Part shown: positions 1-64,000 of the stretch, piece by piece
How the letters are laid out: each line of letters opens with the position of its first letter
Numbering within the stretch: the stretch's first letter is position 1
DNA from: Owenia fusiformis
Lineage: Eukaryota; Annelida; Polychaeta; Sabellida; Oweniidae
Length of the DNA: 64,000 bases
Reading direction: 5' to 3'
NCBI GenBank assembly: GCA_903813345.2
Contig: CAIIXF020000004.1
Coordinates: forward strand, 2,931,525-2,995,524
Made by a program: the position numbers and the translations under genes
The notes under the pieces: model-generated
Seen by the model: the letters and a program-made list of their open reading frames with translations, nothing else
What the model was told of the DNA's origin: nothing
Database searches by the model: none

Positions 1-839
1 TCGGATTATAGTGGAACTCCTTACTATCCGTGATTTGATTGGTCCTCAACTTTTTCAGCAGAATTGTAAAGAGTAACGAGAGAGTAAACTCATGGCGTTT
101 TAGAAAAGCAAAATCCATGATTTCCCATTATGCTCAGTGTCTTATTTTAGTGAATCTAAAAATCTACACCAATAAATTGTTTTGGAGATAAAATGATAAA
201 TATTGCCTTGCAAAATATAAATTTATGTCATTCAATTATCATAGAGTGTATTTTATTTTTCCACATAGTATATCATTAGATTTTATCCTAAAAAACAAAA
301 AATTCATTCAAATTATGTTACACTCAACAAAGTAATTGATGCTTACTTACTTGAAAGCTAAATATCCTGTGAGTTGTCATGTAAACTACCATTTATATGG
401 ATCTGTTTTTGCATGTGGCTTTACCTTAGCCTTATTAGGGTTGGTTATTGCCACATAGAAGGTAGAATGTACCCTGCATGCAGAGTTTAGTTATAAACTA
501 CCCTCTGCCTAGAATAGACTAATTACAGTTCAGTAGCCCTTCCCCCCACAACCTCACAGCCTATGCCCCTGACAGCCTGGGTCCTAGATCATTGCAAACC
601 TACCACACTGATCCTCTCTCAAACAAGGAGCGAGCTGGAAGCAACACATGCTAAATATGTGCTCATTAACTATGCGATGACGTTAGAGGAAATTACCAAA
701 GTGCATTAGAGTATAATGCAATTATATGAAATACTGTGTTCTGATTGGCTAGAATTAGAGACACCTTGCCAAGCTATATATGAATCACCCAAATAGATCG
801 TTCCGTGTATCTAAGAGGTGACAAGGTTGATAAGAGTAT
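1..839. other. Non-coding flank, no gene seen
   Basis: I see no coding exon here. Bases about 464-546 (constant-looking segment around an alternating CTCTGCCTAGA motif) closely resemble 61508-61591 near the other end of the window, so this is a dispersed repeat. From about 840 the satellite described next begins. Confidence 0.5.
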
Positions 840-1383
840 CAATTGTTTTCAAAATATTATTGGTGACAATATAAGCTGCACTAGGACCCATAAATTGCCA
901 CTACAGTAACTAGAAATATAAGCCATAGGCTTACTGCGAAACATGTCAATTTAAACTAGGTTTCTAAGTCTGTCTCTGAAAAAGATGAGCTAAACAACAT
1001 TGGTTGTTAGATTTTATTATTTTCTAGGGTAAAATCAAATTATTTACTTGATAAAAAGTCAGGTCACAATATTATGAATTGACAAGTATAGATTAATATT
1101 TTGAAAGGTAGGAGAAAGCTAAAATCACCAAAGAAATATTTATTAGTAGTGGTTTTGTGCATGGGAATGGGGGATGACTCTAAAACAAAAAAATATTGGA
1201 GTTAATTTTGGCTATTAGTCGAGATGAAGAGTGTCAAATAGCACAATGGCTTGTGACCTATTTACTAAACTCCATATACCTTTCCAATAAACTAAATATA
1301 CCTTCCAATAAACCCTACCATCTTTTAGCCATTTACAATATCATTTTCATTCTTGCTTGCTACAACCTATATTGTATCATCAT

Positions 1384-1870
1384 CAGGCCTGTCAACTGTC
1401 CCGCAATTTGCGTATTTGTCACGCATTTGCTGAAGAATTTGAAGTCACGCCAGTTTTTTTTGCGTGACAGAAAATGTCACGCAAATACGCATTTTAACTG
1501 GTAATTGTCACGCAAAAATATTTCTGTAGAAAACTTTTCGAAATATGTTTACGATACGGTAAAAATACGAACGTCGGAAAAAAACCGAACGCAATTTGTT
1601 CGGATTTGTCACGCGAATCCCGTATATGTCACGCATGTCCATTGGAAATTTTCGTACCTACCCCCCCCCCCCGTTGACGACATCGCGAGCGTAGCGAGCG
1701 CGAAAAATTTGAGGTGATCAAAGTTTGGCAAAGGTGCTCAAACTTTGGCCAAAGGTGTTTAAAAGTTGGCCAAAGGTGTTCAAAATTTGGACAAAAGTGT
1801 TCAGATTTGGACTTAGGTGTCCAACATTTTGAAGTCACTCATATTAGGTGGTCCCAAGTTGACAGCCCTG
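1384..1870 (+). mobile_element. TIR element family 1, copy 1 (6-bp TSD CATCAT)
   Basis: The ends are CAGGCCTGTCAAC and GTTGACAGCCCTG (inverted), flanked by CATCAT at 1378-1383 and 1871-1876. A second copy in opposite orientation lies at 42527-43051. The inside has a run of 12 C at 1661-1672, then a GCGAGCGTAGCGAGCGCG motif and about five imperfect 21-bp repeats (CAAAGGTGTTCAAAATTTGG type). The TIR plus direct repeats make this a DNA transposon, probably non-autonomous. The superfamily is not assigned; a 6-bp duplication is less common than 2, 4, 5 or 8. Confidence 0.85.
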
Positions 1871-4030
1871 CATCATCCACCCTAATACATTGTTCTTTGT
1901 AGAATTTAGTATGAGGTGGCAGGGTGGGTTAGTAATATCAGTTTATTGGTGGCAATCTAAGCTGCCCAAGGACCCATAAATGCCACCTACAGAAACATGT
2001 AGACTATTAATCATCAATCTAGAAAGCATAATGTAATTAATTTGTCTCTCCTATACATAAGTTAACAATTATTTTGACAAGCGAAATGTCATTTGTTTGA
2101 GTTTTATATTTTCTAGGGTAAAATCCAAATATATAATTGATAGCAAGTTACACTACAATTATTAGAATTGGAATAATATTGATTGATATTTTGCAAAGCA
2201 AAAGAAAACAAAATAAATCACACAAAAAATGTATTTGTGGTTTGTGCTTAACATTAGAATGTCTCTAAAATAAATAATATTGGAGTTTGATTTGGTTAGT
2301 AGTGACAGTGTCAAAGGAATTACAAATGGCATAGTGTCTTGTGACCTATTTGCCTAACTAAACATACCGGTACCTATCTTATAAGCCCTACCTTTTTAGC
2401 AATTAACAATAAATTCAATTTTGATTGTTAAATTTGCTTCCTGTGACATAATGTAACATCAATCATGTCAATACATTGTAATTTGTATTGCTCAGTGAAA
2501 AGTGGCAGGGCTGATCAGTTGAGTAGAATTGTCAGTTACTTAATTCATGTTATTAGGTACAACTTATTATATCATTGGTCCTTGTGCTTTTATATCAAGT
2601 GGCAGGGTTGTTTTAGACATTATTTGGTCTATCAGTGGTAATTTAAGATGTCCAAGGACCCATTAATTGCCACTTTCAGAAAGTGTTAATATAGGCTTGT
2701 AGGCCTACACTGCAAATCAATGCAGCAGACGTAGAATATAATAATAGTAAGAAATTGTGTTTTTCATATATGAGCTTACTATTCCTTTGATGAGTTGAAC
2801 ATTATTTGTTAGAGTTTTATATTTTCTAGGGTAAAATAGAATTATCCACTTGATAAAAACTCAAGTCACAGTTATTATGAATTGTTAAGTATTGATTAAT
2901 ATTTTGCAAGGCAGGAAAAAGCTGAAATCCCCCAAAACTATTTATTCATAGCGGTTTTGTGGTACATGAGAATGATTCTAGAATAAAAACATTGGAGTTT
3001 AGCATGGCTTTTAGTTGAGGTAATGGGTGCCACAAGTATTACAAATACATGTAGCATAATGTAGTATAACCTCATTTGCTTCTCTAATAGCTTTCTTATA
3101 AACTCTATCACTTTTCAGCAACAGATTGATAACATTGCTTCCTATAATCACCAATTAATTGTGCCTTGTACTTCTCACCAGTTTGATTTTCACACTCTGG
3201 ACACTGGAAACTGGTGTTAGATATTAATTTATTGGTGGCAATTTAAGCTGCCCTAAGACCCATAAATGCCACCTGCAGAAACATGAGAATTATGAATTTC
3301 CAACCTAAGTAGGCACTTGAGTGAAAGTTTGTCTCTGATATAAATAAGTTAAAAATTATTTTGACAAGCGAAACATCATTTGCTTGATTTTTATATTTTC
3401 TAGGGTAAACTCCACTTATATAATAGATAGCAAGTTACACTACAATTATCAGAATTGGAATAATATTGATTAATATTTTGCAAGGAAAATGAAAACAAAA
3501 ATCACAAAAAACAATTTATTTGCGGTTTTGTGCTTAACATTAGAATGACTCCAAAACAAATAATATTGGAGTTTGATTTGGTTTTAAGTAGTGACAGTGC
3601 CAAAGGAATTACAAATGGCATAGTCTCTTGTGACCTATTTGTTTACAAAACATACCTTTCAAATAAACCCTACCTTTTTAGCAATTAACAATAAATTCAA
3701 TTTTGATTGTTAAATTTGCTTCCTGTGACATAATGGAACATCAGTCATGTCAATACATTGTAATTTGTATTGCAGTGAAAAGTGGCAGGGTTGATAAGTT
3801 GAGTAGAATTGTCAGTAATTACTTTATTCGTGTTAATAGGTTAACTTATTATATCATTAGTATTTGTGCTTTGTATTGTTCATCCATCAAAGGGGATGCA
3901 GAGTTGATTAGACATTATTAGGTCTATCAGTGGCAATTTAAGCTGCCCAAGGACCCATAAATTGCCACTTTCAGAAAGTGTCAATGTAGGCCTTAGGGCC
4001 TACACTGCAAATCAATGCAGACAGATGTAG

Positions 4031-4827
4031 AAAGGATCTTGTACACCTGCCATTATGATCTCCCCATGAACAAAAATAAATTCATCTGATTTTTCAAAAT
4101 AAATATACTGCTTTTATTATTACATTTATATGTACACTAGTATCTTGTTGACCTATATTCAGCACTGTATTGATGAATGGGCCACTTTTTAGGGCAATAT
4201 TCAATCATAAAGTGTACAGGGGTAGAGATGCCAAACCAGGAAGTCTTTTTGTGTCTGTCTAAATCCATTTGCATCCTACACATCCCTACATCTTATCAAA
4301 ATATGTTATTAATTAATGAATCATAACAGTATAATCTTCTGATTTACAACGTTGTATGGGATTTCATAAGTGTAAAAGTTGCTTTTGAAGCATTTTTCTA
4401 TAGCCATTTTGTAGGAAAAAAATGATGAAAAAATGAATAATCTTTTAATTTGAAGTATGACCTGAATCGATTGCAAACTTTATATTTGCACATCTGATCT
4501 GAAATACCATTTGTGTCATATTGTGAAATTATTTAATTTGCAATCGATTCAGGTCATAGTGTATTTTAGGTATTTTTGTGAAAATCAATAGAAACCAATG
4601 GCCTCCATTGGAATCTGATGGTATCCACATGTTAAGTCAATAGAACACATCCAATGTCAAGTCAATACACCCTTGCTGAACTTAATGACCCCAACCTCAG
4701 CCCATGTGGGGCCAAACGCTTAAATATTTTCCAAAGTATTATGTAACATTGTATTCTTTATATTACACCTAAAAATGATTCATTTTGTTCATGGGGAGAT
4801 CATAATGGCAGGTGTACAAGATCCTTT
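4031..4827. mobile_element. MITE with 44-bp TIRs, probable TA target site
   Basis: The left end AAAGGATCTTGTACACCTGC is repeated inverted at the right end (about 4784-4827), giving near-perfect TIRs of about 44 bp. TA flanks both sides (4028-4029 and 4829-4830 if one extra G/C pair is counted), as in Tc1/mariner-type elements. A second inverted pair (TGACCTGAATCGATTGCAAA near 4460 and its complement near 4534) lies inside. The sister satellite monomer near 7655-7680 lacks the insertion. There is no coding capacity. Confidence 0.8.
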
Positions 4828-5178
4828 GTAATGTCAAGTTCTGAATTGTGTTTCTCATATATGAGCTTACTATTCTTTTGATGAGATAAACATCATTTGT
4901 TAGAGTTTTATATTTTCTAGGGTAAAATAGAATTATCCACTTGATTAAAACTCAAGTCACAATTATCATGAATTGTTAAGTATTGATTAATATTTTGCAA
5001 GGCAGGAAAAAGCTGAAATCCCCCAAAACTTTTTATTCATAGCGGTTTTGTGGTACATGAGAATGATTCTAGAATAAAAATATTGGAGTTTAGCATGGCT
5101 TTTAGTTGAGGTGATGAGGGCCACAAGAATTACAAATAGCATAATGTCTTATAACCTCATTTGCTTACCCTATCTTAA

Positions 5179-6171
5179 AGTGCCCGATAAACTATAAAAT
5201 GCGCATGCGTCCAGGTGTTGATAAACTATAAATAGCGAAAATCCAGGGTTTGTCACCACAAGGTAAGCCAGGGCGTGTTGAGAGAACAGCTAGTGTTGAT
5301 ATTGAATTTACATGTAGCCAGATAAGTTTCCTTATTGAAATTACACATGGTTATTAGCAATACTTTGTAGGTGCTAAATAATAAAATATTTAGAGTATAT
5401 ATGAGAGAAATTGGTCATTTCGAACCTGTTGAAAAGTTTGTGGCTCTCAGCTACACCGGGGAATTTACTTCCATGAGTACACACATAAATGTGGGGTTCC
5501 CCAAGAGGTACGCGACAAGGTGACCTGGCATCAAATGTGCGACTAAATGCTACTATCGAGAAGATAAAATAACGAATACGACAATAAGTTATTGCATGTG
5601 ACAATTCCGAGCCTTCATCTCACTGAAGTATTTTGAAGTGAAAATAGGATTTTTGTTTTGATACATGTATTCAGATGAACGTAACTTTATTCTGACAACT
5701 AATCAAAACTGAACAAAATTCATTGTACGTAACAGACAATTTATTGTTTTACAATGTTTTGATTGGCTAAACGAATGAAACCAACAAATTATGACATGTA
5801 AAATGACAATTTTGAAATGTAAAATTTAAAAGTGACAAACACAACCTCCCTATCCACTCTTTGGGAGCCCTAGTAAATTAGTAATATGTACATGCAGCAG
5901 TGGTAGTGTACAGCTTATTATCACACTACGCTTTGTATTCTAAAGCCTGTTGTTTGTAATAACACTGTTCACTCAACGTATGTTTTGTGTGTGGGCAGTC
6001 AACGATAATCATTGTTTTATCCCGGTTATATGACCTCGGCAATTATAACAGAACCGTACTAAACGAAAAAAACGCAAATAAGAGAAAGCTTTCACACACA
6101 TACAAAAAATGAACTAGTCTAATCCGCCAGTATAAACTCAGTGCTATACGTAGCCGGGTCAGGCGCACACT
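5179..6171. mobile_element. 993-bp insertion with TTAA target duplication
   Basis: TTAA at 5175-5178 and 6172-6175 flanks a segment that begins AGTGCCCG and ends in the inverted CGCACACT. A sister monomer near 7998-8012 reads TATCTTAATAGCTT without the insertion, which confirms the site. The TIR is very short (AGTG plus partial matches). TTAA duplications are typical of piggyBac and Kolobok elements, but no transposase is visible. The open frame on the minus strand at 5374-5604 resembles no family I know and is not called. Confidence 0.7.
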
Positions 6172-6234
6172 TTAATAGCTTTCTTATAAACTCTATCACT
6201 TTTCAGCAACAGATTGATAACATTGCTTCCTATA

Positions 6235-6774
6235 CACTGCAACCCACCTAGTTACACAGACGTATCGTCAGTGTATCATGGCTGAACTACTTCCGGGATT
6301 TGAATTCGGTAAGATATTTTTATTTCTCGATTTACATCTACTTATAAATCATGATGTGGATTATAATTTGGCTCGAAGTTATGGGAGATAGTTTAGTTTG
6401 AGAATGTGTTGATGGTTTTAGGTTTGGTATGTTAACGAAGACGCATTTCACATATTTAGTCCCTCGCTTTTCTTACACTGACGATCGGCATTAATATTGC
6501 CAATATTGCACTGATATTGGTAGTTCGTCAGTGTAACAAAAGCGAGGGACTAAATACGTGAATTGTGTCTTCGTTAATATATAAAACCTTAAACCATCGA
6601 CACCCTCTCAAACTAGACTATCTCCCATAACTTCGAGCCAAATTATGATCCACAACGTGACTTATAAGTAGGTGTAAATCGGGAAATAAAAAAATCTTAC
6701 CGAAACCTAGTCACGGAAATAGTTCCACCATGATACACTGACGATACGTCTGGGTAACTAGGTGGGTAGCAGTG
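6235..6774. mobile_element. Foldback element, 540 bp, CTATA target duplication
   Basis: Nearly the whole element is one inverted repeat: arms of roughly 250 bp start CACTGC(A/T)ACCCACC and face each other around about 6505. CTATA is duplicated at 6230-6234 and 6775-6779, and the empty site is seen in a sister monomer near 3149 (CCTATAATCACC). Each arm contains a start-codon-like ATGG followed about 30 bp later by a splice-donor-like GGTAAGA (left arm 6279-6313), so a captured gene fragment is possible. Confidence 0.85.
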
Positions 6775-8582
6775 CTATAATCACCAATTAATTGTTGTAC
6801 CTTGTACTTCTCATCAGTTTGATTTTCACACTCTGGACACTGGAAACTGGTATTGGATATCAATTTATTGGTGGCAATTTAAGCTGCCCTAGGACCCATA
6901 AATGCCACCTGCAGAAACATGAGTATTATGAATTATCAACCTCAGTGGGCTCATAAGTTAAAGTTTGTCTCTGCTATATATAAATTAACAATTATTTTGA
7001 CAAGCGAAACATCATTTGTTTGAGTTTTATATTTTCTAGGGTAAACTCTAATTATATAATTGATAGCAAGTTACACTACAATTATTAGAATTGGAATAAT
7101 ATTAATTAATATTTTGCAAAGCAAAAGAAAACAAAAATCACAAAAAACAATTTATTTGCGGTTTTGTGCTCTAACATAAGAATGACTCTAAAACAAATAG
7201 TTTTGGAGTTTGATTTTGTTTTAAGTAGTAACAGTGCCAAAGGAATTACAAATGGCATAGTGTCTTGTGACCTCTTTGCTTACAAAACCTACCTTTCAAA
7301 TAAACCCTACCTTTTTAGCAATTAACAATAAATTCAATTTTGATTGTTAAATTTGCTTCCTGTGACATAATGGAACATCAATCATGTCAATACATTGTAA
7401 TTTGTATTGCAGTGAAAAGTGGCAGGGTTGATAAGTTGAGTAGAATTGTCAGAAATTACTTTATTCATGTTAATAGGTTAACTTATTATATCATTAGTAC
7501 TTGTGCTTTGTATTGTTCATCTACCAAAGGGTGGCAGGGTTGTTTTAGACATTATTAGGTCTATCAGTGGCAATTTAAGCTGCCCAAGGACCCATAAATT
7601 GCCACTTTCAGAAAGTGTCAATGTAGGCTTTAAGGCCTACACTGCAAATCAATGCAGACAGATGTAAAAATTTGCAATGTCATGCAATGAATTGTGTTTT
7701 TCATATATGAGCTTACTATTCTTTTGATGAGTTGAACATTATTTGTTAGAGTTTTATATTTTCTAGGGTAAAATAGAATTATCCACTTGATTAAAACTCA
7801 AGTCACAATTATCATGAATTGTTAAGTATTGATTAATATTTTGTAAGGCAGGAGAAAGTTGAAATCCCCCAAAACTATTTATTCATAGCGGTTTTGTGGT
7901 ACATGAGAATGATTCTAGAATAAAAATATTGGAGTTTGGTGTGGCTTTTAGTTGAGGTGATGAGTGCAACAAGAATTACAAATAGCACAATGTCTTATAA
8001 CCTCATTTGGTTATCTTAATAGCTTTCTAATTAATTGTATCACTTTTTTAGCAATAGATTGATAACGTTGCTTCCTTTAATCACCAATTAATTGTTGTGC
8101 CTTGTCATTCTCATCAGTTTGATTTTCACACACTGGACACTGGTAATTGGTGTCAGTGAACCTTTTTTAAACCCAATAAATAAATTTTATACCCTATATA
8201 TATGGCTATAATTTTGATTATTATTTGGGAGATTTTAAACATTTCTCCTCAATTTTTTAACTTTTAAATCCTTAAATTGACTTCCACTCCATGCAGACAG
8301 ATCACCTAAAATTACATTTGTATGATGCGAGACTCAATATTCACCAGGAAAGAAGAAACATTTTGTCACCCATGATGCAATTTTAATTTTTACTGCCTAA
8401 TAAATGATTAATGACATTCATATTAAAGCAGATATGAAATGGTATTTTTAACCTAAAGGAATCAATATAATTTTTTGAAAGATGTATTTGGACATGTTTT
8501 CTAATCAGTAGTGTGAAAACTATTTCACTCTAACGATCGTTATAGCTGCTTAATAAGCAATATTCGAATTGGTTGTGACGTT

Positions 8583-8779
8583 ATTGGCCCCCACGTGATC
8601 TCTCACTGGCCCCCACGTGGACCGTTTTGGTCCATTAGATCATGACGTCATAATGCCAAAATGTTTTGTTATTTGTTTACACAACAATCCTATGGTTGCC
8701 GTGACGTTGTGATTACTATGGAACCAATAAACCAAAGCTATAATTTGTATATGACGTTACTAATCACGTGGGGGCCAAT
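8583..8779. repeat. Inverted repeat with three CACGTG motifs
   Basis: ATTGGCCCCCACGTGAT at 8583-8599 is inverted at 8763-8779, with a third GGCCCCCACGTGG between them (8609-8622). It looks like a short TIR element inside a ~1-kb non-satellite segment. CACGTG is a palindromic bHLH-type (E-box/G-box) site, so regulatory activity is possible but not shown. Confidence 0.55.
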
Positions 8780-8949
8780 TTGATTTATCAGTTAGTTTTA
8801 TTTCGTTATCTATGACAGTTAGCAGTTATCTAACATTTATTTTATAATGGCTATCGCAAGAACTCTACAGTGGGCTTACAATAGAGAAAACCGCATTTTT
8901 GTAGCTGCAAGTTGAGAAAAGCTATTTCAGTTGTCCTTTAAGTTCTATA

Positions 8950-9185
8950 AATATGGGTGCAACCTGGTGCAAATATCCAAATATTCCTTTATCCAAGTTG
9001 CAAACATCCTTTATGGGTGCAACCTGGTGCAAATATCCTTAAAAGCCCTTAAATTCCTTTATCCAAGTTGCAACTGAGTGCAACCATCCTTTATGGGTGC
9101 AACCTGGTGTAGATATCCAAATGTTCCTTTATCCTAGGTGCAACCAGGTGCAAACGTCCTTTATGGGTGCAAATATCCAAATGAT
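8950..9185. repeat. Minisatellite, four to five copies
   Basis: TTTATGGGTGCAACCTGGTG recurs near 8952, 9011, 9090 and, degenerate, near 9160, separated by CCTTTATCC and AAGTTGCAA segments. No coding role is seen. Confidence 0.7.
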
Positions 9186-10499
9186 CCTCTGTGAAAGGTC
9201 AAACAGAATTATCATTATCTTAATTGGTAGCAATTTAAGCTGCCCTTGGACCCATAAGTTGCCACTACAGAAACTCAAGTTGTAAGCATTATAAAAGCTT
9301 ACAGTCGTAACAGTTGTTCAATGGATAGGTTTCTCTCATTTATATATGAGCTATTAATTTGTTTGAGGAGTCATACATCATTTGTTAGATTTGTACATTT
9401 TCTAGGGTAAAATCCATTGTATACTTTTTAGAAAGTTAAACCTCAAATATCAGAACTTGAATAGTATTGATTTATATTTTGCTAGGCAATAAAAAGCTAA
9501 AATCTCAAAGAAAACAATTTTTATATTAACATTGTACTCACATGAGAGTGAATCTTAACTCACTGGTCACTCATGGGAGTTCACATTGGCTTTTAGTAAA
9601 CACACTGGGGTAAAATATCACAGGGTTTGAATATTCCATTAGAAAAGTAAAGCATCGGGAATTGTACATTATGATTCTAGTTTCGGAGTTGATTAAATAA
9701 TCCTGTCGTGAACAGGGGCCAATTTGACAATTTTACAGGTCATCTGTGTAGTAATAGAAATACTGTCATCTAAGAAATTTTCAGAAAATTTACAGTACAC
9801 TGCCATCCTTATCCCCCCTGCTGTCTGTTTGTATACCCAGCTTATTTAGAAGGTGTGTTTGCTATTGGGGGAGTACACAAGGGTTTGATGTAAGACTGCT
9901 TGCATTGTACAAGTACATTTATTTACCTTGTACCTTGTAAATTGTATTTGAATTACAATTCATTTTAATTGCAAAATACAACATGATATTTTAATTATTG
10001 AACAAAGCTGTAATCCTGCTTAAGAATACAATGTAATATATAAAATGGGAAAAGAAACCATTTTTGCAAGTCATTTATACAATTTTGTGACAACTCTCAT
10101 ACCTTGTTCGGTTTGATCCTAGTGGCAAACAAATTTAAAGACTTTGCCAATCTGCATTCTAATATGACATTTTGCAAGTCATGGTTGTTTATATTAATAT
10201 TACCAAGTTCTTTCCACAATCCCAATATTGAATTAATCAACTGTTATTCAAGGCAGAAACTGCAAGTCATGCAATGCATGTAAAAATAGTCAATACATTC
10301 TGACTATCAAATACAATTTTAGGCTGATAAGGCCGTATTAACAATCTCAGCTTTCTTGGCTTTGTATATGGAAGTTAGAATGTGTAATGTATGTTAGCTA
10401 CCTGTAAAGAATTGTGTATATGACAGTTTGATTAAATATTAAGGCAGTAACCCACTTTCTCAAAAATGTTTTTAGGGGAATAGTCACTTCCACATTTTC

Positions 10500-10602
10500 A
10501 TGTCACCACCAGAAGTAGTGACATATTATAACTTTTTGTGTGGAGGAGTCTGAGTTTAGGGTCTGTTACCTGGTGCCTGTAACAAATGGCAGGTGGTGAC
10601 AT
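10500..10602. repeat. Dispersed repeat, ATGTCACCACC family
   Basis: It starts ATGTCACCACC and carries the inverted GGTGGTGACAT near its end, followed by TTGCATGTTAATGCCTTG. Related copies or fragments are at 16808-16850, 17869-17964, 47129-47283 and 60654-60775. It is probably a short non-autonomous element; the conserved tail past the inverted motif means the true right end is uncertain. Confidence 0.6.
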
Positions 10603-10815
10603 GTTGCATGTTAATGCCTTGTAGCCTAATTAAATTATTCTGATTCTGAACTGTTCCCTGATAAAGTGTAAATATCTATAAAAACAAGAAAAACATTAAC
10701 AAATTTTAATTATAATCATGAAAATAACACGTGGATCTACGTGAAATCATACCTCCATTTTAAAGAGTGGTCTTAAGGTCAAGCTCTTATGAAGGTTTCC
10801 ATTTCTGTTTTTCAG

Positions 10816-13800
10816 GTGACAGGCAGTAACAAAGGCATAGGGTTTGGTATTGTGCGAGGGCTGTGCAAAAAGTTTGATGGTGATGTTTATCTAACAGGTA
10901 TATAGACGAGTACTATGTAATAATAGAATTGAGTACCTTGCATACAATCATACACTTTATAACCCGCTCTTGTTCACCAGACCCCCTCTTATCTTTTGGT
11001 TGTGAAGATTCCGACTAGGGTGGGGGGGATGCAGTTATTGCGATGTTTATAATCAGCCATGCAACTTTTGCAGCCACTATAGTTTTTATTTTAACACGTT
11101 TTGAATTTTACATGTACCAGTATGTCTAATATTACAATGGTACACCCTAGAACTTTCTTCTTGGAACTCAGGCAAGGAAGAAATGAAATTTAAAAACCTA
11201 AGAACCATGGGATATTTCCTTCTCTGTTTTCAGCCAGGGATGAAACTAGAGGACAGGAGGCTGTGGCATCCCTAGAGAAGGAGGGCCTGAAACCAAAATT
11301 TCACCAATTGAATATTGATGACCTAGCTAGTATTCAACGACTCAGGGATTTTCTCAAGTCCACATATGGAGGCCTTGATGTCTTGGTTAACAATGCTGCA
11401 ATTGCTTATAAGGTAACATTCCTATAGAGATCACTTTATAAATACAAACTTTGGCAGGGGTCCTAGGCTGAACCCTCAGATATCAGTATGTTCCCATACA
11501 AATCTATCAAATTTCAATGTATTCCCATTAGGGGTCCCACGATACAGTATCTTCAATTTCGATATGAGCAACGATATTTACCTCACGATACGATACAAAC
11601 GATACGAGCAATGTAAGTGCATAACAAATAAATTTATTTAATAAAAACAAATACGTTAACAAGACAAATGTCTTTCTTTTTCTCCATTTTTTACCGGAAA
11701 CCGGAAATACATTCTACGCCGGATTACGCTAGGCGGATAACAAAATGGAAACGGGACAATGGGTAGATACAATCGTATTTAAGCTGCTTTGGAGCATGAT
11801 TTTGCTGTTTTGGGGAGTTAAAAATGATACAATTTGTTAACCGATATTCAAGGTGAGTATCGATACGCTCGTATCGTGGCGTATTGCTCGAGCGCTCGAG
11901 CAAATCCGAGCAATTGCGGGACCCCTAATTCCCATACCAACAGACAACGAAAACATCAGACGAAATATTGTTATTTTTATGGTGAATTTAGGTTTTGCTG
12001 TCCACTATTGTATATCTTCTAAACAGTCAGATTTCAGCTATGCACCAATACGATTTCAAATGATTATTTTGGAAAATGAAACTAATCCAATGTAGTATTT
12101 AAATGATTGTTATATAAATTCTCAATTATATCTAGTTTCTTAGTAAATTGAACGTGTTGAGTATGTGTTGGAGGATACAAATCATATGGACACGATAAAA
12201 CGTGGTCTTTCTATGAGTATGAAATATCAAGCAAATCCTTTTTGAGAGCTGGTTACAAACATATTTAATTAACAAGTTGGAGATTATTGGACCACAAGAT
12301 ACATTATTTGTTAATATGTTGTCTGAGTTTGTTTTAGCAAACTTTGATTTTTGTCCAAAAACGTCATCGTTAAAGCTGTTTTTAAGAATTAATAAGCAAT
12401 ATTTTCAGTATATATCGGACATAATAGCCAGTTGTGTTGACATTTAAATAACACACATTAAATAACGTTGATATCAACACACATGGTGCAGGCTTGGTAG
12501 AATAACAGAATTTGACTATATTTGAAAATATCAATTATCGTAAATTTGCCCTTATAGATTTTTAAGATTCATCATGTTTCAAGAGGAATATCAGCTGAAA
12601 TAATGTTCATCCAGGGGGTTTCTTTGGAAATAATAAAAATATATGTTTGTCTTGAAGAAATAACCAAACTTAAATATATTTTGACACTTGTCCATGATCA
12701 TTGAATGGCCCCTCTGCACTCATTGTTGCACCTTTGATGCCTTGTTCTAGTTTTGCTGTTTTCTTTCAGGCGGCTGCAACTGAACCATTCTCAGAGCAAG
12801 CAGAAGTATCATGTAGGGTGAATGTGTTTGGTGTAATCAACACATGTAATGAACTATTTCCTCTTCTCAGACCTCACGCAAGGTAAGGCATTCAAACCTT
12901 ATACTTCAACTATGTACCATCCTCCTAAGCAGGTATCCAGAATCCGTACCTCCTTCTTCCCCCTGCTATGACCAATTTGGAAGCGCCCGATTAAACTGAA
13001 TCATGTGATCTAATTATGTGCAATGATTATACATGATTTCTATCGCAGTGTTGCGACAGCCAATCTGATTGCAAGTTCTTAATCTGGGAAATCCTAACTG
13101 CTTATCGCAGGGGGTAAAAAGAAAGAATATATTCTGGATTTTGAAGCCCTGTGATCGGAGGATGACTATGTACATGTACGTGTCTTTTGCCAGCTTTCCT
13201 ATTAAAATGAGGAGTCACATGTTTCAGGATTACAAGTTTTGATGAAAATTTATGATTATTGCCAAAGATTTTTGATTTACCCAGAATAAGAATTTAAGTA
13301 AATATTTCTAAATGGTGGAACTAATTTTGATTAATTTTGCCCGAAATTAAGAAAATAAAAATTGCCAATTTTCCCATTTGAATTTTTCATAAACATTGCT
13401 TTTCATTAACATTGCTTGAATTCTGAATATTATAAAAATCCCTCAATAACAAAAGTTTGTTATTTGAGAGAATCCTTCAATTCTTCCGCAGAATCTTTCA
13501 ATTCTTCCGCAGAATCATTCAATTCTCCCTCAGAATCCTTCAATTCTCCTGTAGAATCCTTCAATTCTCCTGCAGAATCCTTCAATTCTCCCGCAGAATC
13601 CTTCAATTCTCCCGCTTTACTAAATATTTTTCTTGTATTATAGAGTGGTACATGTGTCCAGTTTTGTTGCCAAGATGGTGACAGATAAAAATGCAACAGT
13701 AAAGAAAATATTCGGGGATTCTAAGCTTACTCAAGAGGGATTGATTGATCTTGTCAACGATTTTGTTAAGTATGCAAAGTTTGATATTAGATACAGGTTT

Positions 13801-16800
13801 TGCACAATATTTTTAGCTCAATGTATCTAAAATCAACACATTCACCAGATTTATGCGTAGCGGTTCAGTGAGATGTGGTTGCAGACACGTTTTAGCTATA
13901 AAACATATTGTGTGAAACCTCTATCTGGAGATTACATAAAGTTGGAATATTGTTTTAAGTGTTTCGTACATGTAGTTGTATACTATGTTTTACTATGTTG
14001 ACTTCATGTTAAAAAATGTGTCTAGGGTTCCTTTAAACAATTGTAGCCCTATCACCTTGGAATATTGATAATAATAACAATACAATTTTTGTATATCATC
14101 CACAATTGAGAGATTCTTAATTGTTTCCATTTAGGCTATTTATCCCATCGAACGAAGTTCGGAGGGATATAGGGAACGCCTCCGTCCATCCGTCCGGGCA
14201 ATAACTCAAATACCGTTGGCCCTATTTTGTTCATATTTTGTACACATATACCCTATAGGGGTAGAAGTTCTGCTCAAAAGCCGATTTTCAAAATGGCCGC
14301 TCATTTAAAAATGGCGGCGATTTTAGTGCCGATTTTACAGTAATTTAGGTGCAATATGTAAAACTGTTAAAGCAATATCAGGGCTTTCAATAGCAGGGGG
14401 CGAGTGTCTGAAATCGCCGTTTGTTTTCGATAATCTGCCGCTAATGTTAGAAGTCAAATATTGTCTAAGTTTTGGGGGAAAATTAAAAGTCTTCTATAGA
14501 CTATCCTTTATTTTATTCAGCCATCTTGTTTTGCACTTCCTTGTCTATGATTTGTACCTCAGTTTCGAACTGCAAGGGAACTCACTATAATCGTAAAGAT
14601 CACTTGATCTCATTATAGTAGTTAACACCGTCCAATTTTTTACCCGTTTGGGCTATGCATTTTACATCACTATCTGACCACTATCACGTGCATGATAATT
14701 CAAATCCCAACCTTTGGTATAATCAGAGTTGGTTATTTTCCACTGGACATGCAGTTACATGTATGATTGATACAAATCTGTCCAACCAGTCACAGTACAG
14801 TCTATCCAGTGTAAAATTGTGTTAATCAGTTAAAGGCCCCATATAAAGTTTCAACAACTTTGGCTTATATTGTTGTCTTATCCAATGTTATCAAAGTGTG
14901 AAATGTGAAACTTTTTATTAATTTCAAAAATGTTTTTGAAGGACTTCTTGTTCAAAATATCGTGAATTTATTTAAAACTAACTTTAACATGTCACACTTA
15001 TCCTTTAAAGCAATAATTCACACTGATGCATAGTAATCCTTTTAACCTGGTGAGACAGTCAAAATTGGTTTATTTTTTAAGTTTAGCATATTTAGAAATT
15101 GAAATATGTTGCCACCTAAGTGATGTCATGATGTGGTCACTTAGGTTGAAAATATTTTCGATATGCTAAATCATTGAATTGGCACATTAGATATAACATT
15201 TTATTTTTAACATAGTTTGTCCGTTGTTCAATCTTTATATTGGTGTTAAAAAGATATAGAGGTTCTTATATGAGTACCTGTGCAAGATCGTCCATTCTTG
15301 ATGAGCTTTCATAATAAACATTATCAAAGCGACTGTCGGATAAATTATGAATGTAGTTTCGCACAGGTGTCAACGGAACCAAACTGAACCCCGGTTTCCC
15401 GAACCCGAGTTTCCAGGATTCGCCTCACATGCCTTCGACTCTTTCTCAAGATTTGGGTCCTATATTGTACCCCTACCTTATCATCCTGGTGTCTCGTTTA
15501 TAACACCCTTGAAATTACAATGTGAAGTTACTTAAGCATGATAAAAAGTGTATGTGTGGATGGATGGAGGTTTGAACCCCCACTTGTATACATGTATACC
15601 TTTATATACTCATGTACATCTAAAAACACTATATAAAATAACTATCTATACACCATCAATGCAAATATATGCTTTCTTCCATTCTGATACTCATAGCATC
15701 TTTCTGTTTCACCTGAATCATCTCAGGGCTGAGAAGAAATGAGATGTCATGGTTTATATTATGATGGCTTTCTTCGAGAATACATAATGCGGGCCTGAGA
15801 ATGTGGGATGTCACATTCATTGCAACACACCTTGCAACAATGTCTTATGAGGGTAATTTCTTATATTGAGAAGTTTATCATCTATTGAAATTAAATACTT
15901 GTAGCTACATGCAAGTAGCAACACATACAAGTCTTCCATGCAAATGAAGGTGCGAATTCACATTAACAAATTAAGATAAGATCAACAATATGTTATCAAA
16001 TGGTTAAATGCGCAAAATGTGTAGATATGTTTTCCTTAATAATGTGTGAGGAGGCCTTTCAGAACAAGTTTGGTGTAGAGGGGAGTGGGATATCTCCCAC
16101 CTCAGTCTCTCTCTAATGCCTAGGCCACATATGCGCCAGTCATCGCCAGTTTCGACAAAAATTATGTTATTCGGCAATTTTAGTTACAAAACATGAAGGT
16201 ACATTATGTAAAATTTTGAAGACAATTGGTGTATATTTAATAAAATACCAGCACCAGTACTGTTACTTTTGGAACACCCTGTGTACCCTCTGGAGGTGGT
16301 AAAAAAACTAAAATTAATCTGATATACACATAATCACAAGTGAATCATCACTCTCATTTTAATAATGACAATTCTAGATTTTGATTTATATCAAAAGTGC
16401 TCAATTCAACAGGTGTTTTGGATTTGTGAAATGCAACCTGTGTAAGGGTAAGTTATCTTATAAAAGGTAAATGACATTCTCTATAAGTTGACCTAGTCAT
16501 TCCACAGTTCCAGGTGTTATTTTGTGGAGCCCATGTCTTGCCACATCACACGTGGAAATGACTTTGACAAACCTTGGACATCTTTCTTTCAGTCCATGGA
16601 CTCTAAAATAACAAGAATTTGTGTTGTCAGGAGCGTAAAATTGGTTATTTTGAATGCCGCCTCTTGTATTTTTCATCTGCCTCTTGTACACAAAGTTACT
16701 GAAACCACAGAATATGTTTTAAATGTAAAAAAATATACAGGACATTAATAAAACTAGAAATGTAGATATTAAAGAAGCACATGGCAGCCATCTTGAAAAA

Positions 16801-18280
16801 TGGCATCTGTAACAAATGGCAGGTGGTGACATTTTGCATCTTAATGTCTTGATGTTACAATGTATCTTGTTTTTACTTATTTAAGATGTGCAAAAGCAGG
16901 GAATCATGAGGCCAAGGGGTATGCTAACACAGCATATGGTATGACCAAAGTAGCTGTCAGTGCATTAACAGGTATCCAGCAACAACAGTTTAACAAAGAT
17001 CCACGAGAAGACATCATCGTCAACTCTGTGAGTATGAGTGCTGCAAGCCAGGCAAGAGGCAGACAGTTTGCCTTGTTAATTTTTTTCCAGAAAAATAGTC
17101 ACTCAATTCAGTTTTTCATTTTTATCTAAATGGAAATGGGGTCTTGTGATATGAGCCTCATTTGGCTTTAATTTACTTTGCCTCTTTCAAGATGGGCCAT
17201 GTTTTAGAATCAGCCCACACAAAATGTATGCCCATTGATGGCCTTGCCTCTTTCAAGACCCTTGCTAGGTCATTGCTTTTTATGACCCCATATTTTTAAA
17301 ATCAGCCCATGGCATGCAAGATGGTTTTGTATCGATGTTCATTAAAAATGACTCCACACAAAAGTCCTAGTATTGTATAAAATGAAGCTCTATTACTTTT
17401 ATTTTCAAAAACATTTTTGTTATTTTTCTTTTAACAGGCTGACCCAGGTTATGTTAACACAGATATGTCCAGCGGAAAAGGGAAAAAAACTATTGATCAG
17501 GGTAAGTTGATTAACATGTCGCCACCAAGATCTCCCATGTCACCACCAAGATCTCCCATGTCACCACCAAGATCTCCCATGTCTCCACCAAGATCTCCCA
17601 TGTCACCACCAAGATCTCCCATGTCTCCACCAAGATCTCCCATGCCACCACCAAGATCTCCCATGTCACCACCAAGATCTCCCTTGTCACCACCAAGATC
17701 TCCCTTGTCACCACCAAGATCTCCATCGTCACCACCAAGATCTCCCATGTCACCACTCAGATCTCCCAGTGTGTACTTTTCAGAACTTGAGAATGAGATT
17801 CTTAGTAATGTTAATGGAAAAGTTGATGGAATTCTGTGAGCTATTTTTGGGAGTCTCCCAATTTTTTTGTATCACCACCAAAAGTGGTGACATATTGTTA
17901 TAGTCTCCAACTTTTTGTGTCAGCGGTTGGTGTTTGCGCATCTTTAACAAATGGCAGGTGGGGTTCACCTTTGACAACTTTGATCCAAAAATGGCCAAAC
18001 ACACTTGAAAAGTGCTCAGAATGATGAAAACCTGCATGATTTTGAAATAATTTTTGGCCCCTTGAACTTCCCTGGCCACGTGCTTGCAATGCATGATACA
18101 ATAATTCTTAACATTATGAAGTTTATGCTGTTGACCACCTTATCAATATATATAACTCATGACCAGTATTGTGTTCCAGGTGCCATAGAGCCTCTAGCAT
18201 GCGCTCTCCTACCAGCTAATGTTGGGGCCCCCAAGGGTGAAACAATTACTAGCGGTACCAAGGTTTTGCCAGTGTTTTAA
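10816..18280 (+). CDS. CBR1: Carbonyl reductase 1-like NADPH-dependent SDR (first exon missing)
   Basis: Exons read 10816-10897, 11234-11412, 12770-12882, 13644-13769, 16886-17027, 17438-17501 and 18180-18280 (stop TAA 18278-18280). All have AG/GT borders and matching phases, totalling 807 bases (268 residues plus stop). The product has the classical SDR marks in order: cofactor motif TGSNKGIG at the start, NNAA after LDVLV, VVHVSS with the catalytic Ser, YGMTK (Tyr-x3-Lys) and ADPGYVNTDM. The long insert between the Ser and Tyr blocks is typical of monomeric carbonyl reductases, which reduce ketones and quinones with NADPH in the cytosol. Human CBR1 is 277 residues, so only about ten N-terminal residues are absent; they must lie on an upstream exon I could not find. 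The NNAG motif reads NNAA here, a mild change. Confidence 0.9.
11529..11927. mobile_element. hAT-type MITE in CBR intron
   Basis: It has inverted ends TAGGGGTCCC and GGGACCCCTA and a perfect 8-bp target duplication ATTCCCAT at 11521-11528 and 11928-11935. Eight-bp duplications and this kind of end are typical of hAT elements. The 399 bp contain GATACGA-type repeats and no transposase. The overlapping open frames at 11834-12095 are not genes. Confidence 0.88.
13470..13615 (+). repeat. 21-bp minisatellite just upstream of CBR exon
   Basis: About seven copies of GAATCCTTCAATTCTCCYGCA lie in the intron and end 28 bp before the acceptor of the 13644 exon. Each unit holds a pyrimidine stretch followed by GCAG or GTAG, so it resembles a 3' splice site. 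The unit is a multiple of three, hence long open frames on both strands, which I do not call. Confidence 0.85.
14142..16804. mobile_element. ATCCCATCGAAC element, 5' piece and inner piece split by insertion
   Basis: Bases 14142-14380 match the left end of the full element at 23365-24381. Bases 16711-16804 match the very next part of it (from about 23641). So one old copy was split by about 2.3 kb of other sequence (14381-16710), with AATAT at both borders as a possible target duplication. The inserted 2.3 kb holds no gene I can recognise. Confidence 0.65.
16808..16850. repeat. Right-end fragment of ATGTCACCACC family
   Basis: CTGTAACAAATGGCAGGTGG and the following TTTTGCATCTTAATG match the right part of the copy at 10500-10602. 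Only this end is present. Confidence 0.55.
17516..17767 (+). repeat. 21-bp minisatellite coding MSPPRSP x12, in frame after CBR exon
   Basis: Twelve units of ATGTCACCACCAAGATCTCCC begin 14 bases after the donor at 17502. The reading frame of the CBR exon 17438-17501 continues without a stop through the donor, the array and on to a stop at 17837-17839. An unspliced or intron-retained transcript would give CBR a tail of twelve Ser-Pro-Pro-Arg-Ser-Pro-type repeats plus about 24 more residues, in place of the last 33. Such a tail would lack the normal C-terminus. Whether it is made is unknown. Confidence 0.9.
17869..17964. repeat. Dispersed repeat, ATGTCACCACC family, copy 2
   Basis: It runs from GTATCACCACCAAAAGTGGTG to AAATGGCAGGTGGGG and shares GACATATT, ACTTTTTGTGT and the CTTTAACAAATGG segment with the copy at 10500. 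It lies in the last CBR intron. Confidence 0.55.
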
Positions 18281-18403
18281 CCTACGAACTATGAAGCATG
18301 CAGTGTAACATGCACACCGGTACATAAGGAATCTATCAACCAGTGAGAGACATGACTTTAATCAAGAAATCAATGCCAAAATGACATGTATTATTTTTTC
18401 ATA

Positions 18404-18690
18404 TATGGCTTTTTCATCTGAAACTATTTTAGTTCTACGAGACTACTATACCAGAAGCATGACATGTATTATTTTTTCATATATAGCCAAGACAATCAGT
18501 TGAAATGATATGCCACTTGGCACATGGAGAAACATATGGCTTTTTCATCTGAAACTATTTTAGTTATACAAAACTACTATACTAGAAGCATGACATGTAT
18601 TCTTTTTCATATATAGCCAAGACAATCAGTTGAAATGATATGCCACTTAGCACATGGAGAAATATGTGGCTTTTTCATCTGAAATTATTT
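18404..18690. repeat. 131-bp tandem repeat downstream of CBR
   Basis: TATGGCTTTTTCATCTGAAA recurs at about 18404, 18535 and 18666 with the intervening sequence conserved (GACATGTATT, CCAAGACAATCAGTTG, GATATGCCACTT), giving two full units and a third partial. It may lie in the CBR 3' UTR. Confidence 0.8.
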
Positions 18691-20789
18691 TAGTTCCATG
18701 AAACTTTAGACTTGTTAAAATGCTATCTTGTTGGATAAAATATTTGAATTGGTTCTTTAAGCTAATTATTGATAAAATATTAAAATTAATCAAATTGTAA
18801 TTGAAATAATTAAACTGTGGTATTGGTACAATTAAGGCAATATAATATTGAAATGGCAAGGTTGTGATATTGAACAAATGAATCAAATATTGATATATCA
18901 AGAATCAAATTATGACAAAGGAACTACTTTATAGTTAATTACATGTACATTAGTAGTTAATTAGTACATTAATAGTTCTATAATTTGAATTCCATGACTA
19001 ACACACTCATGTGTGGTAATTGAAATTTCAAAGCATATAGAATTTGAGGATAATGTGTCAAAGGAGGTTTTAAATGATGACAAAAACTCTGAAAAGTAAT
19101 ACTCATTATTTTGAAATTTTATACAATTTTGAATTTTATACAACCATGTATTGTATATTGTATGGCTTGACTTAAAGAGGTTCTATGCATATTTAAGAAC
19201 AAAAAGGAAAAATGTATTATGAAACCTGGGGTTATTTACTCTCAAAATTCATTATGAAGATAATGTAACTTGCACAAGCAATCATACTGTGGTATAAAAC
19301 TATCAAAAAAAGTTTACTGACCATGATGAGTCCAAAATTGAATATAACTACTTGCACCTGTTTATTGAATTCATTCAGACATCAGCCATTATTTCTCAAA
19401 TGGAAACTAGATTAACATAAAACAAAATACGCTTTTAACAATTCTTAGTTAATACTGTTTTACTATATAATACTTATACATTTGAATGGTTACTGACTGT
19501 GATACTTTTCCATTGTTTATGTAATACAGTATATGTAATGGTAACTTTATACTATAAACCATGGGCTTATAAACTCATAAATTGTACAATCAGAATTTGG
19601 CCTGAAATTAAAAAATAAGGCCTTAAAAGGCCCAGTAGTGACCAAAAAGGCCCACTTTTAGGGGCCTGAAGGCCTTTTTCTGGGCCCACCCAAGGGGGGG
19701 GGGCCCGGGCCCCCAGGCCCCCCCCCCCTAATCCGCCAGTGTTTTTAGTCACATGGAACATGAGTGACCAATCACATGCTGATTATAACTACAGAGAAAT
19801 AATAAATATCATTATTTAATATTATATTTCTCAAAAAATATCATGATGTCACACTGAATAAAATCCATGTCCCTTTCCTCTATTTTCATGCATTTGTCCT
19901 TTACATGTATTTACATATATGTATGTTAATATTTGATTTTAATAAATAAATAGCAAATAAAATCAAATAATTGTTAGTTCAGTTAGTTGATGAAGACGTG
20001 CATTTATTTATCCCAGGTGTTTCTTTTGATTTACTAGAGAATGTTTAACATTTTTGATTGAATCATTTTATGTCACCAAGAAGTTATATTTTATTTCAGC
20101 CTTGATTTTTTACGACTGGATACTTTTAACCATTTGCCCCAACTGTATATAGGAAGTTATGTTCGGATGAACTTAGAATATTTGGGAATATATGTTACCA
20201 TGACAACGAATTAGTGAATATTAATTTATCAAACATTTTAAGTTAACAACATTATCTATACAGTAAGTGTATGTTACTATGGCAACATGAAACACTTTTT
20301 ACATTTGTTACATAGTTAGTAACTTGAGAAGTAATGGTCAATTTCACTTCAACATCATCCAGTGACACAATTCTTAAGATTAGATTGAGCAATACTAACA
20401 GGTTACCATGACAATGAATAAGAGGACTTACTGAGATACATGCAATTATTTAATCTCTAATATAACTGGATGGTAAGATTTCATCATGTAAATGCCTGGA
20501 GGTGGATGGATGGATTTGATTTATTCTACACGCAACTTGCTTGCTAGCTTGAAAGACACTAGAGAATTGAGAAGAATTGGACGGTCCTCTGTATCTTGGG
20601 CTACAAGCAGGATGCTAGAAGAGCCACAGCAACAAGAACCAAGTAGTTTGAGGCACTTGGCTACGTGACTTCCATGACTGCTTGTTGCAGCTCATATCCC
20701 ACCCCTTACCTTACAAGATGCAACAAAACAACACTTTCAAAATGATCGATCCTTAGATTCATATTTGGCGCCTCATGAGTTAATATTGT
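18691..20789. other. Spacer between CBR and UGGT
   Basis: I see no exon. A low-complexity remnant at 19590-19742 alternates GGCC-rich words (AAGGCC, GGGCCC and runs of G and C) and ends TAATCCGCCAGTG, which resembles the ATCCGCCAGTG end at 57807-57821 and suggests an old hAT-type element border. The rest is AT-rich without clear structure. Confidence 0.45.
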
Positions 20790-20840
20790 TTTGACCAATC
20801 AGAGACCACTAACCAATCCAATATGGCAGCCTCCACAAAG
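20790..20840 (+). promoter_or_regulatory. Possible UGGT promoter and first exon
   Basis: Two CCAAT boxes (GACCAATCAG and AACCAATCCA) sit directly before ATGGCAGCC at 20823. Six codons (MAASTK) follow, and then a donor AAG|GTAAAC at 20841. Joined in phase 0 to the acceptor at 22898, this would extend the UGGT leader upstream of its own Met. It could equally be an exon of an unrelated transcript. Confidence 0.3.
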
Positions 20841-21467
20841 GTAAACTTTCTAAATGTTTTCGTATATTTTTGAACAATTCCGTACTTTTACATACCAGAT
20901 TAGTTTATATATAGCATCAAATCAGACACTATTTCACTGCGTCAATAACTGGTGGATAACGATATTTGAAATTGAGTATAACACATGAAATCATGATGAA
21001 AAAATGGACCGGTTTTTAATTTTTATTTTTGAAAATGTTGGACACGTCCAACATTATGATTGGCCGACCATCTAGATTTGTAGATCACAACAATAAAATG
21101 AAAGTAACCAGTGTATAGTCTTAAATATTATTTGACGAAGTATGTGCATATTTTTTTCGTGTTTTGAGTGATTTTCATTGATCATCTTTCATATCTGCAG
21201 TGCATGGAACATCTATTTCTAATTCTAATAACAGATCTAACCTCTTGTAAAACAGTAGATTAGTCTACTGCTACTATGATGTCTGCAATGGAGAAACCAT
21301 GAGAAAGGAGCAGGGGCAATTCATGTATTTTGTGATATCTGTAGACAGTCGGTTGGTTTTCTGAATCCTGGATGGATCCAGATTCAGTTGTGTATCAGTG
21401 GCATCTAGGGTTACTTCCTGCGAAAGCTATTTGGATTTTGATATAATAGCTTTCCCACGGAGCATTT

Positions 21468-21950
21468 GGACAGCTCAATGATCGTGACCTTTGAAATCGA
21501 ATTAGGTCGATCCGCGGCTTACTTTTGGTCTCTAACTGTGTCTTACATCAGTATCATCAATCCGTGTAAGTATTGGAGCGCTGGAGTACTTTTTTTTCGA
21601 TCAAGACTTGTAATTGTTAGGTCGAGTGAATCGTTTTACTGCCAAATTCCAATATGGCGGTTTCTGCTCGGACATTTTCGTAAATCTCCGGAGGTTGTCC
21701 GAACCTAATTCATTCTCAAAATTCATTTCGTTCGTTGCGTATCTCGCACCTAGCAAACCGCCATATTGGAAATAGGTCTGTAAAACTTTAACTCGATGAA
21801 CAATTTACAAGTCTTGATCGAAAGAGAAGTACTCCAGCGCTCCAATACTTACACGGATTGATGATACTGATGTAAGACACAGTTAGAGACCAAAAGTAAG
21901 CCGCGGATCGACTTAATTCAATTTCAAAGGTCACTATTGATCAGCTGTTC
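21468..21950. mobile_element. Foldback element upstream of UGGT
   Basis: Arms of about 200 bp, beginning GGACAGCT and ending AGCTGTTC, are inverted around a ~75-bp loop near 21710. Shared landmarks are GATCCGCGGCTTACTTTTGG, GTATTGGAGCGCTGGAGTAC and CCAATATGGCGGTTT. The open frame 21466-21708 lies in one arm and is not a gene. No clear target duplication was found. Confidence 0.8.
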
Positions 21951-22898
21951 ACTTCTCCGTTTGAGAGCCATAAGTTTCAAAATCTAACATGGCTCTCGAA
22001 GTGAGTAAATCTAGGGCTATTTTATCGTCATTGACATATTTTAGCCCAAGAACCACATTCGAAGAAAATGTTCTGGAGAAAGGAGATTGGGATTCCAAAT
22101 TCTAGTTATTGATATCTATCCCGTTCGAAGGACGTATTAGACGTCAGTGCCAAGAACACTTTCTTGCTCAGCCTCGAGCCATGACAGATAAATTTATGCT
22201 CTCATTTGTATACCCAAGGTTTTCTAGACATAACACGGCAATGTCATTGGAAACTTCAGTAGTCTAGCTCATCAGAGAATAAGCCCTGTCCATATCAAGC
22301 CAATGCTTATTTGTACATTTTCGGAAAAAGTTCATGAATTTCATTTAGGCTTTTAGAGGAAGGAAAAGTTTCTGCTATTCCAATGATACTTACAGGGAGA
22401 AAAATGAAAGAGGCACTGTGTCTCATCTTGGTGCTTAGTTAGCACCCTGATTTCACACAATTGTTGCAAGCAAGACAAAGGGGTACAGACAATCTCTATC
22501 AATACCATATATAGCACTGTTTTGGCTACCTTTAACACAGCACCTTGTTTTACCTTTAATATGGTACTTTATGAATACAGTACTGTATGGTACTGTGTGA
22601 ATATGGTACCATGATTTCAGTGTGCGGATTCAGGATGTAGAGTATGCTGTAATTTGATGAACAGGACAGTTGAGGAAAAACAAACTTTTTTACATTTTAG
22701 TTTCCCATTTCTTAGTCTTTCCCCTTTATAACACAATTTGAAAATGTTGATTTAAGTGTCACTCTTTTGATATCATTATTGCTGTTCTTCCCCTATTATG
22801 AAATCACCATTTACCCCCTCCTTCAAATGATATTTTCATCACTTTCTTGAATGTTGATATTTGGACAGTATTTCCTTACTGGATTAATTATTTTCCAG

Positions 22899-25800
22899 AT
22901 GAGGGGCAGCATTTTGTGCCTATTTGTGCTATCTGTACAACTCGTAGGCGTGTTGTCCGCACCAAAGTTTGTTTCAACATCGCTGTCAGCTAAATGGATG
23001 TCTACCCCCATACTTCTTGAAACAAGGTAAGGTATGCTGGGATTGAATATCTTGTTTGAATGAAATAGTACATCTGTTATCAACTAAGTACAGGAAAGTC
23101 TGTAGAAGGTATCTGGATATCTGATTAGGGTAGTTAGATACAAACATCAGCCTGAAAATGGTATTCACAATTTAATGTAACATTAAAATGATCCTTACAT
23201 CCACAAAATGAGGTTGCCATTGACAGTTTTAAAACTTTACAGATGGTTTTCGCTAAAGTATTTACCACATTGAAATGTACTATGGCAATCATAATGAGAC
23301 AAGTTTAATGTGCCATAGACTGTAATATTGCCTTATTTCTGACTGTAGTGAATAAATAATTATTATCCCATCGAACGAAGTTCGGAGGGATATAGGGAAC
23401 GCCTCCGTCCGTCCGTCCGTACGTCCGTCCGTCTGTATGTACGTCCGTCCGTCCGTCCGTCCGGGCAATAACTCAAATACCGTTGGCCCAATTTTGTTCA
23501 TATTTTGTACACATATACCCTATGGGGGTAGAAGTTCTGCTCAAAAGCCGATTTTCAAAATGGCCGCTCATTTCAAAATGGCGGCCATTTTAGTGACGAT
23601 TTTACAGTAATTTAGGTGCAATATGTAAAACTGTAATAGCAATATGTTTTAAATATAAAAAAATTATAAAGGACATTAATAATGCTACAAATGTAGATAT
23701 TAAAAAAGCACATGGCAGCCATCTTGAAAAATGGCGGCCTTTACTCGTCATTTTACGATTTTTGCTGTAACTCAAAAAATAGTGGAGCGATTTTGTTCAT
23801 ATTTGGTGTGTGAATACTATAAGCATTGCACACTGTCTAAAGACACTTTTGGTAGAAGGAGGCCATTTTGAAAAATGGCCGCCATTTTAACGTATTTTAC
23901 TTTAACTCGAAAAGTAGTGGAGCGATTTTGTTCATATTTGGTATGTGAATACTATAAGCATGGCACACTGTCCTATGACACTTTTGGTAGAAGGCGGCCA
24001 TTTTGAAAACAATTTTGAAAAATGGCCGCCATTTTAACGTATTTTACTATAACTCGAAAAGTAGTGGAGCGATTTTGTTCATATTTGGTATGTGAATACT
24101 ATAAGCATGGTACACCGTCTATTTCTAATGACGCTTTTGGTAGAAGGTGGCCATTTTGAAAAATGGCCGCCATTTTAACGTATTTTACTATAACTCGAAA
24201 AGTAGTGGAGCGATTTTGTTCATAATATGTGAATACTTTAAGCATGGCACATTGTCTAATAAAACTTTGGGGAGTAGTCGGCCATTTTGAAAAATGGCCA
24301 CCATTTTTATGTGTGTTATTTTACAAGTACGTGTGCTATTTTTTTATGATATTTGTGCCAGCCATTTCTGTTCGATGGGATTCGCTACGCTTTGGCGTTG
24401 CCGTTGTTCTGGTTTACATTTATTACTAGTCTGAAGACCTTGTACCCCCCCTCCCTATAACCATCTACTGAAGGAAGAGAAAAAACAGCAGAGAGAGGGT
24501 GCATGGTCTTAATGTGAGACTAACATTTTAAAATCTCATTTCTGGTTTATTTTTTTATGTTTTAGTGAATACATTGCAAAACTGGGTAACTCAGAATTCT
24601 GGGGATTTGTTGAAGAAGTCACAGACGAGGATGTTGAAATGTTACAACAATGTAAGTTAGCTTGAATTAAGGAGAGCCTTGCTCAGTGATATTTGGATCT
24701 AGCTTATTCAAGATCTCTCAATGTCAAAAAATCAGCCAGATAACTCATCTATCACATATGTTAAGGTGGGCATTGCATCATGAATTTTGCATCTGTATTA
24801 TTCATCTTATACAGCCCACCTTGAAAAAAGGGATTTAAGGATATGAAAGTAAATACTTCCCAGTTCAGTAGAGTAAAAAATATATCTGAACAGCTCTCTT
24901 ATCCAATCAGCTCTTAATGTGAACACCTTTTCTTCTGTCCCATTTTGTAACCTCTCATTGATTCACATTTTAACAAACCTTGAAATATGAAAACATTTGT
25001 GAGATTTTATCTGATCTCATAAATTAGCGCTGATGCATTTTTATCTACACCTATTTCTATATATTTCATGAGATCATAATTAACCTAAATATTAAACATG
25101 AAGAAGGCAATTATAAATACTTCTGCTAAATACTTTCAAAAAATTAATAAGAATTTTTTTACAGATTCGGATCAAGAAAAATACCATCTATTCGTGGAGA
25201 AGAAGGCAGTGAATTACCTAACCCCTGTTCAGTTAAATCTGCTTAAGTTCTCCCTTTCTCTCAGGGCTCACTCTGCTACAGTAGAGATGCACAATCAGGT
25301 GAGGGTGTCCATCTTGAATTACCCAGGGGAGGGGGTCATTAACAGAAACTTGGTAAAGTTAAGAATTCGTAAAAAAAACAAAACATTGTTGACATCACGG
25401 TTGCAATAATTTATTTACTTTCCAAGGTCACTGAAGGTCAAGTAAACATTAACAGAAACTTGGTAAAGTTAAGAATTCGTAAAAAAAAATCCATTGTTCT
25501 CTAACTGTGACATCACGGTTACAATAATTGATTTACGAATTCGTAACTTTATGAAGTTTCTGTTAATGACCCAAGGGGATCTTGAGATAAACTTTGTTCT
25601 TTTATACTATGATGCTATACATGGTTTCCTTGGTTATAACAATTGATTGAGGAATTCTATTTTTCAAATTTTGGAATTTTTTTTTAATATTAAAATTGAA
25701 TCTACTTAAATTCTTCTTATTCAGGGCACATTCTGTCACAATATAAATGCACTATGAATTATAAGTGAAATTGTTAATGACTTAAATATAAACCATCTAA

Positions 25801-28800
25801 AATGATGCATCCTAAAAAACTATGTTCACCACAATTTGTGTTTGCTTGTGCATTTGTGTTAAAATGATTTAATATCCCATATTTTTTTCAGATGGCTAAG
25901 CATGAAAATGCTCCAAAAAATTGTGAGGTGTTTATTAACTTAAACAATGTAGTGACATGTGAGAAAATGGCTATTAAAGCCATCATAGGGGCTGCAAAAG
26001 ACAGGTGAGAACTTGCCACACCTTGGTAAGGTCTAGAAATTAGAACAATGATCTCCCCAGCATTAAAGCAAGTGGGCATAGCACCCACCTGAGATTTTGA
26101 AAGTAGGCTTGCACCCACCTGAAAATCCCTTTGCAGTCACTTGAAAATGAGAAAAATCATGACAAATTGGCATATTTTGACCAATTTTGGTCTGAATTGT
26201 GAAAATGAGAATTTTGCACTCTAGAAAAAACCCTGGGAGATCAGTGTAGAATATCCCAAATTAAGAAATTTATTATAGCATAGAATTTGCACAATAAGTA
26301 TGTATGATTTAAAAAGATCAAGCCCTTTTGATTTATGCAAATTATTATTTTCAGCACCCCAGCGCAAACATTCCAGTTTGACCATACATATCCAGGAATG
26401 AGTAAATCGAATTCCACAGCAATTTTATATGCAGAGATCGGGACCCAGTCTTTCAAAGAATGGCATGGGATCTTAAAAGATTTGGCAAGCAAAGGAGAGC
26501 TAACTTATATTTTACGCCATTTTGTAAAGGTAGGCTCACTTTATTTATTTTTTTATTTTTTTAAGCTCACTTTATATTTTGGTTTTGTATTTAAAGCAAC
26601 ACTTGTGAGTTTATTCTTTTCAAGACATTGCTCCAGTGTTAAAAAACTTACAATGATTCTAGCAATTCTATAATTTCAGTTTGGACATATTAATCCTAAC
26701 TATAAAGGCACTATAAAATTCTATATCTTGTTATTTCAAGCAAGTTTGGCATTAAGATTTCTTTACATTACTGTAATGGTCAAACTTTATTTTTCCACAT
26801 TCGAAAAAAGCAATTGATTCAATTGGAAAATAACTGGTTCTGGGGGGGGGGGGTTCTCATGCTGGAACTCATCTTGCACTGTATTCACACTCTCCAGAGG
26901 CGTAGCTAGCCCATTTTGCGAGTGTACGCCCGTATGATTTCCCGGTTTTATCAAAATTATCAAAACGATGGTTCCATAAAATAGGAAGATCACGGGTGTT
27001 CAGAAGATAGGGGACACACTGAACACTCTTAATTCAATGAAGGAAATATGTATTGTTTGATCATTTTGACATAGCTTTTTAAAGGGATTGAATTGACTGT
27101 ATTAACAGATAATATTCGGGAAACAAAATAGACAGATTCTATATAATCATGCCATCGGCGATCGAAGCCGTCTATCAAGGCGATTTTATTTTCTAGGCTA
27201 CCTAAAACTGTATGTATGAGGCTCATTGTTTTAAGCTTTTGTGGTCATTCTCCATGAAATATTATTATTTTTTCTGTGTTTGTTTTTATCTAGCTCACAA
27301 GGTGATTAACAATAAAAGAACAGTTACACGACCGTCTCAACTCCATTTCGGATCTTAACAATCTGTACGTGATTCTATAGAATAAATTCTATCTTTCTGT
27401 TTTTTGCATTTGCGAACATGTCAATAACAGTATCAATGTTTATATCCTGTTCCCTATGGATATGTATCATGGCCAAGGAAGAAAGTCTTTCCTCGTTCAT
27501 TGTGGAACGCAAGTATGACTTAATGCGTTTCAAACTGCTAAAGCTTCGTTCAGCCACGCAAGTGGATACTGGCAATGTTAGCAGCTGGACCAAACACGTG
27601 TAGACATTGGGGTAAAGAGGCTGGGGGGGTCTGTTGAATAGTCTCCTATCGATTTCTATCTCTTGGTAAAATATTTATTTTTCATCACAATTAATCAGGT
27701 AAATTTTATTTTTCCTTAAAATTTAAGAGTACGCCTGGGCGTACTTGGCGTACACGTAGCTACGCCACTGCTCTCCAAAAATATCTTTGTATTTGTTTTC
27801 TAGAATGAAAGTCCCAAGAAAACCAGGCTATCAGGGTATGGAGTGGAGTTAGCTATCAAAAGCCAGGAGTATAAAGCAAAGGATGACACAAAAGTAGAAG
27901 GTAAAATGTCTTGAATATACAAGATAGTTCAATTTTAAGTGTTTTGATTTTTTCATTGTATAAACTTTATTTAGGTACATGTATAGTAAATACATTTCCA
28001 GCCACAAATTGCAATGTTGGCATTATAGGTTGGCCATCTATGATGAATGATAAAATAAAAGTATAATATTTTGCTGTTTTGGACATATGAGCATCGATGC
28101 TGTGTGAATTATTTGGCTAGTAAACTTACCATTCAGTGTTAATGATAACTCTATTGTTTGTTTTCTTACAGATGATGGTTCCCAAGGCAACAGTGAAGAT
28201 GATGAAGAGGATGTGGAAGGATTTATATTCTCAAAGTTAAAGTATGTTTTTTTGTACACAGAAGAAAACCTGTAAAGTGGTACACCTCTTCATAGAGGGA
28301 TCACTTTTCAGTCCTGTTTGATCAGTTTCAGTCCTGTTGGATCTTTTTTCAGTTCTATTGGATCACTTAGTCCTGTTGGATCACTTTTCAGTCCTGTTTG
28401 ATCACTTTTCAGTCCTGTTGGATCACTTTCCAGTCCTGTTTGATCACTTTTCAGCCCTGTTACCCATTGAAATGAAATGAGCCTCTGTAAGTGAACACCT
28501 CTTACATGGAATACTATTTTGGGCATTCTACTAACTCAGATTTAATTGTACTGTACTTTTTAAAATACTTTGGATAAATAAGGCAATACGACTCAAAGAA
28601 TAGAATAAATGAATTTCTAAATTGTGAAAAAGGAAATATTGAATAAAATGATATTTGAAGATTGTCAATAAATCATGCATTTTGTTAAATGAGGAATTGT
28701 TAAAAGTGAAAATGACTGATACAACCATACAGAGAACAAGACTCAACAACAAAGACAATTCATTATTTTTTATTTTAATTAACCCGTTGTCATACATCTT

Positions 28801-31800
28801 TTACTGTATATCTAAATAGAACATGTATTCATATTCCAGAAAACTACATCCTGAAGATAAAGATAACCTCGTTGAGTTTAAGAAGTATTTACAAGAAAGT
28901 AAAGGAGAACTCGCCCCATTGAAAGCATGGCAGCTACAAGGTATACTACACCCCCAATTAGTATTATTAAAACAATGATGAAATGAGCCCTTGTCAGACT
29001 GAAAGTTTTGCCTGGAAATTTAATTAAGACAGCCCACATACTTTTAAATCAAAACACAGATGTAATTTATCTCATCTTCCGATGAATTGTATCTTGGTTT
29101 ATGCTAATAAAATTGAAAAAAATATGTGTAGGACATATGAAATGAAAGCTTAACAGCTTGTATGAAAGCATGTGAAAATGTTGAATTGTAATTCCCCCAA
29201 TCCAATGTTTATCCAGGTTAAATTGAATTTATTGCATTTTATGTTATTTTTTTATTTATAGATCTCAGTTTCCAAGCTGCCCAGAAAGTATTGTCCAGCC
29301 CATCTGCAGATGCGCTCAGAGTTCTGACTGATATCAGCCAGAATTTCCCAACTCAAGCCAGGTGAGTCCCATTGTTTCCCAACTCAAGCCAGGTGAGTCC
29401 CATAGTTTCCCAACTCAAGCCAGGTAAGGTCCATTGTTTCCCAACTCAAGCCAGTAGAGTCCCATTGTTTCCCAACTCAAGCCAGGTGAGTCCCATTGTT
29501 TCCCAACTCAAGCCAGTTGAGTCCCATTGTTTCCCAACTCAAGCCAGGCGAATCCCATTGTTTCCCAACTCAAGCCAGTTGAGTCCCATTGTTTCCCAAC
29601 TCAAGCCAGGCGAGTCCCATTGTTTCCCAACTCAAGCCAGGTGAGTGCCATAGTTTCCCAACTCGAGCCAGGCGAGTCCCATTGTTTCCCAACTCAAGCC
29701 AGTTGAGTCCTATTGTTTCCCAACTCAAGCCAAGTGAGTCCCATAGTTTCCCAACTCGAGCCAGGCGAGTCCCATTGTTTCCCAACTCAAGCCAGTTGAG
29801 TCCTATTGTTTCTCCCAACTCAAGCCAGTTGAGTCCTATTGTTTCCCAACTCAAGCCAAGTGAGTCCCATAGTTTCCCAACTCAAGCCAGGTGATTCCCA
29901 TAGTTTCCCAACTCAAGCCAGGTGATTCCCATTGTTTCCCAACTCAAGCCAGGTGATTCCCATTGTTTCCCAACTCAAGCCAGGTGATTCCCATTGTTTC
30001 CCAACTCAAGCCAGGTGATTCCCATTGTTTCCCAACTCAAGCCAGGTGATTCCCATTGTTTCCCAACTCAAGCCAGGTGATTCCCATTGTTTCCCAACTC
30101 AAGCCAGGTGATTCCCATTGTTTCCCAACTCAAGCCAGGTGATTCCCATTGTTTCCCAACTCAAGTCAGGTGATTCCCATTGTTTCCCAACTCAAGCCAG
30201 GTGATTCCCATTGTTTCCCAACTCAAGTCAGGTGATTCCCATTGTTTCCCAACTCAAGCCAGGTGAGTGCCATAGTTTCCCAACTCGAGCCAGGCGAGTC
30301 CCATTGTTTCCCAACTCAAGCCAGTTGAGTCCTATTGTTTCCCAACTCAAGCCAAGTGAGTCCCATAGTTTCCCAACTCGAGCCAGGCGAGTCCCATTGT
30401 TTCCCAACTCAAGCCAGTTGAGTCCTATTGTTTCTCCCAACTCAAGCCAGTTGAGTCCTATTGTTTCCCAACTCAAGCCAAGTGAGTCCCATAGTTTCCC
30501 AACTCAAGCCAGGTGATTCCCATTGTTTTCCAACTCAAGCCAGGTGATTCCCATTGTTTCCCAACTCAAGCCAGGTGATTCCCATTGTTTCCCAACTCAA
30601 GCCAGGTGATTCCCATTGTTTCCCAACTCAAGCCAGGTGATTCCCATTGTTTCCCAACTCAAGCCAGGTGATTCCCATTGTTTCCCAACTCAAGCCAGGT
30701 GATTCCCATTGTTTCCCAACTCAAGTCAGGTGATTCCCATTGTTTCCCAACTCAAGCCAGGTGATTCCCATTGTTTCCCAACTCAAGCCAGGTGATTCCC
30801 ATTGTTTCCCAACTCAAGCCAGGTGATTCCCATTGTTTCCCAACTCAAGCCAGGTGATTCCCATTGTTTCCCAACTCAAGCCAGGTGATTCCCATTGTTT
30901 CCCAACTCAAGCCAGGTGATTCCCATTGTTTCCCAACTCAAGCCAGGTGATTCCCATTGTTTCCCAACTCAAGCCAGGTGATTCCCATTGTTTCCCAACT
31001 CAAGTCAGGTGATTCCCATTGTTTCCCAACTCAAGCCAAGTGAGTGCCTTAGTTTTCTGAAGATTACTGCTTGCTAAAGTATTTTTTTGGTCATGTATTT
31101 CAGTGATCTCCCCTGATATTTTGAAAATAGGCTTGCACCCACCTGAAAATCTATTTGCACCCACTTGAAAATGAGAAACATCATGAAAATTTGGCATATT
31201 TTGACCAATTTTGGTCTGAATTGTGAAAATAAGAATCCCACTTGAGAAAAAATCCTGTGGAGATCACTGTATTCATATACTAGTATTGCATATTTAATAG
31301 ATGTTTTGTGATTTTTATTTCACTTGTAAAGTGTTATATATTTGGGTTGTCTTGTGCAGAAATCTTGTCATGCGGGCATATGATGGCACAAGAAACTTTG
31401 TATCAAAATAGCAAAAAAGAAGTGTAGAGCCATATATTGTGCACAATACAGATGTTCTTAGTATAACTGGAAATAACTGGAAATTTGAAATTTTGATTTC
31501 AGGTCACTGGTGTCTATTCCAGTGGATGGCAAAGTCAAGAAAGAAATCAAGAAAAATCAAGAGGTTGGTAAAAATGATCGGTCCCCAGAAAATATTAAGA
31601 TCAAATGTAACATCTAATTTTTTGACAACATCTTATGTTTTCAAATGCTCAGTGAAATCACTGGTTGTGTATTGATAAGGTTTCATTTAGATTATTTTGT
31701 AAGTGAAAAGGGAAATATGACTTCACTGACATTTCTACATAAAATCTAGTTTGTGAGTGGGAGATGATGGAAGTTCCTTGTGTTAACTAGAAATCAGAAA

Positions 31801-34800
31801 AATCACTATCATTTTAGAAATAATGTTTAAAAATGTGGCTGGGTAGGTTGTCTATAGTCATTAATGAAGTAATGAGTAATGTTAATGTGAAAAGTCATGA
31901 GAGATGATGTCTGAGTGGACTGCACTCACTTTGATTACACATTTAATACACTCAATTTTACACATTGCTTCACATTTTCACATATTTTTTCACATTTCAA
32001 CTGTTCCCAAGTGCATATGAAAAAGATCACAGTGAATCATGTTTAAATAGACTTCATCAATTCAACAGACCTGGATTATGTTTTTTACAAATTCCTTCAC
32101 ATTTTCACACATAATGAAACATTGCTTCACATTTTCAGCTGTTCTCAAGTGCATATGGAATAGTTTGAATAGACTTCATCAATTAAATAGACCTTTATTA
32201 TGTTTTCACATATTCCTTCACATTTCCACACATAATGAAACATTGCTTCACATTTTCACATATTTCTTCACATTTTCAGCTGTTCTCAAGTGCACATGGG
32301 ATAGACCAAGGTGAAAATGGCTTATATCTGAATGGATTACCAATTGACCTTGAGACCTATGACATCTTTAATCTCCTTGATACTATGAAATCAGAAGCGC
32401 GACTTATGGATGGATTATTTTCTCTTGGGTTAAAGGTACTGTATTGTATTGTATTGTATTGTATTCTTCATTTACCTCTTATATAAGAGAGCTTTTTATA
32501 ATTTTAACACAATCTTTTATACAATCCAATATTTAAATTGTTGATTTCTTTTAATCCATTGTCATTCAAAACTAATGTTTCCATATTTTGTACATTCCTT
32601 TTTAATTGAGGTAATTCAAACATAGTTTTTACCATCGCTCTGGTAGAGTTTTTAAAGCAAGGTACTATAATAAACCAAATAAATACTCAAAAATATTGTT
32701 TTGAATTACATAATGAAGCATAACCTCTCACTAGTGAACACCTCCTTGTAGCAAATATTTTGCTTGTTACATTTCTCTCATTGAGTCCAATCTTTACTTA
32801 CATGTTTTTTATAATAACTATTTTCCAGGGATCCTACTTATCTGATTTAATGAAGATTGACACGTCATCAAATACTGACAGTTTCGCTGTTGACACGAGG
32901 GACCCTGCAGTTCAGGTGTGTATAAGCAAAATCAGTCTTACCTGTATTGAAGAAACGTTTTATTTCTCTAAATATGAATAAATTGCTTCCTCTTGTCTTG
33001 CCATTGTTTTTATTCTGATATTCAAAACATCGAGTATTGAAATGATATAGATCAAATTTACATATGCTATATTTTTGGATAACTTTAATTGTATAATTTC
33101 TGTAGATAAATTGTTATTCAGTGATGATCAATGTCGAGAGACATTGCTATGAAGAGGAAAGAATATGGAATTTATTCCCATGGACAATATGATATCAGAA
33201 CACCTTAAATTGAAATGTAAAATACTGTAAAACTGTATACTGTAAAACGGGTAATTTTGACACCGGGACATTTTAGCGATTTTTCAATTTTAGGGGGTTT
33301 TAGCGCGGGAAATTTTAGCGAAATGAAGATTAATCTTTAAAAAATCAAATTAGCGAAATGCATTAGAAATTTTATCATTTATGGTAGAAGAATGAATAAC
33401 GGACATGACAGAGGAACTATCAAAATGTAAGACTTCTAACGCACATGGTATTGTTCCAAACTACTGTAATCTCATGATAGATGGCTATTTATCCTTCAGA
33501 TATTGAAAGAAACATACGATTTAAAAATATTTACCTTTTTCAAATTACAAACCGGAAGTTGAGCACTGAACGAAAAGCTCCTTAAATACTAGTATTCATG
33601 TACACTGTAGTTTCCTGAGAATTTATTTTAACCCCGGTTTATTTTAGCGAATTGAATTTTTAGCGAAACTATAGTGATCGCTAACAATGGCTAACAATTA
33701 CCCCTCGCTAACAATACCCGTTTTACAGAATCATATTGTCCTCAGGAATTCCTCTGTCTACATAGAATAAATAGAACAAAAAAATTGACACTTTTATAAG
33801 ATTCAAAACAGTTCTAATTGATACTGGATTCCTTTTGAGAATTCACAATATTCATTCTTATTATTTCCCAGAGTAAATATATGTATTTTAGGGATAGTAT
33901 GTGCTGATTATTTTCAGTTTCTCAACAATTTGGAAAAAGATTGTCGCTATATGCGCTCATTATTTTCAGTTCCTCAACAATTTGGAAAAAGATCGTCGCT
34001 ATGCCAACTGGCCAGGACGCATAGATAGTTTCCTACAACCAACATTTCCAGGCATGTTACGTCATGTACGAAAGAACTGCTTTAATCTGGTGAGTCATGG
34101 CTTCTTTGTGGTGTGTCACATTTTCTTGACCTCATCACTTAAAGGTCAAGGTCAATATGTCCACAAATGTAAGTTGTTTCATTTATTTGGGCAATGGGGG
34201 TAAGGTAAAAGGTAAATCCTGAAGTATTTAGTCAGAAACTTTCATGAAAATATTTTGAGACAAATCACAACCTGGATAAATCATCAGAAGTGCACTTGTG
34301 TACTAGAGGCACTGTGTTTATGCTTGTCGAATTTTATCCAGTTTTATAGTTTTCTAATTTTTGATGTTATATACCTTATGCAGTTTGAATAATGACTTTA
34401 AATGATCATCCTGATATGTCCCTTGATGTTTACAAACGTTGAACAGGAAAATGTTGTGCCCAACAGTGCCCTTAGCTGAAGATCACTTCTAATGTTTTCA
34501 TCCTGGCCATGAATTGATTAAATGCAATTCTTTCCAGGTCTTCATTGTCAACCCTGCAGAGCCCCAGAGTAAAGACCTTTTAAAGATGGCAGAGGCGTTT
34601 AATGTCCATAATGCACCTATAAGGTAAGAATGGACCTGCCCTGGTTCATATATTTGCCCTGGTTCATATATTTGCCCTGGTTCATTTATTCAATCATACA
34701 CCGACATTTCTTAACTTTGATTTGTATCAAACAATATTTGGCGTGTCATTATTATTGCATTAGCGTACAGCCAATAAAAAACCTTTTGGAATTAACTGCT

Positions 34801-37800
34801 AGGTGACCAGTTTTATTAATTAGTTTGTTCTCTGAATGATATAGATAATAATATCTTAGCTAAGAATCCCACTGAGAAGCCATAATAAACTGCCATAATT
34901 ATCAAGTAAATGATACAAGAGAACCTAAGTTGTAGAAAGTATATGAAACACCTTGATGGATTATGGCATTATTGCTGCAATTTTGAAATGAAAAGTGCAG
35001 ATTATTACCAGCATAAATAATCACATTATCCATTTTATCCTCTAAAATCTGAGACTTAGGAGTTCATTTTTGGGAAAGATTTGACATTTTGACTGACAGC
35101 CACTTAAAGAGAGAATCAGAGATAGCGAGCAGGCTAAACAAAAAATTGTTTCGATTTTAGAATATTTTTGGCTCAGGCCATTCCTTGTCATGTCTATTTT
35201 CTAAAAATCACAAAAGTGCATACTTTATTCAAGGAAAACGAAAGATTTTTACAATAATGTATTATTTTTCTATAAGAATGGTTACCATTCTTATTATTTG
35301 GGAGAATTTAAACATTTTTCACCCATTTTTGCACTTTGAATCATTAAGAGGGCCTGCCTGTAAAAATCAGGCAAAATCAGGTAGGGGCTGCCACATGACA
35401 TGTCAGGAATATCAGAAAAAACTATGGAATATGAAAGCATGATTAATTAGGACATTCCTGATGCACATCATTGTTCTTGAAATCAACTCATTGTTATTGG
35501 GGAGCGTTGCTAAGCAACATACCATACAACCCATAATAAGACAAATGAATTTGCAGAAAATATGGCAAATAATAGCATTTTTGCAATTACTCTTACTGAT
35601 AAGTCTCTCATTGTTAATCCTTCATACTTTGCATATACATAGTACCAATAAAACTTAATTGTTCCGTAGTGTTATTATGACGTCACATTGGTTGCTATGG
35701 TAACCAGGCCTGCTCAGAGTGGTGATGTTGATTTTCAATGAAAATGGCACCCATATTTAAGTTGATATTATGCACGCTTACAAAGGGCTCTTAAAACGGG
35801 ATTGGGTTCATATGAAAGCGGGTATATAGGTCTTCTAGGAACTGCAATAAAATATCTGGGAATTTGAAAAATGTTAGAACAGGAGGCGAGCAAACTTGTC
35901 CAAAATATTTGGAATAAATCAGCTTTTTGACACTTTTTGATGAATTAAAAAAACAAATTCCAAAATTCTTTTCAATTTTTAGAACATACTACTTTAATAT
36001 TTTATTCATAAGATATGCAGCATAAACACTCAGCTAAGCTTCTGGAATACTAAGCTTACAAATATCATTGTAAAATGTTGCCATGGGCATTGTGGTTTAA
36101 CAGTATTTCACCTAGTGATAGGCAAAAAGTTACCGAAATTAATAATTTTGGACATATCTACAAAGTTTAATCACACATTACATATCTCTAACATTGAATT
36201 AAGGTTAAGATATTGTCTTTTATAGTTGTTACTTATTCAATTATGAACAAGTGGCATTGAGGGCATTGTATTATTATATAATTTCCCTAGCAACAACATA
36301 GCAACGAAGAAATATAGCCAAAAATTAGCTATTCTAGCCAATATACTGTACATGTAATTCTTAGCATTTCGTACATCGTAGGCACTCACTTGAGCTACAG
36401 AAAAGTTATTTTATTAAAAGCAATATATTTCTGCCCAATGAGCATTGTGATGTCACATTATTTCCCTAGCAACCACCTAGAAATGGGCAAGTGGAACCAA
36501 AATTAGCCTTTTTTACTTCCCCAAATTATCACTGTAGGTTCAAAGGTATTCCTAACCAAAAAATTTAAATTTCATTGACAAAAATAAAAAACAAATTACA
36601 GCAAAAATGTGACATACCCCTTTTGTCTAAGAATACCAATATCTTTATAAAGAGTGAGCCAATTTGAATAAAATATGGGTATACAGTGTGTATACAAAGG
36701 GCTTCTCAAATAACACCCCCCCCCACCCTGATCCTATCGTTTAGGTTACCAATAGCTCATGGTTTAAAGTAAATATATTACTTTTAATACTGTAGTTGTT
36801 TCTGATCAATTCATTTGTGCAAACAAGGCATTTTATTATCATAAAATTCCCCTAGCAACCACATAGCAACAATCAAATATAGCTCAAAGTCAACTTTCCC
36901 AAACAATATAATTTCTATAACATTCTAAACTTCATGGGCACTCAGGTGAGGTTAATAAAAATGTGTGAATTGTGATGCCACATTATTTGCCTAGCAACAA
37001 CCTAGCCAAAATTAACATTAAGTCTCTTGTTTGCTGAGAATGTCTTGAACGTCGGTCAGAAGCCTGTTGTTTCCCCGTACTGGTGTACTGCTTTAAGGTA
37101 CTCTATAACCTGAAATAGTATACACAAAATGAATAATTCAAGAGCATTTTAAAGACTTCTAAAGTTCTGAATAGTAATTTTTCTGTATCATGGAGGATTT
37201 TTACTAAGTCCATGTAAACTCAACATGAAAAAATAAGAAGAAATACAGATCTATTAGTTTTGGGATTCAAGAGAAAGGAAAAACTTCTGAAAATAGACAC
37301 TCAGTATTAAAACAGATATTCCAATTGTTTCAGGTTGATACATTAAACTTACATGTTGCGGATGTCGTGCAGATTTTCTTTGTTTTTTTAGTGCCCAGCC
37401 CATGTCTGCTGTTAAAGGGCCTCCAGATTCAACATTAGGAGCTGCAATGTAGATAAGAGATATTGAATATAAGGAAAGAGCGAAACAAAGATATACCAAA
37501 TGAATGAATTAACAACACTGTGCTAGATTAGTTTTACAGACTCAATGTTAGTGGTATATATTTTAAAGTTATGCTGTACCTTCAATCTGCTGTCTAGTTT
37601 GAAATCCTTTAACCCTTGCTACCCAATGTTGCCTTACAATATCTAGACTTGAGTGGTGATGTTTGACATGGTTGCCTATTATGTTGTGACAATGAAGCCC
37701 TCTGAGACTCCTAGAAAAGTAACAAGAATTTCAGTCAAATTTTACCAACATTTAAAATAGGTAGTGTGCAAACTGCAACCAGGCTCCCAGTGACCCTGGT

Positions 37801-40800
37801 TCATATTTGTTACACTTGGCTATAAATGAAGCTAATTATTTGTAGCAACAAGGAGTTAGTTGCATTGACCTTTAAAATTATAGCATATTGGTCTGTTCAC
37901 TATTTTCCTGAACCTGAAATTTACAACCTTTTCAAAATCTTTATTTACCTGTAGATCTTGGTACATTTTGGCTCCTCACACTCCCATAAGCCACTATTGT
38001 CACCCCGATGGCTGGCATCATTTTGATGACTCACATGTAGCTCAGGAATATCTTCTGATTTCACGGAAAATGCCTTGTCCTTTGGGTGAGCTGGGAAGTC
38101 AATGGCGACATTTTGGTCAACAGGGTGTGGTGGTGGTGTATTATTCAAAGCCTCTTGTATCTCTCCATGGCCAATGCCCCAGTGCCTCCATGTTCTGATC
38201 CCATGCCTACTGTATTGGAATTAATTAAGAAATCCTATACCAACCATTCCTAAAAACAACAAGTAACCAAATTTTTAAAGGACATATATTATGGCAAATG
38301 AATTTTAACAGATTTTATGATATATACTCAAGATATAATGCTACACTATTTTCGAGGCTAAACACACCTGTCACTTTGGGAAGAATTGCAGGAGAGGCAG
38401 TCTGATTTGGTATTTGCATGATGCAGCTTTAAACGCCTTCAACTCCACCATGGCTGTCGATCGCCATCTTCATTTCCAGTGGATCTTTTATGTTGCCTCC
38501 AGAATTGACATATCTACGCATATGCATTTTCACGACGGCGCACATTCTATCACATATATCTTTTCCACATTGTGCCTCGCTAAAATGCACATGTGATATC
38601 TTGATCCCAGTCAGGTCTGCAGTGTGCTGGTAGGCAGCTAACAATGGTGCATTGTGGTAGCATCCAGCATTATCAGATCTCACAAGCGCATATTTTATGA
38701 CTGGATGTTGCCTCTTTATAGTTTGGAGAAGGTGTTGAGTTATGCAATACACTGCCTGTGAGTCCTGTTTGGCCTCCGCAATTAGATGGATGTAAACAGA
38801 TATCCGATAGCTGTCAGTTTCTTCACGTCGTATGGCAACAGAAAAATGCCATGAAAGGCCCTTTTTTCCGAAGAACTGTTGTTGAGTTTCTCTATGTAAC
38901 ATTGGAAGGAATTTCATTGCGAAATCTTGGATAATGTAGACCTGCAAAAAGAACACAATATGTTATTCAAATACTGTACATTATTGAATACACATGTTTC
39001 ATACAAGAAATTATTGTTGCAAAAAAGGGAGAGTTTTTTTTATTAGACAAAAACTGACAAAGCTCATAAGCAAGATTGGATTCTAATATATTGAAATATT
39101 TTTTCATGAATTAGATACCTCATCTTTTTGCAAGTTCTCCAGCATGAATTGCTTGCCACAAGCTTGGGCAACTCCCCTCATCTGGTGATTCTTCCAGCTC
39201 TTAATATCTGCAACAGCTCTAGCATAGTCAATACGTATTTCTTCAAGAACACGACCAGGGATTCCTTGGGCACTGTTTATTGCTTCTTCTATCATGTTCA
39301 ATGTTTGCACCATGGACGAACAATCATCACACTTTTCATCATGTTGATGCCTGCAGGCTTCTCTGTATTTGTGATTGTTTGGATCCCCAAGGCCAAGCTA
39401 AAATAAAGTGTTAATGGGTTTCACGTTTTGATGCATACTGTAATATTTCTTATATAATATAAGGATATGAACTCGAGGTCACTGAAGTCAATGTCATATA
39501 ACATACAGTCAGAGTAGTCAAGGTTACTTGTGGTTAAGGTCACAAGATGTCAGACTCACAGGTGCTCAGAGTCACACAAGGTCACAAGTAAACACTTTCC
39601 CCTGTGATTTCTTCTTCATCTTTTTCAATAGCAAATGATTTGATATTTGACAATGATATATACATGTAGGTCTAATAAATATGCAAATTTTCACACTAAT
39701 TCAAAATACTGACATTGAGCTTGAAAATTCCACAATGATTGTTTCGAAATGAATTTCAAATTCATTAAGTTTGCATGACCTACCTGGACACAGTGGTCTT
39801 TGCATTGGTCATTGTATGTCAGTTTCTGTTTGTAAACAAACTGAAGGTATACTTTCATTTTGTTGATGGCAATTTTCTGGGTTGAAAACCAAGCTTAATC
39901 TACAGTTCTGTACTGCAGCAGTAGATCTGATACTGAAATGAGCTTTTCTGCAGCTGTGAGCCCATCAGCAGTTATGTTGTCCAAACCTAAAATAGCAAAT
40001 ATAAATCATATTCATTCCTCTGCATGTTGATGTTAGAGCCAATCTCTATAAAAATTGCCATAAAGCATTTTAGTGGAATATGAATAAATTCTGGAATGGA
40101 ATGAAAGCAAAATCATTATAATTCAACCATTCTCTCTTGGGGATTTTATTCAGCTTTTCTGATAAAAATTGTTTGCTTCTATGATTCATAGTTTTATTCC
40201 TATGTTTCAATGTTTCCCCCTATTCATTGTTAAGAGGGTATGTCAAATTAAATTCAATATTTGTCAGCTTTATCTTCTGGCTTGTTCCATGACTTAAAAT
40301 TCAATCTAAAGCTGACACAGTATATTGGTCAAATCTCTCATTCTTTTATAGTTTTCAATTTAAGACAATATATGCACCCCATCCCCCTTCCTGACCAACG
40401 TGCAAAAGTCAAAGTTTTTGCTATAAATCAAGCAACAATGGACTTCACGACCTGTAATAAATACTTGTAAGTGACGTTATCATAACTAATAAAGCAATAA
40501 TTCTATAAAGTGAAACAACTTCACACGAATTCTTGTATTTGAAAAATGAACTCATTAACTTAGTAAGAAACTGGATGATATACCCCTGGAGACTTAAAAA
40601 ATGGGGACATTTGGAGTAAAAGGACTAAAAGTCGCGAAACATCTCTAATCATGTCTTATATACATATTGCTCCCCCCCTCCGTCCCCTCCCCCCTCCGTC
40701 CCAAATTCATTATTTTCGATTATTTTTTATTTCACGTATGGAAACTTATTTTATAAATTCAGCAATGACATTAATTTAGTTATGAAAACATCACTTACAA

Positions 40801-42732
40801 GTATTTATTACAGGTCGTCCAGACCATCGTTGCTTGATTTATAGCAAAAACGTTGATTTGTGCCTGTTGATGGCCTTGCGCCTTTTTTAATAGATCTCAT
40901 ACCTTAGATGCGTATCGTTTCAGAAAAAATCCCAGAAAACCTAACATATTCTACCATACCGTGCGCCTATCCATTTAGCAATTCAATAGTAAACGTTTTC
41001 TTGAAAAAATAAATCTTCCAGATTTGTTGAATTTTCTAGCAGAAATTGCCTGCTCCCCCCCCCTCCGTCCCATATTCACGATCACCGGGCGTGTATATAT
41101 ATATATATGGATGTCTGAAATTCTGAGCGATTTCTAAACTGAAACCGGTTTCATTGACATTTTTAGGAATAATAGAGTGTCATGTAAGGAAGAACTAATC
41201 TAAGAGCAATATGTCCACTACTCAAAATGAAATATGGTTTAAGATATCCTCTGCTCTTAAGAAATATCATTTTTATATTACCAAGGATGATATTGACTAT
41301 CTGCACGAGATATTGAGAGATATTGAATATTCAATATTCACATTAGGGAGCAGGCGACCAATATTCAATGTTTTATGAGAGATGTTATTTTTATCCACAA
41401 GAGGTTATTCGATATCCACCAGTGAGCATAGTGAGTTATACTGGATAAATATGATTGGATGAAATCATACCTGAATTTTGAATGGGATTTTATATAGTAA
41501 TTACCTATGATTACCTGGTAGACAGAGTAACCGTTCATTGTCATTTTGTTACTTTCAATGAATAGTTTAAAATTGGAGATAAAACAATTTTCAGAGCAGA
41601 GGATACAAACCAATAGCCTCATTGCCTGGTTATTTTATTTAGATCTAATGATGTCCCAGGACTGATGATGAACCACATATATTTCTTTTTGTGGCCCTTG
41701 TCGACCAAACAGTAACACTCACATCAGGTACCTTAAACAAACAAGCAGAAATAATTGAAGTTACCTACCTCCACCAAACATGCCAGTTACTCCCCATGTC
41801 AAAAAAATATCCCTGGCAAATGACAAACTGATTGGGCGGTCTTCTGGCTTTCCTTTTCCAGTATGACAAGGGTGCTGACAGAGTCGAGATGGCCTGAAGT
41901 GTATACCAAATGTCATCCTATGTTTGTTACAAATGTAAAGTGTTGATTCTGGACCAGAAAAAATACCTCCTCTGTATAATAACAGTTTAACTTCATTGAC
42001 ATTATCATTTTTATGTTCTCTCCAAAGCTTTAAATTTTTTAGGTGATTCTCCGTTTGCCTTTTACAGTCCTCTAATGGTACAGTGTCTCTCTCCTGGCAA
42101 TACTGTACAAGGCAATTCATGCTTTATGTTTTAAAATATACTAATCAAGCCATAACCATTAGATTTAATCAAAATAATGAAAATATATTGAAAACATATT
42201 GATTTTAAAATTTTGAAGTATGGCAGACAAAAGTGACCTTGAACTACACTGGAAGAAATGAATATAGGAACCCGTCAACACTGTGATGTTGATGCACTAC
42301 CGGGATAATAGACATGAATACTAGAGAATAGTATATTGAGTTTGGAAAAGTAAATTTATATTGCATAAGCTTTTCTGCATTTTAATGGTATTGTAAAGTA
42401 ATGGTATTTTCTATTCCTGACATGTCAGAAATTTAATTGATGTAATTAATTGAAAAGTTAGAAAATTTAAAGTCAATCGGATTACCAACAAAAAGTTGAT
42501 TCCAAAAGTCCTTATGGGGGCATTTACAGGCCTGTCAACTTGGGAACATCTAACATGAGTGACTTGGAAATGTTCAACACCTCCCCTCAAAATGTGGACA
42601 CCTTGGTCCAAAAATCTGAACACCTTGATCCAAATTTTGAACACCTTTGTTTAAATTTTATTACATCTTGCCAAATTTTGAACACCTCAAATTTTTCGCG
42701 CTCGCTACGCTCGCGTTTCAAACATCCATCAA

Positions 42733-42774
<42 letters not shown>

Positions 42775-45700
42775 GTAGGTACGAAAAATTTCGAACGGAA
42801 TGCATGCCATATACTTAATTCGCGTGAAAAGTCAGAACGAAATGCGTACTTTTTTTTCCGGCGTTCGTATTTTTGCTGTGTAGACGATCTTTTTTAGAAA
42901 TTTTTCTGCAGAAATATTTTTGCTTGACAATTACCAGGTAAAATGCGTATTTGCGTGACATTTTCTGTCACGCAAAAATAACTGGCGTGACTTCAAATTC
43001 TTCAGCAAATGCGTGACAAATACGCAAATTGCGGGACAGTTGACAGGCCTGCATTTACATTTATGCCCAATTCCTATTAATTAAATGTCAATGATGTGCA
43101 TTGTGTAATCAAAGATTGCAAATCTGCCAAAAATGGCTAATTTGGGTTACATATAGTCCATTTCTAGGTGGTTGCTAGGCAAATTATGTAATTCCACAAT
43201 TCTCATTGTACATAAATAGATTGGTTTTAATTAGACTTTCTCTAAAGCTTAACTGAGTTCCCATAACATGATAGCATTGGCTAGCATAGCTCATTTTGGG
43301 CTATAGTTCCTCGTTGCTATGTGGTTGCTAGGGACATGTTTTAAATAATACAATGCCCACAATGCCTATTGCACATGATTGATGATTACAACTATAATTT
43401 GAAAGGATAGTATCTTAACATTGATTAAATATCAATGATGTGTAACATATGATGAAACTTTGTAAATCTGGCTAAAATGACTAATTTGAGTCTCTTTTTG
43501 CCCGTTGCTAGGTGGAATACTGTTAGGCAACAATGCTCATTGAAATATTTTACAATGGTATATGTAAGCTTAGTATTTCCTGAGTTAAGCTGAGTGTCAA
43601 TGCTGCATATCTTATTAATAAAAAGCTGATTTTTGCCAAATATTTTTGACAAGTTTACTTGCCCCCTGTGCTCATATTTTTCAAATTCCCAGATATTTTA
43701 TTGCATTTCCTAAAAGACCTATATACATGCTTTCATATGAACCTAATCCCATGTTAAGGGACCTTTGCATTTGTGCATACTATCCACTTAAAATGGGTGC
43801 CCATTTACATAGAAAATCAACATGGCCACTCTCAGCAGGCCTGGTTACCATAGCAACCAATGTGACGTCATAATGATGTCACAGAATAATAGATCAATAT
43901 CAATATATTATATATACAAAGTATCAAGGGGAATCAATCATGCAATTATTTTCAAGACCTTGTGCAAAAAGTGCTATATTTGTCATATTTTAGATGAATC
44001 AACACCCCTCATTTTGAGTGTGGGGGTCAGTTGCTTAGCAACGCTCCAGCAAAACAATGGAACAATTATATGAAAAATAAAATATGCCATTAGAGTCTAA
44101 ATTGAATAAACTTTGATATATAATGGTGTTTTTTTATATTCCCAACATGTCATGTGGCATGTTTTGCCTGATTTTTACAGGCAGGCCCTCTTAATAACTT
44201 CACCAATTTATAACATATTGTGAATCTTTTGGGAGATATTGTATTTGATATTGTAAGGAATAGATTGCTAGGTCAATTATGCACGTTGCTTGTAATTTTG
44301 TCATCCCCTATAGATCTGATTCTGCCTTTAAAAAGGACCTGTCATTTTGTATTTCAGAATTGGCATAGTGTTTGTTGTATCAGATGACCCAGAACTCGAT
44401 GGCTTCAGTGATCTTGGCATTGCATTACTTCGTGCATTCAACTTCATCAAAAATGACAAAGACCTCAATAAGGCTCTTTCTTTTATCACTGATGTAAGTA
44501 TAGTTTATCAATATCGAGAATTAGCGACATATTTGATTAATAATAAAATCCAAAATGAATAATGATTGTAGATTACTGAGACAGGTTTTATTGAACCTAG
44601 TCTCTTTCTGCTTTGTATTTACATATTTATTTGACTTTAACATGTAGAGGATATTTGTAACTTTGTTAGCAGTTTGTTTTGATGAAAAGGATAATCATGT
44701 TAGCACACATTGACTGTGGGAAACCCCTAAAAAGTATTGTAAACACAATGAGGATTGAATAAGTAAGTAGTATCAAAAACTACAACCAGTTTAAACATGA
44801 CAAAACCAGAAAGTTGAAATTGATATTAAAATAATACTATTCACTTTTGGGTTATTGCAACAAGATTTGGGGATTTCTGTTAATTTGACTTTGCCAGCCA
44901 TATAAGGGAAAGAAATGTATCACATCTGACCAATCAGGATTTACCATATGTCTGTTATAATTTGTAGGTTTATGAAAGAGATGGTGTTGAAACAATAGAT
45001 TCTGAGAGTGTCATTGAAGAATTCAAAGATCTTTACTCTGATGAGGATGTCAAAGATGTCTTTGGGGACGATTCGGATTATGATGACCAGAGACAGGTAC
45101 TGTATGACGTGAAATATATATGAACTTCTAATGCCTCAATTGCCGATAATGCTGTCCTGTCAACAATGGCAATTTGTCCAAATGTAACCGATTAATTTAT
45201 AGAAATAAATGTGAAGTATGTAAAAAAACAACAACTTGTAATGCCTCAGTCACATTTAATCTACGGCAACAAGAGAAATATGCAGCAGGAAATATAGGGA
45301 TAAGCAGTACGATGTAGATTTCTATATCGACTTTGTATTAAGCTATGGCCACTGTACAACTGTCGTGGAGCAGATGTGACTAGGGCTTTACTCTTAGCAA
45401 TGGTCTATGTATAACAGAAGCTAATTAAGTCCATTACAATAATAAAAATATTGCCTACAACCTATGACATCATCAATAGTTGGCAGGATGACTTAAGTTA
45501 GTTTAAGATAATTATGTTCATTTTAAGATACGAGTACATTACCAAGATTTGATCTGAATTATGATGGTTGACCAAACATAAAATTAAACTTAAGGACACT
45601 TTAGAGATAAAATCCTAAGGAGATCACTGTAGTAAAATTAAAATCCTCTGCAAATTATATGAAAATATCAAATTGAAGACAAAACAAGAAATGTTGAAGA

Positions 45701-48700
45701 AACTTTCCACATTTTCTTTTATTTCAGGCTGCAAATTTATTTTACAAGAAAACTGGATTAGGAGCTCTTCCCCAAGTTTTGATGAATGGAGTACCACTAT
45801 CCCAAGATTCTTTGACCTCAGATAGCTTTGAAGAGGCTGTGGTTGGTCAGATATTGCAGTTCACTCCTGTCATACAGCGTGCTGTGTATAATGTGAGTCT
45901 AATTTTGAATTAAGATGGTTCCGTAAGGTGAGAATACAATCATGATTTCAATTAATGATAATTAGTAAAATGAGTTATATTTTTCGAAACTTGATGTAGA
46001 TGTTGACATAGTTCAAAATCAAAATATTTTAATGTATTGCCAAAATCATTCAAAATTAGTTCTTGATGCAAATGAATGGATAGGCCATAGTTTTGAGGAA
46101 TATACGAAGACCTGGAACAGCACATGTAAATCAACTTATTTCGTTACCATGGTGAATGCATGTTTTTTCCTTGTGTTGCCTTAAGTATTTTCTGATGTCC
46201 AAAATAGGAAGTAAATATTTTATATTTTTAGGGAAAACTCACTGATTCAATGGATGTTTATGATTGGATAATGAACCAAGAGAATGTTCTCCCTCGACTT
46301 AACGACCGTGTCCTCGGAACTTCTAACACTTTTGTGGATTTTACAAAAAACACAGGTTTGTGTCTTTATATTTCGAGACGAGTTGTCAATCTTTTCAATA
46401 TTTCTCAAATGCCTTAATACTTTAAATGCAATGTGTTATCAAATTCAACTAACATATTCTCATTAAATTATAGTTCAGGATGTATAATTTTATTTTATTT
46501 GCTTTCGTATAAGTCTGAGATGTGCTTCACTCAAATTAAAACAAACTGTTAAACCTATCCAAGTGGAACACTCTATGGATCACAAAAATGTTATCAACTT
46601 AGGACCTGTTCCGTTTATAAAGGATTAATCAACGTTGCAAAGAATCACAAAATCAAAAAGTGTTTCCAGTGATTTCCCAAGCATTAAAGCAAGTGGGTGC
46701 AGCATACACCTGAAAATAGGCCTGCACCCACCTAAAAATCTATTAGCACCCACTTGAAAATGAGAAAAATCATGAAAATTGGCATATTTTTGAACAATTG
46801 ACCAATTTCGGTCTGAATTGTGAAAATGAGAATTTTACACCCACCTGAGAAAAAATCCCAAGGAGATCAATGGTTTCAATTGCAGAGGTTCTGATTCTAC
46901 AATTGACATGTTTTTCTGTTCCTTATTTTGCAATTGTATTTAATTATAGATGCCAGTAGATTTGAAAGTCCTGATCAATTCTCGAAGCTATCCCCACAAG
47001 AGATGACCTCTGTCATGGCCCAAAATATGAAATATATAACAAGAAAAGGTAGGTTACTATTTGTTTGAGTTATCGTTTCATTACCTTTAGAGAAAAGATA
47101 CATATCTGAATGTCATCATTTAGTTTTTATGTCTCCACCAAAAGTGGTGTCTCCAACTTTTTTGTGGATGGTGTTCAGCTGCTGGTGTTCAGTGGTTGGT
47201 GTTTTGTACTCTGTGTCTGTAACAGTGTATGGTGTTCGTAACAGCATTCGGCGGTACTCAGTTGGCAATGGCAGGTGGTGACATTTTGCATGTTATAATG
47301 TTTTACCTTGATTTGAATGGAAAACCATATCTTTTTATTGAGTGAATAAGCTTTTAATTTAAATGTTTTGAAATGGCATCGACCTTTCTATATCAATATA
47401 CAAATTCTCTTTTTGGTTTTTGATCCTCGGTATGTCCCTTGGTATGTATTCAATATGTTTTGCTGATTCTGTTCTTTCTACTCTATTCTGTGCTTTAACC
47501 CTTAAATGATCAAAACCAATAAAAAGTTTCAGATTTTCTTTGAAAAATTTGACTGTCCTTGTGTTTATTGATATAGAATCATAGAGCATCAGAAAGCTCA
47601 TGAAACTATATATTTTCTGAATGCTCAAGCCATTAACTATTCAGAAATGACATAAAAATGTACATTTGACAGCTGGTATGGGTATGGTAGCTCATCTAAT
47701 TGAATTGAAAAGCGAAAAATATACCTGATTTTGCTGTGCCACAAAATAATCTGTAACACCTTGTGTAACCCCTTGTAATTGCATGTCAGCTACATAAATT
47801 GGTCTATAAATTTGTAAACTCACCCACTACTTGTTACTATTGAAGTCTGAATCATCATCACTTTTTCCCGGCACATCCCTTATTATAATATGCAATGCTT
47901 CTTCAACACACACTCGTCGACATCCATTAGACGCCATTTTGTTACTCAAAATCTGTCTTTGAGTGCAAAATTGTTGTAATAATTGATGAAAAACTATCTA
48001 TTTTCGATATAAACTCAATTTTTATTTGCTAAATGTAAAGTTCAAGGTCACATCTCAGAAGGAGGCTCAGATAGGGGAACCCGCGACTTTTCAAATGTCT
48101 GCTTTTTACAAATGTAAACAATGTATGGAAAGCACACCTTGAAAGCGCGGTTGATCATTTACGGGTTAAAATGTGCTCACCTTGAATTTTCATGATGAAT
48201 ATACATGTTTTATATTAATTGTAGATGAAGAGAGTATAAGAAGTATGACCACTTGGGTTGTTTGCGATGTAGAAACACCAGAAGGAAGGGAACTCATGTA
48301 CAGCGCCATCAAACAAATGGTGAGTTATTATCTATGTTTCTGAGTGGGGTATAAGAAACATGAGTATATGGGTGGTTTTTGATATCAAAGGTATTCACCT
48401 AAAATGAAATTAAATATAAGTTTTATTATACACTGTTTCCTCACTCACATTAATGAACATTAACAAACTATTGATATCTACTAAATAATAACAATTTATT
48501 CCCGGGCATAAATAAAATTAAGAATACACTGGACTAAGTCGTGACGGATGAATGACATTTGATATTCAACAGAAGTCACCTGAATATCGTTGAATATATC
48601 ACTTGTTATTTTTGGTCACATGTAGAACGTAGACCAATCAGAGAGTGAGGAATATGACAGTGATATAATTATGTACAATATTCATATTTGACAATGTTTA

Positions 48701-49347
48701 ATATTTTGTGTCTTTTAGAAAAACTCCAATGATGTACGTCTGGGTCTAGTATTCAACACAAAATCGCCAGGAGATGAAAATTTCTTGTCACGCGCAATTT
48801 ATGTTGCCATGACAACCTTAGAACCAAATATGGCCAAAAGCTTTGTCACTAAGCTTGTTAAAGAGGAAAATGTGAAAGATTTAAAGAGTGAAGTGAAGGT
48901 TTTAGCTGACTTTGAAGTGCATGTGAGTAACGCTGTTAAAGGCCCTATGTAAAATTTAAATCATTTTGACTTATTATGTTCTTACCAAATGTCAAAATGT
49001 GTTGTGTAAAAATGTACAGAACTGTATAGGACTGAAAATTGATAAAATGATTATATTAACTAAATAATTTAATTTTAAAAACTATACATGTATAATTTAA
49101 ATATTTAAAATATAATTTTTAATTTGCAAGATATTCCCCAATTATTACAAGTTAGTTATTACAACTGGAAAAAAACTTAAGCTTCATAGGATATGACATT
49201 TATCTATTATTTTAGGGGATGGATATGAACGGTTATACTCAAAATCTGAAACACCAGTCAGGAACATTCCTCAAGACGCATCAAATATTTTGTGAAACTG
49301 TTCTGAAAATGGAGCCTGGGAGTCGAGCTGTGATCGCTAATGGCAAG
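22899..49347 (+). CDS. UGGT1: UDP-glucose:glycoprotein glucosyltransferase, N-terminal 866 codons (3' part missing)
   Basis: ER folding sensor that re-glucosylates misfolded N-glycoproteins in the calnexin cycle. Coding exons: 22899-23026, 24566-24651, 25165-25298, 25892-26004, 26355-26529, 27804-27900, 28172-28241, 28840-28940, 29262-29361, 31503-31563, 32280-32435, 32829-32915, 33970-34089, 34538-34623, 44358-44493, 44968-45096, 45728-45892, 46232-46355, 46950-47048, 48225-48319, 48719-48922, 49216-49347. All phases agree (2598 bases). The start gives a signal peptide (residues ~1-20). Family blocks in order: KWMSTPILLE, LKFSLSLRAHSATVE, YGVELAIKSQEYKAKDD, APLKAWQLQDLSFQAA, GLYLNGLPIDLETYDIF, PTFPGMLRHVRKN, GALPQVLMNGVPL and RAVIANGK. 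These are the thioredoxin-like domains and the start of the beta-sandwich. The GT24 catalytic domain and ER-retention tail (about 650-690 residues in animals) are not present. The last exon has a usable donor (AAG|GTAGTG); read-through gives 19 codons and a stop. Whether it is UGGT1 or UGGT2 is not resolved. Confidence 0.93.
23365..24381. mobile_element. ATCCCATCGAAC TIR element, full copy (1.0 kb)
   Basis: The ends are ATCCCATCGAAC and GTTCGATGGGAT. The left end holds its own small palindrome (CGAACGAAGTTCG) and a CCGTCCGT microsatellite (about 23405-23463). From 23730 to 24330 about four or five ~120-bp units repeat, each with CCATTTTGAAAAATGG and GTAGTGGAGCGATTTTGTTC. No transposase is visible. 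It lies in UGGT intron 1; a split copy is in a CBR intron. Confidence 0.8.
25333..25572. mobile_element. 240-bp MITE in UGGT intron 3
   Basis: It begins GGGTCATTAACAGAAACTT and ends in the inverse (AAGTTTCTGTTAATGACCC). A direct internal repeat of the left end (ATTAACAGAAACTTGGTAAA) occurs near 25449. It starts 35 bases downstream of the exon 3 donor. Confidence 0.75.
26049..26243. mobile_element. TGATCTCC MITE family, copy 1
   Basis: It begins TGATCTCCCCAG and ends CTGGGAGATCA. Inside are ACCCACCTGA blocks and TTTTGACCAATTTTGGTCTG. Related copies are at 31104-31266 and 46670-46869, with an end fragment near 45611-45629, all in UGGT introns. Confidence 0.75.
26895..27770 (-). mobile_element. 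Deleted hAT transposon in UGGT intron 5
   Basis: The ends CAGAGGCGTAGCTA and TAGCTACGCCACTG are inverted, and CTCTC flanks both sides (26890-26894, 27771-27775), shorter than the usual 8-bp hAT duplication. It carries the transposase remnant listed next. Confidence 0.8.
27375..27675 (-). pseudogene. hAT transposase C-terminal dimerisation fragment
   Basis: The minus-strand frame shows the typical hAT C-terminal block: YPNVY, LLTLPVSTCVAERSFSSLKR, then SYLRSTM and RLSSLAMIHIHR, ending at a stop at 27375-27377. It resembles the ZMYM6/P52rIPK-like group of hAT transposases. Only about 100 residues remain, with no catalytic core, so it is a dead fragment. It runs opposite to UGGT. Confidence 0.85.
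28312..28460. repeat. Minisatellite, ~20-22 bp unit, in UGGT intron 7
   Basis: About seven copies of TTTCAGTCCTGTTGGATCAC and close variants are in tandem. No role seen. Confidence 0.85.
29344..31045 (+). repeat. 31-bp tandem array built from the UGGT exon 9 5' splice site, ~55 copies
   Basis: The unit is TTTCCCAACTCAAGCCAG (the last 18 bases of exon 9) followed by GTGAGTCCCATTG (the first 13 bases of the intron). It repeats head to tail for about 1.7 kb directly after the true exon end at 29361. Donor cores vary by unit: GTGAGT, GTGATT, GCGAGT, GTAAGG, TTGAGT, TAGAGT. A block of about 250 bp starting GTGAGTGCCATAG (29641) recurs almost unchanged 622 bp later (30263), so there is higher-order duplication, and the GTGATT units are highly uniform (29890-30250, 30510-31020). 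Passing the first donor gives an in-frame TGA at once (GCC AGG TGA), so only the first junction keeps the UGGT frame. Confidence 0.95.
31104..31266. mobile_element. TGATCTCC MITE family, copy 2
   Basis: It begins TGATCTCCCC and ends GGAGATCA, with the shared ACCCACCTGAAAATC and TTTTGACCAATTTTGGTCTG blocks. It lies 60 bases beyond the splice-site array and is shorter than copy 1 because the AAGCAAGTGGG block is missing. Confidence 0.72.
31990..32300 (+). repeat. Triplicated acceptor region of UGGT exon 11
   Basis: Three copies, 138-141 bp apart, of CACATTTTCAG|CTGTTCTCAAGTGCA and surrounding sequence. The third (acceptor 32279) starts the real exon. The second (32138) is a perfect acceptor with the same phase but reaches TGA after nine codons. 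The first (32000) has AA instead of AG. Confidence 0.88.
33240..33728. mobile_element. CTGTAAAACGGGTA TIR element in UGGT intron 12
   Basis: The ends CTGTAAAACGGGTA and TACCCGTTTTACAG are inverted. Inside are repeated TTTTAGCG words and a GATCGCTAACAATGGCTAAC stretch. 489 bp, no coding capacity. Confidence 0.78.
33905..33969 (+). repeat. 52-bp duplication of the UGGT exon 13 acceptor
   Basis: The acceptor plus exon start (TTATTTTCAG|TTTCTCAACAATTTGG) is present at 33918 and again at 33970. The downstream copy joins to the real exon. As 52 is not a multiple of three, use of the upstream copy would shift the frame and reach a stop (TAG) near 34024. Confidence 0.9.
35678..35704. promoter_or_regulatory. 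CRE + CCAAT + X-box-like cluster in left TIR
   Basis: TGACGTCA (35678-35685), ATTGG (reverse CCAAT) and GTTGCTATGGTAAC (35691-35704, an inverted repeat like an RFX X-box) are packed in 27 bases. The same cluster is kept in the right TIR. Confidence 0.55.
37353..42120 (-). pseudogene. Transposon gene: Cys/His domain, DDE-like segment and C2H2 finger, disrupted
   Basis: Exons in transcription order: 42120-41769, 39986-39784, 39397-39119, 38941-38368, 38209-37949, 37710-37580, 37441-37353. AG/GT borders are present throughout and phases agree except where noted. Seen: a Cys/His cluster (CRHQHDEKCDDC) in exon 3; in exon 4 DFAMKFLP, FFGKKGLSWH, RSDNAGCYHN and SEAQCGKDICDR, which look like an RNase H-fold/DDE-type core; a clean C2H2 finger C-x4-C-x12-H-x5-H across exons 5-6; and MGWALKK in exon 7. 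Similar unclassified proteins are, to my memory, abundant in cnidarians and molluscs. Breaks: TAA at 39895-39897, and a one-base loss near 38430 that gives a stop and explains the phase clash with exon 5. A possible last exon (37087-36983) is weak. An upstream exon is possible. Confidence 0.78.
40397..40868. repeat. Inverted repeat inside the large transposon
   Basis: About 75-bp arms (GCTATAAATCAAGCAACAAT ... ATAAATACTTGTAAGTGA and the inverse at about 40790-40868) flank ~310 bp that contain C-rich CCCCCTCCGTCCC runs. Likely a further small insertion within an intron of the transposon gene. Confidence 0.65.
42527..43051 (-). mobile_element. TIR element family 1, copy 2 (6-bp TSD CATTTA)
   Basis: Ends CAGGCCTGTCAAC and GTTGACAGGCCTG, flanked by CATTTA at 42521-42526 and 43052-43057. 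It is in reverse orientation to the copy at 1384-1870 and inserted in the large transposon just inside its right TIR, so it is the younger of the two. The homopolymer is 40 G here against 12 C (same strand sense: C) in copy 1. Confidence 0.88.
42734..42773. repeat. Run of 40 G
   Basis: An uninterrupted G run, able in principle to form G-quadruplex. Its length may be inaccurate because homopolymers this long are hard to sequence. It makes an apparent polyglycine or polyproline frame that is not a gene. Confidence 0.9.
43844..43870. promoter_or_regulatory. CRE + CCAAT + X-box-like cluster in right TIR
   Basis: GTTACCATAGCAAC (43844-43857), CCAAT and TGACGTCA (43863-43870): the mirror of the left-TIR cluster with the same order and spacing, while the neighbouring TIR sequence has diverged. 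Confidence 0.55.
46670..46869. mobile_element. TGATCTCC MITE family, copy 3
   Basis: From TGATTTCCCAAGCATTAAAG to CCCAAGGAGATCA, with the shared GCACCCACCT and TGACCAATTTCGGTCTG blocks, in UGGT intron 18. Confidence 0.72.
47129..47283. repeat. Dispersed repeat, ATGTCACCACC family, copy 3
   Basis: From ATGTCTCCACCAAAAGTGGTG to GGCAGGTGGTGACAT, longer than the copy at 10500 through a doubled GGTGTTC-type segment. It is in UGGT intron 19. Confidence 0.6.
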
Positions 49348-50140
49348 GTAGTGTATTTTTTATATACTGGAGTACCTGAAAAGTTGTACAAAAAGGATTT
49401 TTGATATCGAATTCATATTAGATGTAGTATCAGATACAATTGGATACCTTCACATATCAACGAAATCTGTTGTTAAGGCCAATGGTCATTGGCTAATTGG
49501 TTATTAGATCACTAACATTTTTTTTTCGTTTTTTTTTTCACCAGGTATAGAATTGTAGATATTTAGGACATTTTTGTCAATATATGCATGCCAAGAATGA
49601 TGAGGGCTGCTCAAATTATGGTCCATTTATGGTCAAATTGCCCTTGATATATTTGCCAGCCACCAGTTCACCAGTTTAAAAGTTAAAAGAAACAAGATTT
49701 TTCTTGGCTTGAGACGCTACTTAGACCTGCTTAACAAACGCTGAACATAAAAATGACTCAATTAATATTTTTCACAATAGGCCTAATTTATTCTTCACCT
49801 GAAACATTCAAACAACTAAAATGAATGCATTTTGAAGGATTTCATTCCCTTTCATCCTTTACATATAATCTATTTATTATTTAGTGAATATATTCTATTC
49901 TCAACAGTCCATTATGCAACATCCATGATTTTCATTTCACTCTTGGACACTGGTTCCATGTGTATTCCATGGATTCTTATTCTCCTTGTAACTTATCTCA
50001 AAATATTTACTTTTTTTATTTAATGAATTTATTTTTTATTTAATTCCACAGTTAATTTTCAACATTCATTTTTTTAAACTTGGCATTCATTGTAACCTTT
50101 TTCAAAATATTTCTTTAATTTAATGAACATATTGTCATGT
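49348..50140. other. Sequence after the last visible UGGT exon
   Basis: I looked for the next UGGT exon on the + strand. Acceptor-like sites near 49544, 49782 and 49908 all lead to immediate stops and show no UGGT similarity. Nothing else is seen. Confidence 0.5.
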
Positions 50141-53009
50141 TTATTCTTCTTCTTCCTCTTCTTCTTCGTCTTCACAGTTCATTCTGCATCGTCCAAAATC
50201 TTTATTTGACCCAGGGACAGCGACACATCCCAGATCGGCAATAAGCATACTGGGGCACTCACATGTCTGTATACCATTGTAGACCAAACATTTTGATTGC
50301 CTATCACCAATATCAAATGGACACCTCAGCGTACATTCTTCCTCTGCAATAATCCATTGATTTTAGGAGTCTATAAAAACTATGTTTACTCATGGAAATA
50401 ATAATAATGGAGAAACTGTTAAATGGAAAATTATGTATTCTCTCGTGGAAGTAGTTATGATGGAAAAACAATTTTAATGGAAATAATGATTTTTCATCGA
50501 AATAATAATGGAAAAACTATTTTTTGGAAATCATGTTTCTCATGGAAATAATGATATAAGAACAATTTTATTAGAAATTATGTTTTCTCATGGAAATAAT
50601 AATAATGGTAATTATGTTTTCTCGTGGAAATAAAAATAACGGAAGAACAATTTTTGGGGAAATTGTGTTTTCTCATGGAAATAATGATGACGGAAAAAGA
50701 TTTTTTTTTAGAAACTATGTTTTCTCATGGAAAAAATAATAATGAAGAAACAATTTCATGGGAAATTATGTTTTCTCATGGAAATAATGATAATGGAAAA
50801 ACTGTTTATTCATGGAAATAATCAAAAAAACGGAAAAAAAACTATATTTGACCAGGAAAAAATCATTGTGGATCATAATTATTGGTATTGGGTCCTGGAA
50901 AAATTTCAGAAAGATTATCTACACAATTGACTGTTGTCTCACCTGTTCTTATCTCACAATATGTTCCTCTGTAGAATCCTGCACATTCACAATAAAAACC
51001 TACACCAAATGTACACTTGCCATTATCACCACATACCTAAAGGGTGAAATGAACAGTAGAGAATGTGCGAGTTCCTTATTGGCTCACAATGAACAGTGGA
51101 GAATATGTCAGTTCCTTATAGGCTCACAATGAATAGTGGAAAATGTGTGTGCCAATTCCATATAGGTTCACAATGAATAGTGGAAAATGTGTGTGCCAAT
51201 TCCATATAGATTCACAATGAATAGTGGAAAATGTGTGTGTCAATTCCATATAGGCTCACTATATGAGACTAAGAGCTCCTAGATTCTTAATGTACTTGCA
51301 GAAATAATCTAATAATCACACACTCACAATCTCACATACCTTGTTGTTCAAAACACAGGGGTTACCTGGTCTAGGATCCCCTTCATTTGGAACAAGATAA
51401 ACTAAAATAAACAATTATTACTTATTAATTGTTATTTATTTGACAGTTAGCATGTATGCATTTGCCAGTATTTTCATGCCATTTGGTTAATAATTCCTAA
51501 ACTAAGATTAATAGTATGAAAATACATACCGCCTATAATTTCCTTTGCATCAACCACTGTGTCATTAGCTGTATTTAAAGTTGTCTTCATAGAATTTGTC
51601 TTTCTCTTAACAGAACCAGTTGTTCTCATGAATGATCTCACGCTTTTTTCAAATTTATTTAAAGCGATGTCTTGCTTTGTTAAAGCATCTAATATTTCCT
51701 TTGAATTTTTGATAGGGTACTCGGCTGAAGTTATTCGAAGTCTCAAAGCAGCATTATCTTCCTAAAAGATAAATATTATGAGATTGATGTGGGGTATTTT
51801 ACAACATTTTAAGACACGTTATGGGGTTTTCTTAACGTTATTAAATTTATTGTTGGACTATTGTTTATCAATCAATTTGGAAGATAGGATACTGTAATAA
51901 TGTGTCCAATTAGATCTTAAAATTGAGAGTCATAATGAAAGCTGAATATGAGCTGAATGTGTTATCATACAATCAAAAATAGTTCATTAAGTTCTAAACA
52001 TAAAGTATAGAGGCTCAGCATTTATCTTCTTCTAAGGCCTTCACTGATGCAAACCATTAATTCCTCGATGTTGTATTTTGATAAAGTCATGTCGTGATCA
52101 TAAAAGGTGAGTTGTTTGTAGAGTGAATTGGGGGAGTTTTTTCATGCATTTCGCTTGTGTTTTTCATCTTAAGAACATCAATACACTTTAAAACATTTTA
52201 TTGACTATAAGATTGAACCATATAATCCCCAAAAATATTTCTCATTTTCATGGATTATCTATGGATTAACACCCAGGTATTTTTATTTTTCAAACTTCAG
52301 AGTCAAGTAATTATCTAGACACTTGAGTCACTCCACATGATTCTATGATTCTACCATGGAAACTATTTAAAGCTATCTTTTCAGATATTCGCTGTGAACA
52401 AAGACGTAGATGACCAATATGATATTTATGCCTTTCACTAACCTTTTGTTTCTTAATCTTTGCTCTAACAGCTTTGTACGATTTTTTGATTTCTTCTGCA
52501 GATGATGATAACATACTTTCATAGTTGAGGTAATTTCCAATAGACTCAATGACATTGTACATTTCTTTTATATTCAGGATTCGGTTAACAAGTTCTGGGT
52601 CTGCTTCGTATGGGTACATGTCATCTCCAGCAAAAGTATTATGTCCATAAATGGTCAATACCAAAATAGTGAAAAATAGTTTTCCATCTACATGAAAAAA
52701 ATGTAAATTAGAATTTATACGAACTACAGCCATTCTAGGGTCATCCTGTAGCATCAAATTTTGTTTTTAAGGTGCTTATGCAATCATTGATAATTTCGTT
52801 AAAAAGGTTCTGGTTTATCATAATACTTTAAGTAAAGAATTGATCAATAATTTTTATTAATAAAAAACTTCTAGATCCAATGATAATATTTCAGTCAATT
52901 ATTCTGTGTTTATTCTTGTTTGGAATCTAAACATATTTTTAAATAATAAACATTAGTAGTCTGACCACTTTTTGGATAGCGATTTATTGAAAATTATTAA
53001 CTTACCCAT
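50141..53009 (-). CDS. Secreted protein: helical region, EGF-like domain, Cys-rich acidic tail (paralogue A)
   Basis: Exons in transcription order: 53009-53006, 52687-52443, 51761-51530, 51401-51340, 51036-50943, 50343-50141 (stop 50143-50141). Total 840 bases, 279 residues, all phases consistent. The first coding exon supplies only ATG G. Residues 1-21 form a signal peptide (MDGKLFFTILVLTIYGH and NTFA). Residues ~25-160 are charged and probably helical (KIKKQK, KEILDALTKQDIALNKFEKS, KRKTNSMKTT). Residues ~174-206 make one EGF-like domain with six Cys (C-x6-C-x5-C-x7-C-x-C-x8-C). The tail has more Cys (ECTLRC, CECPSM, GRCRMNC) and ends in about ten acidic residues. I do not know this family; it is duplicated next door at 55230-58333. 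Secretion is inferred from the signal peptide only. Confidence 0.85.
50390..50870. repeat. Imperfect TCATGGAAATAATAATAATGG repeats in intron 5 of paralogue A
   Basis: About eight to nine degenerate units of 50-60 bp share CATGGAAATAATGATAATGG and AAATTATGTTTTCTC. Short open frames across them are repeat artefacts. Confidence 0.75.
51048..51261. repeat. Five tandem units of 40-44 bp in intron 4 of paralogue A
   Basis: Units begin ATGAA(C/T)AGTGGA and end TATAGGCTCACA. They lie just upstream (in transcription order) of the EGF exon acceptor at 51037. Confidence 0.85.
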
Positions 53010-55229
53010 TTTTATATTAGATGCTCTAATGTGTTTGTGAAGATAGTAATAAGTAATATAAAACATTAAATTAGACCACAAATCGTCAATATATTTGAAC
53101 AATGATATTTGTACAAATAATTTTCCATGTTCTGGAAATATTACCACCTTGCAGAAATATTGTCTCTATTTTGCATTTATAATTGAGAAAGCATCGAGAA
53201 ATATACATAAATTAATATTTATACAATCTCCATATTGCTTTCAATTTGCTATTTATTTTTAATATATAAATTATCATGCAGGACAAATTGGGAATTGATT
53301 GAATCTTCAAAGACAGTGTTTTATATTTGTAAGACTAATTTAATTTACTAATTTGATTTGATGTTGCACCTTCCTGAAATAATTCTAAGTATTTAAGTCA
53401 TAGAATTCATCAATAATATAGGACATTGTTAAAGCATCATACAACATATAGCATCATATTTTATATAGCATCTTTTATCACTGGATTTGTCTTCATTAAG
53501 TTATATTTTATTCTAACGTCTGAATATGAGGAAAGGTAAGGGTAATGAAAATCAACTATTTGTAAGATGAATTTTATTGTTTTTGATAAAATATATCGCT
53601 CAATGACCTGTAACAGTTCCAACACATAGATAGCATGATGTGGGGTAAACTGCAGAATGTTATTAAATTGATCATAGTTCGATGATTTAAAAGTATTGCT
53701 TTTTAGTTTTAATTAAATTTATTCAATGTCAAATGCATTTCAGTATATTGACAATTATTTTGATGTGAGTAAAAGTCGGTGTATATATCTAAGCACAAGT
53801 GCCAAAGGGAAAAGGACCAAAAACTATAAAGTAACCTAACAAGAAAAGCAAACTCTAAGTGTCATAATTAAAATTAGACTCTATACATACCCAAAACTAT
53901 GACCAAACATTAAGAGAAACAATGTCTAACACCCCCCTTCCCCCTCCAGTCGAGTCAATGTCACAATCCAGGACCAGAACCCAAGGGGATATTTCATTCA
54001 TATTGAAGTCATTACAGTACATGTTGCAGAAAAATAACCAATTCTCCATAGCATCAAAAAATAGTTGAAGATACTATATCTAGTACTTATAAAAGAGCAT
54101 TCAGTCTCAAATGATGTGGGATAGATTTAATTTAATTTAAGCCGTTGCCATAATCTATAATACACATTCAAACATGACCGTGCTCTATTTGAATTTGTAA
54201 TCAAATCAGAATGCAGCATAGCCAGTAATGATCATTCATCATTTCTCCATACAGGCACTACCGTGCTCTATTCAATCTGCTTCCAGGAATTTATGTTCAT
54301 GCATTGTGTTGTATTATGAAGCCACACCTGGGAATGGCGAAAAATAACAGCAAGTTTGATTATTTCATTGACCTAAATCTCCAATTCTCTGAACAAAGGT
54401 TTCTTTATTTATGTTTGAATCGAAATTTTGCACGAGATGGACAGAATGTCGTACAGAGCATGAACCGAAGGTGAGTGCATTTATACTGACATTCTGTCCA
54501 ATGAGTGGCCTATCATTATTTATTCCTTATATAATTCAAAATGTTCATCAGGAGAAAACTATGGCTGCTATATTCTACGTACATTGAACATGGAATTGAG
54601 ACATATTTATCTTGTTTATATTTACATCAGTTTGTTTCATCAGTCACAAAGAATTTATGGCACTTAGATTACCATTTTTTATGAATATTATTAATCATGC
54701 AAATAACTGAACTTTGTTTAATGATTCTTTTTAGTACCTTTAGTTTATTTTACTGTCAATGTGTTGAGGTAAATGCAACTTGAGAACAATCATCTCACTC
54801 ATAATTCTAGTATACCAAAATGATTGTTTACAAATATTGAACCAATAGCTTTGTTTCATGATAGAGGAAGTAATCCAATCCCAACCAATCCCAAGTCTAA
54901 AGTTTCAAAGTGATATCTGTAATACATATTTGAGTATTTAAAAGAGGTATCATTCCTGTCCAAGTGCCAGGTTCCAAGAGATAAAGGATGAGAGATGGGA
55001 CATTCCAGGGAAATTGTTATATCTGTTGATTAAAAAACACAGTTAGATACGTAAAGAAACACACAATTATGTACAAACAAAACAATATCCTATTACCCCT
55101 CCCACACCATTTAGGAACCGTTTAACTTCTACAATGTTGTAGTCTAAGAAAAACGAAGAACATAAATTTTGTTTTGTTTCATAAAATATTTGACACGATT
55201 TAATGAATGCATTATAACATTTCTTCATT
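53010..55229. other. Spacer between paralogues A and B
   Basis: No gene seen. Bases 53010-53720 resemble 58334-58930 upstream of paralogue B (shared CCACCTTGCAGAAAT, TTGATTGAATCTTCAAAGAC and GTTCCAACACATAGATAGCA), so the duplication that made the pair included about 0.6-0.7 kb of upstream sequence, probably the promoter. Confidence 0.65.
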
Positions 55230-58200
55230 TCATTCTTCTTCTTCTTCGTCTTCACAGTTCAATCTGCAATATCCATAATAATCATTTGACCCAGGGACAG
55301 CGATACATCCCAAGTCAGCATATATCACAGTGGGACACTCACACGTCTGAAAACCATTGTAGATCACACATCTTGATTTCCTATCCCCAATATCAAATGG
55401 ACATTTCAGCGTACATCTTTCATCTACAATTAACACATTAATTTTAGCTGTAAAAATCATGTTTACTCTTGGAAATAAAAATATTGGAAAAACAATTTTA
55501 TTGAATCCTACCACATGGGAAAAATGATTTGGGGTTGTATATATATATCTGGTTTTGTTACATGGAAAAATCATTTTGGGTCATATTTGTTGACTGATTT
55601 TGGATATCAGAGTAATCATTTTGGATCATATTTGGGACTTGGAAATTTGTGGAAGATTATCTATGGAATTGACAAGTTGCTTACCAGTTTTGTCCTCACA
55701 ATATGTACCATTGTAGAACCCTGCACATAGGCACTGAAAAGCTTCGCCAAATGAACACAAACCATGTTTACCACACACCTAAAGGATGTAGTTTTAAAAC
55801 AGTTAAGAAAGTGTGTTGATTCCATCATTAGAGACATTAACTACTAGATTTTCAATGCAACCGGAAAAATAGTCTCACATACTCACTTACCTTCTGGTTC
55901 AAAATACAGGGATTACCTGGTACAGGACTCTCTTTAGTTACATTCAGATAAACTAAAATAAAAGAAACAATTAAATATTTGACAGTAAACATGAAATAGC
56001 CAAAATAGCATATCATAAAGAATGACTAATTAGGTGGAAAAAGATCAGGAAAAGTAAACTTAAGGTATTTTGTCAAAAATGGCTTTAGTTCAGAGAATTT
56101 AGAACAAAATCTCAAAAGTTAAGTTGGTTCATGATTCATTTTTTTATATTGTCATCTATGGGTTGCATTTCATTTTTCCTTTATATAAATTACAGCACAT
56201 TAATGAATAAGGCCACTACAAATTCATTGTATACTTAGAAGTGCCATCTGGACCACCATCCAAAAATACAATTAATTTCAACCAAACAAACAGTTAAAAA
56301 TTTGGGAGCCTAAGGGGCTGGGTCAAAATATTGATGTCTGTCAAAATTTGTAATTAATTTAGGTTTTGATCCCCTCTCCCCCTTCTTACGAAAGTGAAAA
56401 TGGTGATGAAATTTTTCTCAAAGAAATTCCCACTTATTATATGCTTCGTTTACAATTTTGCTTTATGAATCCAAATGTTGTTTTCTAGAACATTTCCAAA
56501 CCGAATCAGTTGGACCTTTCACTTTTTAATGGGCAACACCATTGTGAAAATGCCAGGATGTATTTTATACAATGAACGAAAAGGGAATGCAGAAATTGCA
56601 GAAATTGCAAAAGATAAAACACAGGGAAACTTAATTAATTAAAATTAATGTCGGTCACCAATGTCTGTAATTAAATAGCATTTTACACCCTCTGCCCTAA
56701 AGTAATTAATTATGTTTTTTGGAGGACATTGATGTTTTGACTGGGCACCTAAACCAAAAATATCAAAACTATAGAAATACATGTACCTACCATTGATAAT
56801 ATCTTTTGTATCAGTCACTGTATCATTAGCTGCATTTAAAGCTGTCTTCATAGAATTTGTCTTTTTACTAATAGAATCAGTTATCTTCTTGAATGATCTT
56901 ATGCTTTTTCCGAACTTGTTTAACGCAATGTCTTGCTTGTATAAGGCATATAAAATTTCTTCTGCATGTTGAATAGGGTACTCAATTGACTCTATTTTTT
57001 GGCTTAAAGCAGCATTGAATTCCTAAAAGATCAATGTTATGAGTTTATATCATACATTGTGTTGGGCATATACATTGTGTAAGGCATATAAAATTTCCCC
57101 TGCATGTTGAATAGGGTTCTCAAGTGACTCTATTTTTTGGCTTAAAGCAGCATTGAATTCCTAAAAGATCAATGTTATGAGTTTAAATATCATACATTTT
57201 GTTGGGCATATACATTGTGTAAGGCATATAAAATTTCTTCTGCATGTTGAATAGGATACTCATTTGACTCTATTTTTTTGTGTTAAAGCAGCGTTGAATT
57301 CCTAAAAGATCAATGTTCTGAGTTTAAATATCATACATTGTGTTAGGCATATACATTGTGTAAGGCATATAAATTTTCCTCTGAATGTTGAATAGGGTAC
57401 TCAATTGACTCTATTTTTTTGTGTTAAAGCAGCATTGAATTCCTAAAAGATCAATGTTATGAGATTAAATATCATGCATTTCTCAGATATGCTGAGGGGC
57501 TTATGTTATGGGGTTTATTATTGGACTATGTGGAAGATGGAATACTATAATGATTAAAAGTGTGCCCAATTGGGTCTAAAAATTGGGAGTCATTGTTTCA
57601 ACATCCTCTTTTAGGAAACTGTAGGGCCAAAAATCTTACCTTTTTTGGCAAAATTTGGCTTTTCTTGGCTCCTTGGCCAAATTATCAAATATGGACCTTA
57701 AATGTTAAAAATTTGGGCCCAATTTTTGGCTTTAGGGGTCTGGAAATTTAGGGGTCTGGAATTTTCACCTAACTAGAAATGTAGCCCCCCACCCCCTTGG
57801 TAGCTTCTGGATCCGCCAGTGAAGATCATTTGAAAGTCCATGGTATTAGTAGTAAGAGGACCAACAAGATTCATTTTCATGTCCTTCACTAACCTTTTGT
57901 TTTTTAATCTTTGATCTGACAGCTTTGTAAGATTTTTGGATAGCCTTTGCAGATGCTGACAACATACTTTCAGAGTTGAGGTAATTTCCAATAGAATCAA
58001 TCATATCATTCACTTCTTTTATATCCAGGATTCGGTTTACAAGTTCTGGGTCTGCTTGGTATTGGTACTCCTCAGCAAATGTATGATGTCCATCAATGGT
58101 CAATACCAAAATAGTGAAAAATAGTTTTCCATCTACATGAAAATTTATATGAATTACAGCCATTCTAATTTTAATGAATAAAAAGTTTCTAGATCCAATG

Positions 58201-58333
58201 ATAATATCTCAGTCAACATGGTCAATTACTCTGTGTTTATTCTTTTTTTGGAATTAAGATATGTTTTAAATAAAAAAAATTGCAGTAAATACACTTTTTG
58301 GATAGCTATTATAAAAAATATCAACTTACCCAT
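55230..58333 (-). CDS. Secreted protein: helical region, EGF-like domain, Cys-rich acidic tail (paralogue B)
   Basis: Same six-exon plan as A: 58333-58330, 58132-57894, 57022-56791, 55952-55891, 55778-55685, 55423-55230 (stop 55232-55230). Total 825 bases, 274 residues, phases consistent; exons 3, 4 and 5 are identical in length to A. Signal peptide MDGKLFFTILVLTIDGHHTF, helical middle (YKQDIALNKFGKS, KKTNSMKTALNAANDT), one EGF-like domain (CGKHGLCSFG ... CLCAGFYNGTYC), Cys tail (CTLKCPF, CECPTV, YCRLNC) and a shorter acidic end (EDEEEE). N-x-T/S sites appear (NVT, NGT) that A lacks. It was clearly made by tandem duplication. Exon 3 has extra partial copies upstream (57023-57470). Confidence 0.86.
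57023..57470 (-). repeat. Three extra partial copies of paralogue B exon 3 start
   Basis: The true exon 3 begins at 57022. Decoy acceptors with the same TTTTAG|GAATTCAA sequence begin at 57160, 57301 and 57442 (spacing 138, 141, 141). Each carries about 80-95 bases of exon-3-like sequence, then falls into an intron-like TTACACAATGTATATGCC segment. The two distal copies have a changed Gln-Lys region. No good donor follows them, so they look like non-coding decoys. Confidence 0.85.
57600..57821. other. Probable hAT-type element remnant in intron 2 of paralogue B
   Basis: The right border reads CTTCTGGATCCGCCAGTG, like the TAATCCGCCAGTG border at 19730-19742. The inside is rich in GGGTCTGGAA and TTTGGCAAAA words. 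The left border was not found. Confidence 0.4.
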
Positions 58334-58942
58334 TTTTGTTACAAGCTTTCAAATATGTCTGTGAAGATGGTGATATAGTAATGTTAGTAATGTAAAATAT
58401 TAAATTATCTTATAGATGCTATGTTTATTTGAACAATGATATTTGCACAAATAATTATTGATGTTCTAGAAATACTACCACCTTGCAGAAATAATGTCTC
58501 TATTTTACATTAATAATTGACAAAGCATAGAAAAATATACATAAATTAATTTTCATACATATTCTGTATTGTTTTCATTTGTTATCAATTTTTAATACAT
58601 AAATTTGTATACAGGACACCTTGAGAATTGATTGAATCTTCAAAGACAGTTGTTTATATCTGTAAGACGGTAATGTACTAATTGCATATGATGTTTAACC
58701 TTCCTAAAATAGTTTTAGTATTTAAGTTTTAGAATTCATAAATGATATAGTGAAATTATTAAAACATCATATTATGCTTTAATATTGGGTTTGTTTTCAT
58801 TAAGTAATATTCCATTTTCAATGCCTGATTGTAAAGAAAGGTTAGAGCAATAGAATCAAATTATTTATAAGATGAATTTTATTGTTTTTGATGAAATGAT
58901 ATCGTTCAGTGACCTGTAGCAGTTCCAACACATAGATAGCAT

Positions 58943-59368
58943 GTGGGAGTTAGCACTCTGGTACTAGTAGACTGTTGATTGTACAGAATGATATTAAATT
59001 AATCATTGTTTGGTAATTAAAACAAGTTGCTTGTGGGAGTTAACACTCTGGTAAACTGTTGATTGTACAGGATGTTATTAAATTAATCATTGTTTGGTAA
59101 TTAAAACAAGTTGCTTGTGGGAGTTAACACTCTGGTAAACTGTTGATTGTACAGAATGTTATTAAATTAATCATTGTTTGGTAATTAAAACAAGTTGCTT
59201 GTGGGAGTTACCACTCTGGTAAACTGTTGATTGTACAGAATGTTATTAAATTAATCATTGTTTGGTAATTAAAACAAGTTGCTTGTGGGAGTTAACACTC
59301 TGGTAAACTGTTGATTGTACAGAATGTTATTAAATTCATCATTGTTTGATAATTAAAACAAGTTGCTT
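58943..59368. repeat. Five 84-bp tandem units
   Basis: GTGGGAGTTAACACTCTGGT recurs at 58943 (a 90-bp variant unit), 59033, 59117, 59201 and 59285, with nearly identical sequence between. It lies upstream of paralogue B. Confidence 0.92.
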
Positions 59369-59824
59369 TGTAGTTTTGATTAAATTTATGCAATGTCAGC
59401 TGTATTTCAATACATTGGCAATTTTGTTTATATCTGTAGAAGTCAATATACATTATAAATATTGAGACGTATGTATCTTGTCGGTTTTTCATTATTTATA
59501 ATAACATCTTCATAGTCCATTCTATATGAGCCTTACCATTCATTACTCCTGGATACTAACACATTAACCTTCATTTGTTATTTATATAATTATAACTTAC
59601 ATAGAACATATAATGATCAAAACTCCAGAAAGATTTTATTGAATATTAAATTTTATCACACCAGAAAGAAAAATGAAGAACACAAGTTTTGTAACACAAG
59701 AGAAACCCATATTTAAACACAACATTTTGACAGTAGAAAACAGTAGAAAAAGTATACAATGCAAACGTTTTGTAATAAATAGGCTATGAAACTGTTCTAA
59801 CATCAGTTTTTGTAACATTGAAAA

Positions 59825-60597
59825 TACCGTATTCTCTGTAATTACCGCCCACTCTCTAATAAGCGCCCACCCCGCTTCAGAAAGTTCAAGAAACATCGAG
59901 GAATCAACAAGAATTGAAGCATATATCAGGAAAAAAATATTTCTCAAAATCCAGGAGCGGGCGATAATAGAGTACTTACCCTAAAACTGCTGTAATCACG
60001 ACGCATTTTGTAATTCTATGCATCCTCTCGATACATATCTATCGATGGGTGCTTCCCACACCATACCATGCTAATATTGTCTCCAAATAGTCCATAATGA
60101 ATGAAGGAATTGTTCTTTATCGGCATTCAGAAATTTCAAAAGCTACTGCGCAGATGTTCTGCGCATGTCAAGGTCGTGAACTTTCTGGTTTCTTTTTAAT
60201 GTTTCTCGACTTTTGCACGAATAATGATGATCTCTCATCAAATTAGAAATAATGTATAACTTTAGATCGATATCCAGCAGTCTCTAGTGGTAATATTGAA
60301 GGTAATCGGCGATAATGACAAAGTGGGCGTGCCGGAAATAAATTAGACATAGACGGGTCTTCAACCACTGTCAATATTGTCTAAGCGATCTTTACCGTAT
60401 TCTCTCCAATAACAGCACTTGTCATATTATTATAAAAATATGTTGAAGAAAATGCATTCTTGTCAAGAAAAATTGCCATACATGAAATTCCTCAGGATTT
60501 CTGATTTCTTTCATACATGGGCGCTTATTAGAATGGTCTAAATAATGTATTTTCAATTTTCTAAACGCCCTGGGCGCTAATTACAGAGAATACGGTA
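59825..60597. mobile_element. TIR element, TACCGTATTCTCTGTAATTA ends
   Basis: TACCGTATTCTCTGTAATTA at the left is inverted at the right (ending TACGGTA, 60597), followed inward by CGCCCA/TGGGCG. The outermost TA may be the target duplication, which would fit a Tc1/mariner-type MITE. An internal piece near 60413 (CGTATTCTCTCCAATAACAG) repeats the end sequence. The open frame 59636-59947 crosses its border and is not a gene. Confidence 0.75.
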
Positions 60598-60653
60598 TTT
60601 AAATTAAACAGAACATAATGTCTTAGCTCCAAAAATTGAATTTTAAACTTTTT

Positions 60654-60775
60654 ATGTCACCAACAGATTATTATAGTCTCTTTTGTGGACAGTATTTGGC
60701 ATTTGATGGTACGTGTACAGCATCTGTAATAAATGGAAGGTGTTGTTATTTTGGATGTTAATGCCTTGTCTATAT
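60654..60775. repeat. Dispersed repeat, ATGTCACCACC family, degenerate copy
   Basis: It runs from ATGTCACCAACAG through GTAATAAATGGAAGGTGTTG to GGATGTTAATGCCTTG; the order of blocks matches the copy at 10500. Confidence 0.45.
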
Positions 60776-60848
60776 TGCTTCCCAGAGTGACGTATGTTGT
60801 GATAAAAAGCAAAAAATAGTTTAAGTGCTTTGGGAAAGTGATTTATAC

Positions 60849-61018
60849 AGGCTAATTAGAAGAGGTGGTTTGATCATCCTTCTGAATGTGATAAGAGCAG
60901 GGAAGTGTTTCGTTTTATATTTCCAAGAACAGGGAAGTAGGCTAATTAGAAGCGGCAGTTTAATTACCGTTATCAATGTGAAAAGAACAAGGAAGTGTTT
61001 CATTTTATTATTCTAAGA
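60849..61018. repeat. 90-bp tandem duplication
   Basis: AGGCTAATTAGAAG ... GGAAGTGTTTC(G/A)TTTTAT occurs at about 60849 and again at 60939. Confidence 0.85.
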
Positions 61019-61507
61019 GAAGTGGACAATTTGTAAATATCAGTAATTTGATAATGATGATTTTCAAATACATTATCCATGAGCTGAGCTTTACCCAAAA
61101 GACCAATCAACCAATCTAAAATATTCATCAGTAAAATAAAGGTACAATGGAACATGCTTCGCAAAGTTGTATTAATTACCAAGATGTAGCCTTAATTTCC
61201 ATCATCAGCTAGCTACATTGCCCTTTGACCATTACATATGATTATACAATAGTTTTAAAACTGATAAGATTGTATTTGTAACTCAACTGTAATTTCTCAA
61301 AATTGGCCTTTTTGGCAATTATTTGGAGTGAGTGATTGTGGGGATGGCGACTGAGAAAATGTCCATAGACATCAGCTGAGCACCCATCAGAGTCAGGCAA
61401 TCTGAACAAGTTGTGAGAGGCCTTGTTACGGGGAGGGGGGGATATGCTTTAGCTATGTCCTAGGATAAGTCTGGCTGCATGGTCACTGTTTGATCACCAT
61501 GCAGTCC

Positions 61508-61591
61508 ACCTGCTACCCTGCACGCAGAGTCTAGTTACAAACTACCCTCTGTCTAGTATAGACTATATTACAGTTTAGCAGCCCCCCTCCA
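61508..61591. repeat. Dispersed repeat shared with 464-546
   Basis: CTACCCTGCACGCAGAGTCTAG and the following AACTACCCTCTG and CAGTTTAGCAGCCC match the segment near the left end of the window with few changes. Confidence 0.6.
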
Positions 61592-62393
61592 AAAACTGGA
61601 GACAAACTCTGATTGGCTCGGTGAGATCAGAGATTTATTGTAAACTGAAAGAGTGAAGACGAAGCTCTCTTTTAACAAGTGAAGTTGAACGGATGCAAAG
61701 GGTATCCACCTGCCCTTGTGTCCTGTACTGTTGATAAGAGCCATAAGGTACCAAAGGGTCAACATGCATCTGCAAATCCAACACCATCGTCCATAAAACA
61801 CAATAATTCCTCATGGTAATGGTATCAGGAAAAACCGATGGCTAGTTTGATCCCTATTTCTGAACCATTTATGTCATAGCCAGGATCCACCTTAAAGGTG
61901 CCAAGTGAAATCTTTTGATTTTATGCAAATGTTATCCTTGTGCTTGTCATGTGGTAAAACTTGACACTTCAAAACTAACAATTTGTATTTCTCAGCTAAG
62001 CTTAGAAAGTGATTCTTCAGATAAGACTACAAATATTACAGTATTGTAATGGTTACCTCACTATACAATTCCCAGAATAGAGGAAGATTGAATTCAATTC
62101 AACTCTAAAACCCACTTCTTCAAACAATACTTGTGATTTTGTACATGTCTAAAACAACCCGACCCTCATAATTACTGTGTCAAAAGATTTAAGTATATCC
62201 TGAAACTAATAATCGTATGACTGGCCCATTGTAACAGTCAACAAGTGTGACTCATATGACACACTGCATAATTTAAGTAATGATTATAGATAGCAAGACC
62301 ACATAAGTGTTTGAAACTCATGATTCTTAGACATTTTTCAATCACATAAATTTACAACACACAATCTGCCAGCTGGAGAAAACCTTGTTAAAG

Positions 62394-64000
62394 ATGGCTT
62401 CATGGATGTATGCATGTGTTGTTCTGTTGTCTGTTACATCTAGTCTACATGGAAAATATGGAAGAATGCTGTCTGAAATATGCAGTGATAAACATACATG
62501 TCAGAGTTGCACAAATACAAGTATTACATGTAACGGTAAGGACGGCAGTAAAAAACAGCCATTTTACTTCATCCCTGTAAATGACTTCTCACCAGAAATA
62601 AGGACATTAAACCTTGAGTTCAGAGATATTATTGGTCTAAAGCTTGTCGGATATAAAAATAAAAAGTTGCAGCGAGACAGGGTGCACAAAGTTACGAAGC
62701 GGAATTTAACATTTCAAGAATATTATCCGAACTTGGAATATCTGAATCTTGCTGGGAATGAATTAGAGGCTATTCCAAAAGATGTTTTTAAAGGACTTGC
62801 TCTTCGAGGACTCAATCTTGGCATTAACCCCCTGAATCCACGCATCATGATGAAAAGTGAGGATGAGGACTGGGGTATCTTTGAACAGTTGCCGAACATC
62901 AGGTTCCTTAATATATCCAGAATGAAACATCCGAATCATTACCAAATCACCAAGCACAATATTCTACAATACCTTATACCAGAATTAAAGTATCTGAACC
63001 ATTCGAAAATCGAAGTTATAGATTTCAGTGAAACACATCGGAAAACAGCAAAACCCTATTCTTTGAACATGAGTCTAGTACTAACAGCACTAAAGGAAAC
63101 ACCTATTAGGGAGATATATCTTTCAAATAATTATATAGATAATGTATATTTTGGTTCAAACAAAGAATTCCCTGAACTTCCGTACAGTAGAATTGGTGTC
63201 GGAGAAATGTGGAACAATTTGAGTACGCATCTTAAACACCTCGAACATTTTGATATGTCAAATATTGGCTTAGACTTGTTTAACTCACCACTACTCATAA
63301 TACATGAAGGAACCTTTGAAAAAATGATTGCAAGTAATCTTAAAACTTTTAAGATGTCATCGTCACAAACACCTGATCTACAAACTGACCAAATAGAATT
63401 CTCCCATTTATTAATAAACCTGGCCATTATTTCAAAATTAGAGGTCCTGAAATTGGTCAATGTTATGTTTTTACGGTCAAATTATATGTGTAGAGTGAGT
63501 TCCTTTCAAGATGGACTGTCTTTCCAAAATGGAAATAAACTACGTATTCTAGATATATCTGGACCAGGCAAATTCAGTGAAATAAATGGGGAGATTAAAG
63601 GTCTTACAAGTCTGGAAGAACTGTATTTTAATGATAATAACTGTATCATTGGTCAATCAGTATTATCTTGTTCTAATGGAAACTTTGAATCACTTAAGAT
63701 TTTAAGGTTGAGTGGCAATTTGGTTCAACTGAATTCATCTAAAGAAGTGTTTGCTGATTGTGATAAACTGATTCATGTGGACCTGTCTTATAACAAGATA
63801 AAAGAGATCTCCTCTGACCTGTTAAAGAATGCCAAAAATCTAAAATCATTAGACTTAAGTGGCAATCTCCTGACACATATAGATCTTAATCTGGCCGAGC
63901 TGAAACAAATGAAGTTTCTAAACCTGTCACATAACAAATTAGACAAACTTGAATATTTCTTTATGGACAAACTTAAACGAATCGCAGCAAATGAAGGACT
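62394..64000 (+). CDS. Leucine-rich repeat receptor, Toll-like, N-terminal 535 codons (runs off the edge)
   Basis: One open frame runs from ATG 62394 to the last base without a stop. MASWMYACVVLLSVTSSLHG is a likely signal peptide. A small Cys cluster (CSDKHTCQSC, ITC; residues ~31-48) caps the repeats. LRRs follow: LEYLNLAGNELEAIP near residue 112, then irregular repeats, and clear ones at the right (LKILRLSGNLVQL, LIHVDLSYNKIKEI, LKSLDLSGNLLTHI, MKFLNLSHNKLDKL; residues ~430-525). Several N-x-S/T sites fit an extracellular domain. A single-exon ectodomain of this kind is usual for invertebrate Toll-like receptors. The transmembrane segment and TIR signalling domain would lie beyond the edge, so a secreted or other LRR protein remains possible. 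Confidence 0.82.
   Translation, partial: MASWMYACVVLLSVTSSLHGKYGRMLSEICSDKHTCQSCTNTSITCNGKDGSKKQPFYFIPVNDFSPEIRTLNLEFRDIIGLKLVGYKNKKLQRDRVHKVTKRNLTFQEYYPNLEYLNLAGNELEAIPKDVFKGLALRGLNLGINPLNPRIMMKSEDEDWGIFEQLPNIRFLNISRMKHPNHYQITKHNILQYLIPELKYLNHSKIEVIDFSETHRKTAKPYSLNMSLVLTALKETPIREIYLSNNYIDNVYFGSNKEFPELPYSRIGVGEMWNNLSTHLKHLEHFDMSNIGLDLFNSPLLIIHEGTFEKMIASNLKTFKMSSSQTPDLQTDQIEFSHLLINLAIISKLEVLKLVNVMFLRSNYMCRVSSFQDGLSFQNGNKLRILDISGPGKFSEINGEIKGLTSLEELYFNDNNCIIGQSVLSCSNGNFESLKILRLSGNLVQLNSSKEVFADCDKLIHVDLSYNKIKEISSDLLKNAKNLKSLDLSGNLLTHIDLNLAELKQMKFLNLSHNKLDKLEYFFMDKLKRIAANEG

Follow-up and report, generated by a model that had tools for sequence, protein, structure and literature searches.

An early case of a minisatellite that carries multiple splice donors is reportedly that of the human IFI6 (6-16) gene, by Turri in 1995; its unit is 12 bp. 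For the "mirages" of lancelets, a work of Canestro in 2002 is cited.

Mirages are described as tandem repeats lying across exon-intron boundaries, at either end, in the Adh3, globin and PGBD5 genes; they were reported without disturbance of splicing and have been proposed to seed introns (PMC3087553, PMC3902484). Three human genes offer related cases. In IFI6, two downstream units are described as being used, giving other mRNAs (PMC4526556). In CBS, each unit of the 31-bp VNTR c.1444_1467+7(16_21) holds, according to the notation, 24 exonic and 7 intronic bases, and there are 16-21 such units (PMC2630376, PMC1395315). In ABCA7, a 25-bp VNTR of 12 to ~427 units starts with the exon 18 donor; the functional donor is reported to lie in the first unit, a later unit supplies a cryptic donor and the retention of one unit leads to a stop (PMC5954066). 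Moreover, tandem repeats at exon-intron boundaries were noted in a survey of human segmental duplications (PMC2812944), and no genome-wide count of junction arrays was found among the titles and abstract beginnings listed by searches of the open-licence literature.

Here, we examined an array of this type in the annelid Owenia fusiformis. The window, i.e., the whole stretch of 64,000 nucleotides that was analysed, belongs to contig C4 of a 498-Mb assembly (G000), in which ~477 of 498 Mb (96% of bases) is held by 12 large contigs; the GC content of the window is 31-37% (8-kb steps). Neither figure resembles Branchiostoma, with ~41% GC and 19-20 chromosomes. A search for the COX1 family gave no match. 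A sequence-only reading had known of no described case of this scale. As a claim of no precedent, this fails for the kind as well as the scale, since the lancelet mirages, CBS, ABCA7 and IFI6 are known and the ABCA7 repeat extends well beyond it.

The junction array of the UGGT gene

The concatenated exon peptides of the host gene match Pfam families Thioredoxin_12, _13, _14 and _15 (PF18400-PF18403). Judged by these four predicted thioredoxin-like domains of the folding sensor, the gene is UDP-glucose:glycoprotein glucosyltransferase (UGGT), in agreement with the first identification. A genome search with PF18401 found two exons, both at the UGGT locus, and a PDB search with UGGT gave no match except one at E 0.99.

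The array occupies the end of a coding exon and most of the following intron, where it takes up 1,691 of 2,141 bases (Table 1). TRF placed it at 29344-31043 with a period of 31, 54.7 copies, 94% matches and a score of 2846, while splitting by unit start resolved 55 units, which fall into 17 types and measure 31 bp (53 units) or 33 bp (two units). The unit joins 18 exonic bases, TTTCCCAACTCAAGCCAG, to 13 intronic bases. Unit 1 starts 18 bases upstream of the end of the exon, which codes for ...DISQNFPTQA(R), and its exonic half is the last 18 nt of that exon. In the first reading this exon and the next were numbered 9 and 10. The junction-spanning array of ~55 copies and its 18 exon bases per unit are thus as first described, save that "satellite" is too large a term for what is a minisatellite.

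Table 1. Positions of the array and neighbouring features in the window (a slash in a motif marks the exon-intron boundary)
Feature	Position	Strand	Remarks
UGGT exon with the array, 100 nt	29262..29361	+	open frame between ttatag/ and /GTGAGT; peptide within the Pfam PF18401 match
Near-perfect palindrome	29322..29343	.	15-nt arms, 93% complementary, overlapping (repeat search)
31-bp minisatellite, 55 units	29344..31052	+	unit of 18 nt exon tail and 13 nt intron start
UGGT intron holding the array	29362..31502	+	exon/intron reading
Unit-1 5' splice site CAG/GTGAGT	29362..29367	+	sole frame-keeping donor; presumed in use
In-frame TGA	29363..29365	+	met by any transcript spliced from a later donor
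20-unit block, copy 1	29623..30244	+	units 10-29; repeated as 30245-30866
20-unit block, copy 2	30245..30866	+	units 30-49
Next UGGT exon	31503..31563	+	exon/intron reading

Reading through donor 1 leads to the TGA at 29363, as demonstrated for the donors of units 2-5. Because this stop comes directly upon read-through, every later donor includes it, which bears out the claim that no donor but the first preserves the frame. Unit anatomy and the stop likewise agree with the view of the array as an expanded exon/donor junction in which the first donor alone would be productive. A coding tandem repeat was rejected, as 31 bp is not a multiple of 3 and the stop intervenes.

A genome search for the 16-mer core of the unit, with <=1 mismatch, gave 57 occurrences. 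Of these, 55 fall in the UGGT array, which is therefore not due to chance, and two are isolated single matches. One UGGT array locus was found in the assembly, and the same search found no second array of this unit in the 498 Mb. An introner or other dispersed intron-making element, or a mobile element, was rejected because no further unit copies appeared in the genome by this search. No Rfam match at gathering scores was found across the window.

Other repeats were observed in the window. Three segments with similar reverse-strand translations (26063-26260, 31000-31263 and 46625-46834, minus strand), the second of them within the array-bearing intron, are probably a dispersed repeat. A 21-bp minisatellite of 12.1 copies (TRF) at 17515-17768 begins ~13 bases inside a possible donor, CAGG/GTAAGT, and does not span the junction; the exon before it reads like carbonyl-reductase, as we take it.

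A census of the donor place in all 55 units gave CAG/GTGAGT in 5, CAG/GTAAGG in 1, CAA/GTGAGT in 5, GTGATT in 29 (units 18-29 and 38-54), GC in 6 and neither GT nor GC in 9. Most units thus carry donor-like sequence (GT in 40/55, GC in 6/55), in line with the first description. Strong donors of about equal strength are present in units 1, 2, 3 and 5.

The U1 genes of this genome begin with ATACTTACCTG (six loci read). A tandem array of U1 snRNA genes, spaced mostly by ~750 bp, was seen at G000:C9:23745153-23771556 among the best 42 candidates scored. The predicted pairing with U1 was -11.9 kcal/mol for CAG/GTGAGT (5 units), -11.5 for CAG/GTAAGG (1), -8.2 for CAG/GTGATT (29), -7.5 (5) and -4.5 (1) for the GC forms, -5.4 for CAA/GTGAGT (5), -5.2 for TTGAGT (8) and -3.9 for TAGAGT (1). 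By the same prediction, the eight donors of UGGT, that of the array included, range from -5.1 to -11.9 kcal/mol, and GTGATT pairs better than 5/8 of them. The GTGATT units are therefore not dead decoys: by predicted U1 pairing, the "weakened" form seen most often equals several donors that UGGT uses.

Junction arrays elsewhere in the genome

A genome search for strong donors in three close copies gave 15 arrays for AAGGTRAGT and 11 for CAGGTAAGT (our own grouping, complete lists). Fifty donor-motif loci, partly from among the matches listed, were fetched and 48 were analysed, L010 and L017 (3-copy, 18-bp runs) being left out. In 27/48 of these arrays, taken among the matches listed and read by eye, a coding exon finishes within the first unit, at the donor of that unit; on the two complete lists, junction arrays amount to 15/26 by eye. 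The latter count includes L034 and L042, which like L049 (too short for Pfam) are junction-like and stand outside the 27.

Exon peptides from the 27 arrays and from L034 and L042 were compared with Pfam, and 11 of these 29 gave matches at E<=0.01. Seven (Cript, Reeler, Il2rg, B56, AAA_2, TPR_1 and PX) exceeded the curated cut-off, and MIR, P450, Kringle and TPR_6 fell below it. The PDB comparison covered two of the 27 exons, both of which matched: L023 to neuronal calcium sensor 1 (E 2e-10) and L048 to WD-repeat proteins (best 1.8e-6, with no single stretch passing alone). Overall, 13/27 junction-array exons have Pfam or PDB support (11 by Pfam, two more by PDB).

The period is divisible by 3 in 5/28 arrays (p 0.11), so the later units do not look coding. 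Using the longest open frame of each array, set by hand for four, we found an in-frame stop inside 24/27 junction arrays; L035 and L053 (period 42) are open to the end of the fetched part. L009 (period 33) is open in frame to the array end and L054 (period 36) for ~3 units, and here the use of a later donor would lengthen the protein by 11 or 12 residues for each unit. A 77-copy array of 29 bp with many CAG/GTGAGT units, L012 (G000:C1:11973400-11977400), lies ~130 bp past a possible exon, and no exon was found at its first unit.

As a control on the acceptor side, a search for TTTTNCAGG in three close copies yielded 31 arrays (own grouping, complete list), one being the L034 donor array and the other 30 being fetched. 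About 14 of the 30 end on the intron/exon junction of a coding exon, by eye. Peptides were given for ten of these exons, and 7/10 matched Pfam at E<=0.01, four of them above the cut-off (TMEM144, Nup93/Nic96, CH and RasGAP). A donor-specific origin was rejected: since the share is similar at acceptors (15/26 vs 14/30, p 0.44), junction arrays are not a speciality of donors. The UGGT array is thus not singular in the genome, given the junction arrays read among both donor-motif and acceptor-motif loci.

To set a base rate, we took 40 single CAGGTAAGT sites from the head of a genome-wide list of 4,025 (vs 4,470 for the reversed motif), all on contig C1 with one near neighbour skipped and some of them copy-like (L099/L100, L101/L109, L105/L106). 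The exon score passed the 5% null level in 17/48 arrays vs 9/40 single sites (p 0.24), a weak test, as this automatic score had a training set of 450 codons and fails to recognise evident exons, for instance L053. Pfam support was found for 11/48 arrays vs 5/40 single sites (10 peptides given; p 0.27). By eye, a subjective count, junctions were read in 15/26 arrays vs ~12/40 single motifs (p 0.04). These data are mostly consistent with tandem duplications that fall regardless of splice sites, the latter being no barrier, and a mild enrichment of arrays at junctions is possible.

Compared with reversed motifs, donor arrays seemed in excess for one pattern (1,539 vs 641 matches), which was not confirmed by the others (131 vs 276, 86 vs 104 and 73 vs 56) or by the acceptor pattern (74 vs 89). 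It should be noted that such counts are swollen by long arrays, and nothing was concluded from them.

Growth, tolerance and donor variation

The two 20-unit blocks of the UGGT array are identical at 617 of 622 bases, the first 279 without a difference. As units 10-29 recur in this way as units 30-49, whole blocks were copied, which supports the homogenisation of units first proposed and points to past copy-number instability. A near-identical block of 622 bp is open to miscounting, and the length of the array could in principle be an assembly error. The 17 distinct unit types, the block structure itself and the dozens of independent arrays at other junctions on large contigs make this scarcely credible.

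The start of the unit, TTTCCC, has a short match in TTTTCT, with which the intron sequence beyond the last unit starts, and this would fit slippage as the origin of the array. The last base of the palindrome directly adjoins the array start, and a hairpin there might have triggered the first duplication.

Our explanation runs as follows. A first tandem duplication would have copied the exon end together with the 5' splice site, probably by slippage between the exonic TTTCCC and the intronic TTTTCT. The copies would then have multiplied within the intron, through slippage and unequal exchange of multi-unit blocks, into a minisatellite of the mirage type. Splicing would proceed mostly from donor 1, which defines the short 100-nt exon, later donors leading to a stop and probably to mRNA decay. 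Since the array would be removed with the intron, it would be near-neutral. A chance duplication over the junction may thus have been tolerated because splicing takes the site attached to the exon, and many donor and acceptor junctions of the genome are apparently subject to a like process. As a whole, this account of junction duplication, intronic growth and near-neutrality is the one that we favour, and we consider it quite probable.

Several points weigh on it. The count of junctions by eye (p 0.04), though subjective, may reflect some enrichment. Another point concerns the use of donor 1, against which speak the about equal strength of units 1, 2, 3 and 5 and, by analogy, the partial use in ABCA7 of a donor one unit downstream. 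The array might even be regulatory, the use of units 2-5 producing a non-productive mRNA (NMD) at a level tuned by copy number or U1 level. All donors of units 2-5 lead to an immediate stop, and in ABCA7 the retention of one unit is described as giving a stop, with stop-bearing transcripts raised by cycloheximide (PMC5954066). However, the same source reports that one-unit retention is independent of repeat number, and such arrays are found in many unrelated genes of this genome; we hold a regulatory role to be very improbable.

A further point is the distribution of variation within the unit. The nine donor positions of the UGGT unit have a mean diversity of 0.139, vs 0.043 for its other positions; variable positions make up 6/9 of the donor vs 7/22 elsewhere (p 0.08), and 9/13 of the intron half vs 4/18 of the exon half (p 0.013). 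The greater variability of the intron half is not predicted by plain neutrality and counts against the near-neutral explanation. Moreover, 44/55 units deviate from GTRAG. Such figures would suit a selection of decoys, in which units with a damaged donor were favoured until most decoys were weak and donor 1 won the competition for U1. The donor-confined variation of another junction array, L047, would suit it as well.

Two arrays, L047 (without variation outside the donor) and L022, have lost GT in half of their units, keeping it in 4/8 and 7/14, respectively. Across the 27 other junction arrays, all retrieved with patterns requiring an intact donor and hence biased against decay, and several scored over the fetched stretch only with donor-gap units unscored, variability at the donor exceeds that of the remaining unit in only 8 (Wilcoxon p 0.11). 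In this same biased sample, GT is intact in all scored units of 17/27 arrays (e.g., 12/12 in L036 and 13/13 in L050) and in 270/307 scored units overall, and GGTRAGT is intact throughout in 12/27.

These counts argue against the selection of decoys, as do the predicted pairing of GTGATT, better than that of most real UGGT donors, and the nearest competitors of donor 1, units 2, 3 and 5, which are still strong; moreover, one mutation spread by copying can yield the GTGATT majority. We therefore judge it unlikely. The sample, biased as it is to intact donors, shows that donor decay is unnecessary for an array to persist, and the earlier suggestion that arrays are tolerated through weakened donors is not supported by the arrays that keep GT throughout or by the pairing of GTGATT. 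Near-neutral growth after a junction duplication remains our preferred reading.

Significance and relation to known systems

On balance, we lean slightly towards the view that junction-spanning minisatellites form a class that occurs throughout the genome of this species and is continually renewed. They would lie at both donor and acceptor sites of core genes and present as many as tens of near-identical consecutive splice sites per intron. If so, they would provide a natural experiment on how the spliceosome chooses among numerous equivalent sites, and would be a source of new introns far from the lancelets in which mirages were named. Equal splice sites in a row, the correct one set by position alone, would allow a direct test of exon definition and U1 competition. 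Moreover, dozens of candidates on both sides of exons suggest a tolerance of such duplications far above what single-gene reports convey, which bears on the proposal, as described, that mirages seed new introns (PMC3087553).

Regarding the known systems, the UGGT array spans an exon-intron boundary and many of its units carry splice signals (40 GT and 6 GC of 55), as in the mirages, which are likewise described as minisatellite-like and junction-spanning, with many units bearing AG/GT signals. Its 31-bp unit falls within the 10-72 bp reported for the Adh3 mirage (PMC3087553, PMC3902484). It differs in its host, Owenia fusiformis, which lies outside the lancelets (Branchiostoma), and in size: among the lancelet globins BflGb6/BflGb9, the BflGb6 mirage is described with 6 and 3 units in two haplotypes, vs 55 in UGGT.

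The CBS repeat, as its notation describes it, shares the 31-bp unit, each lying across an exon/donor junction, whereas it has 16-21 units instead of 55 and belongs to a different gene and animal. ABCA7 resembles UGGT in that the first unit holds the donor, reported to be functional in ABCA7, and in the stop that follows if one unit is retained. In contrast, GT forms the first two bases of the ABCA7 unit, as described, so that no exon bases are repeated, and that repeat is larger, up to ~427 units. IFI6, by its description, likewise draws several splice donors from tandem units; its downstream units give other mRNAs, whereas the later units of UGGT give a stop. In its structure, the UGGT array matches the already known mirages of lancelets and the arrays of a few human genes. 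It is thus not new in kind, and the remaining interest seems to lie in the apparent commonness of junction arrays in this genome.
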